Source: Ornithinimicrobium flavum
Lineage (GTDB): Bacteria; Actinomycetota; Actinomycetes; Actinomycetales; Dermatophilaceae
Direction of reading: 5' to 3'
Length of the DNA: 64,000 nucleotides
Assembly: GCF_004526345.1 (NCBI RefSeq)
Contig: NZ_CP038213.1
Span: 992,001-1,056,000 of the forward strand
Position 1 is the stretch's first letter. Every line of letters begins with the position of its first letter. Below are positions 1-64,000 of the stretch, piece by piece. The notes beneath the pieces were generated by a model, which saw only the letters and a program-made list of their open reading frames with translations, ran no database searches and was not told the origin of the DNA. The position numbers were made by a program, and so were the translations under genes.

Positions 1-1196
1 CCGGCCTCGATCAGCGAGGTGTCGTCCCCGAGGGCCAGCGCGCCCCCGGTGGCGGTGCCCACCTGGTGCAGCCGCCAGGGGTTGAGGACCGTGGCGGGGG
101 TGGCGAGCTCCTGGACGAGGGCGCCGAGGAACTCGCGCTGGCGCTCCACGCGCCCGATGTCCCCCCGGGGATCGCTGTAGCGCATCCGTACGTAGCCTAG
201 GGCCGAGGCCCCGTCGAGCACCTGGCAGCCGGCCGGCAGGTCGAGGTGGGCCTTGTCGTCCTGGATGGGCTCGTCGAGGCACATCTCCACCCCGCCGACA
301 CCGTCGACGACGGTGACGAACCCGCCGAAGCCGATCTCCAGGTAGCCGTCGACCCGCATGCCGGTGGCGCGCTCGACGGTGTCGGTCAGCAGCTCGGGGC
401 CGCCGCGGCTGTGCGCGGCGTTGAGCTTGTCCCACCCGTGGTCGCGGATGTCCACGTAGCTGTCCCGCGGCAGGCTCACCAGCGTCGGGCTGCCCAGGGT
501 GGGCACGTGCAGCAGCATGACCGTGTCGGCCCGCGAGCCCTCGGTGAAGCCGGTGCCGAAGTCGTCCCGCTGGTCCTCGGTCAGCTGCTCACGGCTGTCC
601 GTGCCGACGAGCAGGAAGGTCGACCCGGCGGCGCCGCCCGGCCGGTCCGCGACGTCCGGCGTGGCGTCCACCCGGTTGACGCTGCCCCACACCAGGGAGA
701 GCACGACGATCATGGTCACGACGTAGGCCACGACCAGCAGGGCCAGGAGAGCGAGGAACCGGCGGAAGCCGTAACGGGGCCGGCGCCGGCGCCGGCGGGG
801 CGCGGGGGCGGTACGGCGCCGCGGCGGCGGTCCGGAAGGGGCCCGACGCTCGTCGTAGCGCTCGTCGTACGGGTCGTAGCCCTGGCGACGGTCGTCGTAA
901 CGCTCGTCGTAAAGGTCGTAGCCCTGGCGACGGTCGTCGTAGCGCTCGTCGTAAGGGTCGTAGCCCTGGCGACGGTCGTCGTAGCGGTCGTCGTAGGCGT
1001 CGTAGCCCTGGCGCCGGTCGTCGTAGCGCTGGCGAGGGTCGTCGTAGCGGTCGTCGTAGGCGTCGTGGCCCTGCTCGTCGCGGCGCGGCGGCCGCGGCAT
1101 GCGCTGCGTCGGGTCGCCCTGCGGGGACCGGTCGTCCCGCCCCCGCGCAGGGCGCGGCACGGGGCGGGTCCAGTCGTCGTCGGGTGGGCGAGGCAC
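1..1196 (-). CDS. LCP (LytR-CpsA-Psr) family protein, C-terminus cut by window edge
   Basis: Membrane-anchored LCP enzyme. The family attaches undecaprenyl-linked glycopolymers (arabinogalactan- or teichoic-acid-like) to peptidoglycan outside the cell. About 398 residues are present. Residues ~1-125 are hydrophilic and hold tandem Tyr/Asp/Arg repeats. A basic stretch precedes one membrane segment (FLALLALLVVAYVV). The extracellular LCP domain then shows TFLLVGTDSRE, SRADTVMLLHV, SLPRDSYVDI, DKLNAAHSRGG and YVRMRYSDPRGDIGRVERQR, which are the conserved Arg/Asp positions that bind the pyrophosphate lipid. The GTG start at 1196 lies 8 nt after a TAGGCT box. The gene is divergent from a GT2 glycosyltransferase, which fits envelope polymer assembly. 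The stop codon lies outside the window. Confidence 0.9.
   Translation of the reverse strand, partial: MPRPPDDDWTRPVPRPARGRDDRSPQGDPTQRMPRPPRRDEQGHDAYDDRYDDPRQRYDDRRQGYDAYDDRYDDRRQGYDPYDERYDDRRQGYDLYDERYDDRRQGYDPYDERYDERRAPSGPPPRRRTAPAPRRRRRRPRYGFRRFLALLALLVVAYVVTMIVVLSLVWGSVNRVDATPDVADRPGGAAGSTFLLVGTDSREQLTEDQRDDFGTGFTEGSRADTVMLLHVPTLGSPTLVSLPRDSYVDIRDHGWDKLNAAHSRGGPELLTDTVERATGMRVDGYLEIGFGGFVTVVDGVGGVEMCLDEPIQDDKAHLDLPAGCQVLDGASALGYVRMRYSDPRGDIGRVERQREFLGALVQELATPATVLNPWRLHQVGTATGGALALGDDTSLIEA
852..1068 (-). repeat. 42-bp in-frame tandem repeats in the LCP N-terminus
   Basis: About five imperfect copies of a 42-bp unit encode the 14-residue motif YDERYDDRRQGYDP, with small variants (DAYDD, DLYDE). 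The period keeps the reading frame, so the copy number could change without breaking the gene. The array lies in the cytoplasmic segment before the membrane anchor. Confidence 0.85.
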
Positions 1197-1204
1197 GGAC
1201 AGAC

Positions 1205-1210
1205 AGCCTA
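1205..1210 (-). promoter_or_regulatory. -10 box (TAGGCT) for the LCP gene, leaderless start
   Basis: TAGGCT on the minus strand lies 8 nt before the GTG start. There is no Shine-Dalgarno sequence between the box and the start codon. Confidence 0.5.
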
Positions 1211-1279
1211 GGCCAGGTGCCTTGTGGTCGGCTGGACGTGGCCCGCGCGAGCCGCAGCGGGGCGTCCCCGCCCGGAAGG

Positions 1280-1285
1280 TAGCCT
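1280..1285 (+). promoter_or_regulatory. -10 box (TAGCCT) for the GT2 gene, leaderless start
   Basis: TAGCCT is followed by 7 nt and then GTG at 1293. This supports 1293 over the longer in-frame start at 1224. Confidence 0.55.
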
Positions 1286-1292
1286 CGCGGAC

Positions 1293-2279
1293 GTGACCCC
1301 GACGCCCGACCGCACCGCATACCCGCCCGTCTCGGTCATCATGCCCATCCTCAACGAGGAGGGGCACCTCGAGGAGGCGGTGCGCTCGGTGCTGGCGCAG
1401 GACTACCCCGGGGGGATGGAGGTGGTGGTCGCGGTCGGGCCGAGCCGTGACCGCACGCGGGAGGTCGCCGACCGGCTCGCCGCGGGTGACCCCCGGGTGC
1501 TCGTGGTGGACAACCCGGGCGGCCGCACGCCGGACGGTCTCAACGCGGCCCTGGCCGCCTCCCACCACGGGATCGTCGTGCGGATGGACGGCCACGGCGC
1601 GATGAGCGAGGGCTACGTGCGGCGGGCGGTGGAGCTCCTGGAGGAGACGGGGGCGGCCAACGTCGGGGGCCTCATGCTCGCCGAGGGCTCGACCGACATG
1701 CAGCAGGCCGTCGCGATCGCCATGCGCTCACCGCTGGGCATCGGTGGGGCCCGCTTCCACGTCGGAGGACGGGCGGGACCGGCCGAGACCGTCTTCCTCG
1801 GGGTCTTCCGCCGGGCCTGGCTGGAGCAGGTCGGCGGCTACGACCCGTCCTACACCCGCGCGCAGGACTGGGAGCTCAACCACCGGATCCGCAAGGCCGG
1901 CGGGGTCGTGTGGTTCACGCCCGAGCTGACGGTCACCTACCGGCCCCGGTCCAGCTTCGGTGACCTGGCCCGGCAGTTCTACACCAGCGGCCAGTGGCGG
2001 CGGCAGGTGGTGCGCCAGCACCCCGACAGCGTCAACGCCCGCTACCTGGCGCCTCCGGCGGCCCTCGCCCTCGTCGTGGGTGGCGCGGTCGGTGGGCTGC
2101 TGAGCCGGCCGATGTGGGTGCTCCCGCTGGGGTATGCGGCGGCCGTCACCGTCGGCGGGGCGTGGATCTCACGCGGCCAGGGCGTCGGGGTCCGGGCCCG
2201 GATGCCCGCGGTGCTGGCGACGATGCACCTGATGTGGGGCGCCGGGTTCCTCCGCGGACCCGACGCCCCACCACGCTGA
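1293..2279 (+). CDS. glycosyltransferase family 2, ExoA-like
   Basis: Inverting GT2 glycosyltransferase of 328 residues that builds an envelope or exported polysaccharide; donor and acceptor are unknown. The GT-A fold opens with PPVSVIMPILNEEGHLEEAV. The nucleotide and metal region RMDGHGAM is near residue 90. The acceptor-side motif RAQDWELNHRIRKAGG is near residue 190. Hydrophobic segments near the C-terminus (LALVVGGAVGGLL and LPLGYAAAVTVGG) suggest membrane association, as in succinoglycan ExoA-like enzymes. I chose GTG 1293 because it sits just after a -10 box and the protein then begins immediately before the fold. The longer 1224 start adds an unconvincing Arg/Pro leader. The neighbouring LCP gene suggests a shared role in wall polymers. 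Confidence 0.85.
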   Translation: MTPTPDRTAYPPVSVIMPILNEEGHLEEAVRSVLAQDYPGGMEVVVAVGPSRDRTREVADRLAAGDPRVLVVDNPGGRTPDGLNAALAASHHGIVVRMDGHGAMSEGYVRRAVELLEETGAANVGGLMLAEGSTDMQQAVAIAMRSPLGIGGARFHVGGRAGPAETVFLGVFRRAWLEQVGGYDPSYTRAQDWELNHRIRKAGGVVWFTPELTVTYRPRSSFGDLARQFYTSGQWRRQVVRQHPDSVNARYLAPPAALALVVGGAVGGLLSRPMWVLPLGYAAAVTVGGAWISRGQGVGVRARMPAVLATMHLMWGAGFLRGPDAPPR

Positions 2280-2288
2280 CCCGGCTGC

Positions 2289-2963
2289 TCAGCCCTCCGT
2301 GGGAGGGGTGGGCTCCGGGGTCGGCTCGTCGACCGCGATGCGCAGCTGGGGCTCGGTCTTCTCCACGACCTCCTCGACGCTGACGCCCGGGGCGACCTCG
2401 CGCAGGACCAGGCCCTCGGGGGTGACGTCGATGACCGCGAGGTCGGTGATGATGCGCTGGACGACCTGCAGACCGGTGATGGGCAGGTCGCACTCCTCGA
2501 CGATCTTGTAGGAGCCGTCCTTGGCGACGTGGTCCATGAGGACGATGACCTTCTTGGCACCGAGCACCAGGTCCATCGCGCCGCCCATGCCCTTGACCAT
2601 CTTGCCCGGGATCATCCAGTTGGCGATGTCGCCGGCGCGGGAGACCTGCATGGCCCCGAGGATGGCCGCGTCGACCTTGCCGCCGCGGATCATGCCGAAG
2701 CTGGTGGCCGAGTCGAAGAAGCTGGCGCCCGGCCGGACGGTCACCGTCTCCTTGCCGGCGTTGATGAGATCGGCCTCCTCCTCACCCTCGTAGGGGTAGG
2801 GGCCCACGCCCAGGATGCCGTTCTCCGACTGCAGCACCAGCTCGACGTCGTCCGGGACGTAGTTGGGGACGAGCGTGGGCATGCCGATGCCCAGGTTGAC
2901 GTAGTCCCCGTCGCTCAGCTCACGGGCGGCGCGGGCCGCCATCTCCTCACGGGTCAGAGCCAT
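2289..2963 (-). CDS. scoB: 3-oxoacid CoA-transferase subunit B
   Basis: Beta subunit (224 residues) of a succinyl-CoA:3-oxoacid-type CoA-transferase. It moves CoA between succinyl-CoA or acetyl-CoA and acetoacetate-like acids. The catalytic glutamate sits in SENGILG near residue 50. Downstream are [17 protein letters not shown] and [18 protein letters not shown], both typical of the beta subunit. The start lies 3 nt from the stop of the alpha-subunit gene, so the two form an operon. Substrate specificity cannot be read from sequence; SCOT and AtoDA-type enzymes look alike here. A link to the acetoacetyl-CoA chemistry of the PHA locus is possible but unproven. Confidence 0.92.
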
Positions 2964-2966
2964 GGC

Positions 2967-3758
<792 letters not shown>

Positions 3759-3764
3759 GCCAGG

Positions 3765-3770
3765 AGGCTA
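3765..3770 (-). promoter_or_regulatory. -10 box (TAGCCT) for scoAB
   Basis: TAGCCT on the minus strand, 6 nt before ATG 3758, with no separate ribosome binding site. Confidence 0.5.
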
Positions 3771-3788
3771 CCCGCCGCGGGGGACGCG

Positions 3789-4526
3789 TCAGCCGGGACC
3801 CCCGGCGTCCGGGACCGCCCGGAAGGTCACGCCCTCGGCCGTCAGCCGCGGGTCGTCGTCGGCCGGCAGGGGGCCGTCCACCAGGACCGCGGAACCGTCG
3901 GTCGCGAGCATCTGGAGCACCACCCGGACGAAGGTGCCCCGGTCCCGCGTCGTGACCAGGGAGCGGCCGCCCGTCGGCAGGGGCGCCAGACCCTCGAGGA
4001 GGTCGGCGTAGGTGACCCGGGAGCCGAAGGTGACCAGGGCCGTGTCCTGCGGGTCCACCTCGTCCCACGCGACGAAGTCGTCGGCGTAGCTGGACAGCTC
4101 GGCGGCCTCGTCCATGACCCCCGAGCGCAGCTCGGCCCCGAAGTGGCGGGACAGGGCCGGCAGCGCCACGGCCACCACCTCGTCGCAGTCCTCGGCGAGC
4201 TCGCTGTCGGGGTCGGTGGTGACCAGGACGTCGGCCCCCTCGTGGGTGTCCACGGTCAGGGTCGCCCCGACCGACCAGACCGCCAGCGCCCAGTAGGCCA
4301 GCCGCCAGTGCGGCGCGGGGAGGTCCACGAGGACGACCGAGCCGGGCTGGACGTCCAGGCCCTCCTGGAGGGCGTTCGCGGCCTTGGCGACCCACGTCCG
4401 CAGCACGCGCCGGGAGATCTCGATCCGTTCGCCGGTGCCGTCGGGGTTGTCGTCGTAGTAGGTCAGCGCCGGGCGGGTGGCGTCGGCGGCCACGGCGTCG
4501 GAGAGGACCTGGGCTGGAAGGTGCAC
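3789..4526 (-). CDS. TIGR03089 family protein (adenylate-forming-like N-terminal fragment)
   Basis: Protein of 245 residues that resembles the N-terminal part of AMP-binding, acyl-CoA-synthetase-like enzymes (RPALTYYDDNPDGTGERIEISR, LDVQPGSVVLVDLPAPHW). It lacks the P-loop and adenylation core that would make it active. It matches what I know of TIGR03089, an actinobacterial family of unknown function often found near LCP genes, as here. The GTG start at 4526 lies 7 nt after a TACCTT box (4534-4539, minus strand). Longer open frames upstream run into the divergent DNA glycosylase gene and were not used. Confidence 0.8.
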   Translation of the reverse strand: MHLPAQVLSDAVAADATRPALTYYDDNPDGTGERIEISRRVLRTWVAKAANALQEGLDVQPGSVVLVDLPAPHWRLAYWALAVWSVGATLTVDTHEGADVLVTTDPDSELAEDCDEVVAVALPALSRHFGAELRSGVMDEAAELSSYADDFVAWDEVDPQDTALVTFGSRVTYADLLEGLAPLPTGGRSLVTTRDRGTFVRVVLQMLATDGSAVLVDGPLPADDDPRLTAEGVTFRAVPDAGGPG

Positions 4527-4533
4527 GGACCCC

Positions 4534-4539
4534 AAGGTA
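4534..4539 (-). promoter_or_regulatory. -10 box (TACCTT) for the TIGR03089 gene
   Basis: TACCTT on the minus strand with a 7-nt spacer to GTG 4526. It lies in the 60-nt divergent gap before the DNA glycosylase gene. Confidence 0.45.
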
Positions 4540-4586
4540 ACGCCACGTCTTGCGTCGGCGTGCCCGGAGGGGCAGGCTTGGGCGCC

Positions 4587-5609
4587 GTGACCCCAGCCCC
4601 GCGTCGACCCGTGCCGGGGGTCCCCCCGGCCACGGGACCGGCCCTGCGCCCGGTGCGCAGGGTATGGCGTCCGGACGGCCCGGTCGACGTCCGGGCCACC
4701 TGGGGGGTGCTGCGGAGAGGGGCGGGCGACCCCTCGTGGGTGGTCGCGCGCGGCGCCCTGTGGCGCGGCATCCGGGCTCCCCAGGGTCCGGCGACGCTGC
4801 GTCTGGTGCCGCACCCCGGGGAGGGGGTGGTCGAGGCCGAGGCATGGGGGGCGGGGGCTGCCTGGGTGCTGGAGCACCTGCCCGGCATGCTGGGGGAGGG
4901 GGACGAGGGGCGGGCCACCTTCGTCGCGCACCACGGGGTGGTCGCCGACGCGCTACGGCGCAACCCGGGGTGGCGGGTGCCGAGGACGGGCCTGGTCCTG
5001 GAGTCCCTCGTCCCGGCCGTCATCGAGCAGAAGGTGACCGGGCAGGAGGCCTTCTCCGGGTGGCGGCGGATCGTCCGCCGCTTCGGGGAGCCGGCCCCCG
5101 GGCCCGGCGGACCTCTCGGCCTGGTCGTGGCGCCGTCGGCGCCGACGCTCCTGTCGATCCCCTCCTGGGAGTGGCTGGGGGCCGGCGTGAGTCCGCAGCG
5201 CTCCGACACGGTGCAGCGGGTGGCCCGCGTCGCCTCGCGGTTGGAGGAGGCGGCCGACCTCGATCGCGTGGCGGCGCGGCGCCGCCTCACGAGCATCCCC
5301 GGGGTCGGCGTGTGGACCGCGGCCGAGACCGCGCACCGGGCGTTCGGCGACCCCGACTCGGTGAGCTTCGGCGACTACCACGTCGCGGCCAACATCGGGT
5401 GGGCGCTGACCGGCCACCCCGTCGACGACCAGGGCCTGGTGGAGCTGCTCCGGCCGTACGCGGGGCAGCGCTACCGCGTGCAGCGGCTGCTGGAGCTGGT
5501 CGGTGCGCTGCGGCCCCGGCGGGGTCCGAGGATGGCGCCCCGGGCCCACCTGCCGGTGGCCCGGCGTCACCCCAGGGGTGGTCGGGAGCCGGGGGCGCGG
5601 TCGGCCTGA
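4587..5609 (+). CDS. DNA-3-methyladenine glycosylase family (AlkA-like HhH-GPD) protein
   Basis: Base-excision repair glycosylase of 340 residues that removes alkylated purines. The HhH-GPD core spans roughly residues 130-300. It contains LESLVPAVIEQKVTGQEAF, the hairpin RRLTSIPGVGVWTAAET, and FGDYHVAANIGWAL with the catalytic aspartate in GDYH. The N-terminal ~120 residues form the beta domain seen in AlkA. I chose GTG 4587 because the protein then begins just before recognisable sequence. The frame stays open upstream for more than 2 kb, antisense to other genes, because of high GC. The 3' end overlaps the 3' end of the convergent fbiB by about 43 nt. Confidence 0.85.
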   Translation: MTPAPRRPVPGVPPATGPALRPVRRVWRPDGPVDVRATWGVLRRGAGDPSWVVARGALWRGIRAPQGPATLRLVPHPGEGVVEAEAWGAGAAWVLEHLPGMLGEGDEGRATFVAHHGVVADALRRNPGWRVPRTGLVLESLVPAVIEQKVTGQEAFSGWRRIVRRFGEPAPGPGGPLGLVVAPSAPTLLSIPSWEWLGAGVSPQRSDTVQRVARVASRLEEAADLDRVAARRRLTSIPGVGVWTAAETAHRAFGDPDSVSFGDYHVAANIGWALTGHPVDDQGLVELLRPYAGQRYRVQRLLELVGALRPRRGPRMAPRAHLPVARRHPRGGREPGARSA

Positions 5610-6677
5610 GACGGCGCGCCCGTGCCGGGGTGCTCCGCCACGTGCACCGCGGCCCCCACGTCCTCGCCCGCCAGGGCCACCTCGAGCCGTGCGGCGACGC
5701 GCCCCGCGGTGACCGGGTCCGGTGCGTGCACCGCATACCCGGTGCCGGCGGAGCCGGTGACCCCCGCACCGGGGTGGCCCAGCACCGCGAGCCGGACGGC
5801 CCGCGCGCCCCTCTCCTCCACGGGCTCCGGCCCCACCGGGGCGAGCCCGACCTCCTCGGCCGCCACCGAGCCGGGCGGGGCGCCCAGGGCGGCTCGCACC
5901 GCCTCGTGGTGACCCACGGCGAACCAGTCGGAGGGGCCGGTCCGGACCAGGGAGCGTGCCCCGGGCGTCGTCCCGGCGGGGGCCACGGCCTCCGGGAGCC
6001 CGCGGACGAGCGCCGCGGCCACCCCACCCAGCTTGCCCTTGACCAGGTCGGCCGCCGCGGCGAGCTCGTCGGCGAGGGCCCGCTCGGTGACGGCCAGCGG
6101 GCGCCCGTCGACGTCGGTCCCTCCCCGCAGGTCGTCCACGACGTGCAGCCCGTGCGCGCCCAGGGCGAGGTCGACCTGCCCCGCCCGCCAGGCCCGGCCC
6201 GCCGTGTCGGTGAGGATCACGCCCACCCGCGTGCCCGGCCGGAGCCCCACGAGGCGCGCGTGCAGGTCCGCCGCGGCGGCGTCGGGGTCCTCCGGCAGCA
6301 GCAGGACACCACCGTCCGGACCGGTGTTGGAGGCGTCCACGCCGGCCGCCGCCATGACCGGGCCGGCGACGGCCTCGACCACCCGGGTGGTGCCGCGCGG
6401 GGTGCGGCGCTCGGCGACGACGCGCACGGTCGCGCGTGCCACGACCTGCTCCCGGTGCCGCCGGGCCCCCTCGGGGGAGGCGGGGGAGGCCTCGCGCAGG
6501 CCGAGGGCCTTCGACACGACCTTGCTCGACACCGCCAGCACGTCCCCGTCCTGCAGCCCGCCCCAGGGCTCCAGGCCCGCAGGAGGAGCGGGGCCAGGTC
6601 GGTGCCCGCCGTGACCTCCGGCACCCCGGTCAGGGGGCCAGGAGCACGCCGCCCCGTCCGGGGAGCGGCCCGGTCAC
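5567..6677 (-). pseudogene. fbiB: coenzyme F420-0:L-glutamate ligase (FbiB/CofE), two frameshifts
   Basis: FbiB adds gamma-linked glutamates to F420-0 using GTP. Visible motifs are PEVTAGTDLAPLL, DVLAVSSKVVSKALG, NTGPDGG and RVGVILTDTAGRAWR. The likely start is GTG 6677, overlapping the fbiA stop as GTGA. The frame breaks near 6635 (a C run on the coding strand) and again near 6578; one extra C at each point restores VTGPLPGRGGVLLAPLTGVP and then LEPWGGLQDGDVLAVSS. After the CofE core there is a ~125-residue extension that does not look like the full nitroreductase domain of mycobacterial FbiB. The breaks may be true decay or assembly indels. I favour indels, because neighbouring genes show the same pattern. 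Confidence 0.75.
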
Positions 6678-7669
6678 GCGGTCCGCTCGGCGGGCGAGGG
6701 GCGCAGGGTCAGCGCGAGGTCGAGGGCGGCGCCGGCCACCCGGCTCGCGCCCTGAGGGTCGCGCATGAGGATGTCGTCGGCGCGCACCGTCACCCGCGCC
6801 GGCACGCCGGCGCGGTCGACCTCGTCGCCGTGGTGGACGAGCCAGCCGTCGAGCAGGTCGGCGTACAGCCCGCGACACCGCTGGCCGTGGGCTCGACCCC
6901 GCGGGGCCAGGCAGGCATCGGCATACCCGCGGACGGGCCGCCCACCCACGACGGGACTCACCCCGACCACCGGTGCCCGGGTGCCGCGCAGCGCCTCCGG
7001 ATGCCCGGGACACCAGGATGATCCCGATCGAGACGACGGGGTTGCTCGGCGGCAGCAGCACGACGTCGGCCGAGCGGATCGCCTCCAGCACACCGGGTGC
7101 GGCGGCGGCCCGGGCCAGACCCGCGACGGTGAACCGCCGGGCCGGCAGCGCGGCCCGGTGCCGCACCCACCACTCCTGGAAGTGCAGGGCGCGCTCGCCG
7201 TCCCCGTCGTCGACGACCACGTGGGTCTCGATGGGGGTGTCGGTCGCGGGCAGCAGCTCGACCCCCTGGTCCGGCAGCCCCCAGCGATCCGCGAGGCGTC
7301 GGGTGACCTCGGTCAGGCTCAGCCCCTGCCCGAGCCAGAGGCTGCGGGCGACGTGGGTGCCGAGGTCGCGGTCGCCGAGCCCGAACCACCGGGGCTCGAC
7401 ACCGAGGGCGCCCAGCTCGGCCATGACCTCGCGGCCGTCACCCTCCCGACCCCAGCCCTGCTCCTCGTCGACGGCGCCGCCCAACGTGTAGAGGATGGTG
7501 TCCAGGTCCGGGCAGACCCGCAGGCCGAAGAGCGTGATGTCGTCGCCGGTGTTGCCGACCACCGTGATCCTCGCCGGGTCCGTCCCGGTCCGGTCCGGAA
7601 GGGCACGGACCAGGCCGCGGACGAAGCGGGCGCCACCGACGCCGCCGGAGAGAGAACGGTGATCTGCAT
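6674..7669 (-). pseudogene. fbiA: 2-phospho-L-lactate transferase (FbiA/CofD), frameshifted
   Basis: FbiA/CofD makes the F420-0 core by joining Fo to the lactate-derived moiety. The product starts MQITVLS at 7669 and continues in another frame as GGVGGARFVRGL, VGNTGDDITLFGLRVCPDLD and YTLGGAVDEEQGWG, all classic CofD sequence. It then passes SADVVLLPPSNPVVSIG and ends in a further frame as PVVGVSPVVGGRPVRGYADA. The first break sits in a CTCTCTC run near 7645 (net +2 or -1). Two single-base losses near 7005-7015 restore ILVVPGIPEALRGT. The gene precedes fbiB with a GTGA overlap and is divergent from whiB2, as in mycobacteria. Confidence 0.75.
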
Positions 7670-7711
7670 GGTGCCATTGTGCGAGGTCAGCGGCTTCTAG
7701 CAGATCGGGGG

Positions 7712-7740
7712 TTGACTCAGAGGGATGACACGCGTGTAAT
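7712..7740 (+). promoter_or_regulatory. candidate promoter for whiB2
   Basis: TTGACT (7712-7717) and TGTAAT (7735-7740) are 17 nt apart. About 60 nt of leader and a strong GAGGAGGAG ribosome binding site before ATG 7801 follow. Unlike most genes here, whiB2 therefore has a leadered arrangement. Confidence 0.5.
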
Positions 7741-7800
7741 TCTCGTTGTGACTTACGGTCGCGGCCGGCGGAAGTGTAGGCGAGAGGTCGAGGAGGAGCC

Positions 7801-8070
7801 ATGCACGAGCTGGAGCTGCTGTCCCTGTTGAACGGGGCGGACGAGCAGGAACCCATGTCCTGGCAGGAGCGTGCCCTGTGCGCGCAGACGGACCCGGAGG
7901 CGTTCTTCCCCGAAAAGGGAGGGTCCACCCGGGAGGCCAAGAAGGTCTGCGTCGGGTGCGAGGTGCGCGCCGAGTGCCTGGAGTATGCCCTCGCGCACGA
8001 CGAGCGCTTCGGCATCTGGGGCGGACTCTCCGAGCGCGAGCGGCGCAAGCTGAAGAAGCGCGCCGTGTGA
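7801..8070 (+). CDS. whiB2: WhiB-family [4Fe-4S] transcriptional regulator (WhiB2/WhmD type)
   Basis: Small iron-sulfur regulator of 89 residues. Four cysteines occur in the WhiB pattern: ALCAQ, then VCVGCEVRAEC. They are followed by the turn GIWGGLSERER and a basic end RRKLKKRAV that contacts DNA. The WhiB2/WhmD group controls septation genes in mycobacteria and is WhiB in Streptomyces. The assignment to WhiB2 rests on its place beside fbiA, as in M. tuberculosis Rv3260c-Rv3261. A GAGGAGGAG site lies just before the ATG. Confidence 0.92.
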   Translation: MHELELLSLLNGADEQEPMSWQERALCAQTDPEAFFPEKGGSTREAKKVCVGCEVRAECLEYALAHDERFGIWGGLSERERRKLKKRAV

Positions 8071-8106
8071 GCCCGGCTCCCGGCACCTGGCTCCCCCCGC
8101 CGCTCC

Positions 8107-11100
8107 ATGACGTCGACGTCCGGGCCCGGCACGGCACGCGCCGGCCGGTCCGCGGTCGACGACGTCACCGTCTCCTCCTCCTCCCCGCCCGCCGGCGGGA
8201 CCCAGCCCCTCGTCGAGGTCCTCGACGCGCTGGCCGCCCAGACCCGCCCTCCGCAGCGCATCCTCCTGTCCGGGCTGGCGCCCGACGCCGAGGACCTCGA
8301 CCGCGTCGTGCGGCACCCGTTGGTCGTCGACCACCGGATCCCGCTGCTCCTGCGCCCGGCACGGGAGGGGCCGACGCCCGGTGGCAGCTGGTCGAGGACG
8401 CCCGGGGCACCCTGCCCGTCCACGACAGCCATGGATCTGGTTCCTCACCCCCGACAGCCGCCCCGAGCCCGAGGCGCTGGCCGCTCTCGCCGGTGCGGTC
8501 CGGCGCAGCAGCCGGGTCGGGGTCGTCGGCCCCAAGCTGGTGCGCGATGACGACCCGCGGCTCCTGCTCGCGCTGGGGCACCACCTGACCCCGGCCGGCC
8601 GGGCCACCGACACCGGCCAGCCCGGCCTGGTCGACCAGGGCCAGCTCGACCTCCGGCAGGACGTCCTCGGCGTGCCGCTGGCCGGGTCGCTCGTCGCCAG
8701 CCCGGTCCTGGACGCGGTCGGCGGTCTGGACCGGGCCTTCGGCGAGGACGGCGTGGACGGGCTGGACCTGTCCTGGCGCGCGCACCTGGCCGGTCACCGC
8801 GTGGTCGTCGCCCCCGACGCCGTGGTCCGTCAGGGGGAGGAGGGCCTGGGTGTCACCGACCCGCTCCGCACCCGGCTGCGGCAGCGCCAGGTGGCGCTGG
8901 CCCGTGGGTCCCTCTGGTCGTCCACGTGGCGCGCGCTGGGCGTCCTGGTCACGAGCCTGCTCGCCGCCACCGTCCTGCTGCTGGTCAAGCGCCCCGAGGA
9001 GGCGGTGGCCGAGTGGACCGATGTGCGCGCGGTGCTCAGCCCGGCCCGCGGGTGGGGCGCCCGCCGCCGATTCTCCCGCCGCCGCACCGTCCGTCCCGCG
9101 ACCTCGCGGGACTGCACGGGTCGCCGCGTGCGGGATGGCGCTCCACCCTCGACACCGTCGGCGAGGCCCTCGACCCGAGGGCGTCGGCGCCCGGTCGCGA
9201 CGCGCCGTCTGCGGGGCGCGGCGGGGTCGAGTCCGGCCCGGTGCCGGACGAGCTCGCCGAGCTCTCCGGCGAGGGTCGTCGACGAGCACGCTGGAGCTGG
9301 CCGCTGGCCGTGGCCCTGGTCGTGTGCCTGGCCCTCACCGGGTGGGCCTGGCGTGACCTGCTCGAGGGCCTGCGGCCGGGGGGCCTGGGCGTGGTGGGAC
9401 CCGAGCTGGGGGTGGCCGACACCGACGCCGGGGGGCTGTGGTCCTCCGCCCTCGACGGCTGGCGCGGGTCCGGCCTGGGTCACGCGCGGCCGGCCGAGAG
9501 CTGGCTGCCCGTGGCGGCCGCCCTGGCGCTGGTCGCCCAGCTGCTCCCCGGGGCGGCCTCCGCACCCGCGGCGCCCGCCCTCGCCGGGGCGCTCGCCCTG
9601 GCGGCACCGGCCTCGCTCGTCACGGCATACCTCGCGCTGCGGCGGACCACCTCCCACCGGTGGCCACGGGCCCTGCTCGCCCTGGGCTGGGCCGGCCTGG
9701 CGCCCCTGACCGTGGCGCTGGGCGACGGTCGCGTGGGACCGGTCGCCGTCCACGTGCTGGCCCCCCTCCTGCTCGCCGGGTATGCCGTCAGCGCCCACCC
9801 CCGCGGCGGGGCCCGCCGCACCGCGGCGGTCTTCGCGACCGTCCTGGTCGTGGTCCTGGCCGCCCTGTGGGTCCCGCTGGTGCTCCCCGTCGTCACCCTC
9901 GGTGGCCTGGCCCTGGTCGTGACCGGGCGTGGCGCCGCCCGCTGGCGCGGCCTGGCCCTGGCGCTGCTGCCCTGGGCGCTGCTGCTGCCCTGGCTGCGGA
10001 CGTGGTGGGCGGAGCCGGTCCGCCTCCTCGGAGGTGCCGGCGCGACCCGGGCAGCCTCCGACCTGCCGGTGACGAGCTCGTCCTGGCAGGTGCTCCTCTC
10101 CACCCCGGGCGAGAGGTCGACCCCGGCGCCCTCGAGGCCGTGCCGCTGTGGCTCGCCGCCGCGCTGTGGGCCGGCGCCCTCGCCGCGCTCCTGCCCGGGC
10201 CGGCGAGGTCGTCGCGCGGGTCTGCTGGTGGGAGCCGCGCTCGTCTGCGTGACGCTGGCCTGGCTCGCCACCCGTACGGGTCTGGGTGTGCTTCCGGCCC
10301 CGCACCCGCAGGCGGGGATGGCCGTGACGGTCTGGCCGGGCACGATGCTCTCCCTGGCCGGAGCCGCCCTCCTGCTCGCCTCGGGGCTGCTCGTTGACCG
10401 AATGGTGCCCGTCGCCCCGGGCCCGGAGCCCGCCCAGGTGGGGACCCCGCAGGGTGAGACCCGCAGGGTGAGACCCCGCGGGACGGGTTCCGGCGGGGAC
10501 GGGTCGTCGGTCTGACGACCGCCGCGCTCCTCACCGTCCCCGTCGCCATGACGCCCCTGTTCACGACCTCCACGGGAGCGTTGACCCCCGGCGAGTCTGC
10601 CGTGCCCGCCGTCGCGGCCGAGCAGGCCCGCGGCCCCTACGCCCTGCGCACCCTGGTGCTCGAGCCAACCGGGGTGTCAGCGGACGGCGGGGGTGTGACG
10701 GACGGCGCGGACGGCGCGGGGGGCTCGGATGTCGCGGACACCATCCGCGTGGACCTCCTCGCCGCCGAGCCGGAGCCCGCCAGGATCCTGCGTGACCGGA
10801 CGGCCGAGCTGTGGGTGCCGGAGACGGCCGGGCTGCCGGACCCGGGGAGCGAACGGGCCGAGGTGGCGGTCGTCGAGGCGCTCCTCGAGGACGCCGAGGC
10901 GGACCAGGTCGGTGAGAGGCTGCTCGCCACGGGCGCCGGGTACGTCCTGCTGCGCGCCGGCGAGGATCATCCGCTGGCCCGGGTCGTGGACCGGGTGGCC
11001 GGGCTCACCCGGGTCTCCAGCCCTCCCGGCCAGGTCCTGTGGCGGGTGACCGAGGGGCAGCCCGGCCGCCTGCGACTGCTGGACGCGGGCGGCACGGCCG

Positions 11101-11432
11101 TCGGACGGGTCGACGTGACCGGGCCGCACGCCCGGTCCGACGCGGTGCTCGACCTGCCCCAGGCCGTGGACCTGGTCGTGGCGGAGGGGGAGGGGTGGCA
11201 GCGCGCCGCCCGTGTCACCGTGGACGGGGAGCCCGTGGCGGTCGAGGGGTCACGGGTGCCCCTGCCGGCCGGCGCGCGCGAGCTCGAGATCGAGGTGCGC
11301 CGCCCGGGCCTGACCTGGCACCTGGTCGCGCTGGCCCTGGCGGTCGTCACGGCGTTCCTGGCCCTGCCGTTCGGCCGGCCGAGGACGAGGAGGAGTCAGC
11401 ATGAGCGCGGAGGAGCAGGCCCCGGCGGGTGA
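8107..11432 (+). pseudogene. large multi-pass membrane glycosyltransferase (GT2), several frameshifts
   Basis: Read across frames, this is one protein of about 1,100 residues. It has an N-terminal GT2 domain (EVLDALAAQTRPPQRILLSG, WIWFLTPDSRPEPEAL, VGPKLVRDDDPR, AFGEDGVDGLDLSWRAHLAG), many membrane helices (WPLAVALVVCLALTGWAW and others) and an extracytoplasmic C-terminal domain. Such giant GT2 proteins stand at this spot in many Actinomycetota. The frame breaks near 8371, 8433, 9105, 10108, 10215 and 10460. All but 10215 are repaired by adding one base to a G or C run; at 10460 a duplicated GGTGAGACC stretch lacks one C. No single frame encodes the protein as given. The start ATG 8107 is uncertain. 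The 3' end overlaps the DUF5719 gene by about 32 nt. Confidence 0.7.
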
Positions 11433-13260
11433 CGGAGGCTCCCCGGGGACGGTGCGGTCGCGTCGGGTGGTCGCGGGGCGGGTGCGCCTGGCCGTCGCCG
11501 TGCTCCTCGGCGGTGGGCTGCTGTGGGCGGCGACCGCCACCGACAGCACCTGGGGAGCCCTGCCCGGCTCTCTCGACGGGGCGGCGGGCACCGGCAGCGG
11601 TGCGTCCTTCGTCCGTTCGGCCTCCCTGGTCTGCCCGGGCTGGCCCGGTGGCGACGGCGAGGCCCAGCAGGTGCAGGTGCGCGGAGCGAGCGCACCGGCC
11701 GAGCTGGGGGCCCGGGCCGACGTGGGGGACGGTGCCACGCTCGAGGCCCCGGAGGAGGGCTCCGCGATCCGCTTCCCGTCGGGAGGCGCGCCGGACGCGC
11801 TGGAGGTCGACGGGGGGTGGAGCACGGCGGCGGCCGGGCCCGACGCCGCACCAGGTCTGGTGGCGGCCCAGCTGAGCCTGTCAGCGCAGCAGGGTGGTCG
11901 GGGGCTCGCCCACACCCCCTGCCGGGCTCCGGCGGAGGTGATGCACCTGCTCGGGGGTGGGCCCGGCGCCGGGCGCACCGAGCAGGTCGTCGTGGTCAAC
12001 CCCGGGGCCGACCCTGTCACCGTCACGCTGGAGGTGAGCGGTGCGGACGGCCCGGCCGAGGTGAGCGGCGGCACGGGTCTCGTGGTGCCGCCCCGCGGGA
12101 GCGCCGCATACCTGCTCGACGCGCTCGCCCCGGGGGTCGAGGCACCGGCGGTCACGGTGACGGCCGAGGGGGGCCCGGTCACGGCCCATCTGCTCGAGCG
12201 ACAGCGGCAGGGGAGCGTCGACCTGGGGGTCGATCTCGTGCCGGCCGCCGCCCTGCCCGGTCTCGACCTCGTCGTGCCTGCCCTCCCCGGCCCCGATCAC
12301 GGCGGCAGCGGGTCCCGCAGCCTGGTCCTGAGGCTGCACGCACCTGCGGAGGAGGCCGTCGTCGAGCTGCGTGCCCTGACCCCCCGGGGCGCACGGACCC
12401 CGGAGGAGCCGGTGGTCCGGGTGCCTGCGGGCAGCACGGTGGAGGTCGACCTCGAGGAGCTGGACGACGACGTGCTCGGGCTGCGTCTGCGCTCCGACGT
12501 GCCCGTCACCGCGGCGGCGCGGCTCCGGGTCGAGCCGACCTCGGACGATCCGGTCGTCGTGGAGACCACCGACGATCCGGGCGTGTCCTCCTCGGACCCC
12601 GACGACGCCGTGACCACTGCGGCGCCCGACGGCTCGACGACGACCTCACCGGACGGCGACGCCACGAGCGCCTCACCGGATGACGAGGCCACGGCGCCGG
12701 ACCTGGACGAGGCCGGGACCACCGCAGCGCCGGATGAGGACGGGACCACCCCGGTGCCCGACGAGGCCGCGACCACCGCGACCCCGGACCAGGCCGCGAC
12801 CACCGCGACCCCGGACCAGGCCGCAACCACCGCGGACCCGGAGCCAAGGCAGCGCGTGGTCCGGCCGGCGGGCGAGCTGGCCTGGGTGACCGCCACGACC
12901 CTCGCGCGCAGCCCCGTGGGCACCACGCTCCCCGGGGACGACCTCACCGTCGACGGCCGGGCCGTGACCGCCTCGCTGGCCGTCTCCGTGGTGGACGCCA
13001 CCCAGGCTCAGGTGGTCTGGCTGGGGCAGGACCGCGAGGTGACCGTCGAGGAGCTCGACCTGGCCAACGACACGACGGTCCTCGTGGACGTGCCTGCGGG
13101 AGCGGCGGCGGTGTGGGTCCGACCGGTCGGCGTGGCGGGGATCGCGGCGGCCCTGCACCTGAGCGGGGTCGACGACGTCGGTCCCTACCTCGGTGCCGCG
13201 ACCCTGCCGGTCGTGCCCTGGACGCGGGAGCCGACCCAGGTGCTGCCCGCGCTGCCCTGA
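11401..13260 (+). CDS. DUF5719 family protein
   Basis: Protein of 619 residues with an N-terminal membrane segment (VRLAVAVLLGGGLLWAAT) and a long extracytoplasmic part. It matches the DUF5719 proteins found next to the giant GT2 gene in actinobacteria; their function is unknown, and a shared role in envelope polymer assembly is an inference from position. Residues ~380-480 are a Thr/Ala/Asp/Pro-rich spacer with repeats of TTATPDQAA, probably disordered and possibly glycosylated. GAGGAGG precedes ATG 11401. The gene overlaps the end of the upstream GT gene. Confidence 0.8.
   Translation: MSAEEQAPAGDGGSPGTVRSRRVVAGRVRLAVAVLLGGGLLWAATATDSTWGALPGSLDGAAGTGSGASFVRSASLVCPGWPGGDGEAQQVQVRGASAPAELGARADVGDGATLEAPEEGSAIRFPSGGAPDALEVDGGWSTAAAGPDAAPGLVAAQLSLSAQQGGRGLAHTPCRAPAEVMHLLGGGPGAGRTEQVVVVNPGADPVTVTLEVSGADGPAEVSGGTGLVVPPRGSAAYLLDALAPGVEAPAVTVTAEGGPVTAHLLERQRQGSVDLGVDLVPAAALPGLDLVVPALPGPDHGGSGSRSLVLRLHAPAEEAVVELRALTPRGARTPEEPVVRVPAGSTVEVDLEELDDDVLGLRLRSDVPVTAAARLRVEPTSDDPVVVETTDDPGVSSSDPDDAVTTAAPDGSTTTSPDGDATSASPDDEATAPDLDEAGTTAAPDEDGTTPVPDEAATTATPDQAATTATPDQAATTADPEPRQRVVRPAGELAWVTATTLARSPVGTTLPGDDLTVDGRAVTASLAVSVVDATQAQVVWLGQDREVTVEELDLANDTTVLVDVPAGAAAVWVRPVGVAGIAAALHLSGVDDVGPYLGAATLPVVPWTREPTQVLPALP
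12590..12842 (+). repeat. in-frame Thr/Asp/Pro repeat region of the DUF5719 gene
   Basis: Degenerate repeats encode TTAAPD-, ATSASPD- and TTATPDQA-type units. Two adjacent copies of a 27-bp unit (gaccaccgcgaccccggacc...) near 12770-12825 are almost identical. Confidence 0.7.
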
Positions 13261-13298
13261 CGAGGGTCGGGCTGAAGGGGACGGGCTGATGGGGCCGG

Positions 13299-13685
13299 CT
13301 AGAGGAGGTCCTCCGGGTCGCGGCCGAGCATCCGGGCCACCTGCTCCGTGACCACCTCGCTCACGAGGGCGGCCAGCTCGCTCTCGTCATGGGCGCGCTG
13401 CATGACCGGCCGGCGGTAGATCACCAGCCTCGCCGGGAGCCCCCGCTCGGCGGGGAAGAGCCGCCCGAGGGCCACACCGTGCTCCCAGGGCGCGGGGTCA
13501 GACGGGGGGACCTCCTCGACGGCGAGCTCCAGGCCGAGCTCGTGCCCCACCCGTCGTTCCACGGTCTCCGCCGCGTCCAGGACCAGCTCGTCGAAGTGCG
13601 CACGTCGCGAGGTCATCACCGGCACCGATGGCCAGGCCAGCGGACCGCGCAGCCCGCGCCCCCGCCGGTCCCGTCGTGCAGCCAC
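13299..13685 (-). CDS. zincin-like metallopeptidase-family protein lacking an obvious HExxH
   Basis: Protein of 128 residues at the position of M. tuberculosis Rv3259, a family annotated as possible zinc metallopeptidases. It reads FDELVLDAAETVERRVG, then LGRLFPAERGLPARLVIYRRPVMQRA, then LAALVSEVVTEQVARMLG. The last motif stands where HExxH is expected, but both histidines are absent. The protein is therefore probably not a zinc peptidase, or belongs to a degenerate branch. The GTG start at 13685 lies 7 nt after TAGGGT (13693-13698, minus strand). The gene is divergent from the DUF3499 gene. Confidence 0.75.
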   Translation of the reverse strand: MAARRDRRGRGLRGPLAWPSVPVMTSRRAHFDELVLDAAETVERRVGHELGLELAVEEVPPSDPAPWEHGVALGRLFPAERGLPARLVIYRRPVMQRAHDESELAALVSEVVTEQVARMLGRDPEDLL

Positions 13686-13692
13686 AGTCGCG

Positions 13693-13698
13693 ACCCTA
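13693..13698 (-). promoter_or_regulatory. -10 box (TAGGGT) for the zincin-like gene
   Basis: TAGGGT on the minus strand with a 7-nt spacer to GTG 13685. Confidence 0.45.
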
Positions 13699-13754
13699 GC
13701 CGACGAGTTCGCGGGCAGCCGGGGTGGCAGCGCGGGTTTGTCCGACCGGCGGCC

Positions 13755-13760
13755 TACAGT
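13755..13760 (+). promoter_or_regulatory. -10 box (TACAGT) for the DUF3499 gene
   Basis: TACAGT with a 7-nt spacer to GTG 13768. It supports the short start of the DUF3499 protein. Confidence 0.5.
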
Positions 13761-13767
13761 GTCCGTC

Positions 13768-14142
13768 GTGACCCTGATCCGCCAGTGCTCCAAGACGGCG
13801 TGCGTTCGCCCTGCCTCGTCGACGTTGACCTACGTCTACGCCGAGCAGACCGCGGTGATGGGTCCGCTGGCGACCTTCGCCGAGCCGCACAGCTACGACC
13901 TGTGCGAGGAGCACGCCTCCCGGTTGACCGCCCCCCGGGGGTGGGACGTCGTCCGTCTGGAGCTGCCCGAGGGTCAGCCCCGACCGCCCGTGGACGACCT
14001 GGCGGCCCTGGCCGACGCCGTGCGGGAGCACCGGGGCGTCGTGCGGTCCGAGCCGGGCGCGGGTCCCGACGAGGTGGAGTACGGAGCGACCGTCACCGAG
14101 ATCGCCCGGCGGGGTCACCTCCGCGTGCTCCGCGACCGCTGA
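13768..14142 (+). CDS. DUF3499 family protein
   Basis: Protein of 124 residues, unknown function, conserved across Actinomycetota beside phosphomannomutase (M. tuberculosis Rv3258c). The N-terminus RQCSKTACVRPASSTLTYVY and the segment PHSYDLCEEHASRLTAPRGW hold conserved Cys and His residues that could form a small metal site. The C-terminal half is variable. GTG 13768 is supported by the -10 box 7 nt upstream and because family members begin just before the RxCSxxxC motif. Confidence 0.85.
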   Translation: MTLIRQCSKTACVRPASSTLTYVYAEQTAVMGPLATFAEPHSYDLCEEHASRLTAPRGWDVVRLELPEGQPRPPVDDLAALADAVREHRGVVRSEPGAGPDEVEYGATVTEIARRGHLRVLRDR

Positions 14143-14175
14143 GACCGGTCGGCGGTCGACCGGCTCGCTCGTCGG

Positions 14176-14181
14176 TAGGCT
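14176..14181 (+). promoter_or_regulatory. -10 box (TAGGCT) for phosphomannomutase
   Basis: TAGGCT with an 8-nt spacer to GTG 14190. Confidence 0.5.
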
Positions 14182-14189
14182 TGGCGCTC

Positions 14190-15614
14190 GTGACCGACGT
14201 GAGACTGGCCGACTTCGTCAAGGCCTACGACGTGCGCGGCCTGGTGCCCACGCAGCTCAACCCCCGCGTCGCCCAGGCCCTCGGGTCGGCCTTCGCCCAG
14301 GTCGTGGCCCAGCCCGACGGCGATCGGGGGGTCGTCATCGGTCATGACATGCGCGAGTCCTCCCCGGAGCTCGCCCGCGCCTTCGCCGCCGGTGTCGCGG
14401 GGCACGGCCTGGACGTGACGATGATCGGCCTGTGCTCGACCGACGGGTTGTACTACGCCAGCGGGTCCCTGGACCTGCCGGGGGCGATGTTCACCGCCAG
14501 CCACAACCCTGCCCAGTACAACGGCATCAAGCTGTGCCGCCGGGGAGCCCGGCCCGTGAGCCAGGACAGCGGGTTGGCGGAGATCCGTGACCTGGCCCAG
14601 TGGACGCTCGACCGTGCCGAGGTGCACGGGGTCGTCCCGTCCGGTCGGCCCGGGAACGTCACGGAGACCGACCTGCTCGCCCCGTACGCCGCATACCTGC
14701 ACTCGCTGGTCGACCTCTCGGCGATCCGCCCGCTGCGGGTGGTCGTCGACGCCGGCAACGGCATGGCCGGCCTGACCGTGCCGGAGGTGCTGGGTCTCGA
14801 CGGGCTGCCGCTGGACGTTGTTGCCCTGTACTTCGAGCTGGACGGGACCTTCCCCCACCACGAGGCCAACCCCCTGGATCCGGAGAACCTGCGCGACCTG
14901 CAACGGGCCGTGCGCGAGCACCACGCCGACCTCGGCCTCGCCTTCGACGGGGACGCGGACCGCTGCTTCGTGGTCGACGAGCGGGGGGAGCCGGTCAGTC
15001 CCAGTGCCATCACCGCGCTGGTCGCCGCCCGCGAGATCTCCCGGGCGGTGGCCGCGGGTCAGGATCCCGGCGACGTCGCGGTCGTGCACAACGTCATCTG
15101 CTCCCGCGTCGTGCCCGAGACCATCGCCGAGCTCGGCGCGCGAGCCGTCCGCACCCGCGTCGGCCACTCCTTCATCAAGGCGCACATGGCCGAGCACGAG
15201 GCGGTCTTCGGCGGTGAGCACTCGGCCCACTACTACTTCCGCGACTTCTGGTACGCCGACACCGGGATGCTCGCGGCGCTGCACGTGCTCGCCGCGCTGG
15301 GCGAGCAGGAGGGTCCGCTGTCGCAGCTGGTCGCCCGCTACGACCGGTATGCCGCCTCCGGCGAGCTCAACTCCCGTGTCACCGACGTCGCGGGGGCGAC
15401 CGCACGGGTGCGGGACTGGGCGCTGGCGCAGGGGGCCACGGAGGACGCGTTGGACGGTCTGACGATGACGCACGAGGCTGACCCCCTGTGGTGGTTCTCG
15501 TTGCGCCCCAGCAACACCGAGCCGTTGTTGCGGCTGAACGTCGAGGCGAAGGACGCCGCGACGATGGAGCAGGTCCGGGACGCCGTCCTGGACCTGGTGA
15601 GGCAGGAGGCCTGA
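14190..15614 (+). CDS. manB: phosphomannomutase/phosphoglucomutase
   Basis: Alpha-D-phosphohexomutase of 474 residues that interconverts mannose-6-P and mannose-1-P, feeding GDP-mannose for glycolipids and glycans. The start DFVKAYDVRGLVPTQLN is the substrate loop. MFTASHNPAQYNGIK carries the phosphoserine (TASHNP). The metal site DGDADRC is near residue 255. The sugar loop GGEHSAHYYFRD and the phosphate-binding RPSNTEPLLRLNVEA follow in the usual order. Length is normal. It leads an apparent manB-Trm112-SIS operon with 2- and 7-nt gaps, matching M. tuberculosis Rv3257c-Rv3256c. Confidence 0.93.
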   Translation: MTDVRLADFVKAYDVRGLVPTQLNPRVAQALGSAFAQVVAQPDGDRGVVIGHDMRESSPELARAFAAGVAGHGLDVTMIGLCSTDGLYYASGSLDLPGAMFTASHNPAQYNGIKLCRRGARPVSQDSGLAEIRDLAQWTLDRAEVHGVVPSGRPGNVTETDLLAPYAAYLHSLVDLSAIRPLRVVVDAGNGMAGLTVPEVLGLDGLPLDVVALYFELDGTFPHHEANPLDPENLRDLQRAVREHHADLGLAFDGDADRCFVVDERGEPVSPSAITALVAAREISRAVAAGQDPGDVAVVHNVICSRVVPETIAELGARAVRTRVGHSFIKAHMAEHEAVFGGEHSAHYYFRDFWYADTGMLAALHVLAALGEQEGPLSQLVARYDRYAASGELNSRVTDVAGATARVRDWALAQGATEDALDGLTMTHEADPLWWFSLRPSNTEPLLRLNVEAKDAATMEQVRDAVLDLVRQEA

Positions 15615-15616
15615 AG

Positions 15617-15832
15617 GTGGCACGACCCGAGTACGACGCGTGGGTGCGCGAGATCCTGCGCTGCCCGGTGGGCCGGCACGAGCTCGTGGACGTGGAGGAC
15701 GAGCAGGGGCGTCCGGCGCTGCAGTGCGCCGTCGACTGCGACGGTCCCGGCCGCCGCCGCCGCTACCCGGTGGAGGGTGGCATCCCGGTGCTGCTGGCCG
15801 ACGACGCCGTCATCGTCACGGTGACGGGCTGA
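15617..15832 (+). CDS. Trm112 family protein
   Basis: Small protein of 71 residues with a Trm112-like zinc-ribbon fold (ILRCPVGRHELVDV, LQCAVDCDGPGRR, YPVEGGIPVLLADDA). Family members support methyltransferases in eukaryotes; the bacterial role is unclear. Only some of the usual CxxC cysteines are present, so the zinc site may be incomplete. GTG 15617 starts 2 nt after the manB stop and the SIS gene begins 7 nt after this one, so the three are probably translated from one mRNA. Confidence 0.85.
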   Translation: MARPEYDAWVREILRCPVGRHELVDVEDEQGRPALQCAVDCDGPGRRRRYPVEGGIPVLLADDAVIVTVTG

Positions 15833-15839
15833 GCCCGCC

Positions 15840-17126
15840 GTGCCGTACATCGACGAGGCCCTGCTCGACGACCCGGAGGAGCTGCAGCGCAAGGACTCCC
15901 GGGACACCCTGAGGGCGTTGGCCTCGGCGGGGGCCCAGGTGCGGGAGGCCGCGACGCTGGCCGGTGAGGCGGGCGTGGACCGGCTCGGATCGATGGACCG
16001 ACCCCGGTCGGTGCTCGTCGCCGCGATCGGGGGCTCGTCCATCGTGGCCGAGGTCCTGGAGCTGCTGGCCGAGCCGGGCTCCCCGGTGCCAGTGCAGGCG
16101 CGCCGCAACCTGCCTCTCCCGGGCTGGGTCGGGCCGCTCGACCTTGTCGTCGCGGTCTCGCTCTCCGGCCGGGCCCCGGGCCCTCTGGCGGTGGCCGCGG
16201 AGGCGGCGCGGCGCGGCGCCATGCTGCTCACGGTGGGCGCCGACGACTCCCCCCTGGCCGAGGTGTGCCGGCGGGCGCGGGGCGTGCACGTGGGCGTGGG
16301 CGCCGGACGCACCAGCTCGCGGACGGCGCTGTGGACGCTGCTGACCCCGGTCCTGCTGGGGGCCGACCGTCTCGGGCTGCTCGACCTGCCGGACGCGCAG
16401 CTGCAGGCGGTGGCGGACCGGCTGGACGAGCGCGCGGAGGAGATGCGCCCGTCCTCGGAGGCCTTCGTCAACCCGGCCAAGGTGCTGGCGGTCCAGCTCG
16501 CCGAGACGGTGCCGGTCGTCCTGGGTGACGGCCCGCTGGGTGGTGTCGCGGCCGCCCGGGCCTCCTCGATGCTGGCGCGCACGGCGAGGATCCCGGCGCC
16601 CTTCGGCGAGCTCCCCGACGCCGCCAGCGGGATCGTGGCGACCTTCGACGGTCCCTACACCGGCCTGGGCGGTCGCCGCGCCGGCACCTACGACGACACC
16701 CGGATCCGGCTGGGGGACATCGACACCTCGGGCTGGGAGCCCCACCACTTCAGCGAGCCGGAGGGTGAGCTCATGGAGCGGCCCCGTGGACCCCAGGGCG
16801 GCCGGGGGCGGGACATCTTCGCCGACCCCTACCTCGACGGACCGACGCTGCCCCAGCTCGGCCTGCTGATGCTGCGCGACGCCCCGCCCGAGGTGCCCAC
16901 GAGGGAGTCCGCGCAGGCGCAGGCTCTCACCGACGCTGTCCTGGAGACGGCGCGCGAGGCCGGCGTGCGGGTGATGGAGGTGCAGGCAGGCGTGGGCGCA
17001 CCCCTCGTCCGCCTCGCCGACCATGTGGGGATGGTCGACTTCGCGGCGACCTACCTGGCGATCGGTCTCGGTCTCGACCCGTCGGTCAGCCCGCACGTCG
17101 CGGACCTGCGGGACCGCACGCGCTGA
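15840..17126 (+). CDS. SIS-domain protein (TobH / phosphomannose-isomerase-like)
   Basis: Protein of 428 residues with a double SIS sugar-phosphate isomerase fold. AAIGGSSIVAEVLELLA and VVAVSLSGRAPGPLAVAAEAARRG are sugar-phosphate loops near residues 60 and 103. The C-terminal half matches bifunctional phosphoglucose/phosphomannose isomerase. It follows phosphomannomutase as Rv3256c does in M. tuberculosis, which suggests fructose-6-P to mannose-6-P conversion, although activity is not shown. The classical manA that often follows is absent; a DUF222-HNH gene lies there instead. Confidence 0.82.
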   Translation: MPYIDEALLDDPEELQRKDSRDTLRALASAGAQVREAATLAGEAGVDRLGSMDRPRSVLVAAIGGSSIVAEVLELLAEPGSPVPVQARRNLPLPGWVGPLDLVVAVSLSGRAPGPLAVAAEAARRGAMLLTVGADDSPLAEVCRRARGVHVGVGAGRTSSRTALWTLLTPVLLGADRLGLLDLPDAQLQAVADRLDERAEEMRPSSEAFVNPAKVLAVQLAETVPVVLGDGPLGGVAAARASSMLARTARIPAPFGELPDAASGIVATFDGPYTGLGGRRAGTYDDTRIRLGDIDTSGWEPHHFSEPEGELMERPRGPQGGRGRDIFADPYLDGPTLPQLGLLMLRDAPPEVPTRESAQAQALTDAVLETAREAGVRVMEVQAGVGAPLVRLADHVGMVDFAATYLAIGLGLDPSVSPHVADLRDRTR

Positions 17127-17128
17127 CG

Positions 17129-17162
17129 GGACGAGGGGCAGGGTCGTCACCGGCCCTCGTCC
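17129..17162. terminator. candidate bidirectional terminator between SIS and HNH genes
   Basis: Inverted repeat ggacgaggg / ccctcgtcc (9 bp) with a 16-nt loop, in the 55-nt gap between convergent genes. There is no T run on either side. Confidence 0.5.
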
Positions 17163-17181
17163 GGTCCGACGTCGACCTCGG

Positions 17182-18678
17182 TCAGGGGGTCCCACTCTCC
17201 CGGTGGTCGCCCTCCCCGGGCCGTTCGTCGTCCGCCGCCCACCACGGTGGGTGAGGACCGTGCCACCTGGCCGCCAGGTCCTCCAGCGTGTCGAGCACCG
17301 GGGGCGGCATCGTATGGTGCGTCTGGCCGTAGCGGGTGCGGATGCGGACCGCACGGGTGCCGTCGGCCGCGGTCGTGACCTCCGTCGTCACCCCTTCAGT
17401 CTCCTTGTCCAGGTTGCAGGACCGGCACGTGCCCTGAGCGTTGCTCGCCGTCGTGGCGCCACCGTCGCGTGCCCGGACGAGGTGGTCGACGTCCTGGATG
17501 GGGGCGTGGCACCACGGCACGGCGCACTCCTGGTCGCGGGTCACCACCAACCTGCGCAGCGGCCCGGTGAACAGTCGGCGCCGCCCGTCGACGTCCTGGA
17601 CGGTGGAGTCGACGGGGTCGAGGAAGAGTCGGCGCAGCCAGGCCCGGGAGGACCCGACGTCGCCGCCACGGCTGCTCCCCGTGGCGGCGATCAGACGCGC
17701 CAGCACGGCCGGGACAGGGCCGTAACCGGGCACCCGGGCGGAGTCAGCACCGTCGTCGACGAGCGATCGGTCCGTCATGACCAGCCCGATCTCGACGGGC
17801 ATCCCCTCCCGCGCCGGATCCACGCCCGTGACGCGGTGGACGAGCTCGTCCGCCCTCAGCTGGGCCACGGTCGGGACGTCATCACCGGACCCGGTTGCCC
17901 CGGCGGCCCGTGCCGCCCGGGCGTGCTCGTCCAGCGCCTTGTGCACCGCGACACCCTCGACCAGGGGGAGGAGCCCGCCCAGCCTCACCATGCCGTCGGC
18001 CGCAGGCCGGATCGAGACGTAGCGGTCCTGGAGGGCACGGGTGTGCCGCTGCACGAATCCCCTCCGGTCGGTCTCGTAGGCCAGGGACGCCGCCTTCTTC
18101 GCCAGCCGCCCCTCCGAGCAGGTCCCGAGGACGGGCGCCAGCCGGGAGTCGACCTCCCGCGCCTCGCCGTCCCCGAGGTCCTGCGTCTCCCGGACCACCA
18201 GGGACGCCGCCCACTCCGAGATCCGCCCGTCGCGGAGGGCCTGGAGCGTGTGGGGGAGCCGGTCGTGCAGCGACCGGGCCATCCCGATCAGCGCCCGGGA
18301 CCGGTGCGGCGAGACGCCCCGGGCGAGCGACACCTCGAGCGTCACACCCTCCCGCTCCCGTCGGCGATGGCCCAGCTCACCTCTGGTCGGCTCCCGCTCC
18401 AGAGCAGCCTGCTCGTCCAGGTCGACCGTGAGGGCGGCCTGGGCGCCGGCGCAGACGTTCTTGAGGCGCTCCAGCTCGGCCAGGACAGCCACGCGCTGCG
18501 CCTGGTCCATCGGCTCGCCCGCCCCCGCGAGCAGGTCGGCGAGCTGCCGGACCTGCACGAGCACCCCCGGTGCCGGCCCCCGGAGCGACACCCCCCTGGG
18601 CGTGGTCACGGACACCGACGCTCCTGCGGCCACCACCTCGCGCGGCGGCGGAAGCCCCTGCTGGGTCGCGACCGACAT
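17182..18678 (-). CDS. DUF222 and HNH endonuclease protein (13E12-repeat type)
   Basis: Protein of 498 residues with an N-terminal DUF222 helical domain and a C-terminal HNH nuclease domain (ECAVPWCHAPIQDVDHL, GGATTASNAQGTCRSCNLDK). Such genes are repeated many times in actinobacterial genomes, and their natural role is unknown; some are thought to be mobile. ATG 18678 begins MSVATQQGL; a start 13 codons upstream is less likely. The gene sits alone and opposite its neighbours, where manA might be expected, which suggests insertion into a conserved block. Confidence 0.85.
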   Translation of the reverse strand: MSVATQQGLPPPREVVAAGASVSVTTPRGVSLRGPAPGVLVQVRQLADLLAGAGEPMDQAQRVAVLAELERLKNVCAGAQAALTVDLDEQAALEREPTRGELGHRRREREGVTLEVSLARGVSPHRSRALIGMARSLHDRLPHTLQALRDGRISEWAASLVVRETQDLGDGEAREVDSRLAPVLGTCSEGRLAKKAASLAYETDRRGFVQRHTRALQDRYVSIRPAADGMVRLGGLLPLVEGVAVHKALDEHARAARAAGATGSGDDVPTVAQLRADELVHRVTGVDPAREGMPVEIGLVMTDRSLVDDGADSARVPGYGPVPAVLARLIAATGSSRGGDVGSSRAWLRRLFLDPVDSTVQDVDGRRRLFTGPLRRLVVTRDQECAVPWCHAPIQDVDHLVRARDGGATTASNAQGTCRSCNLDKETEGVTTEVTTAADGTRAVRIRTRYGQTHHTMPPPVLDTLEDLAARWHGPHPPWWAADDERPGEGDHRESGTP

Positions 18679-18793
18679 ACCCACCCCCCGTTCGGTGCAC
18701 CCCCTCCCGAGATGCAACTGCCACGCACGCTAACCCCCACCACCGACAAGCCTCCTGACCTGCGGAAACAACCCCGTGTGCCACACTCCGGGG

Positions 18794-19751
18794 GTGAGCG
18801 ACCCGGCCCAGCCCCCCGCCCCTCCGCGTGACCGCGACCGTGACCGTGACCTCGACCCCATCGCGCGCCATACCCGGTCCCGGCGCGAGTTGGAGGACGG
18901 CATCGAGCAGGACTTCCGCCGCAACCTGTCCTACGGCGAGTACCTCGACCTGCACCGCGTGCTCTCGGCCCAGCACCCGCAGGCGGTCCCCCCGCGCCAC
19001 GACGAGCTGCTCTTCATCATCCAGCACCAGACCTCCGAGCTGTGGCTCAAGCTCATGCTCCACGAGCTCACCTCGGCCCGGGAGCTCGTCCGCTCCGACG
19101 ACCTGCAGCCGGCGCTGAAGCGGATCGCTCGCGTCAAGCACATCCAGCACACCCTCACCGAGCAGTGGTCGGTGCTCGCCACGCTGACGCCCAGCGAGTA
19201 CGCCCTGTTCCGCTCCTTCCTCGCCACGGGTTCGGGCTTCCAGTCCTGGCAGTACCGCGCCGTCGAGTTCTCCCTCGGCAACAAGAACGCCGACATGCTG
19301 CGGGTCTTCGCCCACGACCCCGAGGTGCACGCGGAGCTGGACCGGCTCCTGCACGAGCCCAGCCTCTACGACGAGGTGCTGCGCTGGCTCGCCCGGCAGG
19401 GTCACCCCGTCCCGGCGGAGGTGCTCGACCGGGACGTCACCGCGCCCTACGAGAGCCACGAGGGCGTGGTCGACGTCTTCGCCGCGTCTACGCGGACCCG
19501 GCACGGCACTGGGTCGAGTACCACGTCGCCGAGGACCTCGGGACGTGGAGGACAACTTCCAGGTATGGCGCTTCCGTCACCTCAAGACCGTGGAGCGGAT
19601 CATCGGCTCCAAGCGGGGGACCGGCGGGTCCTCCGGGGTGCCCTTCCTGCGCCGCGCGCTCGACCTGACGTTCTTCCCCGAGCTCTACGACGTGCGGGCC
19701 CGGGTGCAGGACGTCACGCCGGAGGGCTACCACGGGGGTGAGGGCGCGTGA
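18794..19751 (+). pseudogene. kynA: tryptophan 2,3-dioxygenase, two frameshifts
   Basis: Heme enzyme that opens the indole ring of L-tryptophan to N-formylkynurenine. LSYGEYLDLHRVL, DELLFIIQHQTSELWLKLML (heme-pocket His) and [17 protein letters not shown] are in one frame. [20 protein letters not shown], with the proximal His region, is in another. Two single-base losses, near 19486 and 19533, explain the break: adding G to gccgcgtctac and one base to ctcgggacg restores [18 protein letters not shown] and then VEDNFQVW. The repaired protein is about 319 residues, slightly longer than usual because of an Arg/Asp-rich N-terminus. Its stop overlaps kynureninase by GTGA. Confidence 0.8.
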
Positions 19752-20986
19752 GCACCGCACCGACCCGGGAGGACGCGCAGCGGCTCGACGCGGCCGACCC
19801 GCTGGCCGCCCACGCGGCCCGGTTCGAGAGGGCCGAGGGCGTCGTCGCCTACTTCGACGGCAACAGCCTCGGGCGACCCGTCGCCGGCACCGCCGAGGAG
19901 ATGGCCCGCTTCGTCGGGCACGACTGGGGCAGCCGGCTCATCCGCTCCTGGGACGAGGCCTGGATGGGGTGGCCGGAGGAGACCGGCGACCTCGTCGGCT
20001 CGGCAGCCCTGGGCGCCGCTCCGGGCCAGACGGTCGTCGCCGACTCCACGACGGTGCTGCTCTACAAGGTCCTGCGGGCCCTGGCGGACCACCAGGTCGC
20101 GGTCGACCCGCGCCGGACCGAGCTGGTCCTGGACACCGACAACTTCCCGACCGACCGCTACGTGGCCGAGGGGATCGCCGCCGAGCGGGGTCTGACCCTG
20201 CGCTGGATCGACGTCGACCCGGCCGCGGGCGTGACCCTCGAGCAGGTCGAGGAGGCGGTCGGGCCCCGCACCGGGGTGGTCCTGCTCTCGCACGTCGCCT
20301 ACAGGTCGGGCTGGGTCGCCGACGCGGGGCCGATCACGGCGGCCGTCCACGACGCGGGCGGGCTCGTCCTGTGGGACACCTGCCACTCCGCGGGCTCGGT
20401 GCCGGTGCACGCCGACGACTGGAGGTGGGACGCCGCGGTGGGGTGCGACTACAAGTACCTCAACGGTGGCCCGGGGGCGCCGGCGCACGCCTACCTCGCG
20501 CGCCGACTCCACGACCTGCCCACGCTGCGGCAGCCGGTACAGGGCTGGATGGGCCGGCGTGACCCCTTCCTCATGGAGCAGGGCTACGTGCCCGCCGGGG
20601 GCGTCCGGTCCCTCGTCAGCGGCACCCCTCCGGTCGTCGGGATGCTCCCCCTCCGGCGGGCCCTGCGGATGCTCCAGGAGGCCGGGATCGAGCAGGTCCG
20701 GGAGAAGTCGTTGCGGCTGACCGACCTCGCGCTGCAGATCGTCGACGCCTGGCCCGCCGAGCTCGGCGTCACGGTGGCCAGCCCTCGCGAGCGGGCCCGG
20801 CGCGGGGGCCACCTCACCCTGCGGCACCCGGACTTCCGCGAGGTCAACGCCCGGCTGTGGGAGCGCGGGGTCATCCCCGACTTCCGTGCCCCCGACGGGC
20901 TGCGGCTGGGGCTGGCGCCCCTGTCCACGACGTTCGTCGAGGTGTGGGACGGTCTGGCCGCGGTCCGGGAGGAGCTCGGCGGATAG
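19748..20986 (+). CDS. kynU: kynureninase
   Basis: PLP enzyme of 412 residues that cleaves L-kynurenine to anthranilate and alanine. [14 protein letters not shown] and [13 protein letters not shown] are near the N-terminus. [14 protein letters not shown] carries the PLP-binding aspartate. [15 protein letters not shown] carries the Schiff-base lysine near residue 237. The start overlaps the kynA stop (GTGA), indicating translational coupling. No kynurenine formamidase gene is adjacent. The TAG stop doubles as the first three bases of the -10 box of the mycothione reductase gene. Confidence 0.93.
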
Positions 20987-20989
20987 CCT
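20984..20989 (+). promoter_or_regulatory. -10 box (TAGCCT) for mycothione reductase, overlapping the kynU stop
   Basis: TAGCCT with a 7-nt spacer to GTG 20997. Its first three bases are the kynU TAG stop codon. Confidence 0.5.
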
Positions 20990-20996
20990 CGTGCCC

Positions 20997-22478
20997 GTGA
21001 GCGAACCCACCTCCTTCGACCTCGTCATCATCGGCAGCGGCTCCGGCAACTCCCTGGTCACCCCGGACCTCGAGGGCGGCCGCACCGCTGTCGTCGACGG
21101 AGGGCCGCGCTTCGGAGGCACCTGCCTCAACGTCGGCTGCATACCCACCAAGATGTTCGTGCACGCCGCCGAGGTCGCCGCCACCGTGCGGGACGCCGCA
21201 CGCTTCGGGGTCGACGCCACGCTGGACGGGGTGCGCTGGCGCGACATCCGGGACCGCATCTTCGGTCGGATCGACCCGATCAGCGACGGCGGGCGCGACT
21301 ACCGCCGCGACGCCGACCACACGGAGGCCTACCTGGGGCACGCCCGGTTCGTCGACGACCGGGTGCTGGAGGTGGAGATCACCCGCCCCGGCGGGGGGCA
21401 CGAGGTCGGCTCCGTCCACCGCATCACCGGGGACTCCGTCGTCATCGCCGCCGGTGCCCGACCGCACGTCCCGCAGCCGGTGCTGGACTCCGGCGTCCCC
21501 TTCCACACCTCCGACACGGTCATGCGCATCGAGGAGCTGCCCGCCAGCATGGTCATCCTGGGCGGTGGGGTCATCAGCGCCGAGTTCGCCCACGTCTTCT
21601 CCTCCCTCGGGGTGCGGGTGAGCGTGGTCGTCCGGGGCGGGCGGATGCTCAGCGCGGTGGACGCCGAGATCTCGGCTGCCTTCACCGACCTGGCCCGCGC
21701 CCAGTGGGACCTGCGCACGAACGCCCCCGTAGGAGCCGTGCGGGCCGGCGGGGAAGGGGTCGAGCTGCTCCTGGACGACGGCTCGATCGTCACCGGCGAG
21801 CTGCTCCTCGTGGCGACCGGCCGGGTGCCCAACACCGACGACCTGGGGCTCGAGCGCACGGGGGTGCGTCTGCACGACGACGGGCGGGTGGTCGTCGACG
21901 AGCACGGCCGCACCGACGTGGACGGGGTGTGGGCGCTCGGGGACGTGAGCTCCCCGTACCAGCTCAAGCACGTGGCCAACCAGGAGGCGCGGGTCGTCGC
22001 CCACAACCTGGCGCACCCCGACGACCTCATGTCCTTCGACCACCGCTACGTCCCCGCCGCCGTCTTCACCCACCCGCAGGTGGCGCACGTGGGCCTGACC
22101 GAGCAGGAGGCCCGGGACCAGGGGTATGACGTGACCACCAAGACGCAGCGCTACGGCGACACCGCCTACGGCTGGGCCCTGGAGGACACCACGGGCCTGT
22201 TCAAGCTGGTCGCCGACCGGCGGACCGGTCGGCTGCTGGGCGCCCACGTCATGGGCCCGCACTCCTCCACGCTCGTCCAGCCCGTGATCCAGGCCCTGTC
22301 CCTCGCCGGCCCCGGGGGAGGACCCACCGCGCTCGAGCTCGCCCGGGGGCAGTACTGGATCCACCCCGCCCTCGCCGAGGTCCTGGAGAACGCCCTCCTC
22401 GGGCTGGAGGTCGCGCCCCACCACGACGTGACCGCCGACTACGACCCCAGCGGCGAGGAGGTCGACGGCAGCGGCTGA
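20997..22478 (+). CDS. mtr: mycothione reductase
   Basis: FAD disulfide reductase of 493 residues that reduces mycothiol disulfide with NADPH, maintaining thiol redox balance in Actinomycetota. The FAD site IIGSGSGNSLV is at the N-terminus. The redox-active pair lies in FGGTCLNVGCIPTKMFVHAA. The NAD(P) site is MVILGGGVISAEFAHVFSSLG. GVWALGDVSSPYQLKHVAN is the second FAD motif. The C-terminal YWIHPALAEVLENAL holds the catalytic His-Glu. GRVPNTDDL and the ALGDVSS motif fit Mtr better than lipoamide dehydrogenase or mercuric reductase. It follows kynU by 10 nt. Confidence 0.92.
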   Translation: MSEPTSFDLVIIGSGSGNSLVTPDLEGGRTAVVDGGPRFGGTCLNVGCIPTKMFVHAAEVAATVRDAARFGVDATLDGVRWRDIRDRIFGRIDPISDGGRDYRRDADHTEAYLGHARFVDDRVLEVEITRPGGGHEVGSVHRITGDSVVIAAGARPHVPQPVLDSGVPFHTSDTVMRIEELPASMVILGGGVISAEFAHVFSSLGVRVSVVVRGGRMLSAVDAEISAAFTDLARAQWDLRTNAPVGAVRAGGEGVELLLDDGSIVTGELLLVATGRVPNTDDLGLERTGVRLHDDGRVVVDEHGRTDVDGVWALGDVSSPYQLKHVANQEARVVAHNLAHPDDLMSFDHRYVPAAVFTHPQVAHVGLTEQEARDQGYDVTTKTQRYGDTAYGWALEDTTGLFKLVADRRTGRLLGAHVMGPHSSTLVQPVIQALSLAGPGGGPTALELARGQYWIHPALAEVLENALLGLEVAPHHDVTADYDPSGEEVDGSG

Positions 22479-22502
22479 GCAGGGACTCCCGGGCCTGCCA
22501 CG

Positions 22503-22508
22503 TAGCAT
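22503..22508 (+). promoter_or_regulatory. -10 box (TAGCAT) for ahcY
   Basis: TAGCAT with a 6-nt spacer to ATG 22515; no Shine-Dalgarno sequence intervenes. Confidence 0.55.
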
Positions 22509-22514
22509 GACCCC

Positions 22515-23978
<1,464 letters not shown>

Positions 23979-24024
23979 CGCCGGCCCGCGCCGGCCCCGG
24001 CCCGGCATACCGCAGGAGGACCCC

Positions 24025-24702
24025 GTGAGCTCCAAGCTTCTCGTCGTCGACGACGACCAGGCCCTGGCCGAGATGCTCGGCATCGTCCTGCGCAAGGAGG
24101 GCTACGAGGTCGCCACGTGCGGCGACGGCGGGCGGGCGCTCCCCATGTTCCGCGAGTTCCGCCCCGACCTGGTGCTGCTGGACGTCATGCTCCCCACCCA
24201 GGACGGCATCGAGGTATGCCGTCAGCTCCGGCTGGAGTCCGGGGTCCCCGTGGTGATGCTCACCGCCCGCACCGACACCCGGGACGTCGTCGCCGGGCTC
24301 GAGGCGGGCGCCGACGACTACGTCGTCAAGCCGTTCAAGCCCCAGGAGCTGCTGGCGCGGATCCAGGCGCGGCTGCGGCGGACCGACGGGACGGAGGACC
24401 GGCGCCTGCAGGTCGGTGACGTCATCATCGACGTCGCGGGCCACCAGGTGACGCGCGCCGGGGAGACGATCCCCCTCACCCCCCTCGAGTTCGACCTGCT
24501 CGTGGCCCTCGCCAGCAAGCCCTCCCAGGTCTTCGACCGGGAGTCGCTGCTGGAGCAGGTGTGGGGCTACCGCCATGCGGGGGACACCCGCCTGGTCAAC
24601 GTCCACGTCCAGCGCCTGCGGAGCAAGATCGAGCTGGACCCGGAGAACCCCCAGATCGTGGTGACCGTGCGTGGCGTCGGGTACAAGGCCGGCCATCCCT
24701 GA
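24025..24702 (+). CDS. mtrA: response regulator MtrA
   Basis: OmpR-family regulator of 225 residues. The receiver domain has the acidic pocket VVDDDQ, the phospho-acceptor aspartate in VLLDVMLP and the switch lysine in VVKPFKP. The winged-helix domain contains TPLEFDLLVALASKP and HVQRLRSKIE. MtrA coordinates cell-wall hydrolases, division and osmotic response in actinobacteria. The gene starts at GTG 24025 after a GCAGGAGG site. mtrB overlaps its 3' end and lpqB follows, giving the classic mtrA-mtrB-lpqB operon. Confidence 0.96.
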   Translation: MSSKLLVVDDDQALAEMLGIVLRKEGYEVATCGDGGRALPMFREFRPDLVLLDVMLPTQDGIEVCRQLRLESGVPVVMLTARTDTRDVVAGLEAGADDYVVKPFKPQELLARIQARLRRTDGTEDRRLQVGDVIIDVAGHQVTRAGETIPLTPLEFDLLVALASKPSQVFDRESLLEQVWGYRHAGDTRLVNVHVQRLRSKIELDPENPQIVVTVRGVGYKAGHP

Positions 24703-26443
24703 CCCGGGCCCCGGGGGGTGGGCGCTGGCACGCTGGTGGCGGGCGTCCCTGCGGCGGCGCGTCATCCTGACGACCGTGCTCGTCGGCACCGTGCTCGCGC
24801 TCCTGCTCGGGACCTTCCTCTACCAGCGGGTGGCCCGCGGACTGGTCGAGCAGGCCGTCGACAACGCCCAGCGGGACGCTGCCCAGCAGGTGTCCCAGGC
24901 CCAGGAGGCCTTCGACTCCACGGACCGCACGGACGACTTCGGCCTGCGCACGCTGGCTCGTGAGCAGATCGACACCATGGTCGGGACCAGCGCGGACGAC
25001 GGGCGTCGGGTGCTCCTGCTGCCGGCGCTGGAGAACGACCCGGCCCCGGTGGTCGAGGCCATGTGGATCGGGCTGTCCACGCCGCAGGCGCCGCCGGGGC
25101 TGCAGGAGGCCGTCAGCGCGGACCCCGAGAACCAGCAGACGATCGTGGTGCCCGTCGCCCTGGACGGTCAGGAGACGCCGGTGACGGCGACTGTGATCGG
25201 CTCGCGCGTGACCCTGCCCCGTGCGGGGGCCTACGACCTGCTGCTGGTCTACTCCCTGGAGCGGGAGCAGCAGACGCTGGCCCTGGTGCGCCAGCTCTTC
25301 CTCGGCGGCGGGGGAGGCCTGGTCCTGCTCATGGCCGGTCTGGCCGTGGTCGCCACCCGCATGGTCACGCGCCCGGTGGCCAAGGTGGCCCACGTCTCCC
25401 AGCAGCTGGCCCGCGGGATGCTGGACGAGCGGGTGCCCGTGCACGGCCACGACGAGATCGCCCAGCTCGCGACCTCGTTCAACACGATGGCCGACTCCCT
25501 GCAGCACCAGATCCGCGAGCTGCGCTCGCTGTCCCAGCTGCAGCAGCGCTTCGTCTCCGACGTCTCGCACGAGCTGCGCACCCCCCTGACGACGATGCGG
25601 ATGGCGGCCGACGTCCTGCACAGCTCGCGCGAGGACTTCCCCCTGCCCGTCGCCCGGTCGGCCGAGCTGCTCGACCAGGAGCTGGACCGCTTCGAGGAGC
25701 TGCTGTCCGAGCTGCTGGAGATCAGCCGGTTCGACTCCGGCGCCGTCACCCTCGAGCGCCACGAGGAGGACCTCGTCGCCCTGGTGCAGGCGGCCGTGGA
25801 CGGCGTCCGCCCGCTGGCGGACCGGCTCGGCAGCGAGCTCGTGCTCCACCTCCCGGCCGCGCCGGTGCCGGTCCAGATGGACGGGCGGCGGATCTCCCGC
25901 GTGCTGCGCAACCTGCTGACCAACGCGGTGGAGCACGGTGAGGGCCGCCCGGTGGAGGTCGTCGTCGCGGCCACCCCGCAGGTGGCCTCCTGCTCGGTCC
26001 GCGATCACGGCATCGGGCTGACGACCGACCAGCAGCAGCACGTCTTCGACCGGTTCTGGCGGGCCGACACCTCCCGTGCCCGCACCACCGGGGGCACCGG
26101 CCTGGGGCTCGCCATCGCCCTCGAGGACGCCCGGGTCCACGGTGGCTGGCTGCAGGTCGGGAGCGCACCGGGCCAGGGGGCCTGCTTCCGGCTCCTGCTG
26201 CCTCGCTCGGCCACCTACGTCATCGCCGACGAGCCGGCACCCGTGCCCCCTCCGGCCCCGGCGCCCTCGCCGGCCCCGCACGAGGTCCGGGCCCCGGTGC
26301 CCGTCGCCGCGCGCGCACCGGGACGGGGGGCCGAATCGCGCCCCCTCCCCGAGCCGGTCCCCGTCCCCGGCCCCTCCACCCCGGAGGACGCCTTCGTCCC
26401 ACCCGTGACCCTGGCGCTCGCCGCCCGGGAGGAGAGACCATGA
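24671..26443 (+). CDS. mtrB: sensor histidine kinase MtrB
   Basis: Membrane histidine kinase of 590 residues. Two helices (VILTTVLVGTVLALLLGTFL and LVLLMAGLAVVAT) flank an extracellular sensor of ~165 residues. HAMP follows near 215-270. The phospho-histidine is in FVSDVSHELRTPLTTMRM. The ATPase part shows LLTNAVEHGEG, DHGIGL and GGTGLGLAIALEDARVHGG. After the kinase there is a ~75-residue Pro/Ala-rich tail (PAPVPPPAPAPSPAP) absent from compact MtrB proteins. The GTG start overlaps mtrA by 32 nt; a start nearer RRRVILTT cannot be excluded. The 3' end overlaps lpqB as ATGA. Confidence 0.94.
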   Translation: MASGTRPAIPDPGPGGWALARWWRASLRRRVILTTVLVGTVLALLLGTFLYQRVARGLVEQAVDNAQRDAAQQVSQAQEAFDSTDRTDDFGLRTLAREQIDTMVGTSADDGRRVLLLPALENDPAPVVEAMWIGLSTPQAPPGLQEAVSADPENQQTIVVPVALDGQETPVTATVIGSRVTLPRAGAYDLLLVYSLEREQQTLALVRQLFLGGGGGLVLLMAGLAVVATRMVTRPVAKVAHVSQQLARGMLDERVPVHGHDEIAQLATSFNTMADSLQHQIRELRSLSQLQQRFVSDVSHELRTPLTTMRMAADVLHSSREDFPLPVARSAELLDQELDRFEELLSELLEISRFDSGAVTLERHEEDLVALVQAAVDGVRPLADRLGSELVLHLPAAPVPVQMDGRRISRVLRNLLTNAVEHGEGRPVEVVVAATPQVASCSVRDHGIGLTTDQQQHVFDRFWRADTSRARTTGGTGLGLAIALEDARVHGGWLQVGSAPGQGACFRLLLPRSATYVIADEPAPVPPPAPAPSPAPHEVRAPVPVAARAPGRGAESRPLPEPVPVPGPSTPEDAFVPPVTLALAAREERP

Positions 26444-28224
26444 CCCGCCACCCGAGCGCCGGCCGCCGCCGGACCGGCCTCCTGGTCGTGGCGGTCCTCG
26501 TCCTGGGCGGGTGCTCCAGCCAGCTCCCGACCTCTCCCCAGCCGCGGGCGGGCCTTCCGGTCTCGGTGCAGGCGCGGCCCGACGTCGAGCGCATCCTCAA
26601 CCCGCCCCAGCCGGGGGCCACGGCGGCGGAGGTGGTCCGGGGCTTCCTCCAGGCGAACGTCGGGTTCGCGGACGACGGTGACGTCCCCCGCTCCTACCTC
26701 ACCGCGGAGCTCGCGAGCCGGTGGGTGCCGACCAGCGCCGTCCTGGTCGTGGACGGCACCCCGGAGGTGACCTCCGTCGACGGGCGCGAGGTCACCGTCG
26801 CGGTCCAGGTGGCCGGTCGCATCGACGCCGAGGGCCGGCTGCTGGAGCAGACGTCGACCTCGCGCACCACGCAGAGCTTCACGATGAGCCGGGTCGGTCA
26901 GGAGTGGCGCATCTCGGCCTTCCCCGAGGGGTTCGGCGTCTGGCTCACCCGCGCCGACCTCGAGCAGTCCTTCCGGCCCACGACGCTCTACTACCTCAAC
27001 CCGCACGGCAACACCTTCGTCCCCGAGGTGCGCTGGCTCCCCGTCGGCGACGGGCGACCCACCGCTCTGGTGCGCGCACAGCTGGCGCCGGTGCCGGACC
27101 ACCTCGAGGGAGCGGTGCGCACCGCCGTCACCGACGACGTCCGGCTGGGCGCAGCCTCGGTCCCGGTGGACCCCCGCACCTCGGTGGCGGTGGTGCAGCT
27201 CACCGGTGCCGGCCTCGCGGCGGACACCCAGCTCACGGCGGCGCTCCAGGCCCAGCTCGCGCACGCGCTGCTGGCCCTGCCCGGCGTGTCCGGCGTCCAG
27301 GTGCAGCTGGCCGGCCAGCCGCTCACCCTCGGCCAGGACGGCCCCATCACGGCCTCGACCCAGCTGCCCTACCACGACGTCGAGCGCAACGTCGACATGG
27401 TCCTGCTGCGGGTGGGCACCCGGTTCCGCCCCATCGACGCCACCCAGTCCACCCTGCGCGACCTGCCCCAGGAGCGCACCGAGGCCCTGGAGCTCCCGGA
27501 GCTGGGAGCCTCGTGGACCGACGTCGCGGCGAGTGCGGACCTGCAGGACTTCGCGGCGGTCTCGGTGGACCGCACCTCGTTCTGGCGGTGGCGTCAGGGC
27601 GTGGAGACGAGCAACGACGGCATCGGGGACGCGCTGACCCCGCCGGCCGTGGACCCGCTGGGCGGTTTCTGGATCGGCGGGGTGAGCCGGTCCACCGGCG
27701 AGCCCCGCATCTGGATCGCCGAGCCGGACGACCTCGGGACGGCCCGGCCCCTGGAGGTGCCGTGGCTGCATGCCCGGGACCGCCTCCACATGATCTCGGT
27801 CTCGCCCGACGGCAGCCGCGCCGTGCTCGTGGTCGCCGACACCTCCTCGGAGCGGCGCCGGATGGTGCTGGCGGGCGTCGAGCGGGACGGCGCGGGTCGC
27901 CCCGTCGGCCTGACCGAGGGTGTCCCGGTCGCGCCGCACCTCAGCGACGTCGCCACGGCACGGTGGGCGTCCGCTGGCGACCTGTACCTGGTCGCCCGCC
28001 GGCCGGACGACCCGAGGATGCGGGTCTTCAGCCTGCGGGTGGGGGAGTGGCTCTCACCCATCGGGGCGCGCGACGCCCTGGAGCCGGTCGACGTGCTCCC
28101 CGTGCCGCGCAGCGGTGGTGCCGAGCCCATCGCCCGCACCGCGGACGGCCGGTTCCACACCACCGAAGGCTCGGGGTGGTACGGCGCCCGCAACGGTGAC
28201 GAGCTCGTCGTCCCCGGGGGCTGA
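26440..28224 (+). CDS. lpqB: lipoprotein LpqB
   Basis: Lipoprotein of 594 residues. The signal peptide ends in the lipobox VLVLGGCSS, with the lipidated cysteine near residue 24. The N-terminal half has GerMN-like domains (TTLYYLNPHGNTFVPEVRWL); the C-terminal half is beta-propeller-like (LHMISVSPDGSRAVLVVADT). LpqB interacts with MtrB outside the membrane and tunes MtrA signalling in mycobacteria and Streptomyces. ATG 26440 overlaps the mtrB stop by 4 nt. Confidence 0.93.
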   Translation: MTRHPSAGRRRTGLLVVAVLVLGGCSSQLPTSPQPRAGLPVSVQARPDVERILNPPQPGATAAEVVRGFLQANVGFADDGDVPRSYLTAELASRWVPTSAVLVVDGTPEVTSVDGREVTVAVQVAGRIDAEGRLLEQTSTSRTTQSFTMSRVGQEWRISAFPEGFGVWLTRADLEQSFRPTTLYYLNPHGNTFVPEVRWLPVGDGRPTALVRAQLAPVPDHLEGAVRTAVTDDVRLGAASVPVDPRTSVAVVQLTGAGLAADTQLTAALQAQLAHALLALPGVSGVQVQLAGQPLTLGQDGPITASTQLPYHDVERNVDMVLLRVGTRFRPIDATQSTLRDLPQERTEALELPELGASWTDVAASADLQDFAAVSVDRTSFWRWRQGVETSNDGIGDALTPPAVDPLGGFWIGGVSRSTGEPRIWIAEPDDLGTARPLEVPWLHARDRLHMISVSPDGSRAVLVVADTSSERRRMVLAGVERDGAGRPVGLTEGVPVAPHLSDVATARWASAGDLYLVARRPDDPRMRVFSLRVGEWLSPIGARDALEPVDVLPVPRSGGAEPIARTADGRFHTTEGSGWYGARNGDELVVPGG

Positions 28225-28360
28225 GCCCGCCGCGGTCCTCCCCGACGCCTGAGCCGGCGGCGTGCGTGACCGGCTCCCTGTCCGCGACCTGTCGCCGCGC
28301 GGTCGCGCCCACCTGTGGACGAGGCATGGGCCCTATCCCACCGTCCTGACAGGCTGGGGT

Positions 28361-29116
28361 ATGCCGTGGCGACCCACCCAGGACCTGCTCGCCCTGGTCG
28401 AGCTGGCCGCCCCCAGCGCCTGCGCCGGGTGCGGACTGCCGGGCAGCCGCTGGTGCGCGGACTGCGGGACGTTCCTGGCCGCCTCCCGGCCACGCCCGTG
28501 GCGGCCGACGCCGTGCCCGCCGGGACTGCCCCCGACCTGGGCGGGGCTGGCCTACCGGGGCCCGGCCCGCGCCGCCCTGGTGGCCTGGAAGGAGGACGGC
28601 AGGGTCGACCTCACCCCCGTCCTGGCGCGGGCCCTCAGGCCGGTGCTGGCGGCGGCCCTGCAGGGCTCGGCGCCGCACGCCCGGGCGGTGCGGGCCGGGA
28701 GGCCGGTCGTCCTGGTCCCGGCCCCGTCGGCGCGGGCCGGCGTCCGCGCCCGCGGCCGGCGTCCCGTGCCCGAGCTGGCCCGGGCCACGACCCCGCGCGG
28801 GCCCGTCGTCGAGGCCCTCCGGCTGGTCCGCCGGGTCAGGGACCAGGCGGGTCTGACGGCAGGGGAGCGTGCCACGAACCTGCGTGGCGCGGTGGCGGTC
28901 CGACCCGGCCGGGGCGACCGGCTCCGGGGCGTGCCGTGCGTCCTGGTGGACGACGTGGTGACGACAGGAGCGACCCTGCAGGAGTGCGCCCGGGCCCTCC
29001 TGGCAGCCGGGTCGGGGCCCGTCGTGGCCGTCACCGTCTGCGCCACCGTGCGGCGCGGTCCCGGCCCCGCCGGGCCGCCCGGGCCATCTGTGGCATCCCC
29101 CGGACCCGCCGACTAG
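28361..29116 (+). CDS. ComF family phosphoribosyltransferase-like protein
   Basis: ComF-like protein of 251 residues. The N-terminal zinc cluster is CAGCGLPGSRWCADCG. The C-terminal phosphoribosyltransferase domain has the PRPP loop CVLVDDVVTTGATLQECA and RDQAGLTAGERATNLRGA. ComF proteins aid DNA uptake in some bacteria; in actinobacteria they are near-universal and of unclear role. I chose ATG 28361, 15 residues before the zinc cluster; the frame is also open from GTG 28262. Position between lpqB and hpf matches M. tuberculosis Rv3242c. Confidence 0.85.
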   Translation: MPWRPTQDLLALVELAAPSACAGCGLPGSRWCADCGTFLAASRPRPWRPTPCPPGLPPTWAGLAYRGPARAALVAWKEDGRVDLTPVLARALRPVLAAALQGSAPHARAVRAGRPVVLVPAPSARAGVRARGRRPVPELARATTPRGPVVEALRLVRRVRDQAGLTAGERATNLRGAVAVRPGRGDRLRGVPCVLVDDVVTTGATLQECARALLAAGSGPVVAVTVCATVRRGPGPAGPPGPSVASPGPAD

Positions 29117-29119
29117 TGT
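29114..29119 (+). promoter_or_regulatory. -10 box (TAGTGT) upstream of hpf, placed for a leaderless upstream ORF
   Basis: TAGTGT overlaps the comF stop region. It is followed by 6 nt and an ATG at 29126 that opens a 32-codon ORF, not hpf itself. Confidence 0.45.
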
Positions 29120-29125
29120 GTCTGC

Positions 29126-29224
29126 ATGGAGCACCTTCCCGAGGTTCGACGAGGGGGTGAGGCAGGACGAGACCAGGGCCGCGACGACGCGGCCGACCCC
29201 CGTTGCACATCCCCCCGCTCTTGA
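29126..29224 (+). CDS. candidate leaderless upstream ORF (32 aa) before hpf
   Basis: The short ORF begins MEHLPEVRRGG and ends CTSPRS. It lies between comF and hpf. It starts 6 nt after a -10 box, the arrangement used by many genes in this window, and stops 12 nt before the hpf ATG. The hpf ribosome binding site GGAGGA overlaps the end of this ORF, so translation of the short ORF could affect hpf initiation. No homolog is recognised; it may be plain 5' leader. Confidence 0.35.
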   Translation: MEHLPEVRRGGEAGRDQGRDDAADPRCTSPRS

Positions 29225-29236
29225 TGGAGGAACTCG

Positions 29237-29932
29237 ATGGAACTCACCGTGACCGGTCGCAAGAAGGACGTCGCCGATCGTTACCGGCGCCACCTGGAGG
29301 ACAAGCTCAGCAAGATTCCCCAGCTCGCCCCCCGCGTGCGACGCACCGACGTCGTCCTCACCCACGAGGCCAATCCTCGTCAGGCGAAGGAGTCCGAGCG
29401 CTGCGAGATCACCTGCTACGTGCACCGCACGGTGGTGCGGGCGGAGGCCGCCGCCGACGACGAGTACGCCGCTCTCGACCTGGCCATGACCAAGCTCACC
29501 GAGCGGCTGCGCCGTCTGGGCGACAAGCGCCGGGTGAGCCACACCGGCAAGCACCGGCTGCCCTCGGTGGCCGAGGCCACGTTCGGCCTCCCGACCGGGG
29601 CGGCCGCCGACGGGACCGCCGAGGCGCCCGAGCGCGCCCTGAGCCCCGAGGAGGCCGTCGACCAGGCCCTCCAGACCCAGGGCAACAGCCCGATCGAGAT
29701 CCGCGAGAAGGTCCACGCCTCCAGCCCGATGACCGTCGGCGAGGCCCTGTCGCGCATGGAGCTGATCGGGCACGAGTTCTTCCTGTTCCACGACGCCGAC
29801 AGCGACCGGCCCAGCGTGGTCTACCGCCGACGCGGCTGGTCCTACGGCGTGCTGCGCCTCGACCGCGAGGACGAGAGCCAGGACGACGACGAGGGCTCGG
29901 ACGAGCCGACGGAGACCGCGGTCGCGTCCTGA
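29237..29932 (+). CDS. hpf: ribosome hibernation-promoting factor, long form
   Basis: Long HPF of 231 residues that joins 70S ribosomes into inactive 100S dimers in stress or stationary phase. The N-terminal S30AE/YfiA domain (MELTVTGRKKDVADRYRRHL to LTERLRRLGDKRR) binds the decoding centre. After a linker, the C-terminal dimerisation domain is IREKVHASSPMTVGEALSRM, then GHEFFLFHDADSDRPSVVYR and RRGWSYGVLRL. The acidic tail is unremarkable. TGGAGGAACTCG places a strong ribosome binding site before the ATG. Confidence 0.95.
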   Translation: MELTVTGRKKDVADRYRRHLEDKLSKIPQLAPRVRRTDVVLTHEANPRQAKESERCEITCYVHRTVVRAEAAADDEYAALDLAMTKLTERLRRLGDKRRVSHTGKHRLPSVAEATFGLPTGAAADGTAEAPERALSPEEAVDQALQTQGNSPIEIREKVHASSPMTVGEALSRMELIGHEFFLFHDADSDRPSVVYRRRGWSYGVLRLDREDESQDDDEGSDEPTETAVAS

Positions 29933-29955
29933 CGCGGCGTCCGGCCTGAGCGCGC

Positions 29956-29988
29956 GGGCGGGCACGGCCACGACGGTCGTGCCCGCCC
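29956..29988 (+). terminator. hpf terminator hairpin
   Basis: A perfect 11-bp stem (gggcgggcacg / cgtgcccgccc) with an 11-nt loop lies 23 nt after the hpf stop. No U tract follows, as is common in high-GC actinobacteria. Confidence 0.65.
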
Positions 29989-30024
29989 CGTCGTCGTGAG
30001 AGCTCCCGTGGCACAGTGGACGCC

Positions 30025-31236
30025 ATGCCAGCCAGCCTGAGCCGGGCCCAGGCGCGCCGGATCGCCCTGGCGGCCCAGGGTTTCGGTCGTCCGCGCCCGA
30101 CCTCCGTCGGCACCCGCCAGCTCAGCACCATGATCGAGCGGCTCAAGGTGCTGCAGGTCGACAGCGTCAACGTCCTCACCCGGGCCCACTACCTTCCGCT
30201 GTTCTCCCGGCTCGGGCCCTACGACACCGCGCTGCTGGACCGGCTCCGCGACGGCTCCGGCCCGCGGGCCCGGGCAGGTCGCACGCTGGTGGAGTACTGG
30301 GCCCACGAGGCCTCGCTCCTTCCCGTGGCCACCTGGCCCTACCTGGGGTTCCGGATGGAGCGGGCGCGGGAGCGGGCCTGGAGCCGCCACGTCGTCGAGG
30401 ACCACGCCGTCCTGCTGGCCGCCGTCGTCGACGTCGTCGCCTCCCAGGGGCCGCTCACGGCGCGGCAGGTGGAGGCGCACCTGCCCCACGGGGCTGCCCG
30501 GGACAGGGAGGACTGGGGGTGGAACTGGTCGGCGGTCAAGCAGTGCCTGGAGTACCTCTTCTGGGCCGGTCTGGTCACCTCCGCGGGCCGGACCGCGCAG
30601 TTCGAGCGCCGGTATGCCGTGCCCGCGCAGGTGTTGCCGCCGGAGGTGGTGGCCCGGGCGCCCGGCACGCCGGAGGCTCCGGGGCCGCTGGAGTCCGTGA
30701 CCGAGCTGCTGCGGCAGGCGGTCCGGGCGCACGGCATCGGCACGCGCCGGGACCTGGCCGACTACTTCCGCCTGCGCGGCCCGCTGGTGCAGGAGGCGCT
30801 GGACGGGTTGCTCGCCGCGGGGGAGGTCGAGGAGGTGGACGTCCCGGGGTGGCGGGGCAGCAGCGCCGTATACCTCGACCCTGCCGCGCGGCGACCCCGG
30901 GCGGTGCGGGGAGCGGCCCTGCTCAGCCCCTTCGACTCCCTGGTCTGGCAGCGGGACCGGGTGGAGGAGATCTGGGACTTCCGCTACCGGATCGAGATCT
31001 ACGTGCCGGCGCCGCAGCGGGTGCACGGCTACTACGTGCTGCCCTTCCTGCTCGACGAGCAGCTGGTCGGACGGGTCGACCTGAAGTCGGACCGGGCGGC
31101 CGGCGTGCTGCGCGTGCAGTCCCTGGGCTGGGAGCCGGGCACCGACGTCGCACGAGCGCTGCCGGCGCTCCAGGACGAGCTGGCCTCGATGGCCGGATGG
31201 CTCGGGTTGGGGCGGGTGGACCTTCCGGCGGGGTAG
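30025..31236 (+). CDS. winged-helix DNA-binding protein, YcaQ-like (HTH_42)
   Basis: Protein of 403 residues of the HTH_42 family, related to the crosslink-repair DNA glycosylase YcaQ/AlkX. It shows ARRIALAAQGF at the start and the YcaQ motif LKVLQVDSVNVLTRAHYLPL, with the QxD that matters for base excision. LVEYWAHEASLLPVATWPYL, LSPFDSLVWQRDRVEEIWDF and HGYYVLPFLLDEQLVGRVDLKSD follow in family order. It probably removes interstrand crosslinks or bulky adducts. ATG 30025 follows a CACAGT box by 7 nt; a GTG nine bases upstream is the alternative. Confidence 0.85.
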   Translation: MPASLSRAQARRIALAAQGFGRPRPTSVGTRQLSTMIERLKVLQVDSVNVLTRAHYLPLFSRLGPYDTALLDRLRDGSGPRARAGRTLVEYWAHEASLLPVATWPYLGFRMERARERAWSRHVVEDHAVLLAAVVDVVASQGPLTARQVEAHLPHGAARDREDWGWNWSAVKQCLEYLFWAGLVTSAGRTAQFERRYAVPAQVLPPEVVARAPGTPEAPGPLESVTELLRQAVRAHGIGTRRDLADYFRLRGPLVQEALDGLLAAGEVEEVDVPGWRGSSAVYLDPAARRPRAVRGAALLSPFDSLVWQRDRVEEIWDFRYRIEIYVPAPQRVHGYYVLPFLLDEQLVGRVDLKSDRAAGVLRVQSLGWEPGTDVARALPALQDELASMAGWLGLGRVDLPAG

Positions 31237-31264
31237 GTGTCACCGACCTGGGGCGGGGGACGGT

Positions 31265-31270
31265 TAGCCT
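31265..31270 (+). promoter_or_regulatory. -10 box (TAGCCT) for secA
   Basis: TAGCCT with a 6-nt spacer to GTG 31277; no ribosome binding site lies between. Confidence 0.55.
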
Positions 31271-31276
31271 AGTCGG

Positions 31277-33994
<2,718 letters not shown>

Positions 33995-34010
33995 GCCGGC
34001 GCCGGAGGCC

Positions 34011-34598
34011 TCACCCGAGCTCGAGCGCGGTCACCAGCCACCGACCGTCGACCCCGCACATCCGCAGGGCGAGCGCACGGACCCGGCCCTCGCCCTGCAC
34101 CACGGCCGAGACCTCGCACACCCCGTCCGCGGGGTGGCAGGTCAGCAGGGTGCGGACCCGCGGGGCCCGGTGGGGCCGCTGGGCGCGGCGCCGGGCGAGC
34201 AGCCCGCGACGGGCCACCCGCTCACGCACCTCCGGGACCAGCCACTTCGTCAGCTGGCTCGCCGACCGGGTGCCGTCGCACGCCTCCAGCACGGCCGTGA
34301 TGATCCGCCGCGCCCACACCTCGGCGTCGGGCAGCTGGGCCGTGGCCGTCGCCTGAGGCCCGAAGTAGCTGTCGTACGCCTCCGCCCGCAGGTCCACCGC
34401 GAGCGACCCCTGGACGTAGCCCTCGGCCTGGGACGGGGGCCGCACCGCCGCCGCCGACCCGCCCCGTCCGGTGGGTGACCAGTCGCACCCGTCGGCGTCC
34501 GGCTCGGCACGCGGCGCAGGTGCCAGCCGGAGCACCTGCGGACCGGTCTGCCGGCTCGCGCGTCCCTCGGTCGGCGCCGGTCCCCCCACCGTCCTCAT
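34011..34598 (-). CDS. DUF6459 / Rv3235 family protein
   Basis: Protein of 195 residues of unknown function, conserved near secA in actinobacteria. Conserved positions are in AEAYDSYFGPQATATAQLPD, ARRIITAVLEACDGTRSASQL and VQGEGRVRALALRMCGVDGR. The N-terminal 60 residues are low-complexity. ATG 34598 overlaps the stop of the upstream LysM gene by 4 nt, so the two are translationally coupled. The fold suggests a small cytoplasmic protein; no catalytic motif is seen. Confidence 0.82.
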   Translation of the reverse strand: MRTVGGPAPTEGRASRQTGPQVLRLAPAPRAEPDADGCDWSPTGRGGSAAAVRPPSQAEGYVQGSLAVDLRAEAYDSYFGPQATATAQLPDAEVWARRIITAVLEACDGTRSASQLTKWLVPEVRERVARRGLLARRRAQRPHRAPRVRTLLTCHPADGVCEVSAVVQGEGRVRALALRMCGVDGRWLVTALELG

Positions 34599-35428
34599 CG
34601 GCCCGGCCCCCGCTCCGGCACGACCAGCTCCTGGCCGGGGAGGATCAGATCCGGGTCGGGACCGATCACCTCGGCGTTGGCGGCATACCACCGCGGCCAC
34701 TCCTGCGCGATGTCCGCGCTGGTCGCCTGCGGTCCCAGGTGGCGGGCGCACAGGTCCCACAGGGTGTCGCCCCGCCGCACCACCACGTGGTCGGGCAGCA
34801 CCTCCCGGGGGACGGTGGTCACCAGGGTGACGTCCTGGTCGGGGACGGCACGCGGAGGCAGAGGGGTCGGGGTCCACCCGGGGTGAGGCACCACCGGGCC
34901 GGGCACGTCCGGCGAGGGTCCGGCCTCGACCCGGTGCGACCCGGCGTCCTCGACCGGGAGCGCAGGTCCCGCCACGGCTGACGGGGTCACGGCGACGCCG
35001 TCGACCGAGGAGAGCTGCGGGACGGTGCTGACGGTGGCGCGGGGTGCGGCGACGCCGTCGACCGAGGACACCTGCGGGGCGGTGCTGACGGTGGCGACGG
35101 GTGGGGCCGCGACCGCGGCGGTGGTGCCGCTGAGCGTGACGAGCAGGGCGCACGCCACCTGCACCGACCAGGACAGCTGCTCGGGCCGAGGCGGATGGAC
35201 ACCCCCCGCCCGGACCAGGACGGCGGTGGCCAGGGCCAGCACCGTGGCCACCCGGCCCGCCGCGAGGGTGGCCGCCGCCAGGACCACCGTGTCCAGGGCC
35301 TGCTGCGTGGGCACCACCCCAGTGCCCGGCCAGCTCGCGACCGTCCACCCCCCCAGCCCGACGGTGACCGCGACGGCCCCCAGCGTCAGGACCATCCCGG
35401 TCGTCCTCGCCCCCATCCTGGCGCCCAT
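34595..35428 (-). CDS. LysM domain membrane protein
   Basis: Protein of 277 residues. Hydrophobic segments (VLTLGAVAVTVGLGGWTVAS, VLAAATLAAGRVATVLALAT) anchor it in the membrane. A Pro/Val/Thr-rich linker carries two copies of ATVSTxPQ(V/L)SSVDGVA. The C-terminal LysM domain is HVVVRRGDTLWDLCARHLG ... IGPDPDLILPGQELVVP, which binds peptidoglycan. ATG 35428 follows a GAGGAGGAG site. Upstream are tandem 10-bp repeats. It forms an operon with the DUF6459 gene. Confidence 0.85.
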   Translation of the reverse strand: MGARMGARTTGMVLTLGAVAVTVGLGGWTVASWPGTGVVPTQQALDTVVLAAATLAAGRVATVLALATAVLVRAGGVHPPRPEQLSWSVQVACALLVTLSGTTAAVAAPPVATVSTAPQVSSVDGVAAPRATVSTVPQLSSVDGVAVTPSAVAGPALPVEDAGSHRVEAGPSPDVPGPVVPHPGWTPTPLPPRAVPDQDVTLVTTVPREVLPDHVVVRRGDTLWDLCARHLGPQATSADIAQEWPRWYAANAEVIGPDPDLILPGQELVVPERGPGR

Positions 35429-35445
35429 CGACTCCTCCTCTAGCA

Positions 35446-35475
35446 TTCGTTTGCGTTCGTTTGCGTTCGATATCG
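35446..35475. repeat. tandem 10-bp repeats and CGATATCG palindrome upstream of the LysM gene
   Basis: TTCGTTTGCG occurs twice in tandem (35446-35465), followed by TTCG and the palindrome CGATATCG (35468-35475). The period of one helical turn and the A/T content, unusual here, suggest a protein binding site about 20-50 nt upstream of the LysM start. The surrounding 35429-35558 gap holds no other feature. Confidence 0.6.
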
Positions 35476-35558
35476 GAAGGTTAAGTCTCGCTACGACTGT
35501 CGTCAAGGGCGGGAGCAGACCTGTGGACGGCGGCCGGTGGGTCCCGACGGATGGCACC

Positions 35559-36125
35559 ATGACGCTCATGCGGTGGCACCAGCTCTCGACGACCTCGCCG
35601 CCCAGCAGCAGGCGCTGGAGCTGCGGGAGCGGGACGCCGAGATCGCCGAGCACACCCGGGCCGAGCGGGGGCAGGTCGAGCTGCTCCAGCGTCTGGCGGC
35701 CGTGCTGGAGCGGCCGCTCCGGCTCCGCGTGCGGGGGATGGGGGCCCTGGAGGGCGTCCTCACCGACGTCGGCGCCGACTGGCTCCTGCTCGACACCCCG
35801 GTCGGTGGGCCCGCGGGGCGCGAGCTGCTGCTCCCGGTCACCGGGGTGCTCTCGGTCGAGGGGCTGTCGGGACGGGCCGAGACCGACCCGCCGTGGCCGC
35901 CAGGCGCCTGGGCTCCGGCACGCCCTACGGGCCGTGAGCCGGGACCGGGCACCGGTGCGGGTGCACGACGTCGGAGGGGATCACGTCTCCGGCACCATCG
36001 ACGCGGTCCTGGCCGACCACCTGGACCTGAGCCGGCACGCCGACGACGAGCCGCGGCGTGGCACCCTCGTCCGGGGTCGGACGACCATCCCCTACGCAGC
36101 CGTGGCCGGGGTGCGTCGCCTGTGA
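35559..36125 (+). pseudogene. hypothetical protein with two barrel-like halves, three frameshifts
   Basis: Read across frames, the product is about 189 residues. It begins MTLMRWHQL, then DDLAAQQQALELRERDAEIA (helical), then LRLRVRGMGALEGVLTDVGADW. After the breaks come LRHALRAVSRDRAPVRVHDV and HVSGTIDAVLADHLDLSRHA. The two GTLxxVGADW/GTIDAVLADH stretches look like small SH3/LSm-type beta barrels. Single bases added near 35586, 35890 and 35912 restore one frame. No function is recognised. It is convergent with the HTH gene, 4 nt apart. Confidence 0.6.
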
Positions 36126-36129
36126 GCCG

Positions 36130-36345
36130 TCAGTCGTCCACGCCGTGCCCGATGGTCTCCCGGGTCTGCGCGTAGGCCCGCTGGATGTAGGCCTCGAGCT
36201 CGGTGTTCTCCACCCGCCACACGCCGCGACCACCGAACTTCACGCCCTGCAGCTCACCGGACCGCACCAGCGCCTTCACCTGGGACAGGGACACGTTGAG
36301 GGTCTCGGCGACGTCGGTCAGCGTCAGGAATCGCGGCGCAGCCAC
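36130..36345 (-). CDS. small helix-turn-helix (excisionase/BldC-like) DNA-binding protein
   Basis: Protein of 71 residues with a MerR-type winged helix: FLTLTDVAETLNVSLSQVK, then ALVRSGELQGVKFGGRGVWR, then VENTELEAYIQRAY. Such small proteins (BldC, excisionases) bind DNA as direct-repeat arrays. I chose GTG 36345 because GGAGG lies 6 nt upstream; GTG 36351 touches that site. No phage genes are nearby, so an excisionase role is unlikely and a housekeeping regulator more likely. Its own promoter region carries direct repeats. Confidence 0.8.
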   Translation of the reverse strand: MAAPRFLTLTDVAETLNVSLSQVKALVRSGELQGVKFGGRGVWRVENTELEAYIQRAYAQTRETIGHGVDD

Positions 36346-36369
36346 AGGCACCCTCCAGGTCGGTCGGCG

Positions 36370-36412
36370 GTCTTGACCAAGATTTTACGGTTTCATGGTC
36401 CCGTCTTGACCA
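36370..36412. promoter_or_regulatory. GTCTTGACCA direct repeats around the HTH gene promoter
   Basis: Two identical 10-mers GTCTTGACCA at 36370-36379 and 36403-36412 lie 33 bp apart, about three helical turns. Between them the minus strand has TAAAAT (36382-36387), a good -10 for the HTH gene, whose start is about 37 nt downstream. The arrangement suits autoregulation by the HTH protein. Confidence 0.5.
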
Positions 36413-36543
36413 GCCTGTGGACAAGATGCTCGGGAGGCGACGACAGGCGGTTAGCGTTCCGGGGGTGGAGCTCCGGGCGACCGGGGCTGTCGTGGCGCGT
36501 CGGGTGCAGGGTGCGCCGGGACGGCAGGGACAGGGAGGGTGCG

Positions 36544-37256
36544 ATGACGACCGAGACGGCAGCACGGGTGAGAGGGGCCGGGCGGGGCGCCGCCTCCGAC
36601 CGGGAGGCGCCCCGGCAGGCCCGCCGGCTGCAGCGCCCCGGCTGGCGGGACCTGCGGCTGGTCGTGGGTCTGCTGCTCATCCTGCTCTCGGTCGCCGGTG
36701 GCGCCCGGCTCGTGACGGGCCTGGACGACACCACTCCCGTGTATGCCGCCGCCCGGGACCTTCTCCCCGGGCAGCCGGTCTCGGCCCAGGACGTGGTCGC
36801 CGTGGACGTCCGGCTGGGCGAGGGCTGTCGCGGTACGTGGACGGGTCGGCCGGGCTCGAGGACGGCACCCACCTGCTGCGTCCGGTCGCGGCGGGCGAGC
36901 TGATCCCCGCCACGGCGCTGGGGTCGGCGCGGGAGGCCCTGGACAAGACGGTGAGCGTGCCCGTGGACCTCAACGCGGCGAGCGCCCTGAGCACCGGGTC
37001 GGTCGTCGACGTGTGGGTCAGCCGGAAGGACCCCGACGCGCTGGGGGAGGCCTTCCTGGACCCGGAGCTGCTCCTGGCCGGGGCCGTCGTCGACCACGTG
37101 CCGGCCGAGAGCGCCGGGCTCGGGGCGGGCCTGGGCCGGCCCGCGGTGGCGGTCGTCGTGCCGGCGGACGAGGTCGGCGGGGTCATCGCCGCGGTGGACC
37201 AGGGAGCCCGGGTCACGCTCGTGCCGGGCCCGCGCTCGTCCGGGGGCGGCCGGTGA
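36544..37256 (+). pseudogene. SAF-domain (CpaB-like) membrane protein, one frameshift
   Basis: Repaired product of about 237 residues. A basic N-terminus is followed by one membrane helix (LVVGLLLILLSVAGGARLVTG). Then comes a SAF domain (TPVYAAARDLLPGQPVSAQDVV, GTHLLRPVAAGELIPATAL) and a CpaB-like part (SVPVDLNAASALSTGSVVDV). SAF/CpaB proteins take part in Flp pilus assembly, but no pilin, CpaF or TadBC genes are here. The frame breaks near 36828; one extra C in gagggctgtcg restores GEGLSRYVDG. ATG 36544 follows a GGGAGG site. The CpaE-like gene overlaps as GTGA. Confidence 0.75.
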
Positions 37257-38914
37257 GCCTGCCTCTCGTCACGGGCGTCGCACCCCGGTGGGACGCCGCG
37301 ACGGCCACGCTGGCCAGCTCGGCCGCCGAGGTCCATCTCGTCCGCCGGTGTGCCGACGTCAGCGAGCTGGTCGGGGTGGCGGCCGCCGGCCTGGCCCGCG
37401 TGGCCCTGGTGTCGTCGGACCTGCGCGGGCTGGACCGGTCGGTCGTCGACCGGCTGGGCGACGCCGGGGTGCTCGTCGTGGCCCTGCACCCACCGGGTGA
37501 GCAGGAGGCGGCCCGCCGGCTGCGCCGCTGGGGCCTGCCGTGCGTCCTGCCCGCCGACCTCACCGTCGCCCAGCTCGACGAGGCGGTCCTCGAGCTGCAG
37601 CTGGCAGGGTCGGCCGGTGAGCGGGCAGGTCCTGCAGCACGGGGTCGAGGTCCGGCGGAGGCGCAGCCTGGGGGTCCGGCGCAGGCCCAGGCCGGGGACC
37701 CGGTGGCGGGGCAGCCGGGGGGCCCGCCTGAGGGTGGGGCCGCGGGTCCGGCCGCGCCTGGGGCCGAGGGTGGGGCCGCAGGTCCGGCCGGGGAGACCCG
37801 GGCCGGTGGAGGGCCGGAGGTCGGTGACCTGCCGGGCCATCGGAGCGACCCGTCGCTGGTCGGGGTCCGCCCGGAGGCCGGGGCGGCGACCGAGGAGGAC
37901 CTCGACCGTGAGCTGCGGACGCTGGTCGAGCAGGAGCTGGCCCAGCGCGACCACCCGGAGGGCAACGACCGGACGCCGCCGGGTCCGTCGGGGCCGACCG
38001 ACCAGCCCGACGAGCCTGCCGCGCCGCGGGAGCGCGGTGAGGTCGTGGTCGTCTGGGGTGCCTACGGGAGCCCGGGACGCACCACCGTCGCCGTCAACCT
38101 AGCGGCCGAGCTCGCCGGGGTCCTGGACCCGGTCGTGCTCGTGGACGCCGACACGTACGGCGCCTCGGTCGCGCAGGCCCTGTCCGTCCTGGACGAGGCC
38201 CCCGGGCTGGCCGCCGTCTGTCGTGCGGCCGACCAGGGCACCCTCGACGAGCTGGCGCTCGACCGGCACGCGCCGGAGGTCAGGCCCGGGCTGCGGGTGC
38301 TCACCGGCCTGCCCCGGCCGGACAGATGGCCGGAGATCCGGGAGAGCGCCCTGCTCGACGTGCTCGAGCAGGCCCGTGCGGTCGCCCGGTGGGTCGTCGT
38401 CGACGTGGCACCCCTGGTGGAGCAGGACGAGGAGCTCTCCTTCGACACCGCCGCACCGCGCCGCAACGGAGCCACCCTGACCGCCCTGCAGGCCGCCGAC
38501 CGGGTGGTGGTCGTGGGCGCCGGCGACCCGTTGGGCCTGCAGCGGCTGGTGCGGGCGCTCGATGCGCTGGAGGAGCACAGCCGCTCCCCGCGGACGGTCG
38601 TCGTCACGCGGGTGCGCCCCGGGCCGGTTGGTCCTGAGCCCGGGCGTCGCATCGGGGAGGCGCTCCAGCGCTTCGCCGGGGTCGGACGCGTCGTGCTGGT
38701 CCCGGAGGACCGGGAGTCCCTGGACGCGGCCATGCTGCACGGGCAGGCGCTGGTCGAGGCCCGCCCGGCGGGTCCTGCACGGCAGGCCGTCGCCCGGCTG
38801 GCGGCCGAGGTCGCGGGGCACGTGCCGGGGCGGGCGACCGGCAGGGCGACCGGCCGTGGCGGGGGTCGCCGGCTGCTGCCGTGGCGTGGTGGCCGCGGCC
38901 CTGCGCAGCGCTGA
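37253..38914 (+). CDS. CpaE-like P-loop ATPase of the SIMIBI/ParA class
   Basis: Protein of 553 residues. The N-terminal ~120 residues resemble a receiver-like domain (LVRRCADVSELVGVAAAGLA). A Gly/Pro/Ala/Glu-rich linker runs to ~235. The ATPase domain starts VVVVWGAYGSPGRTTVAVNL, with VVLVDADTYGASVAQAL as the second motif and ARWVVVDVAPLV downstream. The loop reads GSPGRTT rather than KGGxGKT, so both deviant-Walker lysines are replaced. CpaE proteins place Flp pili or septum-related machines; here only the overlapping SAF gene is a plausible partner. A C-terminal basic tail is present. Confidence 0.78.
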   Translation: MSLPLVTGVAPRWDAATATLASSAAEVHLVRRCADVSELVGVAAAGLARVALVSSDLRGLDRSVVDRLGDAGVLVVALHPPGEQEAARRLRRWGLPCVLPADLTVAQLDEAVLELQLAGSAGERAGPAARGRGPAEAQPGGPAQAQAGDPVAGQPGGPPEGGAAGPAAPGAEGGAAGPAGETRAGGGPEVGDLPGHRSDPSLVGVRPEAGAATEEDLDRELRTLVEQELAQRDHPEGNDRTPPGPSGPTDQPDEPAAPRERGEVVVVWGAYGSPGRTTVAVNLAAELAGVLDPVVLVDADTYGASVAQALSVLDEAPGLAAVCRAADQGTLDELALDRHAPEVRPGLRVLTGLPRPDRWPEIRESALLDVLEQARAVARWVVVDVAPLVEQDEELSFDTAAPRRNGATLTALQAADRVVVVGAGDPLGLQRLVRALDALEEHSRSPRTVVVTRVRPGPVGPEPGRRIGEALQRFAGVGRVVLVPEDRESLDAAMLHGQALVEARPAGPARQAVARLAAEVAGHVPGRATGRATGRGGGRRLLPWRGGRGPAQR

Positions 38915-39041
38915 GAGCGGCCCCGGACCGGCCCAGCCCCTCCTGCCTGGCACGGTCGGCGGAGTCGTCTGCGACGATGGTGCCGGAGCAGACCGAGGCG
39001 CGCAGGACCGGCGCGACCACGAGGTGACGAGGAGGCCACCG

Positions 39042-39533
39042 GTGACCACTGTGCGGTGCTACGTGCCGTTGAGCGCTGAGCAGCTCAGCCAGCTCCACGA
39101 CGAACGGCGGCTTCCCGGCCCCCTGCGTGCGACGGCCGTGACGAGGTCGGTGCGGGCGTCGCAGCCGGGGGCCGACAGCGAGGAGTGGGAGCACGTCGCG
39201 ATCCAGGCGGCGGCCCGGGGCCTGGTCGCCGACGGCCTGCCCGTGATCGTGGCGGCGGTCGACCTGGTCGACACCGAGGTCGACGCCACCAGGGCGGAGG
39301 GCCCGCAGGTGAGGGTGGGCGAGGTCATCCTGCCGCGGGTGGCCGCGCTGCACGTGGGTGATGACGTGGTGACCTCCGATCCCTCCACCCTCCCTCCTCC
39401 CGGCGGCGAGGAGGAGATCGAGCTGTCGTGGTACGACACCACCGAGATCGCCCACGTGGTCGAGCTGGTCGCGGCCCTGGTGACCGGCGCGCAGGACCAG
39501 GCGCCCCTCATACCTCCCGATCCCGCGACCTGA
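39042..39533 (+). CDS. DUF6912 family protein
   Basis: Protein of 163 residues that begins TTVRCYVPLSAEQLSQLHDE, like the actinobacterial DUF6912 group, whose function is unknown. A conserved-looking end is ELSWYDTTEIAHVVELV. Middle segments WEHVAIQAAARGLVADGLPV and RVGEVILPRVAALHVGDD fit a small alpha/beta fold. GTG 39042 follows GAGGAGG by 6 nt. The preceding 127-nt gap shows nothing distinct. Confidence 0.72.
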   Translation: MTTVRCYVPLSAEQLSQLHDERRLPGPLRATAVTRSVRASQPGADSEEWEHVAIQAAARGLVADGLPVIVAAVDLVDTEVDATRAEGPQVRVGEVILPRVAALHVGDDVVTSDPSTLPPPGGEEEIELSWYDTTEIAHVVELVAALVTGAQDQAPLIPPDPAT

Positions 39534-39572
39534 TCCCACGACCCACGAGACCGACGACGAAGGAAGCGACCC

Positions 39573-41201
39573 ATGGACGCCATCGTGCAGATCCCCACGC
39601 CCGAGAACGAGCCGGTCCGGGACCACGCCCCGGGCAGCAGCGAGCGCGGAGCCCTGGAGGCGGCTCTGGCGCAGATGGCGGCCACCCCGGTGGACCTGCC
39701 CCACATCATCGGCGGCGAGCCGGTCACGGGGACGGGGCCGGAGATCGAGGTCGTGCAGCCGCACGCCCACGCCGAGGTGCTCGGCACCCTGCGGGACGGC
39801 AACCGCGAGGACGCCTCGGCCGCGGTGGCCGCGGCGCTGGAGGCCGGCCCCCGCTGGCGGGTGATGAGCTTCGAGGACCGGGCCTCGATCTTCCTCAAGG
39901 CCGCCGAGCTCCTCGCCGGGCCGTGGCGCGCCCGGATGAACGCCGCGACGATGCTCGGGCAGTCCAAGACGGCCTACCAGGCCGAGATCGACGCCGTGTG
40001 CGAGCTCGCGGACTTCTGGCGGTTCAACGTGCACTACGCGCGCCAGCTGCTGGCCGAACAGCCGATCCGCAACGCGCCCGGCACCTGGAACCGCGTGGAC
40101 CAGCGGCCGCTGGAGGGCTTCGTCTACGCCGTGACGCCGTTCAACTTCACCGCCATCGGCGGCAACCTGCCGACCGCCCCGGCGCTCATGGGCAACACCG
40201 TGATCTGGAAGCCGGCCGCGACCCAGCAGCGGGCGGCGAGCCTGACGATGGACCTGCTCATGGAGGCAGGGCTGCCGGCCGGGGTGATCAACATGGTGAC
40301 CGGCCACGGTCGGGAGATCTCCGAGGTCCTCCTGGACAGCCCCGACCTGGCCGGCGTCCACTTCACCGGGTCCACGGCCGTCTTCAACATGTTCTGGAAG
40401 GAGATCGGGGCCAACCTGTCGCGCTACCGCTCCTACCCCCGCATCGTGGGGGAGACCGGGGGCAAGGACTTCGTCGTGGCGCACCCCAGCGCCGACCTCG
40501 ACGTGCTCCGGACGGCCCTGGTGCGGGGGGCCTTCGAGTACCAGGGCCAGAAGTGCTCGGCCGCCTCACGCGCCTACGTCCCGGCCTCGCTGTGGAAGCG
40601 GATGCGCGACGACCTGGTGCAGACGACCGAGGGCCTGGCCGTCGGGGACGTGCGCGACCTGTCCAACTTCATGGGCGCGGTGATCGACGAGCGGGCCTTC
40701 GCCAAGCACCGGTCGGTCCTGGACCGGGCCCGTCAGGACCCCGGGGTGGAGGTCGTGGCCGGAGGCACGTACGACGACGCCGTGGGCTGGTTCGTCCGAC
40801 CCACGATCGCGGTGGTCGAGGACCCCGCGCACGAGATGGTGACCACGGAGTACTTCGGGCCCATCCTCACCGTCCACGTCTACCCCGACCGGTCCTGGTC
40901 CTCGATGCTGGACCAGATGGAGTCGGTCGCGCCCTACGCCCTCACCGGGGCGGTCATCTCCCAGGACCGCGCCGCCGTCGCCGAGGCGACCGAGCGCCTG
41001 CGCTTCGCCGCCGGCAACTTCTACGTCAACGACAAGCCGACCGGTGCGGTGGTGGGCCAGCAGCCGTTCGGCGGGGCCCGGGCCTCGGGCACCAACGACA
41101 AGGCCGGGTCAGCGGCCAACCTGCAGCGCTGGATCAACACGCGCGTCATCAAGGAGACGTTCGCGCCCGCGACCGACTACCGCTACCCCCACATGGGCTG
41201 A
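39573..41201 (+). CDS. pruA: L-glutamate gamma-semialdehyde dehydrogenase
   Basis: NAD-dependent aldehyde dehydrogenase of 542 residues that oxidises pyrroline-5-carboxylate/glutamate semialdehyde to glutamate, the second step of proline breakdown. YAVTPFNFTAIGGNLPTAPA is the cofactor region. VHFTGSTAVFNMFW and RIVGETGGKDFVVAHPSADL hold the general-base glutamate. The catalytic cysteine is in FEYQGQKCSAASRAYVP near residue 330. FGGARASGTNDKAGS is the family's C-terminal motif. No proline dehydrogenase gene is adjacent. AAGGAAG precedes the ATG. GDH 1 kb downstream could use the glutamate formed. Confidence 0.95.
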   Translation: MDAIVQIPTPENEPVRDHAPGSSERGALEAALAQMAATPVDLPHIIGGEPVTGTGPEIEVVQPHAHAEVLGTLRDGNREDASAAVAAALEAGPRWRVMSFEDRASIFLKAAELLAGPWRARMNAATMLGQSKTAYQAEIDAVCELADFWRFNVHYARQLLAEQPIRNAPGTWNRVDQRPLEGFVYAVTPFNFTAIGGNLPTAPALMGNTVIWKPAATQQRAASLTMDLLMEAGLPAGVINMVTGHGREISEVLLDSPDLAGVHFTGSTAVFNMFWKEIGANLSRYRSYPRIVGETGGKDFVVAHPSADLDVLRTALVRGAFEYQGQKCSAASRAYVPASLWKRMRDDLVQTTEGLAVGDVRDLSNFMGAVIDERAFAKHRSVLDRARQDPGVEVVAGGTYDDAVGWFVRPTIAVVEDPAHEMVTTEYFGPILTVHVYPDRSWSSMLDQMESVAPYALTGAVISQDRAAVAEATERLRFAAGNFYVNDKPTGAVVGQQPFGGARASGTNDKAGSAANLQRWINTRVIKETFAPATDYRYPHMG

Positions 41202-41210
41202 GTCCAGGAC

Positions 41211-41237
41211 GCCGGCCGGCGCTCTCAGCCGGCCGGC
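41211..41237. terminator. bidirectional terminator between pruA and the DUF2505 gene
   Basis: A perfect 10-bp stem (GCCGGCCGGC on both sides) with a 7-nt loop lies between convergent genes. The right arm covers the last codons of the DUF2505 gene. Confidence 0.65.
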
Positions 41238-41749
41238 GGGGGCCCGGGGGTCTGCAGCCACTCCCGGGCGACCTGCTCCTCCAGCGCCACGATGCGGTGC
41301 ATCTGCGCGGCGACCATCTCCTCGATCCGCTTGCCGAAGAAGGGGACCTTGGCCTCCAGGTCGCCGTCGACCACGTGCAGGGTCGTGCCCGGCTCCTGAC
41401 CACGGCGCAGGTGGATGCCGCCGGTGAAGGACACGGGCAGGCCGGGCAGCTCCAGGCCCATCGCCCCCTCCCGCTCCCCGTCCGCGTCCGCGGCACCCCA
41501 GCGGACCGTCTCCACCATCAGCAGCGTCGGCCCGACGAACGCGCGGGCCCACTCCGGGACGCCGGTGCTGGGCAGGTGCCGCTGGACGGTGACGGTGACG
41601 GCCCCGTCCTCGGGGTCGGTGTCGACCGTGACCGTCTGGTCGGTGGCGCCGGAGCGCTCGGCCCGGGCGACCTGGAAGTCGTGGTCGGTCAGCATCTGGT
41701 GGACGCGCTGCGGGTCGGCCGGGTGCGAGACGGTCTCGGTGATCCTCAT
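41225..41749 (-). CDS. DUF2505 family protein
   Basis: Protein of 174 residues with a START/SRPBCC-like pattern: MRITETVSHPADPQRVHQML, SGATDQTVTVDTDPEDGAVTV, FTGGIHLRRGQEPGTTLHVV and the end VAAQMHRIVALEEQVAREWL. Actinobacterial DUF2505 proteins are of unknown function and may bind a hydrophobic ligand. ATG 41749 lies 6 nt after TACGGT (41756-41761, minus strand). The longer upstream frame was rejected. Confidence 0.82.
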   Translation of the reverse strand: MRITETVSHPADPQRVHQMLTDHDFQVARAERSGATDQTVTVDTDPEDGAVTVTVQRHLPSTGVPEWARAFVGPTLLMVETVRWGAADADGEREGAMGLELPGLPVSFTGGIHLRRGQEPGTTLHVVDGDLEAKVPFFGKRIEEMVAAQMHRIVALEEQVAREWLQTPGPPPAG

Positions 41750-41753
41750 GCTC

Positions 41754-42194
41754 CTACCGTAGTTGGCGGTGCAGCCCGTGCAGGCGGCGCAGCACCACAC
41801 CCTTGTCGGTGAGGGTGAGCGGACGACGCCGGGACCGCTCGGCGACCTGGTCGAGCAGGTCGGCGAGGCTGGTCATGACGTCCGCCGTCGGTGCCGCCCA
41901 GCCCAGACCGTCCTGCTGACGGACGAGGGGCGCGAGCGCGCGGAGCCTGGCGGCGGCGGCACGGCAGGAGGCGTGGTCGGGCTCGCCGTCCGTGCCCCCG
42001 ATCGCGCCCACCACCGCAGGGAGGGTCGTGGGCTCGTGGCGGCCGGCCGCCAGGTCCACCAGGCGGTGGGCGAGCGTGTCGATGAGGGCGTCCGCCAGGC
42101 CCGTGGCCTCGGCCCAGCCCAGCTCCGGGGCGAGGGCGGTCAGGTCGTCGGCCGCGTGCAGCGCCGCGGCCGCGGACCCGGTGGTCGAGGGCAT
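41754..42194 (-). CDS. hypothetical Ala-rich protein
   Basis: Protein of 146 residues that is mostly helical and Ala/Leu-rich (ALHAADDLTALAPELGWAEA, SLADLLDQVAERSRRRPLTL). No family is recognised and no membrane segment is seen. ATG 42194 lies 6 nt after TACAGT (42201-42206, minus strand), which supports a real gene. It ends 4 nt before the DUF2505 gene on the same strand, so the two may be co-transcribed. It is divergent from gdh. Confidence 0.65.
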   Translation of the reverse strand: MPSTTGSAAAALHAADDLTALAPELGWAEATGLADALIDTLAHRLVDLAAGRHEPTTLPAVVGAIGGTDGEPDHASCRAAAARLRALAPLVRQQDGLGWAAPTADVMTSLADLLDQVAERSRRRPLTLTDKGVVLRRLHGLHRQLR

Positions 42195-42200
42195 GGACCC

Positions 42201-42206
42201 ACTGTA
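42201..42206 (-). promoter_or_regulatory. -10 box (TACAGT) for the hypothetical Ala-rich gene
   Basis: TACAGT on the minus strand with a 6-nt spacer to ATG 42194. Confidence 0.5.
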
Positions 42207-42269
42207 GGGAGCCGGGCCGACAGACGTCGGCGCTCGTCCCCAGGGCAGGAGGACAGGAGGGCCGAGGGG

Positions 42270-42275
42270 TAGGCT
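42270..42275 (+). promoter_or_regulatory. -10 box (TAGGCT) for gdh
   Basis: TAGGCT about 56 nt before the gdh ATG. With the AAGGAG site at 42315-42320 this would give a short leadered transcript, unlike the leaderless genes. Confidence 0.4.
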
Positions 42276-42331
42276 GGCTCCGGCGTTCGACGAGGAGCGC
42301 GACGACGGTCCGACAAGGAGTGCATGGCCCC

Positions 42332-45300
42332 ATGGCGTCCACCGCGAGGCTGACTGACCTGTTCTACCACCACAAGCAGGACGGCGGGCGGAGGGAGACC
42401 TACCGCGACGCGCTGGTGACCACCATGGAGGGGCTGGCCACCGGCCGGGAGCCGGGCACCGCCGAGGTCCGGGTGCTGAACCCCACGGTCGCCCAGGACG
42501 GGTGGGACAGCCGCAACACCTTCGTCCAGGTGGTCACCGACGACATGCCCTTCCTCGTCGACTCGGTCCTGGGGGAGCTGTCCCGCTCCGGCCTGGCGGT
42601 GCACGACCTCCTGCACCCGCAGCTCGTTGTCGACGAGGCCTCGGGCGAGGTCGTCGGCGCGGACCCGGGGGCGGCCGGTCCCGGACAGCGCGTCGAGTCC
42701 TGGATCGTCGTCGAGATCGACCGCGTCCCCGACGAGGAGGCGCGAGCCGAGCTCGCCGGCACGCTGGAGCGGGTGCTGGTCGACGTGCGCCGCGCCTTCG
42801 AGGACTGGAGCGCGATGCGCGAGCAGACCAGGACGATCATGGCCCACCTCGAGCTGCGCCCCCCGTCCACGGTCGACCCGGACGAGGTCGCCCCCACCGT
42901 CGACTTCCTGCGCTGGATGGACGACCACCACTTCACCTACCTGGGCTACCGGTCCTACGACCTGGTGGAGTCCGACGAGGGTGCCGCCCTGCGCTCGGTC
43001 CCGGGCAGCGGGCTGGGGATCCTGCGCGACGAGGAGGGCGCGACCGCGACGCTGAGCCCCCTGCGGCCCGAGGCCGTCGAGACCGCCCGCGAGCCACGGC
43101 TGCTCACGATCACCAAGGCCAACACCCGGGCGACGGTGCACCGCTCGGTGCCCCTGGACTACATCGGTATCCGACGCTTCGACGCCGAGGGCCGGGTCGT
43201 GGGCGAGCAGCGCTTCCTGGGCCTGTTCACCCGCGGCGCCTACGCCGAGTCCGCGACCCGGCTGCCCATCGTGGGGGACAAGGTCAGGGCCATCATCGCC
43301 GGCTCCGGCTACGCGCCCGACAGCCACTCCGGCAAGGACCTGCTGAGCGTGCTGGAGGGCTATCCCCGCGACGAGCTCTTCCAGGCGCCGCTGGAGCACC
43401 TCAGCCGGACAGCGGAGGAGGTCGTGCGCCTGCTGGAGCGCCCCGAGGCGCAGGCCTTCGTCCGCAAGGACGAGTTCGGCCGGTTCGTCACCGCGCTCGT
43501 CTACCTGCCAAAGGACCGGTACAACACGACCAACCGGCTCCGCGTGCAGAAGATGCTGGAGGAGGCCTTCGAGGGCGACCTCGCGGACTACGCCACCCGG
43601 GTGGGCGACGGTCCCCTCGCGCAGCTGCACTTCGTCATCCGCCTGCCCAAGGACCGGCCTGCCCCGCAGGTCGGGGAGGAGGAGCTGCAGCGCCGGCTCG
43701 CCGCGGTGACGCGCACCTGGACCGAGGGTCTCACCGAGGCGGTGGCCGCCCACGTCGACGAGGGGGCCACCGGTGACCTCGTCGCCCGCTTCGGGGGTGC
43801 CTTCCCAGAGGCCTACAAGGAGGACTTCGACGGGGAGACCGCCTACTTCGACCTGCGTCGGATCGGCGAGCTGCTCGGCAGCGACGCCTCGGCCCGACCC
43901 CACCTCTACCGCGCCGAGGGCGACGACGAGCATGAGCGCAGGATCAAGGTCTACCGCGCCGAGGAGATGTCGCTGACCGACGTGCTGCCGGTCTTCGCCC
44001 ACTTCGGCCTGGAGGTGACCGTCCAGCGCCCCTACGAGCTCGACGGCGAGGGTGCCCGGACCAGCTACATCTACGACTTCGGGCTGCGCGCCCCCGGGCC
44101 CGACGTGTGGAGCGGGCGTGGCGGGCGCACCGAGGAGGAGGTGGCGGCCGCCTTCGAGGACGCCTTCACCGCGGTATGGAGCGGCGCGGCCGAGTCCGAC
44201 CGGCTCAACGCCCTGGTGCTCACCGCGGGGCTGGACTGGCGCAGCGTGGTCATCCTGCGCACGCTGGTCCGCTACCTGCGGCAGATCGGCATCTTCAGCC
44301 TGGACTACCTGGAGGAGGCGCTGGTCGCCAACGCCGAGATCGCCGGGCGGGTCATCGACCTCTTCCGCACCCGCTTCGACCCGGACCTCGGGCAGGACGA
44401 CCGGACCGAGGCGGTCGAGACGATCCTGGGCGACATCATCCACGACCTGGACGCCGTGGCCAGCCTCGACCACGACCGCATCCTGCGGGCCCTGGTCTCG
44501 GTCGTGCGGGCCACCCTGCGGACCAACTACTACCAGGTCGACGAGGAGGGGCGGCCCCGGGCGCGCGTCTCGCTCAAGCTGCTGCCGCGCGAGCTGGAGC
44601 TGCTCCCCGAGCCCCGGCCAGCCTTCGAGATCTGGGTCTACGCCCCCGACGTGGAGGGCAGCCACCTGCGTTTCGGCTCGGTCGCCCGGGGTGGTCTGCG
44701 CTGGAGCGACCGGCGGGAGGACTTCCGCACCGAGGTGCTGGGGCTGGTCAAGGCGCAGATGGTCAAGAACGCCGTCATCGTCCCCACCGGGTCCAAGGGC
44801 GCGTTCTTCGCCAAGTCCCTCCCGGACCCGGCCGCGGACCGCGAGGCGTGGCTGGAGGCCGGGCGGGCCGCATACCAGACCTTCATCCGCGGCATGCTCG
44901 ACATCACCGACAACCGCGTGGGAGCCGAGGTCGTCGCCCCCGACCGCGTCGTGCGCTACGACGGCGACGACCCCTACCTCGTCGTCGCCGCCGACAAGGG
45001 CACGGCCACGTTCTCCGACCTGGCCAACGGGGTCGCCCGCGACTACGGCTTCTGGCTGGACGACGCGTTCGCCTCCGGCGGCTCGGCGGGGTACGACCAC
45101 AAGGAGATGGGCATCACCGCCCGCGGGGCGTGGGAGTCGGTCAAGCGCCACTTCCGGGAGCTGGGGCTGGACACCCAGAGCGAGGACATCACCGTCGTCG
45201 GCGTGGGGGACATGAGCGGCGACGTCTTCGGCAACGGCATGCTGCTGTCCGAGCACATCCGGCTGGTCGCGGCGTTCGACCACCGGCACGTCTTCCTCGA

Positions 45301-47110
45301 CCCGGACCCCGACGCGGCCAGCTCCTTCGCCGAGCGTCAGCGGCTGTTCGAGCTGCCCCGCTCGAGCTGGGCCGACTACGACGAGTCGCTGATCAGCGAG
45401 GGCGGCGGGGTCTACCCGCGCACCCAGAAGTCGATCCCCGTCAGCCCCCAGGTGCGGGAGCGGCTCGGGATCGAGGACGAGGTCACCGCGATGACCCCGC
45501 AGGAGCTGCTGCGGGCGATCCTCACCGCCCCGGTCGACCTGCTGTGGAACGGCGGGATCGGCACCTACGTCAAGGCCTCAAGCGAGACCGACGTCAGCAT
45601 CGGGGACCGGGCCAACGACCCGATCCGGGTGGACGGGCGGGACCTGCGGGTCCGGGTCGTGGGCGAGGGCGGCAACCTCGGTATGTCGCAGCTCGGCCGT
45701 ATCGAGGCGGCGCTCGCGGGCGTCCACGTCAACACCGACGCGATCGACAACTCGGCCGGGGTCGACAGCTCGGACCACGAGGTCAACATCAAGATCGCGC
45801 TCAGCCCGCTGGTGCAGGGCGGTGAGATGTCGCTGCCGGAGCGGGACGAGCTGCTGGAGTCGATGACCGAGGAGGTCGCGGCCAAGGTGCTGCGGCACAA
45901 CTACGACCAGAACGTCCTCATCGGCAACGGCCGCAACCAGCGGGAGGTGATGGTGCTGGTGCACCAGCGCCTCATCCGCTACCTCACCGAGCGCGCCGGG
46001 CTGGACCCGCGCCTGGAGTTCCTCCCGGACCGCAAGGAGTGGGAGCGCCGGGTGAAGGCGGGCACCGGACTGACGAGCCCGGAGTTCTCGGTGCTCGTGG
46101 CCTACTCCAAGCTGGCGCTCAAGCAGGAGCTCATCGAGACCGAGCTGCCCGACGACCCCGCGCTGGTCGACACGCTGCTGGGCTACTTCCCCCAGCCGCT
46201 GACCGAGCGGGCCCGCGAGCAGATCCTGGAGCACCCGCTCCGCCGCGAGATCGTCGTCAACGAGATCGCCAACGCCATGGTCAACCGGGGCGGTGTCTCC
46301 TTCGCCTTCCGGGCCGAGGAGGAGACGGGCGCCACGGTGGCCCAGATCGCCCGGGCCTTCCACGTCGTGCGCTCCGTCTTCGGGATGCAGGACTACCTGT
46401 CGCGGGTCGAGGCGCTGGACAACGAGGTGAGCACGGACACCCAGACCGAGCTCTACCTGGAGTTCCGCCGCCTGGTGGACCGCGCGACCCGGTGGTTCCT
46501 CAACTACCGGTCGCTGTCGGCCGGCATGGAGGACGAGATCGAGCGGTTCCAGGGGTCGGTGCAGGAGGTGATGCCGCTCATCGGGGAGCTGCTGCAGGGC
46601 GGCGAGCGCGAGCGGTGGTCCACGGCCGTCGAGTGGGCCCGCGGGGAGGGGGTCCCGGAGGACCTCGCCCGCGACTACGCCTCGCTGCTGGACAGCTTCT
46701 CCCTGCTGGACGTGGTGGAGACCGCCATGGCCACGGGTCGCGAGGTGCAGGAGGTGGCGGAGATCTACTTCGGCGTCTCCGAGGCCTTCCGGCTGGACGT
46801 GCTGCTCACCCACGTGTCGCACCTGCAGCGCGAGGACCGCTGGGCCTCCCTGGCCCGGGGAGCCCTGCGTGACGACATCTACGCCGTCATGCGCGGCCTG
46901 ACCCGCACCGTGCTGGAGCGCACGGAGGCCGGGGAGGACGGCGACCGGCTCGACCGCGTCCGCGACTGGATGGCCGAGCACCGCGCCGCCCTTGTGCGCA
47001 CCAGCCAGGTGCTGCACACCGTCACCGAGATGGAGGAGCCCGACCTGGCCCCCCTGTCCGTCGCCCTGCGCACGCTGCGCGGGCTGGTGCGTCAGGGAGC
47101 CGCCGACTGA
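42332..47110 (+). CDS. gdh: NAD-specific glutamate dehydrogenase, 180-kDa class
   Basis: Very large NAD-GDH of 1,592 residues that oxidises glutamate to 2-oxoglutarate and ammonia. N-terminal ACT-like regulatory domains include NTFVQVVTDDMPFLVDSVLG and HHFTYLGYRSYDLVE. The catalytic core contains GSVARGGLRWSDRREDFRTE, VKAQMVKNAVIVPTGSKGAF and DNRVGAEVVAPDRVVRYDGD. The dinucleotide part has VGVGDMSGDVFGNGMLLSEH and NGGIGTYVKASSETDVSIGD. The C-terminal half is helical. The length is typical of the class. AAGGAG supports ATG 42332; GTG 42320 is the alternative. Despite 4.8 kb there is no frameshift. Confidence 0.95.
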   Translation: MASTARLTDLFYHHKQDGGRRETYRDALVTTMEGLATGREPGTAEVRVLNPTVAQDGWDSRNTFVQVVTDDMPFLVDSVLGELSRSGLAVHDLLHPQLVVDEASGEVVGADPGAAGPGQRVESWIVVEIDRVPDEEARAELAGTLERVLVDVRRAFEDWSAMREQTRTIMAHLELRPPSTVDPDEVAPTVDFLRWMDDHHFTYLGYRSYDLVESDEGAALRSVPGSGLGILRDEEGATATLSPLRPEAVETAREPRLLTITKANTRATVHRSVPLDYIGIRRFDAEGRVVGEQRFLGLFTRGAYAESATRLPIVGDKVRAIIAGSGYAPDSHSGKDLLSVLEGYPRDELFQAPLEHLSRTAEEVVRLLERPEAQAFVRKDEFGRFVTALVYLPKDRYNTTNRLRVQKMLEEAFEGDLADYATRVGDGPLAQLHFVIRLPKDRPAPQVGEEELQRRLAAVTRTWTEGLTEAVAAHVDEGATGDLVARFGGAFPEAYKEDFDGETAYFDLRRIGELLGSDASARPHLYRAEGDDEHERRIKVYRAEEMSLTDVLPVFAHFGLEVTVQRPYELDGEGARTSYIYDFGLRAPGPDVWSGRGGRTEEEVAAAFEDAFTAVWSGAAESDRLNALVLTAGLDWRSVVILRTLVRYLRQIGIFSLDYLEEALVANAEIAGRVIDLFRTRFDPDLGQDDRTEAVETILGDIIHDLDAVASLDHDRILRALVSVVRATLRTNYYQVDEEGRPRARVSLKLLPRELELLPEPRPAFEIWVYAPDVEGSHLRFGSVARGGLRWSDRREDFRTEVLGLVKAQMVKNAVIVPTGSKGAFFAKSLPDPAADREAWLEAGRAAYQTFIRGMLDITDNRVGAEVVAPDRVVRYDGDDPYLVVAADKGTATFSDLANGVARDYGFWLDDAFASGGSAGYDHKEMGITARGAWESVKRHFRELGLDTQSEDITVVGVGDMSGDVFGNGMLLSEHIRLVAAFDHRHVFLDPDPDAASSFAERQRLFELPRSSWADYDESLISEGGGVYPRTQKSIPVSPQVRERLGIEDEVTAMTPQELLRAILTAPVDLLWNGGIGTYVKASSETDVSIGDRANDPIRVDGRDLRVRVVGEGGNLGMSQLGRIEAALAGVHVNTDAIDNSAGVDSSDHEVNIKIALSPLVQGGEMSLPERDELLESMTEEVAAKVLRHNYDQNVLIGNGRNQREVMVLVHQRLIRYLTERAGLDPRLEFLPDRKEWERRVKAGTGLTSPEFSVLVAYSKLALKQELIETELPDDPALVDTLLGYFPQPLTERAREQILEHPLRREIVVNEIANAMVNRGGVSFAFRAEEETGATVAQIARAFHVVRSVFGMQDYLSRVEALDNEVSTDTQTELYLEFRRLVDRATRWFLNYRSLSAGMEDEIERFQGSVQEVMPLIGELLQGGERERWSTAVEWARGEGVPEDLARDYASLLDSFSLLDVVETAMATGREVQEVAEIYFGVSEAFRLDVLLTHVSHLQREDRWASLARGALRDDIYAVMRGLTRTVLERTEAGEDGDRLDRVRDWMAEHRAALVRTSQVLHTVTEMEEPDLAPLSVALRTLRGLVRQGAAD

Positions 47111-47145
47111 CCCTCCCCTCCCGGCCGCGGGCCGGGGCGGGAGGG
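47111..47145 (+). terminator. gdh terminator hairpin
   Basis: The gdh TGA ends at 47110. The GC stem starts immediately after it: ccggcc/ggccgg closing on a 3-nt loop, extended by ccctcc...gggaggg with two one-base bulges. Confidence 0.5.
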
Positions 47146-47205
47146 CGCGCGCCCTGGCGTCACCGCGGGGCTCCAGGTCGGGGCCGGCTGCCGAGGAGGC
47201 GCGGC

Positions 47206-47211
47206 TAGAGT
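47206..47211 (+). promoter_or_regulatory. -10 box (TAGAGT) for pdtaS
   Basis: TAGAGT with a 7-nt spacer to GTG 47219. Confidence 0.55.
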
Positions 47212-47218
47212 GCGGTCC

Positions 47219-48715
47219 GTGCCTACTCTGCGCGAGACGTTGTCCCGCTCCACCATGTCGCCGGACGACGTGGACTGGGTCCACCGCCTGGTCGCGGACT
47301 GGCAGATGGTGGCCGACCTGTCCTTCGCCGACCTGACGCTGTGGCTGCCGGTGCAGATGGACGACGCCAGCGACCCCGACCTGTCCCCGTGGTTCCTCGC
47401 GGCGCACGCCCGACCGTCCACCGGGCCGAACTTCTACCACGACGACGTCATCGGTCAGACCCCCGCCCCGGAGCGGGAGCACTGGCTCAACGACGTCCTG
47501 CGCTCTGGCCGCCCGGTGACCCCGCCGGAGGCGGGCTACGTGCGCGAGCAGTACGTCCCGGTGGTGCGTGCGGGGCGGGCGATCGCCGTCCTGGTGCGGC
47601 ACACCGACCTGCAGAACATGCGTCAGCAGGGAGGGCTGGAGGTGAACTACCTGCAGATCAGCCAGCAGCTCTTCAGCATGATCGCCGAGGGGGCCTTCCC
47701 CATGGACGGGGCTGCCACGGGCGTCGGCCGCGGCACCCCCCGGGTGGGGGACGGCGTGGTGCGGCTGACCGCGGAGGGGTTGATCGACTACGCCAGCCCC
47801 AACGCCGTCTCGGCCCTGCGCCGACTGGGCCACACGGACCTGGTCAACGGCGCCGATCTGTCCGAGATCGTCACCTCCCGGCTCACCCAGGGCAGCACGG
47901 TGGACGAGACGGTGCCGCTGGTGCTGACCGGCCGGGCGCCCTGGGGGACCGAGATCGAGACGCCCACGATCAACCTCACCCTCCGGTCGGTGCCCCTGAC
48001 CCGCGCGGGGGTGCGGGTGGGCGCGCTCCTGCTCATGCGCGACGTCAGCGAGATCCGGCGTCGCGAGCGGGAGCTGCTCAGCAAGGAGGCCACGATCCGG
48101 GAGATCCACCACCGGGTCAAGAACAACCTGCAGACGGTGGCCGCCCTGCTGCGGCTCCAGTCGCGACGACTCGACGACCCGGGGGCCAAGGCGGCGCTGG
48201 CCGAGGCCGGCCGCCGGCTGTCCACCGTCGCGCTGGTCCACGACACGCTCAGCCAGGGCTTCTCGGAGTCGGTCGACTTCGACGAGGTCGCCACCCGGGT
48301 CCTGCGCGCCACGGTCGAGGTGGCGGCCACCCGGACCGTGGCCGGCACCAGGCTGCTGGGCTCCTTCGGGTGGCTGCGCGCCGAGGACGCGACGCACCTG
48401 GCGATGATCCTGGCCGAGCTGGTCCACAACGCCGTGGAGCACGGCTTCGAGGAGGCCGACCACCCGGGCCGGGAGGTCCCGATGGTGACGGTCGGCGCCT
48501 GGCGCTCACGGCACGAGGGGCAGGACCTGCTCGAGGTCGAGGTGTGCGACAACGGCCAGGGTCTGCCGGACGGGGACCGGGGCGCGAGCAGCGGCCTGGG
48601 TATGCAGATCGTGGAGGCCCTGCTGACCGACATGCGGGGGCAGATCAGCTGGGAGAACGCCGAACCGCACGGGACCGTCGTGCGGTTCACCGTGCGGTTG
48701 CGGGGGTCGGTCTAG
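47219..48715 (+). CDS. pdtaS: two-component sensor kinase PdtaS
   Basis: Cytoplasmic histidine kinase of 498 residues without membrane segments. An N-terminal GAF-like domain (~1-150) and a PAS domain (~165-290) precede a HisKA_2 dimerisation box REIHHRVKNNLQTVAALLRL with the phospho-histidine. The ATPase domain shows LAELVHNAVEHGFEEADHPG, VCDNGQGLP and SSGLGMQIVEALLTD. In mycobacteria PdtaS signals to the RNA-binding regulator PdtaR and senses copper and NO. The gene lies tail-to-tail with whiB1, as Rv3220c and Rv3219 do. pdtaR is not here. Confidence 0.92.
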   Translation: MPTLRETLSRSTMSPDDVDWVHRLVADWQMVADLSFADLTLWLPVQMDDASDPDLSPWFLAAHARPSTGPNFYHDDVIGQTPAPEREHWLNDVLRSGRPVTPPEAGYVREQYVPVVRAGRAIAVLVRHTDLQNMRQQGGLEVNYLQISQQLFSMIAEGAFPMDGAATGVGRGTPRVGDGVVRLTAEGLIDYASPNAVSALRRLGHTDLVNGADLSEIVTSRLTQGSTVDETVPLVLTGRAPWGTEIETPTINLTLRSVPLTRAGVRVGALLLMRDVSEIRRRERELLSKEATIREIHHRVKNNLQTVAALLRLQSRRLDDPGAKAALAEAGRRLSTVALVHDTLSQGFSESVDFDEVATRVLRATVEVAATRTVAGTRLLGSFGWLRAEDATHLAMILAELVHNAVEHGFEEADHPGREVPMVTVGAWRSRHEGQDLLEVEVCDNGQGLPDGDRGASSGLGMQIVEALLTDMRGQISWENAEPHGTVVRFTVRLRGSV

Positions 48716-48731
48716 AGGGGGAGGGTGGGCC

Positions 48732-48756
48732 GCGCCGGGTGGTTCGGCTCCGGCGC
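48732..48756. terminator. candidate terminator between pdtaS and whiB1
   Basis: A perfect 7-bp stem gcgccgg/ccggcgc with an 11-nt loop between convergent genes. Confidence 0.4.
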
Positions 48757-48776
48757 AGCGAGGCGGGTGGGGCCGC

Positions 48777-49025
48777 TCAGCCGGCCCGACGGGCGCGGGC
48801 CTTGCGGCGCTTGAGCGCCCGACGCTCGTCCTCGGACAGCCCGCCCCAGACGCCGGCGTCCTGGCCCGTCTCCAGGGCCCACTTCAGACACGTGTCGATG
48901 ACGGGGCAGGTCCGGCAGACGGCCTTGGCGTCCTCGATCTGCTGCAGAGCAGGTCCGGTGTTGCCGATCGGGAAGAACAGCTCGGGATCTTCCTCGAGGC
49001 ACGCTGCGCGGTCGCGCCAGTCCAT
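48777..49025 (-). CDS. whiB1: WhiB-family regulator WhiB1
   Basis: Iron-sulfur regulator of 82 residues. MDWRDRAACLEEDPELFFPI is the WhiB1/WblE signature. The four cysteines are in AAC, VCRTCPVIDTC. GVWGGLSEDERRALKRRK is the turn and basic helix. WhiB1 is essential in M. tuberculosis, senses NO, and binds the sigma-A C-terminal domain. ATG 49025 follows AAGGAGC. The gene has a long divergent upstream region with a hairpin in its leader. Confidence 0.93.
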   Translation of the reverse strand: MDWRDRAACLEEDPELFFPIGNTGPALQQIEDAKAVCRTCPVIDTCLKWALETGQDAGVWGGLSEDERRALKRRKARARRAG

Positions 49026-49044
49026 CAGTGTTGCTCCTTGGTCC

Positions 49045-49059
49045 CTGCCCGGAGGGCAG
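49045..49059 (-). promoter_or_regulatory. hairpin in the whiB1 leader
   Basis: ctgccc-gga-gggcag forms a 6-bp perfect stem with a 3-nt loop, starting about 20 nt before the ATG and close to the ribosome binding site. The rest of the 49026-49295 gap shows no clear -35/-10 pair for whiB1. Confidence 0.4.
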
Positions 49060-49295
49060 TCGTCGTGTGGTCTCACCGCTCGGCCGGTTGCAGGGGGCTC
49101 GCCGAACGGGACGCCTCTTCGTTGATCCGTCCTGCGAGGGCCCCGGGAGGAACCTCGCTACATCTGCCTGGCCAACGCCTCGGTTGAGCACAGTGTTCCC
49201 GATCTTTTCATCCGGCCCCGCCTTAGCACAAGGGTTTCGCCGAACTCATGCCTCGGGGGGTATGAGGCATCCGTCACACCGGACGGTCGCCCACC

Positions 49296-49301
49296 TAGAG
49301 T
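49296..49301 (+). promoter_or_regulatory. -10 box (TAGAGT) for the amidohydrolase gene
   Basis: TAGAGT with a 6-nt spacer (all G) to ATG 49308. Confidence 0.55.
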
Positions 49302-49307
49302 GGGGGG

Positions 49308-50513
49308 ATGCCCTCCACCCCTGTCCTTGCCCTGGTCGGAGCCCGTGTGCTGCCGATCGACACCGCCCCCGTCGAGGACGGGACCGTCCTGCTGCGCGAC
49401 GGGCGCATCGAGGCTGTCGGCCCCCGCGGCGAGGTCGAGGTCCCCGCGGAGGCGGAGGTCGTCGACGTCTCGGGCGGCTGGCTGCTGCCCGGGCTGGTCG
49501 ACGCCCACGTGCACCTCGGCGTCTGGGAGGAGGGGGAGGGCTGGGCCGGTCAGGACACCAACGAGATGACCGACCCGGTCATGGCCGCCGCCCGGGCCAT
49601 CGACGGCATCAACCCCCGCGAGCAGGGCTTCGACGACGCCCTCATGGGTGGCATCACGACGGTCAACGTCAACCCCGGCTCCGGCAACCCGATCGGCGGG
49701 CAGGCGGTGGCCCTCAAGACCTACGGCCGCGTCGTGGACGAGATGGTCCTGCGCAACCCCTCCGGGGTGAAGGCCGCGCTGGGGGAGAACCCGAAGCGCG
49801 TCTACGGGGACCAGAAGAAGACGCCGTCGACCCGGCTGGGCGTCGCGCTCGTGCTGCGTCGTGCTTTCGCCGCCGCCCGTTCCTACCAGGCGAAGGTCGC
49901 CGCGGCCGACGGCAAGCCGGTCGACACCGACCTCGTCTCCGAGATCCTCGTCAAGGTCCTGGAGGGGGAGATCCCCTGGCGGCAGCACTGCCACCGTGCC
50001 GACGACATCGCCACGGCCCTGAGGCTCGCCGACGAGTTCGGTTACCGCCTGGTCCTCGACCACGGCACCGAGAGCTACCTGATGGCCGACCTGCTCGCCG
50101 AGCGGCAGGTCCCGGTCCTCTACGGGCCGATGATCGTCTCCCGGTCCAAGGTCGAGGTGAGGGACCGGTCGCTGCGCGCGCCGGGGATCCTCGACCGGGC
50201 CGGGGTGGAGGTGTCGCTCATCACCGACCACCCGGTCGTCCCGATCGAGTACCTCATCACCCAGGTCGCCCTGGCCGTGCGCGAGGGCATGGACCGGGAC
50301 GCGGCGCTGCGGGCGGTGACGATCAACCCGGCGCGCGTCCTGGGCGTGGAGGACCGGGTCGGCTCCCTGGCACCGGGCAAGGACGCGGACGTCGTCCTGT
50401 GGTCCGGCGACCCGCTCGACCTCCAGTCGCGCGTGCTGCGCACCTGGATCGACGGGACCGAGGTCTACACGTATGACGCTGCCGTCGGCAGGGGCACCGT
50501 CCGGCCCCGCTGA
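49308..50513 (+). CDS. amidohydrolase, imidazolonepropionase-like
   Basis: Metal-dependent hydrolase of 401 residues. LLPGLVDAHVHLGV carries the HxH metal pair near residue 70. The later ligand region includes HCHRADDIATALRLADEFGY and RLVLDHGTESYLMADLLAER, with ITDHPVVP near residue 305 as the catalytic aspartate. LGVEDRVGSLAPGKDADVVL is the usual composite-domain end. The substrate is unknown; relatives act on cyclic amides or imidazolones. It is a single-gene unit facing the FhuF-like gene. Confidence 0.85.
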   Translation: MPSTPVLALVGARVLPIDTAPVEDGTVLLRDGRIEAVGPRGEVEVPAEAEVVDVSGGWLLPGLVDAHVHLGVWEEGEGWAGQDTNEMTDPVMAAARAIDGINPREQGFDDALMGGITTVNVNPGSGNPIGGQAVALKTYGRVVDEMVLRNPSGVKAALGENPKRVYGDQKKTPSTRLGVALVLRRAFAAARSYQAKVAAADGKPVDTDLVSEILVKVLEGEIPWRQHCHRADDIATALRLADEFGYRLVLDHGTESYLMADLLAERQVPVLYGPMIVSRSKVEVRDRSLRAPGILDRAGVEVSLITDHPVVPIEYLITQVALAVREGMDRDAALRAVTINPARVLGVEDRVGSLAPGKDADVVLWSGDPLDLQSRVLRTWIDGTEVYTYDAAVGRGTVRPR

Positions 50514-50553
50514 CCGGCGGGGTCGGCCCGGACAGGCGGGGTCCGGCGGCCCC

Positions 50554-51345
50554 TCAGTGACCCGGGGTGACTTGCTCGGGTCGTGACGGCGCGAGCACGC
50601 AGTCGGGGCACAGGCCGTGCTCCGGCAACCGGTAGAACACGCAACAGCCGGAGCGCAGGAAGGCCTCGTCGGGGCGCTCCATCGGTCCTCCGACCCCGAC
50701 CGGCAGGCCGTCCGGGTCGACCGTCCCGCCACCGGCGGCCACGGCCGGGTGGTCCAGCAGCGAGCGGGTGAGCGACCAGGTGGCGGCGGCCCGGTCGGGC
50801 CGCAGGCGGGCCAGCACGCGGGCGCCGCCGACGAGCGCGGAGGTGCTGTTGCTCGCGAGCACCCGCCGCGGGGTGCGGCCCACCCGTGAGCACGCCGTCT
50901 CCAGGTCGGCGAGCCCCGCCTCCACGACCAGCTCGCCCACGAGGCGAGCGGCGTCGGCGGGCCGGGAGACCGCATACCCCGCGTCCGGGTCCCTCAGCCC
51001 GAGGGGGACGGGGCCACGGTGCTCGGGGCTGGCCACGAGGTTGTCGCCCGTCAGCGCCGGGACCCAGCCGTGCAGCGCGGCCCCGGCGAGGGCGACCGAC
51101 CACAGCCGGGAGGCCAGCGAGACCTGGACGGCCGACACCGCCACCTTGGGGTCGAGGTCTGCCGCGGGCAGGCTCGCCCCCTCGGCGAGGACGGCACGGA
51201 CGGCGGCGAAGCGGCCGGTCAGCGCCGGCTCGGCCAGCACGTCGGGCCAGGGCACGGCACCGCTGGTGGCGTCCGGGGCCGCGGCCAGCGAGAAGAAGCC
51301 GCCGAGCTCCTCCAGGGTCGCCAGCCAGGAGTCGGGTGCGGTCAT
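50554..51345 (-). CDS. (2Fe-2S)-binding FhuF-like ferric-reductase family protein
   Basis: Protein of 263 residues. The C-terminus has the FhuF-type [2Fe-2S] motif RSGCCVFYRLPEHGLCPDCV (CCx10Cx2C). The rest is helical and Ala-rich. FhuF proteins release iron from ferric siderophores in the cytoplasm. No siderophore genes are nearby. It lies 74 nt downstream of ppdK on the same strand, separated by a strong hairpin, so it may have its own promoter. Confidence 0.83.
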   Translation of the reverse strand: MTAPDSWLATLEELGGFFSLAAAPDATSGAVPWPDVLAEPALTGRFAAVRAVLAEGASLPAADLDPKVAVSAVQVSLASRLWSVALAGAALHGWVPALTGDNLVASPEHRGPVPLGLRDPDAGYAVSRPADAARLVGELVVEAGLADLETACSRVGRTPRRVLASNSTSALVGGARVLARLRPDRAAATWSLTRSLLDHPAVAAGGGTVDPDGLPVGVGGPMERPDEAFLRSGCCVFYRLPEHGLCPDCVLAPSRPEQVTPGH

Positions 51346-51364
51346 GGGGTCCTTCCGGTCACGG

Positions 51365-51395
51365 CGACGCCCGGCCGGGACCCGACCGGGCGTCG
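51365..51395 (-). terminator. ppdK terminator hairpin
   Basis: A perfect 10-bp stem cgacgcccgg/ccgggcgtcg with an 11-nt loop, 25 nt after the ppdK stop and before the FhuF-like gene. Confidence 0.6.
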
Positions 51396-51419
51396 CGCGG
51401 GTGGTGGGTGTCGAGGCGG

Positions 51420-54086
51420 TCAGCCGTCGGCCCGGCGCTCACCCTTCAGCACCGCACGCGCGGCCGCGAACCGGGCGATCGGGACGCGGAAGGGCGAGCA
51501 GGAGACGTAGTCCAGGCCGGCGTTCTCGAAGAACTGGATCGACTCGGGGTCGCCCCCGTGCTCGCCGCAGACCCCCATCTTCAGGCCGGGCCTGGCCGAG
51601 CGGCCCCGGTCGACGCCGATCTGCACCAGACCTCCCACGCCATCCTGGTCGATCGACTCGAAGGGGTTGCTCGGAATGACCTCGTCGGTGACGTAGTGCG
51701 TCAGGAAGCCGCCCTCGGCGTCGTCGCGGGAGATGCCGATGCCGGTCTGGGTGAGGTCGTTGGTGCCGAAGGAGAAGAAGTCGGCGTGCTCGGCGATCTG
51801 GTCGGCGACGATGGCCGCCCGCGGCAGCTCGATCATCGTGCCGATCGTGACGTCCAGCGACGCCCCGGCCGCCTGCAGCTCGTCGGCGACCGCACGCTCG
51901 ACGATCTCGCGCTGGGCCTTGATCTCGCTGGCGTAGGCGACCAGGGGGATCATGATCTCCACGCCGACGGTCTCGCCCTCGCGCTCGCGCACCGCCAGGG
52001 CGGCGCGGATGATCGCGCGGGTCTGCATGTCCGGGATCTCGGGGTAGAGCATCGCCAGTCGGCAGCCGCGGGTGCCGAGCATGGGGTTCTGCTCGTGCAG
52101 GCGCTTGACCTGGCCGAGCAGCACCCTGGCCCGCTCCAGCTCCTGGGCGTCGCCCCCGGTGAGCTCCAGGCGCTGGACCAGCAGCGACTGCTCGACGAGG
52201 TCGGGGAGGAACTCGTGGAGGGGCGGGTCGAGCAAGCGCACCGTCACCGGCAGGCCCTTCATGGCGGTGAAGATGCCCTCGAAGTCCTCCTGCTGCATGG
52301 GCAGGATCTGCTCCAGGGCCGCCGCGCGCTCGTCCTCGGTCTCGGCCAGGATCATCCGGCGCACCGCGGGGAGCCGGTCGGCGGCCATGAACATGTGCTC
52401 CGTGCGGCACAGCCCGATGCCCTCGGCCCCCAGCTCACGGGCCTTGGCCGCGTCCTCGTCGGTGTCGGCGTTGGCCCGCACCCCGAGGCGCCGGACGTCG
52501 TCGGCCCAGCTGACGATGGCCTCGAAGTCCTCGTTGATCTGCGGCGGGACCAGCTCTAGGGCCTCGCCGTAGACGTCGCCGGTCGTCCCGTCCAGGGTGA
52601 GCAGGTCGCCCTCGTGGTAGACGGCGTCACCGATGGTCAGGGTCTTCTCCGAGGTGTCGATCCGGATCGCCGAGGCTCCCGCCACGCACGGCTTGCCCAT
52701 GCCCCGGGCCACCACGGCGGCGTGGGAGGTCATGCCACCGTGGGCGGTCAGCACCCCCTGGGCGACGATGACGCCGTGGATGTCGTCGGGGGTGGTCTCG
52801 TAGCGCACGAGCACGACGGGCTCGCCGGCACCGCCCCGCTCCGCGGCCGTGTCGGCGTCGAAGACGAGCTCGCCGACCGCCGCACCGGGGGAGGCGGGAA
52901 GACCCCGGGTCACCGGTGACCTCCCGTGCTGGGGGTCGATCGCCGGGTGCAGGAGCTGGTCGAGCTGGCTGGGCTCGACGCGCTGCAGGGCCTCCTCGCG
53001 CGTGAGCACCCCCTCCTGCACCATGTCGCGGGCGACCCGGAGGGCCGCCGCGGCGGTGCGCTTGCCGTTGCGGGTCTGCAGCAGGTAGAGCGTGCCGTCC
53101 TCGACGGTGAACTCGATGTCCTGCATGTCCTTGTAGTGGGCCTCGAGGTCGTGCATCGTCTGTCGCAGCTGCGCGTAGGCCTCCGGCAGCACCCCCTCCA
53201 TCTCGGCCAGCGGCCGCGGCGTGCGGATGCCGGAGACGACGTCCTCGCCCTGGGCGTTGACGAGGAACTCGCCGTAGAGCTCGTGCTCGCCGGTGGAGGG
53301 GTTGCGGGTGAAGCAGACGCCGGTCGCGGAGGTGTCGCCGCGGTTGCCGAAGACCATCTGCATGACGTTCACGGCCGTGCCGAGGTCGTCGGGGATGTTG
53401 TTGGCCTTCCGGTAGACCCGGGCCCGCGGCGTGTCCCAGGAGCGGAAGACCGCGTCGACGGCGCCGCGCAGCTGCTCCAGCGGGTCGGTCGGCAGGTCCC
53501 GACCCAGCTCCCGGCGGGAGACGTCCTTGAAGGTCGCCACCAGCTCCTGCAGGTCCTCGGTGCTCAGGTCGGTGTCCTGCGCGACCCCGCGGCGTGCCTT
53601 GAGGGAGGTCAGCTCGTCCTCGTAGACGTGCGGGGGGACACCCTCGACGACGTCGCCGTACATCTGCAGGAACCGGCGGTAGGAGTCCCAGGCGAAGCGC
53701 GGGTTGTCCGCCTCGGAGGCAAGGGCGTGCACGGTCTCGTCACCGATCCCGAGGTTGAGGATGGTGTCCATCATCCCGGGCATGGAGAAGACCGCACCCG
53801 AGCGGACCGAGAGCAGCAGGGGCTTCTCGCCCCCCAGGGTGCGCCCCGTGCGCTCCTCGAGCCGGGCCACGGCCGCGGTGATGTCGTCCCACAGCCCGTC
53901 CGGCCACCGCCCGTGCGCCTCCATGGTGTCGACGCACGCCACCGTGCTCACGGTGAAGCCGTCCGGCACCGGGATGCCGAGCCGCTTCATCTCGGCCAGG
54001 TTGGCACCCTTGCCCCCGAGCAGGACTTTCATGTCCGCCCGACCCTCGGACATGTCGTACAGGTACTTCGCGGCCTCATCGTTCAT
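51420..54086 (-). CDS. ppdK: pyruvate, phosphate dikinase
   Basis: PPDK of 888 residues that interconverts pyruvate + ATP + Pi and PEP + AMP + PPi. The N-terminal nucleotide domain has LLGGKGANLAEMKRLGIPVP and GMMDTILNLGIGDETVHALA. The central phosphohistidine domain has GGMTSHAAVVARGMGKPCVA; the His is the phosphocarrier and the preceding Thr is the usual regulatory site. The PEP domain shows GIGLCRTEHMF and FFSFGTNDLTQTGIGISRDD. It lies downstream of its regulator ppsR on the same strand, 82 nt apart. AAGGAG precedes ATG 54086. A leaderless short ORF overlaps its start. Confidence 0.96.
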   Translation of the reverse strand: MNDEAAKYLYDMSEGRADMKVLLGGKGANLAEMKRLGIPVPDGFTVSTVACVDTMEAHGRWPDGLWDDITAAVARLEERTGRTLGGEKPLLLSVRSGAVFSMPGMMDTILNLGIGDETVHALASEADNPRFAWDSYRRFLQMYGDVVEGVPPHVYEDELTSLKARRGVAQDTDLSTEDLQELVATFKDVSRRELGRDLPTDPLEQLRGAVDAVFRSWDTPRARVYRKANNIPDDLGTAVNVMQMVFGNRGDTSATGVCFTRNPSTGEHELYGEFLVNAQGEDVVSGIRTPRPLAEMEGVLPEAYAQLRQTMHDLEAHYKDMQDIEFTVEDGTLYLLQTRNGKRTAAAALRVARDMVQEGVLTREEALQRVEPSQLDQLLHPAIDPQHGRSPVTRGLPASPGAAVGELVFDADTAAERGGAGEPVVLVRYETTPDDIHGVIVAQGVLTAHGGMTSHAAVVARGMGKPCVAGASAIRIDTSEKTLTIGDAVYHEGDLLTLDGTTGDVYGEALELVPPQINEDFEAIVSWADDVRRLGVRANADTDEDAAKARELGAEGIGLCRTEHMFMAADRLPAVRRMILAETEDERAAALEQILPMQQEDFEGIFTAMKGLPVTVRLLDPPLHEFLPDLVEQSLLVQRLELTGGDAQELERARVLLGQVKRLHEQNPMLGTRGCRLAMLYPEIPDMQTRAIIRAALAVREREGETVGVEIMIPLVAYASEIKAQREIVERAVADELQAAGASLDVTIGTMIELPRAAIVADQIAEHADFFSFGTNDLTQTGIGISRDDAEGGFLTHYVTDEVIPSNPFESIDQDGVGGLVQIGVDRGRSARPGLKMGVCGEHGGDPESIQFFENAGLDYVSCSPFRVPIARFAAARAVLKGERRADG

Positions 54087-54145
54087 GGGGTATGACGCTC
54101 CTTGCGGACGTGCGCCGCGTGACTCCGCTGCCCCGCGGCTGGCAT
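54083..54145 (-). CDS. candidate leaderless leader peptide (20 aa) overlapping the ppdK start
   Basis: The ORF begins MPAAGQRSHA at ATG 54145, exactly 6 nt after TAGGCT (54152-54157, minus strand). It is rich in His and Arg and ends ERHTP. Its TGA stop overlaps the ppdK start as ATGA. The ppdK ribosome binding site AAGGAG lies inside its last codons. The geometry suggests translational coupling between a leader peptide and ppdK. No homolog is known to me. Confidence 0.4.
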   Translation of the reverse strand: MPAAGQRSHAAHVRKERHTP

Positions 54146-54151
54146 GCCCCG

Positions 54152-54157
54152 AGCCTA
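54152..54157 (-). promoter_or_regulatory. -10 box (TAGGCT) upstream of ppdK
   Basis: TAGGCT on the minus strand, in the 82-nt gap between ppsR and ppdK, 6 nt before the leader-peptide ATG. Confidence 0.5.
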
Positions 54158-54168
54158 TCGGTGACCCC

Positions 54169-55008
54169 TCAGCCGCCCTGAGCCGACTCCTTGCGTCGCT
54201 CGACCAGCTCGATCACCCTCCCGGCCGCCTCCTCCAGCGCCAGCTCCGTGGTGTCGATGACCGGGCAGCCCAGGCTGCGCTGGACCTGCGCCACCTGGTC
54301 GAGCTCGTCGAAGATCTTGGCCAGGTCGCTGTACCCGTCGCGGTGCACGGCCGCGCTGCCCATGGCCCGGACGCGTCGCCCGCGGATGAGCTGGAGCCGC
54401 TCCGGGTCGATGGTCAGGCCGACGATCTTCCACCGCTCCAGGGTGCGCAGCTCCGCGGGCGGGTCGATGCCCGGGACCAACGGGATGTTGGCGGTCTTGA
54501 ACCCGAGGTAGCCGAGGTACATCGACAGCGGGGTCTTACCCGAGCGGCTGACCCCGACGAGCACGATGTCGGCCTCGCGCAGGTGGTTGGACAGCTTGCC
54601 GTCGTCGTTGGCGATGGAGAACTCCATCGCCTGGACCCGCTTGAAGTAGTCCTCGCTCACCCCGACGGGGCGGATGACGCGCTCCGGGTCCTGCCCGGTG
54701 GCGGTGGTCAGCGCCGTGACGGCGGGCTCGAGCAGGTCCGCGTGCGGCAGGCTGCGCTCGGTGCAGAGCTGGGCGACCAGGTGGCGCAGGGCCTCGTCGA
54801 CGACGGTGGAGAAGACGACCGTGCGGACCCGGTCGGCGTGCATGCGGCCGAACGCGTCGTGCAGGCCGTCGGCACTGGTCTGCCGGGGGTGGCGGATAAT
54901 CCGCACGTCGTAGCCGGCGTACTGCGCGGCCGCCGCGCGGGCGACGCGGGCGGCCGTGTCGCCGGTCGAGTCGGCGATGATGTGCACCTCGATGGGCGTG
55001 CGGGACAT
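54169..55008 (-). CDS. ppsR: pyruvate, phosphate dikinase regulatory protein (PEP synthase regulator family)
   Basis: Bifunctional kinase/phosphorylase of 279 residues that inactivates PPDK by ADP-dependent phosphorylation of its Thr and reverses this with Pi. It starts VHIIADSTGDTAARVARAAA, typical of the DUF299 family. The P-loop-like site is VLVGVSRSGKTPLSMYLGYL near residue 150. NIPLVPGIDPPAEL and ALEEAAGRVIELV follow. The position directly before ppdK settles the substrate. ATG 55008 lies 6 nt after TACCCT (55015-55020, minus strand). Confidence 0.94.
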   Translation of the reverse strand: MSRTPIEVHIIADSTGDTAARVARAAAAQYAGYDVRIIRHPRQTSADGLHDAFGRMHADRVRTVVFSTVVDEALRHLVAQLCTERSLPHADLLEPAVTALTTATGQDPERVIRPVGVSEDYFKRVQAMEFSIANDDGKLSNHLREADIVLVGVSRSGKTPLSMYLGYLGFKTANIPLVPGIDPPAELRTLERWKIVGLTIDPERLQLIRGRRVRAMGSAAVHRDGYSDLAKIFDELDQVAQVQRSLGCPVIDTTELALEEAAGRVIELVERRKESAQGG

Positions 55009-55014
55009 GCACCG

Positions 55015-55020
55015 AGGGTA
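55015..55020 (-). promoter_or_regulatory. -10 box (TACCCT) for ppsR
   Basis: TACCCT on the minus strand with a 6-nt spacer to ATG 55008. Confidence 0.45.
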
Positions 55021-55049
55021 CGGCGTGCGCCCCGGCGGGGCGCGCAGGC

Positions 55050-55250
55050 TCAGACCGGCTCGTTGCGCTCGCCGGGGGAGGGCTCGGCGGTGGTCGCCAG
55101 ATCCTCCCCCTCGACCACGCTCTCGACCTCGGTCCCCGGGGCCGTCGTCAGCTGGTCGTCCTCGGCGTTGTCGCTGGTGCCGAAGTCCCCGCCGACGAAG
55201 TGGCCCTCCTCGGGCTCGGGCTGCTCGGGAGACGTGGGGTGCTCGCTCAT
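55050..55250 (-). CDS. small acidic hypothetical protein
   Basis: Protein of 66 residues, strongly acidic and without hydrophobic segments (PEEGHFVGGDFGTSDNAEDD, VESVVEGEDL). Probably disordered. No family is recognised. It lies between a DUF4282 gene and ppsR on the same strand. Evidence for coding is the clean ATG start and the typical third-position GC; there is no clear ribosome binding site. Confidence 0.5.
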   Translation of the reverse strand: MSEHPTSPEQPEPEEGHFVGGDFGTSDNAEDDQLTTAPGTEVESVVEGEDLATTAEPSPGERNEPV

Positions 55251-55301
55251 GACCGTCACCCTGTCGCAGTCCGGGCCGACCGGCAACCGGGGCCTCCCTG
55301 C

Positions 55302-55667
55302 TCAGAGGGTCCGGGACGGGCCGTGGTGGACGTCCTCGCTCAGACGGATCACCGCGTAGTAGAGCTCCAGGCTCATCCGCACGAAGGCCAGGTAGAACAG
55401 GCCGAGGATGGGCGCACCGATCAGCTGGACCAGGCCGAGCACGGGGGAGGCGCCGAACTCTCCGCTGAAGTGCCGGAACGACGTCAGGAAGAGGAACAGG
55501 GTGAACAGGGCGATGAGGACGGTGCCGACGATGTAGACGATCTTGACGATCTTGGGGGTGACGAAGTGGTTGAAGTTGAAGTCGAAGAGGGCCTGGAAGA
55601 AGCCCGCGCCGTTGTTGTCGACGGCTCGGCCAGGGGTGGCCTGGGGGTGGTCGGGGGTGCTGGACAT
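55302..55667 (-). CDS. DUF4282 membrane protein
   Basis: Protein of 121 residues with two membrane helices (IVYIVGTVLIALFTLFLFLT and VLGLVQLIGAPILGLFYLAF) and the DUF4282 start FFQALFDFNFNHFVTPKIVK. The end VRMSLELYYAVIRLSEDV is conserved in the family. Function unknown. ATG 55667 begins MSSTPDHP. It is divergent from miaA. Confidence 0.85.
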   Translation of the reverse strand: MSSTPDHPQATPGRAVDNNGAGFFQALFDFNFNHFVTPKIVKIVYIVGTVLIALFTLFLFLTSFRHFSGEFGASPVLGLVQLIGAPILGLFYLAFVRMSLELYYAVIRLSEDVHHGPSRTL

Positions 55668-55738
55668 GGGGTCTCCGATCGTCGTGCGAGAACCCCGGTA
55701 GCGCCGATGCCCCCGGGCGCGGTGCCAGGATGTCAGAC

Positions 55739-56740
55739 ATGACGACATCGGGAGCGCACCGACCAGGCGTGTCGGCGCACCCGTCCGAGCGGCGACAGGT
55801 CGTGGCCGTCGTGGGGGCCACCGCGACCGGCAAGTCGGACCTCGGCCTGGCGCTCGCGCAGGAGCTGGGCGGCGAGGTCGTCAACGCCGACGCCTCGCAG
55901 CTCTACCGGGACATGGACATCGGGACGGCCAAGCTCGGGCCGGAGCAGCGGCTCGGCATACCGCACCACCAGCTGGACGTGCTCGGGGTGCGCGAGGAGG
56001 CCAGCGTCGCGGCATACCAGGCCTCCGCACGGGCGGACCTCGCGGCGATCCGGGCGCGGGGGGCCGTGCCTGTGGTGGTCGGGGGGTCCGGGCTGTATGT
56101 CCGGGCGCTGCTGGACCGCCTGGAGATTCCGCCGACGGACCCCGGGGTGCGGTCCCGGTGGGAGGGGGAGCTGGCCCGGGTCGGTCCGCAGGCGCTGCAC
56201 CGCCGGCTCATGAGCCTCGACCCGGTGGCGGCGGGGTCGATCGAGCCGGGCAACGGCCGGCGGGTCGTGCGAGCCCTGGAGGTGATCGAGCTGACCGGCA
56301 GGCCCTTCAGCGCGACGATGCCGACCCGCGAGCTGGTCGAACCGACCGTCCTGCTGGGGCTGCGCACCGAGCGACGGGTGCTCGACGAGCGGATCGCCGC
56401 CCGGGCGGCGCGGATGTGGGAGCGCGGTCTGGTGGAGGAGGTCCGCGAGCTCGAGCGGCACGGGCTGCGCGAGGGGCGCACGGCCCCCCGTGCGGTCGGC
56501 TACGCCCAGGCCCTGCGGCAGATCGACGGCGAGCTCACGCAGGACGAGGCGGTGGCGGACACCGTCGTCGCGACCCGGCGGCTGGCCCGTCGGCAGGAGA
56601 GATGGCTCGGTCCCGACCCGAGGATCCGGTGGCTGGACGCGGACCTCCCGGGGCGGCGGTTGCTCGAGCAGGCCCTGGCTCTCCTGGACGCGGCGCCGCC
56701 GGCCCGGGACGCCAGGGCGGGCGTGGGCACCGGCAGGTAG
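55739..56740 (+). CDS. miaA: tRNA dimethylallyltransferase
   Basis: MiaA, 333 residues, adds a dimethylallyl group to A37 of tRNAs that read UNN codons. The P-loop is VVGATATGKSDLGLALA. NADASQLYRDMDIGTAKLG and PHHQLDVLGVREEASVAAYQ bind tRNA and substrate. VVVGGSGLYVRALLDRL and RAVGYAQALRQIDGEL are also family motifs. I prefer ATG 55739, 7 nt after a CAGGAT box; ATG 55730 is three codons longer. In relatives miaA is followed by dapF and hflX; here a PHA locus follows. Confidence 0.94.
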   Translation: MTTSGAHRPGVSAHPSERRQVVAVVGATATGKSDLGLALAQELGGEVVNADASQLYRDMDIGTAKLGPEQRLGIPHHQLDVLGVREEASVAAYQASARADLAAIRARGAVPVVVGGSGLYVRALLDRLEIPPTDPGVRSRWEGELARVGPQALHRRLMSLDPVAAGSIEPGNGRRVVRALEVIELTGRPFSATMPTRELVEPTVLLGLRTERRVLDERIAARAARMWERGLVEEVRELERHGLREGRTAPRAVGYAQALRQIDGELTQDEAVADTVVATRRLARRQERWLGPDPRIRWLDADLPGRRLLEQALALLDAAPPARDARAGVGTGR

Positions 56741-56800
56741 TCTTCCCCCAGAACGCGAGGCACAGGGCCGCAACGGTCCTCGACCGAAGGGATGGCTGTC

Positions 56801-57250
56801 ATGGCCGACGAGGCGGACGCCACCGGGACCCAGCAGTTCCGGCGGCAGCTGGATGACTTCCTCTCCACCGCCGCCCCCGGGCTCGAGGAGGTCACGACCT
56901 CCAAGGCCTTCGGCACCATGCTGGCGCAGGCGGTGGGCAACATGGTGGCCCTCCACCGGATCGGCAATGACGTGCTCGACCTGGCGATCCGCAACGTCCG
57001 CCTCGCCGGGCGCGCCGACGTCACCACGCTGCACAAGCAGCTGGCCCGCACCGAGGACAAGCTCGAGCACGTCCTGGAGGTCGTCGAACGGCTCGAGGAC
57101 GAGCTGGTCGCCGAGCGCCGGCGCAACGCCTCGGTGGCGCAGGCCCAGGCCGCGGGCGACGGGGACGACACCGACGAGACGCCGCCGACCACCACCCGCA
57201 CCACCCGTCGCGGCAGCGGCACCCGGCGGACCACCGGTCAGGACGGCTGA
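56801..57250 (+). CDS. PHA synthase accessory protein, PhaR/PhaE-like
   Basis: Protein of 149 residues. MLAQAVGNMVALHRIGNDVL and VRLAGRADVTTLHKQLARTE are followed by a coiled coil (DKLEHVLEVVERLEDELVAE). The RxDVxxLxxxLxxxE segment before the coiled coil resembles the end of PhaE and PhaR, the small subunits that class III and IV synthases need. The C-terminus is Thr/Arg-rich (TTTRTTRRGSGTRRTT) and basic. It lies 3 nt before phaC. ATG 56801 is about 9 nt after GAAGGG; ATG 56792 abuts that site. The assignment is an inference from pattern and position. Confidence 0.6.
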   Translation: MADEADATGTQQFRRQLDDFLSTAAPGLEEVTTSKAFGTMLAQAVGNMVALHRIGNDVLDLAIRNVRLAGRADVTTLHKQLARTEDKLEHVLEVVERLEDELVAERRRNASVAQAQAAGDGDDTDETPPTTTRTTRRGSGTRRTTGQDG

Positions 57251-57253
57251 GCC

Positions 57254-58318
57254 GTGCAGTCGCTCGTGCGGCAGCTGATCAAGCTCCCGGCCAACCTGCT
57301 CGAGTACTCCAACATCCGGCTCACCACCGCGGACGCCGTCGTCGGCTCCAGCGCCAAGGACGTCGTCTGGACCTATCGCAAGACCACGCTCTACCGCTAC
57401 CGCAGCAGCAACCGGACCCACCCCGTGCCGGTGCTGCTCACCTTCGCGCTGATCAACCGGCCCGACATCTTCGACCTGCGCCCGGGCAACTCCTTCGTCG
57501 AGTTCCTGCTCGATCACGGCTACGACGTCTACCTCGTGGACTGGGGGTATGCCGACGAGGAGGACGACGACCTCGGGCTGGGGGACTACGCCCTCAACTT
57601 CCTGCCCCGGGCGGTCCGCGAGGTGTGCCGCACGAGCGGTGCCGAGGAGATCTCGCTGGTCGGCTGGTGCATCGGTGCCGCCCTGTCGAGCATCTACCTC
57701 GCGGTCACGCCCGACGCGCCCGTCCGCAACTGGGTGCCGCTGACGATGCCCTTCGACTCCTCCAACAGCACCTACCAGACCTGGCTGGGCAGCGACGAGA
57801 TGGACCCGGACTGGCTGGTGCAGCACGCGGCGTACCTCCCCGGCGGCGCCGTCGACATCACCAACAAGCTCATGAAGCCGGTGCCCAACCTGGTGGGGAC
57901 CCCGCTGCGGCTGTGGCGCCAGGTCCAGGACGGCACGGTGGACAAGGCCGCCTACCAGCCGATGGCCAAGTGGGTCGGGGACAACCCCAACTTCTCGATC
58001 ACCGCCTTCTCCCAGTGGGTCACCTGGATCTACAAGGAGAACCGCCTGGCCACGGGGCGGCTGCGGGTGGACGGCAAGCTGGTCGACCTGTCCCGGATCA
58101 CCCAGTCGACGCTGGTCGTGACGGCCTCCGCCGACCACATCGCGCCCCGGCACGGCACGCTGCCCCTCTTCGACGTCCTGACCTGCGAGGACCTCGAGCA
58201 CCTCGACGGGGTCGGGGGCCACATCGGCCTCATGGCCGGCTCCCGTGCCCGTGGCGAGATCTGGCCCCGCATCGACGAGTGGCTCGCCCCCCGCAGCCAG
58301 GCCGAGCCCCGCGCCTGA
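57254..58318 (+). CDS. phaC: PHA synthase PhaC, class III/IV-like
   Basis: Polyhydroxyalkanoate synthase of 354 residues, the length of class III/IV PhaC. It polymerises 3-hydroxyacyl-CoA at the granule surface. The lipase-like box with cysteine is SLVGWCIGAALSSIY near residue 140. The catalytic aspartate is in VVTASADHIAPRHG and the histidine in VGGHIGLMAGSRA. VYLVDWGYADEEDDDLGL and FSQWVTWIYKENRL match the family. The start is GTG 57254. The adjoining PhaR/E-like protein is the likely obligate partner. Confidence 0.9.
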   Translation: MQSLVRQLIKLPANLLEYSNIRLTTADAVVGSSAKDVVWTYRKTTLYRYRSSNRTHPVPVLLTFALINRPDIFDLRPGNSFVEFLLDHGYDVYLVDWGYADEEDDDLGLGDYALNFLPRAVREVCRTSGAEEISLVGWCIGAALSSIYLAVTPDAPVRNWVPLTMPFDSSNSTYQTWLGSDEMDPDWLVQHAAYLPGGAVDITNKLMKPVPNLVGTPLRLWRQVQDGTVDKAAYQPMAKWVGDNPNFSITAFSQWVTWIYKENRLATGRLRVDGKLVDLSRITQSTLVVTASADHIAPRHGTLPLFDVLTCEDLEHLDGVGGHIGLMAGSRARGEIWPRIDEWLAPRSQAEPRA

Positions 58319-58357
58319 GACCACGACATACCCCATCCCCCACCGAAGGAGTTGCAG

Positions 58358-59176
<819 letters not shown>

Positions 59177-59186
59177 CCCAGGCGAT

Positions 59187-59216
59187 TTGCACGTGTTAGC
59201 TAACTCCTGCTAACGT
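59187..59216 (+). promoter_or_regulatory. phasin promoter with embedded operator
   Basis: TTGCAC (59187-59192) and TAACGT (59211-59216) are 18 nt apart. The spacer holds the perfect palindrome GTTAGCTAAC (59195-59204) and a second half-site GCTAAC (59209-59214) that overlaps the -10. This is the layout expected for a repressor that blocks RNA polymerase. The repressor is not identified. Confidence 0.65.
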
Positions 59217-59271
59217 TGTTCTCGTACCGGGCGGACCATCCGCCGAGGACCACGCAGAAGGAGGGCCCACC

Positions 59272-59574
59272 ATGGCCAGCACCACCACCACGCAGACCGC
59301 CCAGAAGCTCGCCCAGGAGACCACCCGCCAGTTCGAGCAGGGTGCCGAGCGGGTCAAGGAGTTCAACGCCGGTCTCGTCGAGTCCACCAAGTCGGCCACC
59401 CGCGTCGGTGTCGACAACTACGAGAAGGCCGCCAAGAGCGTCTTCGACCTGCAGCGTCAGATGGCCGGCACCAGCCAGGTCGAGTGGGTCACCTCCGTGG
59501 CCAACACCCAGATCCAGCTGGCCGAGGACATGACCGCCGCCTGGGCCAAGGCCGCGCGCGAGCTGCTCAAGTGA
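59272..59574 (+). CDS. phasin family protein
   Basis: Small protein of 100 residues, amphipathic and helical (QTAQKLAQETTRQFEQGAER, SATRVGVDNYEKAAKSVFDL, ANTQIQLAEDMTAAWAKAAR), with no Cys. Phasins coat PHA granules and set their size and number. It has its own promoter with an operator and its own strong terminator, so it is a separately controlled unit between phaB and the DUF3141 gene. GAAGGAG precedes the ATG. It lacks a basic DNA-binding tail. Confidence 0.85.
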   Translation: MASTTTTQTAQKLAQETTRQFEQGAERVKEFNAGLVESTKSATRVGVDNYEKAAKSVFDLQRQMAGTSQVEWVTSVANTQIQLAEDMTAAWAKAARELLK

Positions 59575-59605
59575 GCCCGGGGGCCTAGCGCCCCCCTCAC
59601 GCCGA

Positions 59606-59632
59606 CGGCCCTGCCCCATCGGGGCAGGGCCG
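59606..59632 (+). terminator. phasin gene terminator
   Basis: A perfect 12-bp stem cggccctgcccc/ggggcagggccg with a 3-nt loop, followed by ttctcgtg, 31 nt after the phasin stop. Confidence 0.8.
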
Positions 59633-59733
59633 TTCTCGTGTCCGACCGGCGATCCACGGCCCCCGGGTCTATCGTGGATCAACCCGTGGTCGTCGGCGCC
59701 GTGGCCCACGACCGTCCGCTCCCAGGAGGACCT

Positions 59734-61470
59734 TTGCCCAGCACCCTCACCCCCACCGTCCCGTTCGGCGTCGTCGACTCCATGGTCTCGGCCACCGTGG
59801 GGTCGTGGACCTCCATGGCCCGCGCCGGCCTGGACTACTGGTCGGGAGCCCTGGCGCGCCGGGCCACGCCGTTCGACCTGGGGCAGGACCTCACCTCGTG
59901 GTTGGCGGTGATGAACGACCGCGAGCGGCCGCAGTGGGCCAACGAGCACACCGTCGCCCGGGAGTGGCCGATCGCCCGGTTGCGCGACTACTCGACCGCC
60001 GACGCCGATGCGGGCATGGTCGCGACGATCATCCTGCCGCCCCAGGCGGGGCACGACTCCTCGATCGTCGACTACAGCCCGACGCAGAGCCAGGTCATGA
60101 CGGCCCGCGACAACGGCTGCCACCGGATCTTCGCCCTGGAGTGGGTGGGGGCGACGTCGGAGACCAAGGACACCAGCATCGAGGACTTCATGCAGCTTCT
60201 GCGTGAGGTCGTCGAGCTGGTCGGGGGCAGGGCCAACCTCGTCGGCGACTGCCAGGGCGGCTGGCTCGCCACGATCTTCACCGCGCTGCACCCCGAACTG
60301 GTCAACAGCCTGGCCATCGCCGGGGCCCCCATCGACTTCCACGCCGGCGAGCCGCTCATCCACGACTGGGTGCAGCTGCTGACGCCGCGGGGCGACATGA
60401 ACTTCTACCGCTCCGTCGTCGCCGCCAACGATGGGGTCCTGCCGGGGAGCTTCCTCCTGCACGGCTTCATGACGCTGCAGCCGGACCAGGAGCTGGACCG
60501 CCAGCTGCAGCTGCTGGCCAACCTGCACGACCCCGCCCACGTGGAGCGCTACCGCCGCTTCGAGAACTGGTTCCAGTGGACCCAGTCGCTCCCCGGGGAG
60601 TTCTACCTCTGGGTCGTCGAGCACCTCTTCGCCGGCAACGAGCTCATCCGGGGCGAGCTGGTGGTCGAGGGCCGCACGGTGCAGCTCGCCGACATCACCT
60701 GCCCGCTGTTCCTCATGGCGGGCGAGACCGACCACATCACGCCCGCGCCGCAGGTGTGGGCGCTGGCGGACCACGCGTCCACCCCCGAGGACCAGGTGGG
60801 CCGGCAGTCGTCGACCGGCGGGCACCTCGGGCTGTTCATGAGCCACGAGTCCCTCGAGCGCCACTGGTCGATCATCTTCGCCGAGATGGCCGCCCTCTCC
60901 AGCCCCGGCGCGGACGTGCCCCAGGAGCTGACCGACGAGCCCACCGGGCACGGCGAGTTCGTGGTGGACGTCGTGACCACCCCGCGCCCAGCAGTCCGGG
61001 CCAGGCGCTCGAGCACCCGTAAGGCGGCCGCCGCCACCCGGGCCGCCACCAAGCGTGCGCCCCGGGCCAAGGCTGCAGCCCCGTCCGCCGCCGCGACGGA
61101 GGCCCCGGTGACGGAGGCGTCGGTGACGGAAGCCTCGGTGACGGAAGCCTCCGCGAAGCGGGCCGCCGCGACAGGGGCTTCGGCGACGGAGGCCCCGGCG
61201 AAGCCCTCCACGGTGGGGGAGCCCGCGCCCGCCCAGGACACACCCGCTCCCCGTGCCCGTCAGGCCACCTCCACCGGCAAGGCCGCGGCGGACAAGCCGG
61301 CGCCTCGTGCCCGCAAGGTCGCGTCGTCCGGCACGGCCACCGCGGACAAGCCGGCGCCTCGTGCCCGCAAGGCCGCGCCCCGCAAGGCCGCCAGCAAGCC
61401 CGCCTCCGCTGCCCGCAAGGCCGCGCCCCAGCAGGAGAAGCTCACGGACGAGGCCGGCCCGCAGGCCTGA
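59734..61470 (+). CDS. DUF3141/PhaC-like alpha-beta hydrolase with a Lys/Ala/Pro-rich tail
   Basis: Protein of 578 residues. Residues ~1-390 are a PhaC-like hydrolase of the DUF3141 type. The nucleophile box is LVGDCQGGWLATIF with cysteine, then LAIAGAPIDFHAGEPLI, FYLWVVEHLFAGNELIRGEL, the aspartate in MAGETDHITPAPQVW and the histidine in GGHLGLFMS. Residues ~410-578 are a histone-H1-like tail with many KAAA, RAPRAKAAA, KPAPRARK and VTEAS repeats. Such tails in PhaF and PhaM bind DNA and PHA granules. I chose TTG 59734 because CCAGGAGG lies 5 nt upstream; earlier in-frame starts lack a site. The tail-enzyme fusion is unusual. Confidence 0.82.
   Translation: MPSTLTPTVPFGVVDSMVSATVGSWTSMARAGLDYWSGALARRATPFDLGQDLTSWLAVMNDRERPQWANEHTVAREWPIARLRDYSTADADAGMVATIILPPQAGHDSSIVDYSPTQSQVMTARDNGCHRIFALEWVGATSETKDTSIEDFMQLLREVVELVGGRANLVGDCQGGWLATIFTALHPELVNSLAIAGAPIDFHAGEPLIHDWVQLLTPRGDMNFYRSVVAANDGVLPGSFLLHGFMTLQPDQELDRQLQLLANLHDPAHVERYRRFENWFQWTQSLPGEFYLWVVEHLFAGNELIRGELVVEGRTVQLADITCPLFLMAGETDHITPAPQVWALADHASTPEDQVGRQSSTGGHLGLFMSHESLERHWSIIFAEMAALSSPGADVPQELTDEPTGHGEFVVDVVTTPRPAVRARRSSTRKAAAATRAATKRAPRAKAAAPSAAATEAPVTEASVTEASVTEASAKRAAATGASATEAPAKPSTVGEPAPAQDTPAPRARQATSTGKAAADKPAPRARKVASSGTATADKPAPRARKAAPRKAASKPASAARKAAPQQEKLTDEAGPQA
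61010..61440 (+). repeat. in-frame repeats encoding the Lys/Ala/Pro tail
   Basis: Near 61110-61155 the unit gtgacggaagcctcg recurs about three times. Near 61293-61385 two copies of about 45 bp (gacaagccggcgcctcgtgc...) are nearly identical. Confidence 0.75.
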
Positions 61471-61556
61471 GCCGCGGGGCCGGGGGGTGCCCGGACCGCC
61501 GCCGGTGTCAGCAGGACCAGCAGCGTCAGCAGCTGCGACCGTGGTTCACCACGGCC

Positions 61557-61623
61557 GATAGACAAGGAAGATCGCGATGGACCACGTTCTCGACTTGGTC
61601 CATCGCGATCTTCCTTGTCTATC
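61557..61623. terminator. perfect 28-bp inverted repeat, probable bidirectional terminator
   Basis: The left arm 61557-61584 (gatagacaaggaagatcg...) and the right arm 61596-61623 are exact reverse complements with an 11-nt loop (cgttctcgact). It is A/T-richer than its surroundings and lies between the convergent DUF3141 and XRE genes. No poly-T follows. A termination role is inferred from position. Confidence 0.65.
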
Positions 61624-61627
61624 CCGG

Positions 61628-61712
61628 CCGGCCGCCCCTGCGCCGGGGCGTCGGGGCGACTGGATCCCCGTCCGGCCGCCCCTGCGCCGGGGCGTCGGGG
61701 CGACTGCATCCC
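61628..61712. repeat. two tandem copies of a 44-bp GC-rich unit
   Basis: ccggccgcccctgcgccggg... at 61628 recurs at 61672 with one clear mismatch (tggatccc versus tgcatccc). It lies between the inverted repeat and the end of the XRE gene. The 61471-61556 stretch before it shows nothing distinct. Confidence 0.75.
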
Positions 61713-61719
61713 GGCGGCG

Positions 61720-62208
61720 TCAGGACCCGTCATCCACCTCGGTGTCCTGCGCCCCGGCGCCGCTGCCCGGCGCCTCAGGACCGGCGCCGCTGCTCCGCGC
61801 CTCGGCCTCGCTGCCCGGCGCCTCAGGACCGGCCCCGCTGCCCCGCGCCTCGGCGCGGCCGGCCCCGGCGGCAGCGGCGTTCGCCCGCACGAAGGACCGG
61901 TAGATCTCGGCGAGCGAGTCGCGCTGGCCAGGCGTGAGCTCCTCGGCGCCCTCGATCGCCGTCAGCAGGTCGGTGTGCTCCACGTCCTCGGCGCCCTGCT
62001 CGTAGAGCTCCTCCACGCTCATCCCCAGCGCGGTCGCCAGCCCGGCGGCCACCGCCTCCGACGGCGCGCGCAGCCCTCGCTCGATCTGGGACAGGTAGGG
62101 GTTGGAGATGCCCACCATCGTCGACACCTGGCGCATCGACAGGTCGGCCATCTCCCGCTGCTGGCGGATCAGGGCCCCCATGAAGTTCTTCTGCCGCTGG
62201 CTGACCAT
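61720..62208 (-). CDS. XRE-family helix-turn-helix regulator
   Basis: Protein of 162 residues. The HTH domain is LIRQQREMADLSMRQVSTMV, then GISNPYLSQIERGLRAPSEA and VAAGLATALGMSVEELYEQG. The second half is a short helical part followed by a Gly/Ala/Glu/Ser/Pro tail with three copies of GAGPEAPGS-like repeats. The HTH resembles the regulator beside the phasin-like HBHA gene in mycobacteria (Rv0474). It might control the phasin operator, but this is only inferred. ATG 62208 lies 6 nt after TAGGCT (62215-62220, minus strand). Confidence 0.85.
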   Translation of the reverse strand: MVSQRQKNFMGALIRQQREMADLSMRQVSTMVGISNPYLSQIERGLRAPSEAVAAGLATALGMSVEELYEQGAEDVEHTDLLTAIEGAEELTPGQRDSLAEIYRSFVRANAAAAGAGRAEARGSGAGPEAPGSEAEARSSGAGPEAPGSGAGAQDTEVDDGS

Positions 62209-62214
62209 GGATCC

Positions 62215-62220
62215 AGCCTA
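62215..62220 (-). promoter_or_regulatory. -10 box (TAGGCT) for the XRE gene
   Basis: TAGGCT on the minus strand with a 6-nt spacer to ATG 62208; it overlaps the space just after the RsmC-like stop. Confidence 0.55.
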
Positions 62221-62227
62221 GGCCAGG

Positions 62228-62884
62228 CTAGGTGCGGGTGACCCGCAGGACGCGGAAGCCCCCGCTGGAGGCCACCCGTTCGACCGCGACCGGGCCCATG
62301 AGGCCGGGAAGGGTGGCGCGCAGCCAGGTCTGCAGCGAGTCTGCGCCGAGGTTCTTCTGGACGACGAGGTAGGCCGCGGCTCCCGCCACCCCCGACGGTC
62401 CAGGGGCCACCGGCTCTTCCGACAGCCGCGGGAGCCACGTGGTGAGCAGGTCGTGCAGCACCGCCTTGCCGACCCGGATCGGCGGGTTGGACCAGATGAG
62501 GTCGAAGCGCGTGCCCGGGTCCACGTCCTCGGGCGTCCCCGCCCGCACCCCGGTGCACCCCAGCGACGCCGCGTTGCGGCGGCACAGGTCCAGGGCGCGC
62601 TCGTTGACGTCGACGGCGTGCACGGTGGCTGCCGGTGACTCCAGCGCCAGCGTCAGCGCCAGCGGACCCCAGCCGCACCCCAGGTCCAGGAAGGCCCCCG
62701 TCGCGGGTGGTGCGGGAGCCTCCTTGAGCAGGACCCGGGTGCCCTTGTCGATGCCGTCGGGGGAGAACATCCCGGAGGCCGTGACCACCTCCACGTCCTG
62801 ACCCGCGAGCCGCACGGGCACCCGGCGGAGCTCGGCCGGCGACGCCGGGCGGGCGGTGAAGTAGTGGTCCTGCTGCTCGTCCAT
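62228..62884 (-). CDS. class I SAM-dependent methyltransferase, RsmC-like
   Basis: Methyltransferase of 218 residues. It begins DEQQDHYFTARPASPAELRR, like RsmC/RlmG. The SAM site is GAFLDLGCGWGPLALTLALE. FDLIWSNPPIRVGKAVLHDL holds the NPPxxxG motif of N2-guanine methyltransferases, and GAAAYLVVQKNLGADSLQTW follows. It probably modifies 16S rRNA G1207 or a similar site. ATG 62884 lies 7 nt after TAGACT (62892-62897, minus strand). It is divergent from hflX. Confidence 0.88.
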   Translation of the reverse strand: MDEQQDHYFTARPASPAELRRVPVRLAGQDVEVVTASGMFSPDGIDKGTRVLLKEAPAPPATGAFLDLGCGWGPLALTLALESPAATVHAVDVNERALDLCRRNAASLGCTGVRAGTPEDVDPGTRFDLIWSNPPIRVGKAVLHDLLTTWLPRLSEEPVAPGPSGVAGAAAYLVVQKNLGADSLQTWLRATLPGLMGPVAVERVASSGGFRVLRVTRT

Positions 62885-62891
62885 CGCGGGC

Positions 62892-62897
62892 AGTCTA
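62892..62897 (-). promoter_or_regulatory. -10 box (TAGACT) for the RsmC-like gene
   Basis: TAGACT on the minus strand with a 7-nt spacer to ATG 62884. Confidence 0.5.
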
Positions 62898-62995
62898 GGG
62901 CCGGTCCGGGCAGAAATCGCTCGCGCCCGGCGTTGACTGGTGAGACGCTGGGTCGAGCCCGGCGCACCGCATACCGGTCGGACCCGAAGGAGACC

Positions 62996-64000
62996 ATGGC
63001 CCAGCCCCACCGCTCAGCCCCCCGCACCAGCACCCCCCGCGAGAGCGTGCTCGACCGCCGTGCCGAGGCGCTCTCGGACAGCCAGATCGAGCTGCGTGAG
63101 CACGAGTGGGGCGAGGAGGGTGGCCTCGACGTCGACGGCGACCAGCTCGAGCGCGAGGAGCGGGCGGCCCTCCGGCGCATCCAGGGGCTGTCGACCGAGC
63201 TCGAGGACGTCACGGAGGTCGAGTACCGCCAGCTGCGCCTGGAGCGGGTCGTCCTGGCCTCGGTGTGGGAGGACAACGGGCAGGACACCCTCGAGGACGC
63301 CGAGAACTCGCTGCGTGAGCTGGCCGCCCTCGCCGAGACCGCCGGCTCCACCGTCCTGGACGGCGTGATCCAGCGTCGGCTCAAGCCGGACCCCGCGACC
63401 TACCTCGGCTCGGGGAAGGCCGCCGAGCTGCGCGACATCGTCGCCGCCGAGGGCGCCGACACGGTCATCACCGACGGTGAGCTCGGACCATCGCAGCGAC
63501 GCGCGCTCGAGGACGTCGTCAAGGTCAAGGTCATCGACCGCACGGCCCTCATCCTCGACATCTTCGCCCAGCACGCGAAGAGCCGGGAGGGCCGCGCCCA
63601 GGTCGAGCTGGCCCAGCTGCAGTACCTCCTGCCGCGGCTGCGCGGCTGGGGCGAGTCGATGTCCCGTCAGGCCGGCGGCCGGGTGGCCGGAGGTGAGGGC
63701 ATCGGCTCCCGCGGGCCCGGTGAGACCAAGATCGAGCTGGACCGGCGACGCATCAACTCGCGGATCGCCAGGCTGCGCCGCGAGATCAAGGACATGAAGA
63801 CCGTCCGGGACACCAAGCGCTCCTCCCGCAAGGCCGGCCGGGTGCCCAGCGTGGCGATCGTCGGCTACACGAACGCCGGCAAGTCCTCCATCCTCAACCG
63901 GCTCACGGGTGCCGGCGTGCTGGTCCAGAACCAGCTCTTCGCGACCCTGGACCCGACCGTGCGCCGGCACGAGACCGAGGAGGGGCACACCTACACCCTG
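62996..64000 (+). CDS. hflX: GTPase HflX, C-terminus cut by window edge
   Basis: Ribosome-associated GTPase that splits stalled or hibernating ribosomes; 335 residues are present. The N-terminal domain has LKPDPATYLGSGKAAELRDI and AQVELAQLQYLLPRLRGWGE. GGEGIGSRGPGETKIELDRR is the HflX linker motif. The G1 loop is VAIVGYTNAGKSSILNRLTG. The sequence ends just after switch I (LFATLDPTVRR), so G3-G5 lie outside. GAAGGAG precedes ATG 62996. miaA and hflX usually flank dapF; here the PHA locus lies between them. Confidence 0.95.
   Translation, partial: MAQPHRSAPRTSTPRESVLDRRAEALSDSQIELREHEWGEEGGLDVDGDQLEREERAALRRIQGLSTELEDVTEVEYRQLRLERVVLASVWEDNGQDTLEDAENSLRELAALAETAGSTVLDGVIQRRLKPDPATYLGSGKAAELRDIVAAEGADTVITDGELGPSQRRALEDVVKVKVIDRTALILDIFAQHAKSREGRAQVELAQLQYLLPRLRGWGESMSRQAGGRVAGGEGIGSRGPGETKIELDRRRINSRIARLRREIKDMKTVRDTKRSSRKAGRVPSVAIVGYTNAGKSSILNRLTGAGVLVQNQLFATLDPTVRRHETEEGHTYTL

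Follow-up and report, generated by a model that had tools for sequence, protein, structure and literature searches.

A DUF3141 enzyme with a histone-like tail in a PHA operon of Ornithinimicrobium flavum: a candidate granule anchor on an unusual carrier

Among the described systems that come closest to the one presented here, PhaM attaches PHA granules to the nucleoid through lysines in PAKKA motifs (PMC9049629; PMC3556143), and PhaF of Pseudomonas carries eight C-terminal AAKP-like repeats, binds DNA non-specifically and functions in granule segregation (PMC5658603). In Rhodococcus jostii, MLDS binds DNA through C-terminal PAKKA motifs, and a Lys-to-Glu exchange abolishes the binding (PMC5504291), while AlgP of Pseudomonas aeruginosa has a KPAA-type tail of 154 residues that is needed for the even spacing of polyphosphate granules (PMC9239181). 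Such tails are established for PhaF and PhaM, which a preliminary description of the present locus had named, and likewise for MLDS and AlgP; as far as the cited portions of these papers go, none of the four is an enzyme of the polymer (PMC5658603, PMC9049629, PMC5504291, PMC9239181). No published PHA enzyme with a histone-like tail was found among the listings of open-licence literature searched.

The window analysed here, a stretch of 64,000 nucleotides from Ornithinimicrobium flavum, encodes such an architecture (Table 1). Like PhaM of Ralstonia eutropha (Cupriavidus necator), it is a putative granule protein with a histone-like C-terminus, but PhaM is a phasin-like PhaC activator and no enzyme, and the window's tail holds only one PAKK/AAKP-like match. 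The other half of PhaF is a phasin domain, whereas that of the present protein is an alpha/beta-hydrolase. With MLDS it shares the actinobacterial host, the storage-body setting, the C-terminal tail and a regulator alongside (MLDSR in the case of MLDS). MLDS, however, is the major protein of lipid droplets rather than of PHA granules, with no enzymatic role described in the cited part of the source (PMC5504291), and AlgP, located on polyphosphate granules, is in the cited part of its description a DNA-binding protein with no alpha/beta-hydrolase. From the side of the enzyme, the predicted fold, the G-x-C-x-G-G box and the C-D-H triad are those of PHA synthases (PhaC), although the protein falls below the cut-offs of classes I, II and III and accompanies another PhaC in its operon. 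It also resembles the proteobacterial DUF3141 proteins, for some of which the Pfam family is named, and domains 35% identical to its own are found on Microvirga and Paraburkholderia plasmids. The two such plasmid proteins examined, of about 300 and 360 aa as annotated, are too short for such a tail, and the 11-kb stretches around them have no other PHA gene annotated.

The enzyme, its operon and its possible reaction

The open reading frame of the enzyme is real. A single frame runs uninterrupted from a GTG at 59638 to the stop, the TTG start is preceded 4 nt upstream by AGGAGG, and this start is aligned with that of the orthologue of Brevibacterium yomogidense. The domain passes the gathering score of the Pfam model (84.8 against 29.7 bits), and the same model was matched in 15 of 15 aligned orthologues (E <= 0.001), in all of which C173 (GDCQGG), D333 (DHITP) and H364 (GHLGLF) are invariant; the DUF3141/PhaC-type hydrolase with a complete Cys-Asp-His set of the preliminary description is thereby borne out. 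The G-x-C-x-G-G box and the Cys-Asp-His set by which PHA synthases are recognised are both present, and in the alignment with PhaC of Cupriavidus the Cys and Asp fall in matching columns. All family matches of the domain are to alpha/beta-hydrolases, with no phasin-type PHA-binding domain beside the tail; actinobacterial phasins hit no model in this test either, yet the enzyme fold is clear. With the model of the intracellular PHA depolymerase PhaZ (TIGR01849), the protein reaches 58.8 bits (59.3 in the genome search), below the cut-off of 300.75.

Table 1. Features of the PHA operon and of the tailed enzyme in the window
Feature	Coordinates	Strand	Basis
152-aa protein directly before phaC (PhaE position), short Arg/Thr-rich end	56792..57250	+	ORF; homologues before PhaC in relatives
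Class III-like PhaC, 354 aa, tail-less	57254..58318	+	TIGR01836 264.9 bits, below cut-off 365.3
PhaB-like acetoacetyl-CoA reductase (SDR)	58352..59176	+	TIGR01829 279.5 bits, below cut-off 302.1
Phasin-like protein, 100 aa, tail-less	59272..59574	+	Position and conservation in relatives
Inverted repeat in the phasin/enzyme gap	59598..59640		20-nt arms, 85% complementary, 3 nt apart
DUF3141 enzyme with tail, 578 aa	TTG 59734 to stop 61470	+	ORF
DUF3141 (PF11339) / PHA-synthase-fold domain, residues 1-399 with Cys173, Asp333, His364	59734..60930	+	Pfam and alignment
Ala/Pro/Thr/Arg/Lys-rich tail, residues 400-578, net +15	60931..61467	+	Composition, charge windows, frame control, repeats
Near-perfect inverted repeat between the convergent enzyme and HTH genes	61557..61623		31-nt arms, 97% complementary, 5 nt apart
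Two tandem copies of a 44-nt unit, downstream of the preceding repeat	61623..61710		95% identical
HTH_3 (XRE-type) regulator, convergent neighbour of the enzyme	61720..62208	-	Pfam HTH_3 51.1 bits

Upstream of the enzyme lie PHA genes that recur near its homologues. The protein in the PhaE position has no family match of note in Pfam or NCBIfam, and the phasin-like protein, which ends without a tail as first described, matched no phasin model of either collection, so that we infer its name. Around the enzyme in 86 loci, tblastn found homologues of PhaB or other SDRs in 55 (unrelated SDRs included), of the HTH regulator in 51, of PhaC of any class in 50, of the phasin in at least 37 and of the PhaE-position protein in at least 21, the last two counts being lower bounds because contig ends truncate many of the loci and small proteins are prone to divergence. 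Genome searches returned phasin homologues in 6 of 287 genomes of the order, five of these six also with the enzyme, and homologues of the PhaE-position protein in 2 of 296 genomes of the phylum, namely the genome itself and one other (G1101) in which the enzyme is present. In the two clades of tailed enzymes defined below, A and B, every one of the 13 loci (seven from A, six from B) has a PhaC homologue in the enzyme's vicinity, which indicates that the enzyme accompanies a synthase and does not replace it.

Compared with the window's PhaC, this companion synthase shows 71-79% identity at the other six loci of clade A and 24-27% at the six of clade B; in clade B, the sole synthase scanned (L038) is of class I type, with 527.1 bits against a cut-off of 622.65. 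The PhaC proteins that are 71-79% identical come from Brevibacterium, Micrococcus and Citricoccus records, and the five genus mates that have the enzyme fall in clade B, beside a larger PhaC with 24-27% identity. Since the window's PhaC is closer to those records than to the PhaC of its genus mates, it is likely that the operon as a whole was transferred horizontally or lost differentially.

The regulator is reminiscent of MLDSR, which in Rhodococcus binds lipid droplets and forms a pair with MLDS (PMC5504291, in the part cited), and could, by analogy, be a granule-sensing autoregulator. The inverted repeat that separates it from the enzyme gene is perhaps a two-way terminator; a 28-nt arm of it occurs nowhere else in the genome, allowing up to 3 mismatches. 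That in the phasin/enzyme gap may separate the transcription of these two genes, and it is absent from the output of the terminator scan, which gave one terminator-like site, a count not above that of shuffled sequences. The promoter scan gave no sigma-70-type promoter.

The reaction is a question separate from that of tethering, and the likelihoods attached to the two do not add up to a single whole. That the tailed enzyme is the main polymerase is improbable: the tail-less PhaC of the operon fits the class III model far better (264.9 against 104.6 bits, both below 365.3), the C-D-H triad has been reported in PhaZ and not in PHA synthase alone, and the enzyme lies below the cut-offs of both families. 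Given the separate phaC three genes upstream, the enzyme is no less likely to turn over or remodel the polymer than to make the bulk of it, and polymer turnover is put forward tentatively as its role, at somewhat short of an even chance. This role would be free in the genome, since neither of the two depolymerase families searched, TIGR01849 and NF050089, gave a match above cut-off there, NF050089 being a weak test, as none of 14 genomes gave a control score up to the cut-off. Among the structure matches listed there was no TIGR01849-type PhaZ, which in itself proves nothing. In the cited parts of two publications, a DUF3141 protein of Pseudomonas umsongensis in a PHA context is likened to class III PhaC (PMC8601165), and one of Jeongeupia is listed as phaZ (PMC8050969).

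In the alternative, the tailed enzyme is itself a PHA polymerase, and synthesis and attachment would reside in one protein, as had been proposed at the outset; in that form the proposal was not supported. It is unlikely in view of the PhaC homologue in every locus of the tailed clades, the low class III score, the depolymerase searches, which make turnover possible for the enzyme within the limits of the NF050089 control, and the phaZ listing in Jeongeupia. Roles other than turnover and polymerisation take up the remaining likelihood.

Composition, distribution and other carriers of the tail

The 179 residues that follow the domain comprise A 54, T 20, P 20, R 17, K 14, S 13, E 10 and V 10, that is, 30% Ala, 11% Pro, 11% Thr, 9.5% Arg and 7.8% Lys. 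Basic blocks at about 412-447 and 508-568 enclose a net-acidic TEASV block, and the DNA contains tandem units of 15 and 54 nt. The earlier account of about 170 residues of Lys/Ala/Pro repeats was roughly right, but overstated the lysine. The tail is of low complexity and, from its composition, presumably disordered. PAKK/AAKP-like matches number 5 to 14 in the seven other rows counted, against the one of the window.

The tail is not a random end, as lysine reaches about five times the level of the proteome sample (1.5% of 106,309 residues, from gene calls on 20 stretches of this genome) and is not enriched in the other frames: the last 159 residues have 8.8% lysine in frame, and the other five frames of the same DNA have 0-1.3%. 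Together with its retention in relatives, this speaks against the random low-complexity end that the preliminary description had itself considered. A six-frame scan of the window and the 20 sampled stretches (464 kb) found similar lysine-rich stretches in 5 of 2541 ORFs, namely the tailed enzyme, two proteins that we take to be Ku-like and ribosomal-L15-like, and two frames that are likely spurious. Outside this sample, one of the two HU-family proteins of the genome has a lysine-rich end.

At E <= 0.001, 6 of the 31 genus genomes and 37 of the 186 family genomes contain matches to the enzyme; by score, true orthologues in the family number 10, including the own one, and are 49-62% identical. 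At E <= 1e-20, matches occur in 7 genomes of the order (396 searched), 3 of the class (394) and 37 of the phylum (396), of which the two non-self class matches and all but one of the non-self phylum matches are 25-37% identical and were not counted as orthologues. A scan of named genomes returned no relatives with the single protein as query and 108 with an alignment as query, of which 80 loci were kept.

Across relatives the architecture is recurrent. With a threshold of 39 residues, a K/A/P-type tail is present in 12 of 87 distinct rows of the comparison, at lengths from 39 to 244 residues, and the other 75, including a few with a truncated or ambiguous end, are without it, so the tail is not needed for the enzyme. 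The tailed rows form two clades, clade A with the window, L093, L094, L096, L097 and L098 (support 100/97 together with L100) and clade B with L038, L041, L043, L044, L045 and L148 (99/97), and tail-less rows fall between them. All six rows of clade B, with domains that share about 50% identity with that of the window, are tailed, with 12-23% lysine and a net charge of +13 to +30 in five of the six (L045, +5). Within clade A the net charge is +15 in the window, +12 in L097, +6 in L098 (open end), +1 in L094 and L096 and 0 in L093, so that three of its six tailed rows, among them the nearest homologue of the window (L093), are nearly neutral. The tails of L098 and L148 run off their contigs and are lower bounds; L040 duplicates L148 and was dropped. 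L106, with 154 residues past the domain that lack lysine-rich character and an apparent read-through, was not counted as tailed, and L100 shifts frame near its end, where the other frame resembles the end of L096.

A single origin of the tail on the enzyme was rejected: in an AU test on a subset of 40 rows out of 87, picked so as to include the two tailed clades with their neighbours, a joint clade is 120 lnL units worse (AU p 8e-65, a value that overstates because the groups were defined with a first tree already in view). The fewest changes of the tail on the tree are two, a count that does not tell gain from loss and leaves out L098, L100 and L106; the last two were placed by their first 360 residues, which in L100 include some past the frame shift. 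L154, with 36 residues, would be tailed under another threshold and raise the count to three; it lies outside the 40-row set, for which the count is two. Nine Pseudonocardia-type enzymes (L139, L140, L145, L147, L150, L153, L154, L164 and L169) have in common a short end of 19-36 residues closing in a DTPRVPAP-like motif, perhaps a docking motif.

Lysine-rich stretches also occur on other proteins of these operons. When 90 loci (1.22 Mb, 6688 ORFs) were scanned in six frames, the result was 18 rows, or 17 once a duplicate is removed (L084 is the same locus as L109): ten on the enzyme, one on a phasin, one on a PhaE-position protein and five on other, non-granule ORFs, the threshold missing the enzyme tails of L094 and L096. 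The phasin, of Enemella dayhoffiae (L095, 3277-3936), has an N-terminal stretch, and the enzyme of that locus has an end of 22 residues. This is a second phasin, in which the K/A/P stretch is followed by QAKQFTEQ-type repeats. The PhaE-position protein, of a Kineosporiaceae MAG (L109, 2448-3146), has a histone-like C-terminal tail of the KRATVKRAAVK type, and the enzyme there ends 2 residues past its domain. A scan of C-terminal ends at lysine >= 7% with a GC3-based gene caller returned the enzyme only, both of these proteins being absent from its output. To judge by the sequences, these two carriers are the observation that most favours a selected anchor. The stricter idea of exactly one tail per operon was discarded, as two non-enzyme carriers cannot show exclusivity: with 12 tailed enzymes and 2 other carriers among about 87 loci, chance overlap is well under one locus.

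Possible functions of the tail

The best reading of the protein, held at about an even chance and by analogy, is that of a PHA-granule DUF3141 enzyme with a nucleoid tether tail like those of PhaF, PhaM and MLDS. On this reading the polymer would be acted upon by a domain seated on the granule, and the C-terminal tail would tether the granule to the nucleoid through sequence-independent, mainly electrostatic DNA binding; granules would in this way be kept spread over the chromosome and shared at division. The operon setting, the lysine enrichment in one frame only against a GC-rich background, the two tailed clades with their lysine-rich clade B members, the stretches on the Enemella and Kineosporiaceae proteins, the scarcity of similar stretches in the own genome and the precedents of MLDS, PhaM, PhaF and AlgP, in the portions cited, all argue for it. 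Against it, the window's tail is weakly basic (+15 in 179 residues), with an acidic block and its single PAKK/AAKP-like match; the tails of L093, L094 and L096 carry next to no net charge; 75 of the 87 rows do without one, and lysine-rich stretches are found on non-granule ORFs of the neighbourhoods too. For clade A, this leaves either weak tethering or another or further role of the tail. The idea of an anchor is plausible by analogy, and that of synthesis and attachment in one protein is weaker.

Rather improbable, yet to be weighed seriously, is a disordered surface module that spaces granules or concentrates proteins (as a brush, a condensate or by binding a different polyanion, for instance polyphosphate or RNA), with no particular DNA tether. 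The nearly neutral tails of clade A and the acidic block of the window's tail are consistent with it, as is AlgP, whose tail sits on polyphosphate granules and for which phase separation is discussed in the cited part of the source (PMC9239181). Clade B, however, has strongly lysine-rich tails, and those tails of like composition that are known from PHA granules or from lipid droplets do bind DNA, as the cited portions describe them (PMC5504291, PMC5658603, PMC9049629). A neutral expansion of low-complexity repeats at a tolerant C-terminus would account for the tandem 15-nt and 54-nt units, for the wide range of lengths and for the many rows without a tail, but it is improbable given that lysine is enriched in one frame only, that the tail is kept throughout clade B despite domains only about half identical to the window's, and that two other PHA-operon proteins have such stretches. 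An assembly or frame artefact is scarcely credible, since, although the orthologue L100 does shift frame near its end, the window has a single open frame in a one-contig genome and 11 other rows from different genomes have the same architecture.

The architecture of an enzyme domain with a histone-like tail is real and recurrent, and its most plausible interpretation is a granule anchor of a known kind on a carrier that is unusual for it. A broader proposal is that the nucleoid anchor of actinobacterial PHA operons is a portable low-complexity module that has switched carriers, placed at least twice on the DUF3141 enzyme, once on the N-terminus of a phasin (Enemella) and once on a PhaE-position protein (Kineosporiaceae MAG); it is possible, and offered with less than even confidence. 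The sharing of granules at division has so far been worked out on separate structural proteins (PhaF, PhaM, MLDS and AlgP). If the anchor is a granule enzyme, polymer metabolism and chromosome position would be linked in one polypeptide, and, should the module be portable, its presence on the enzyme would make polymer turnover itself chromosome-bound. If the anchor moves between granule proteins, selection would keep its composition and not its sequence.
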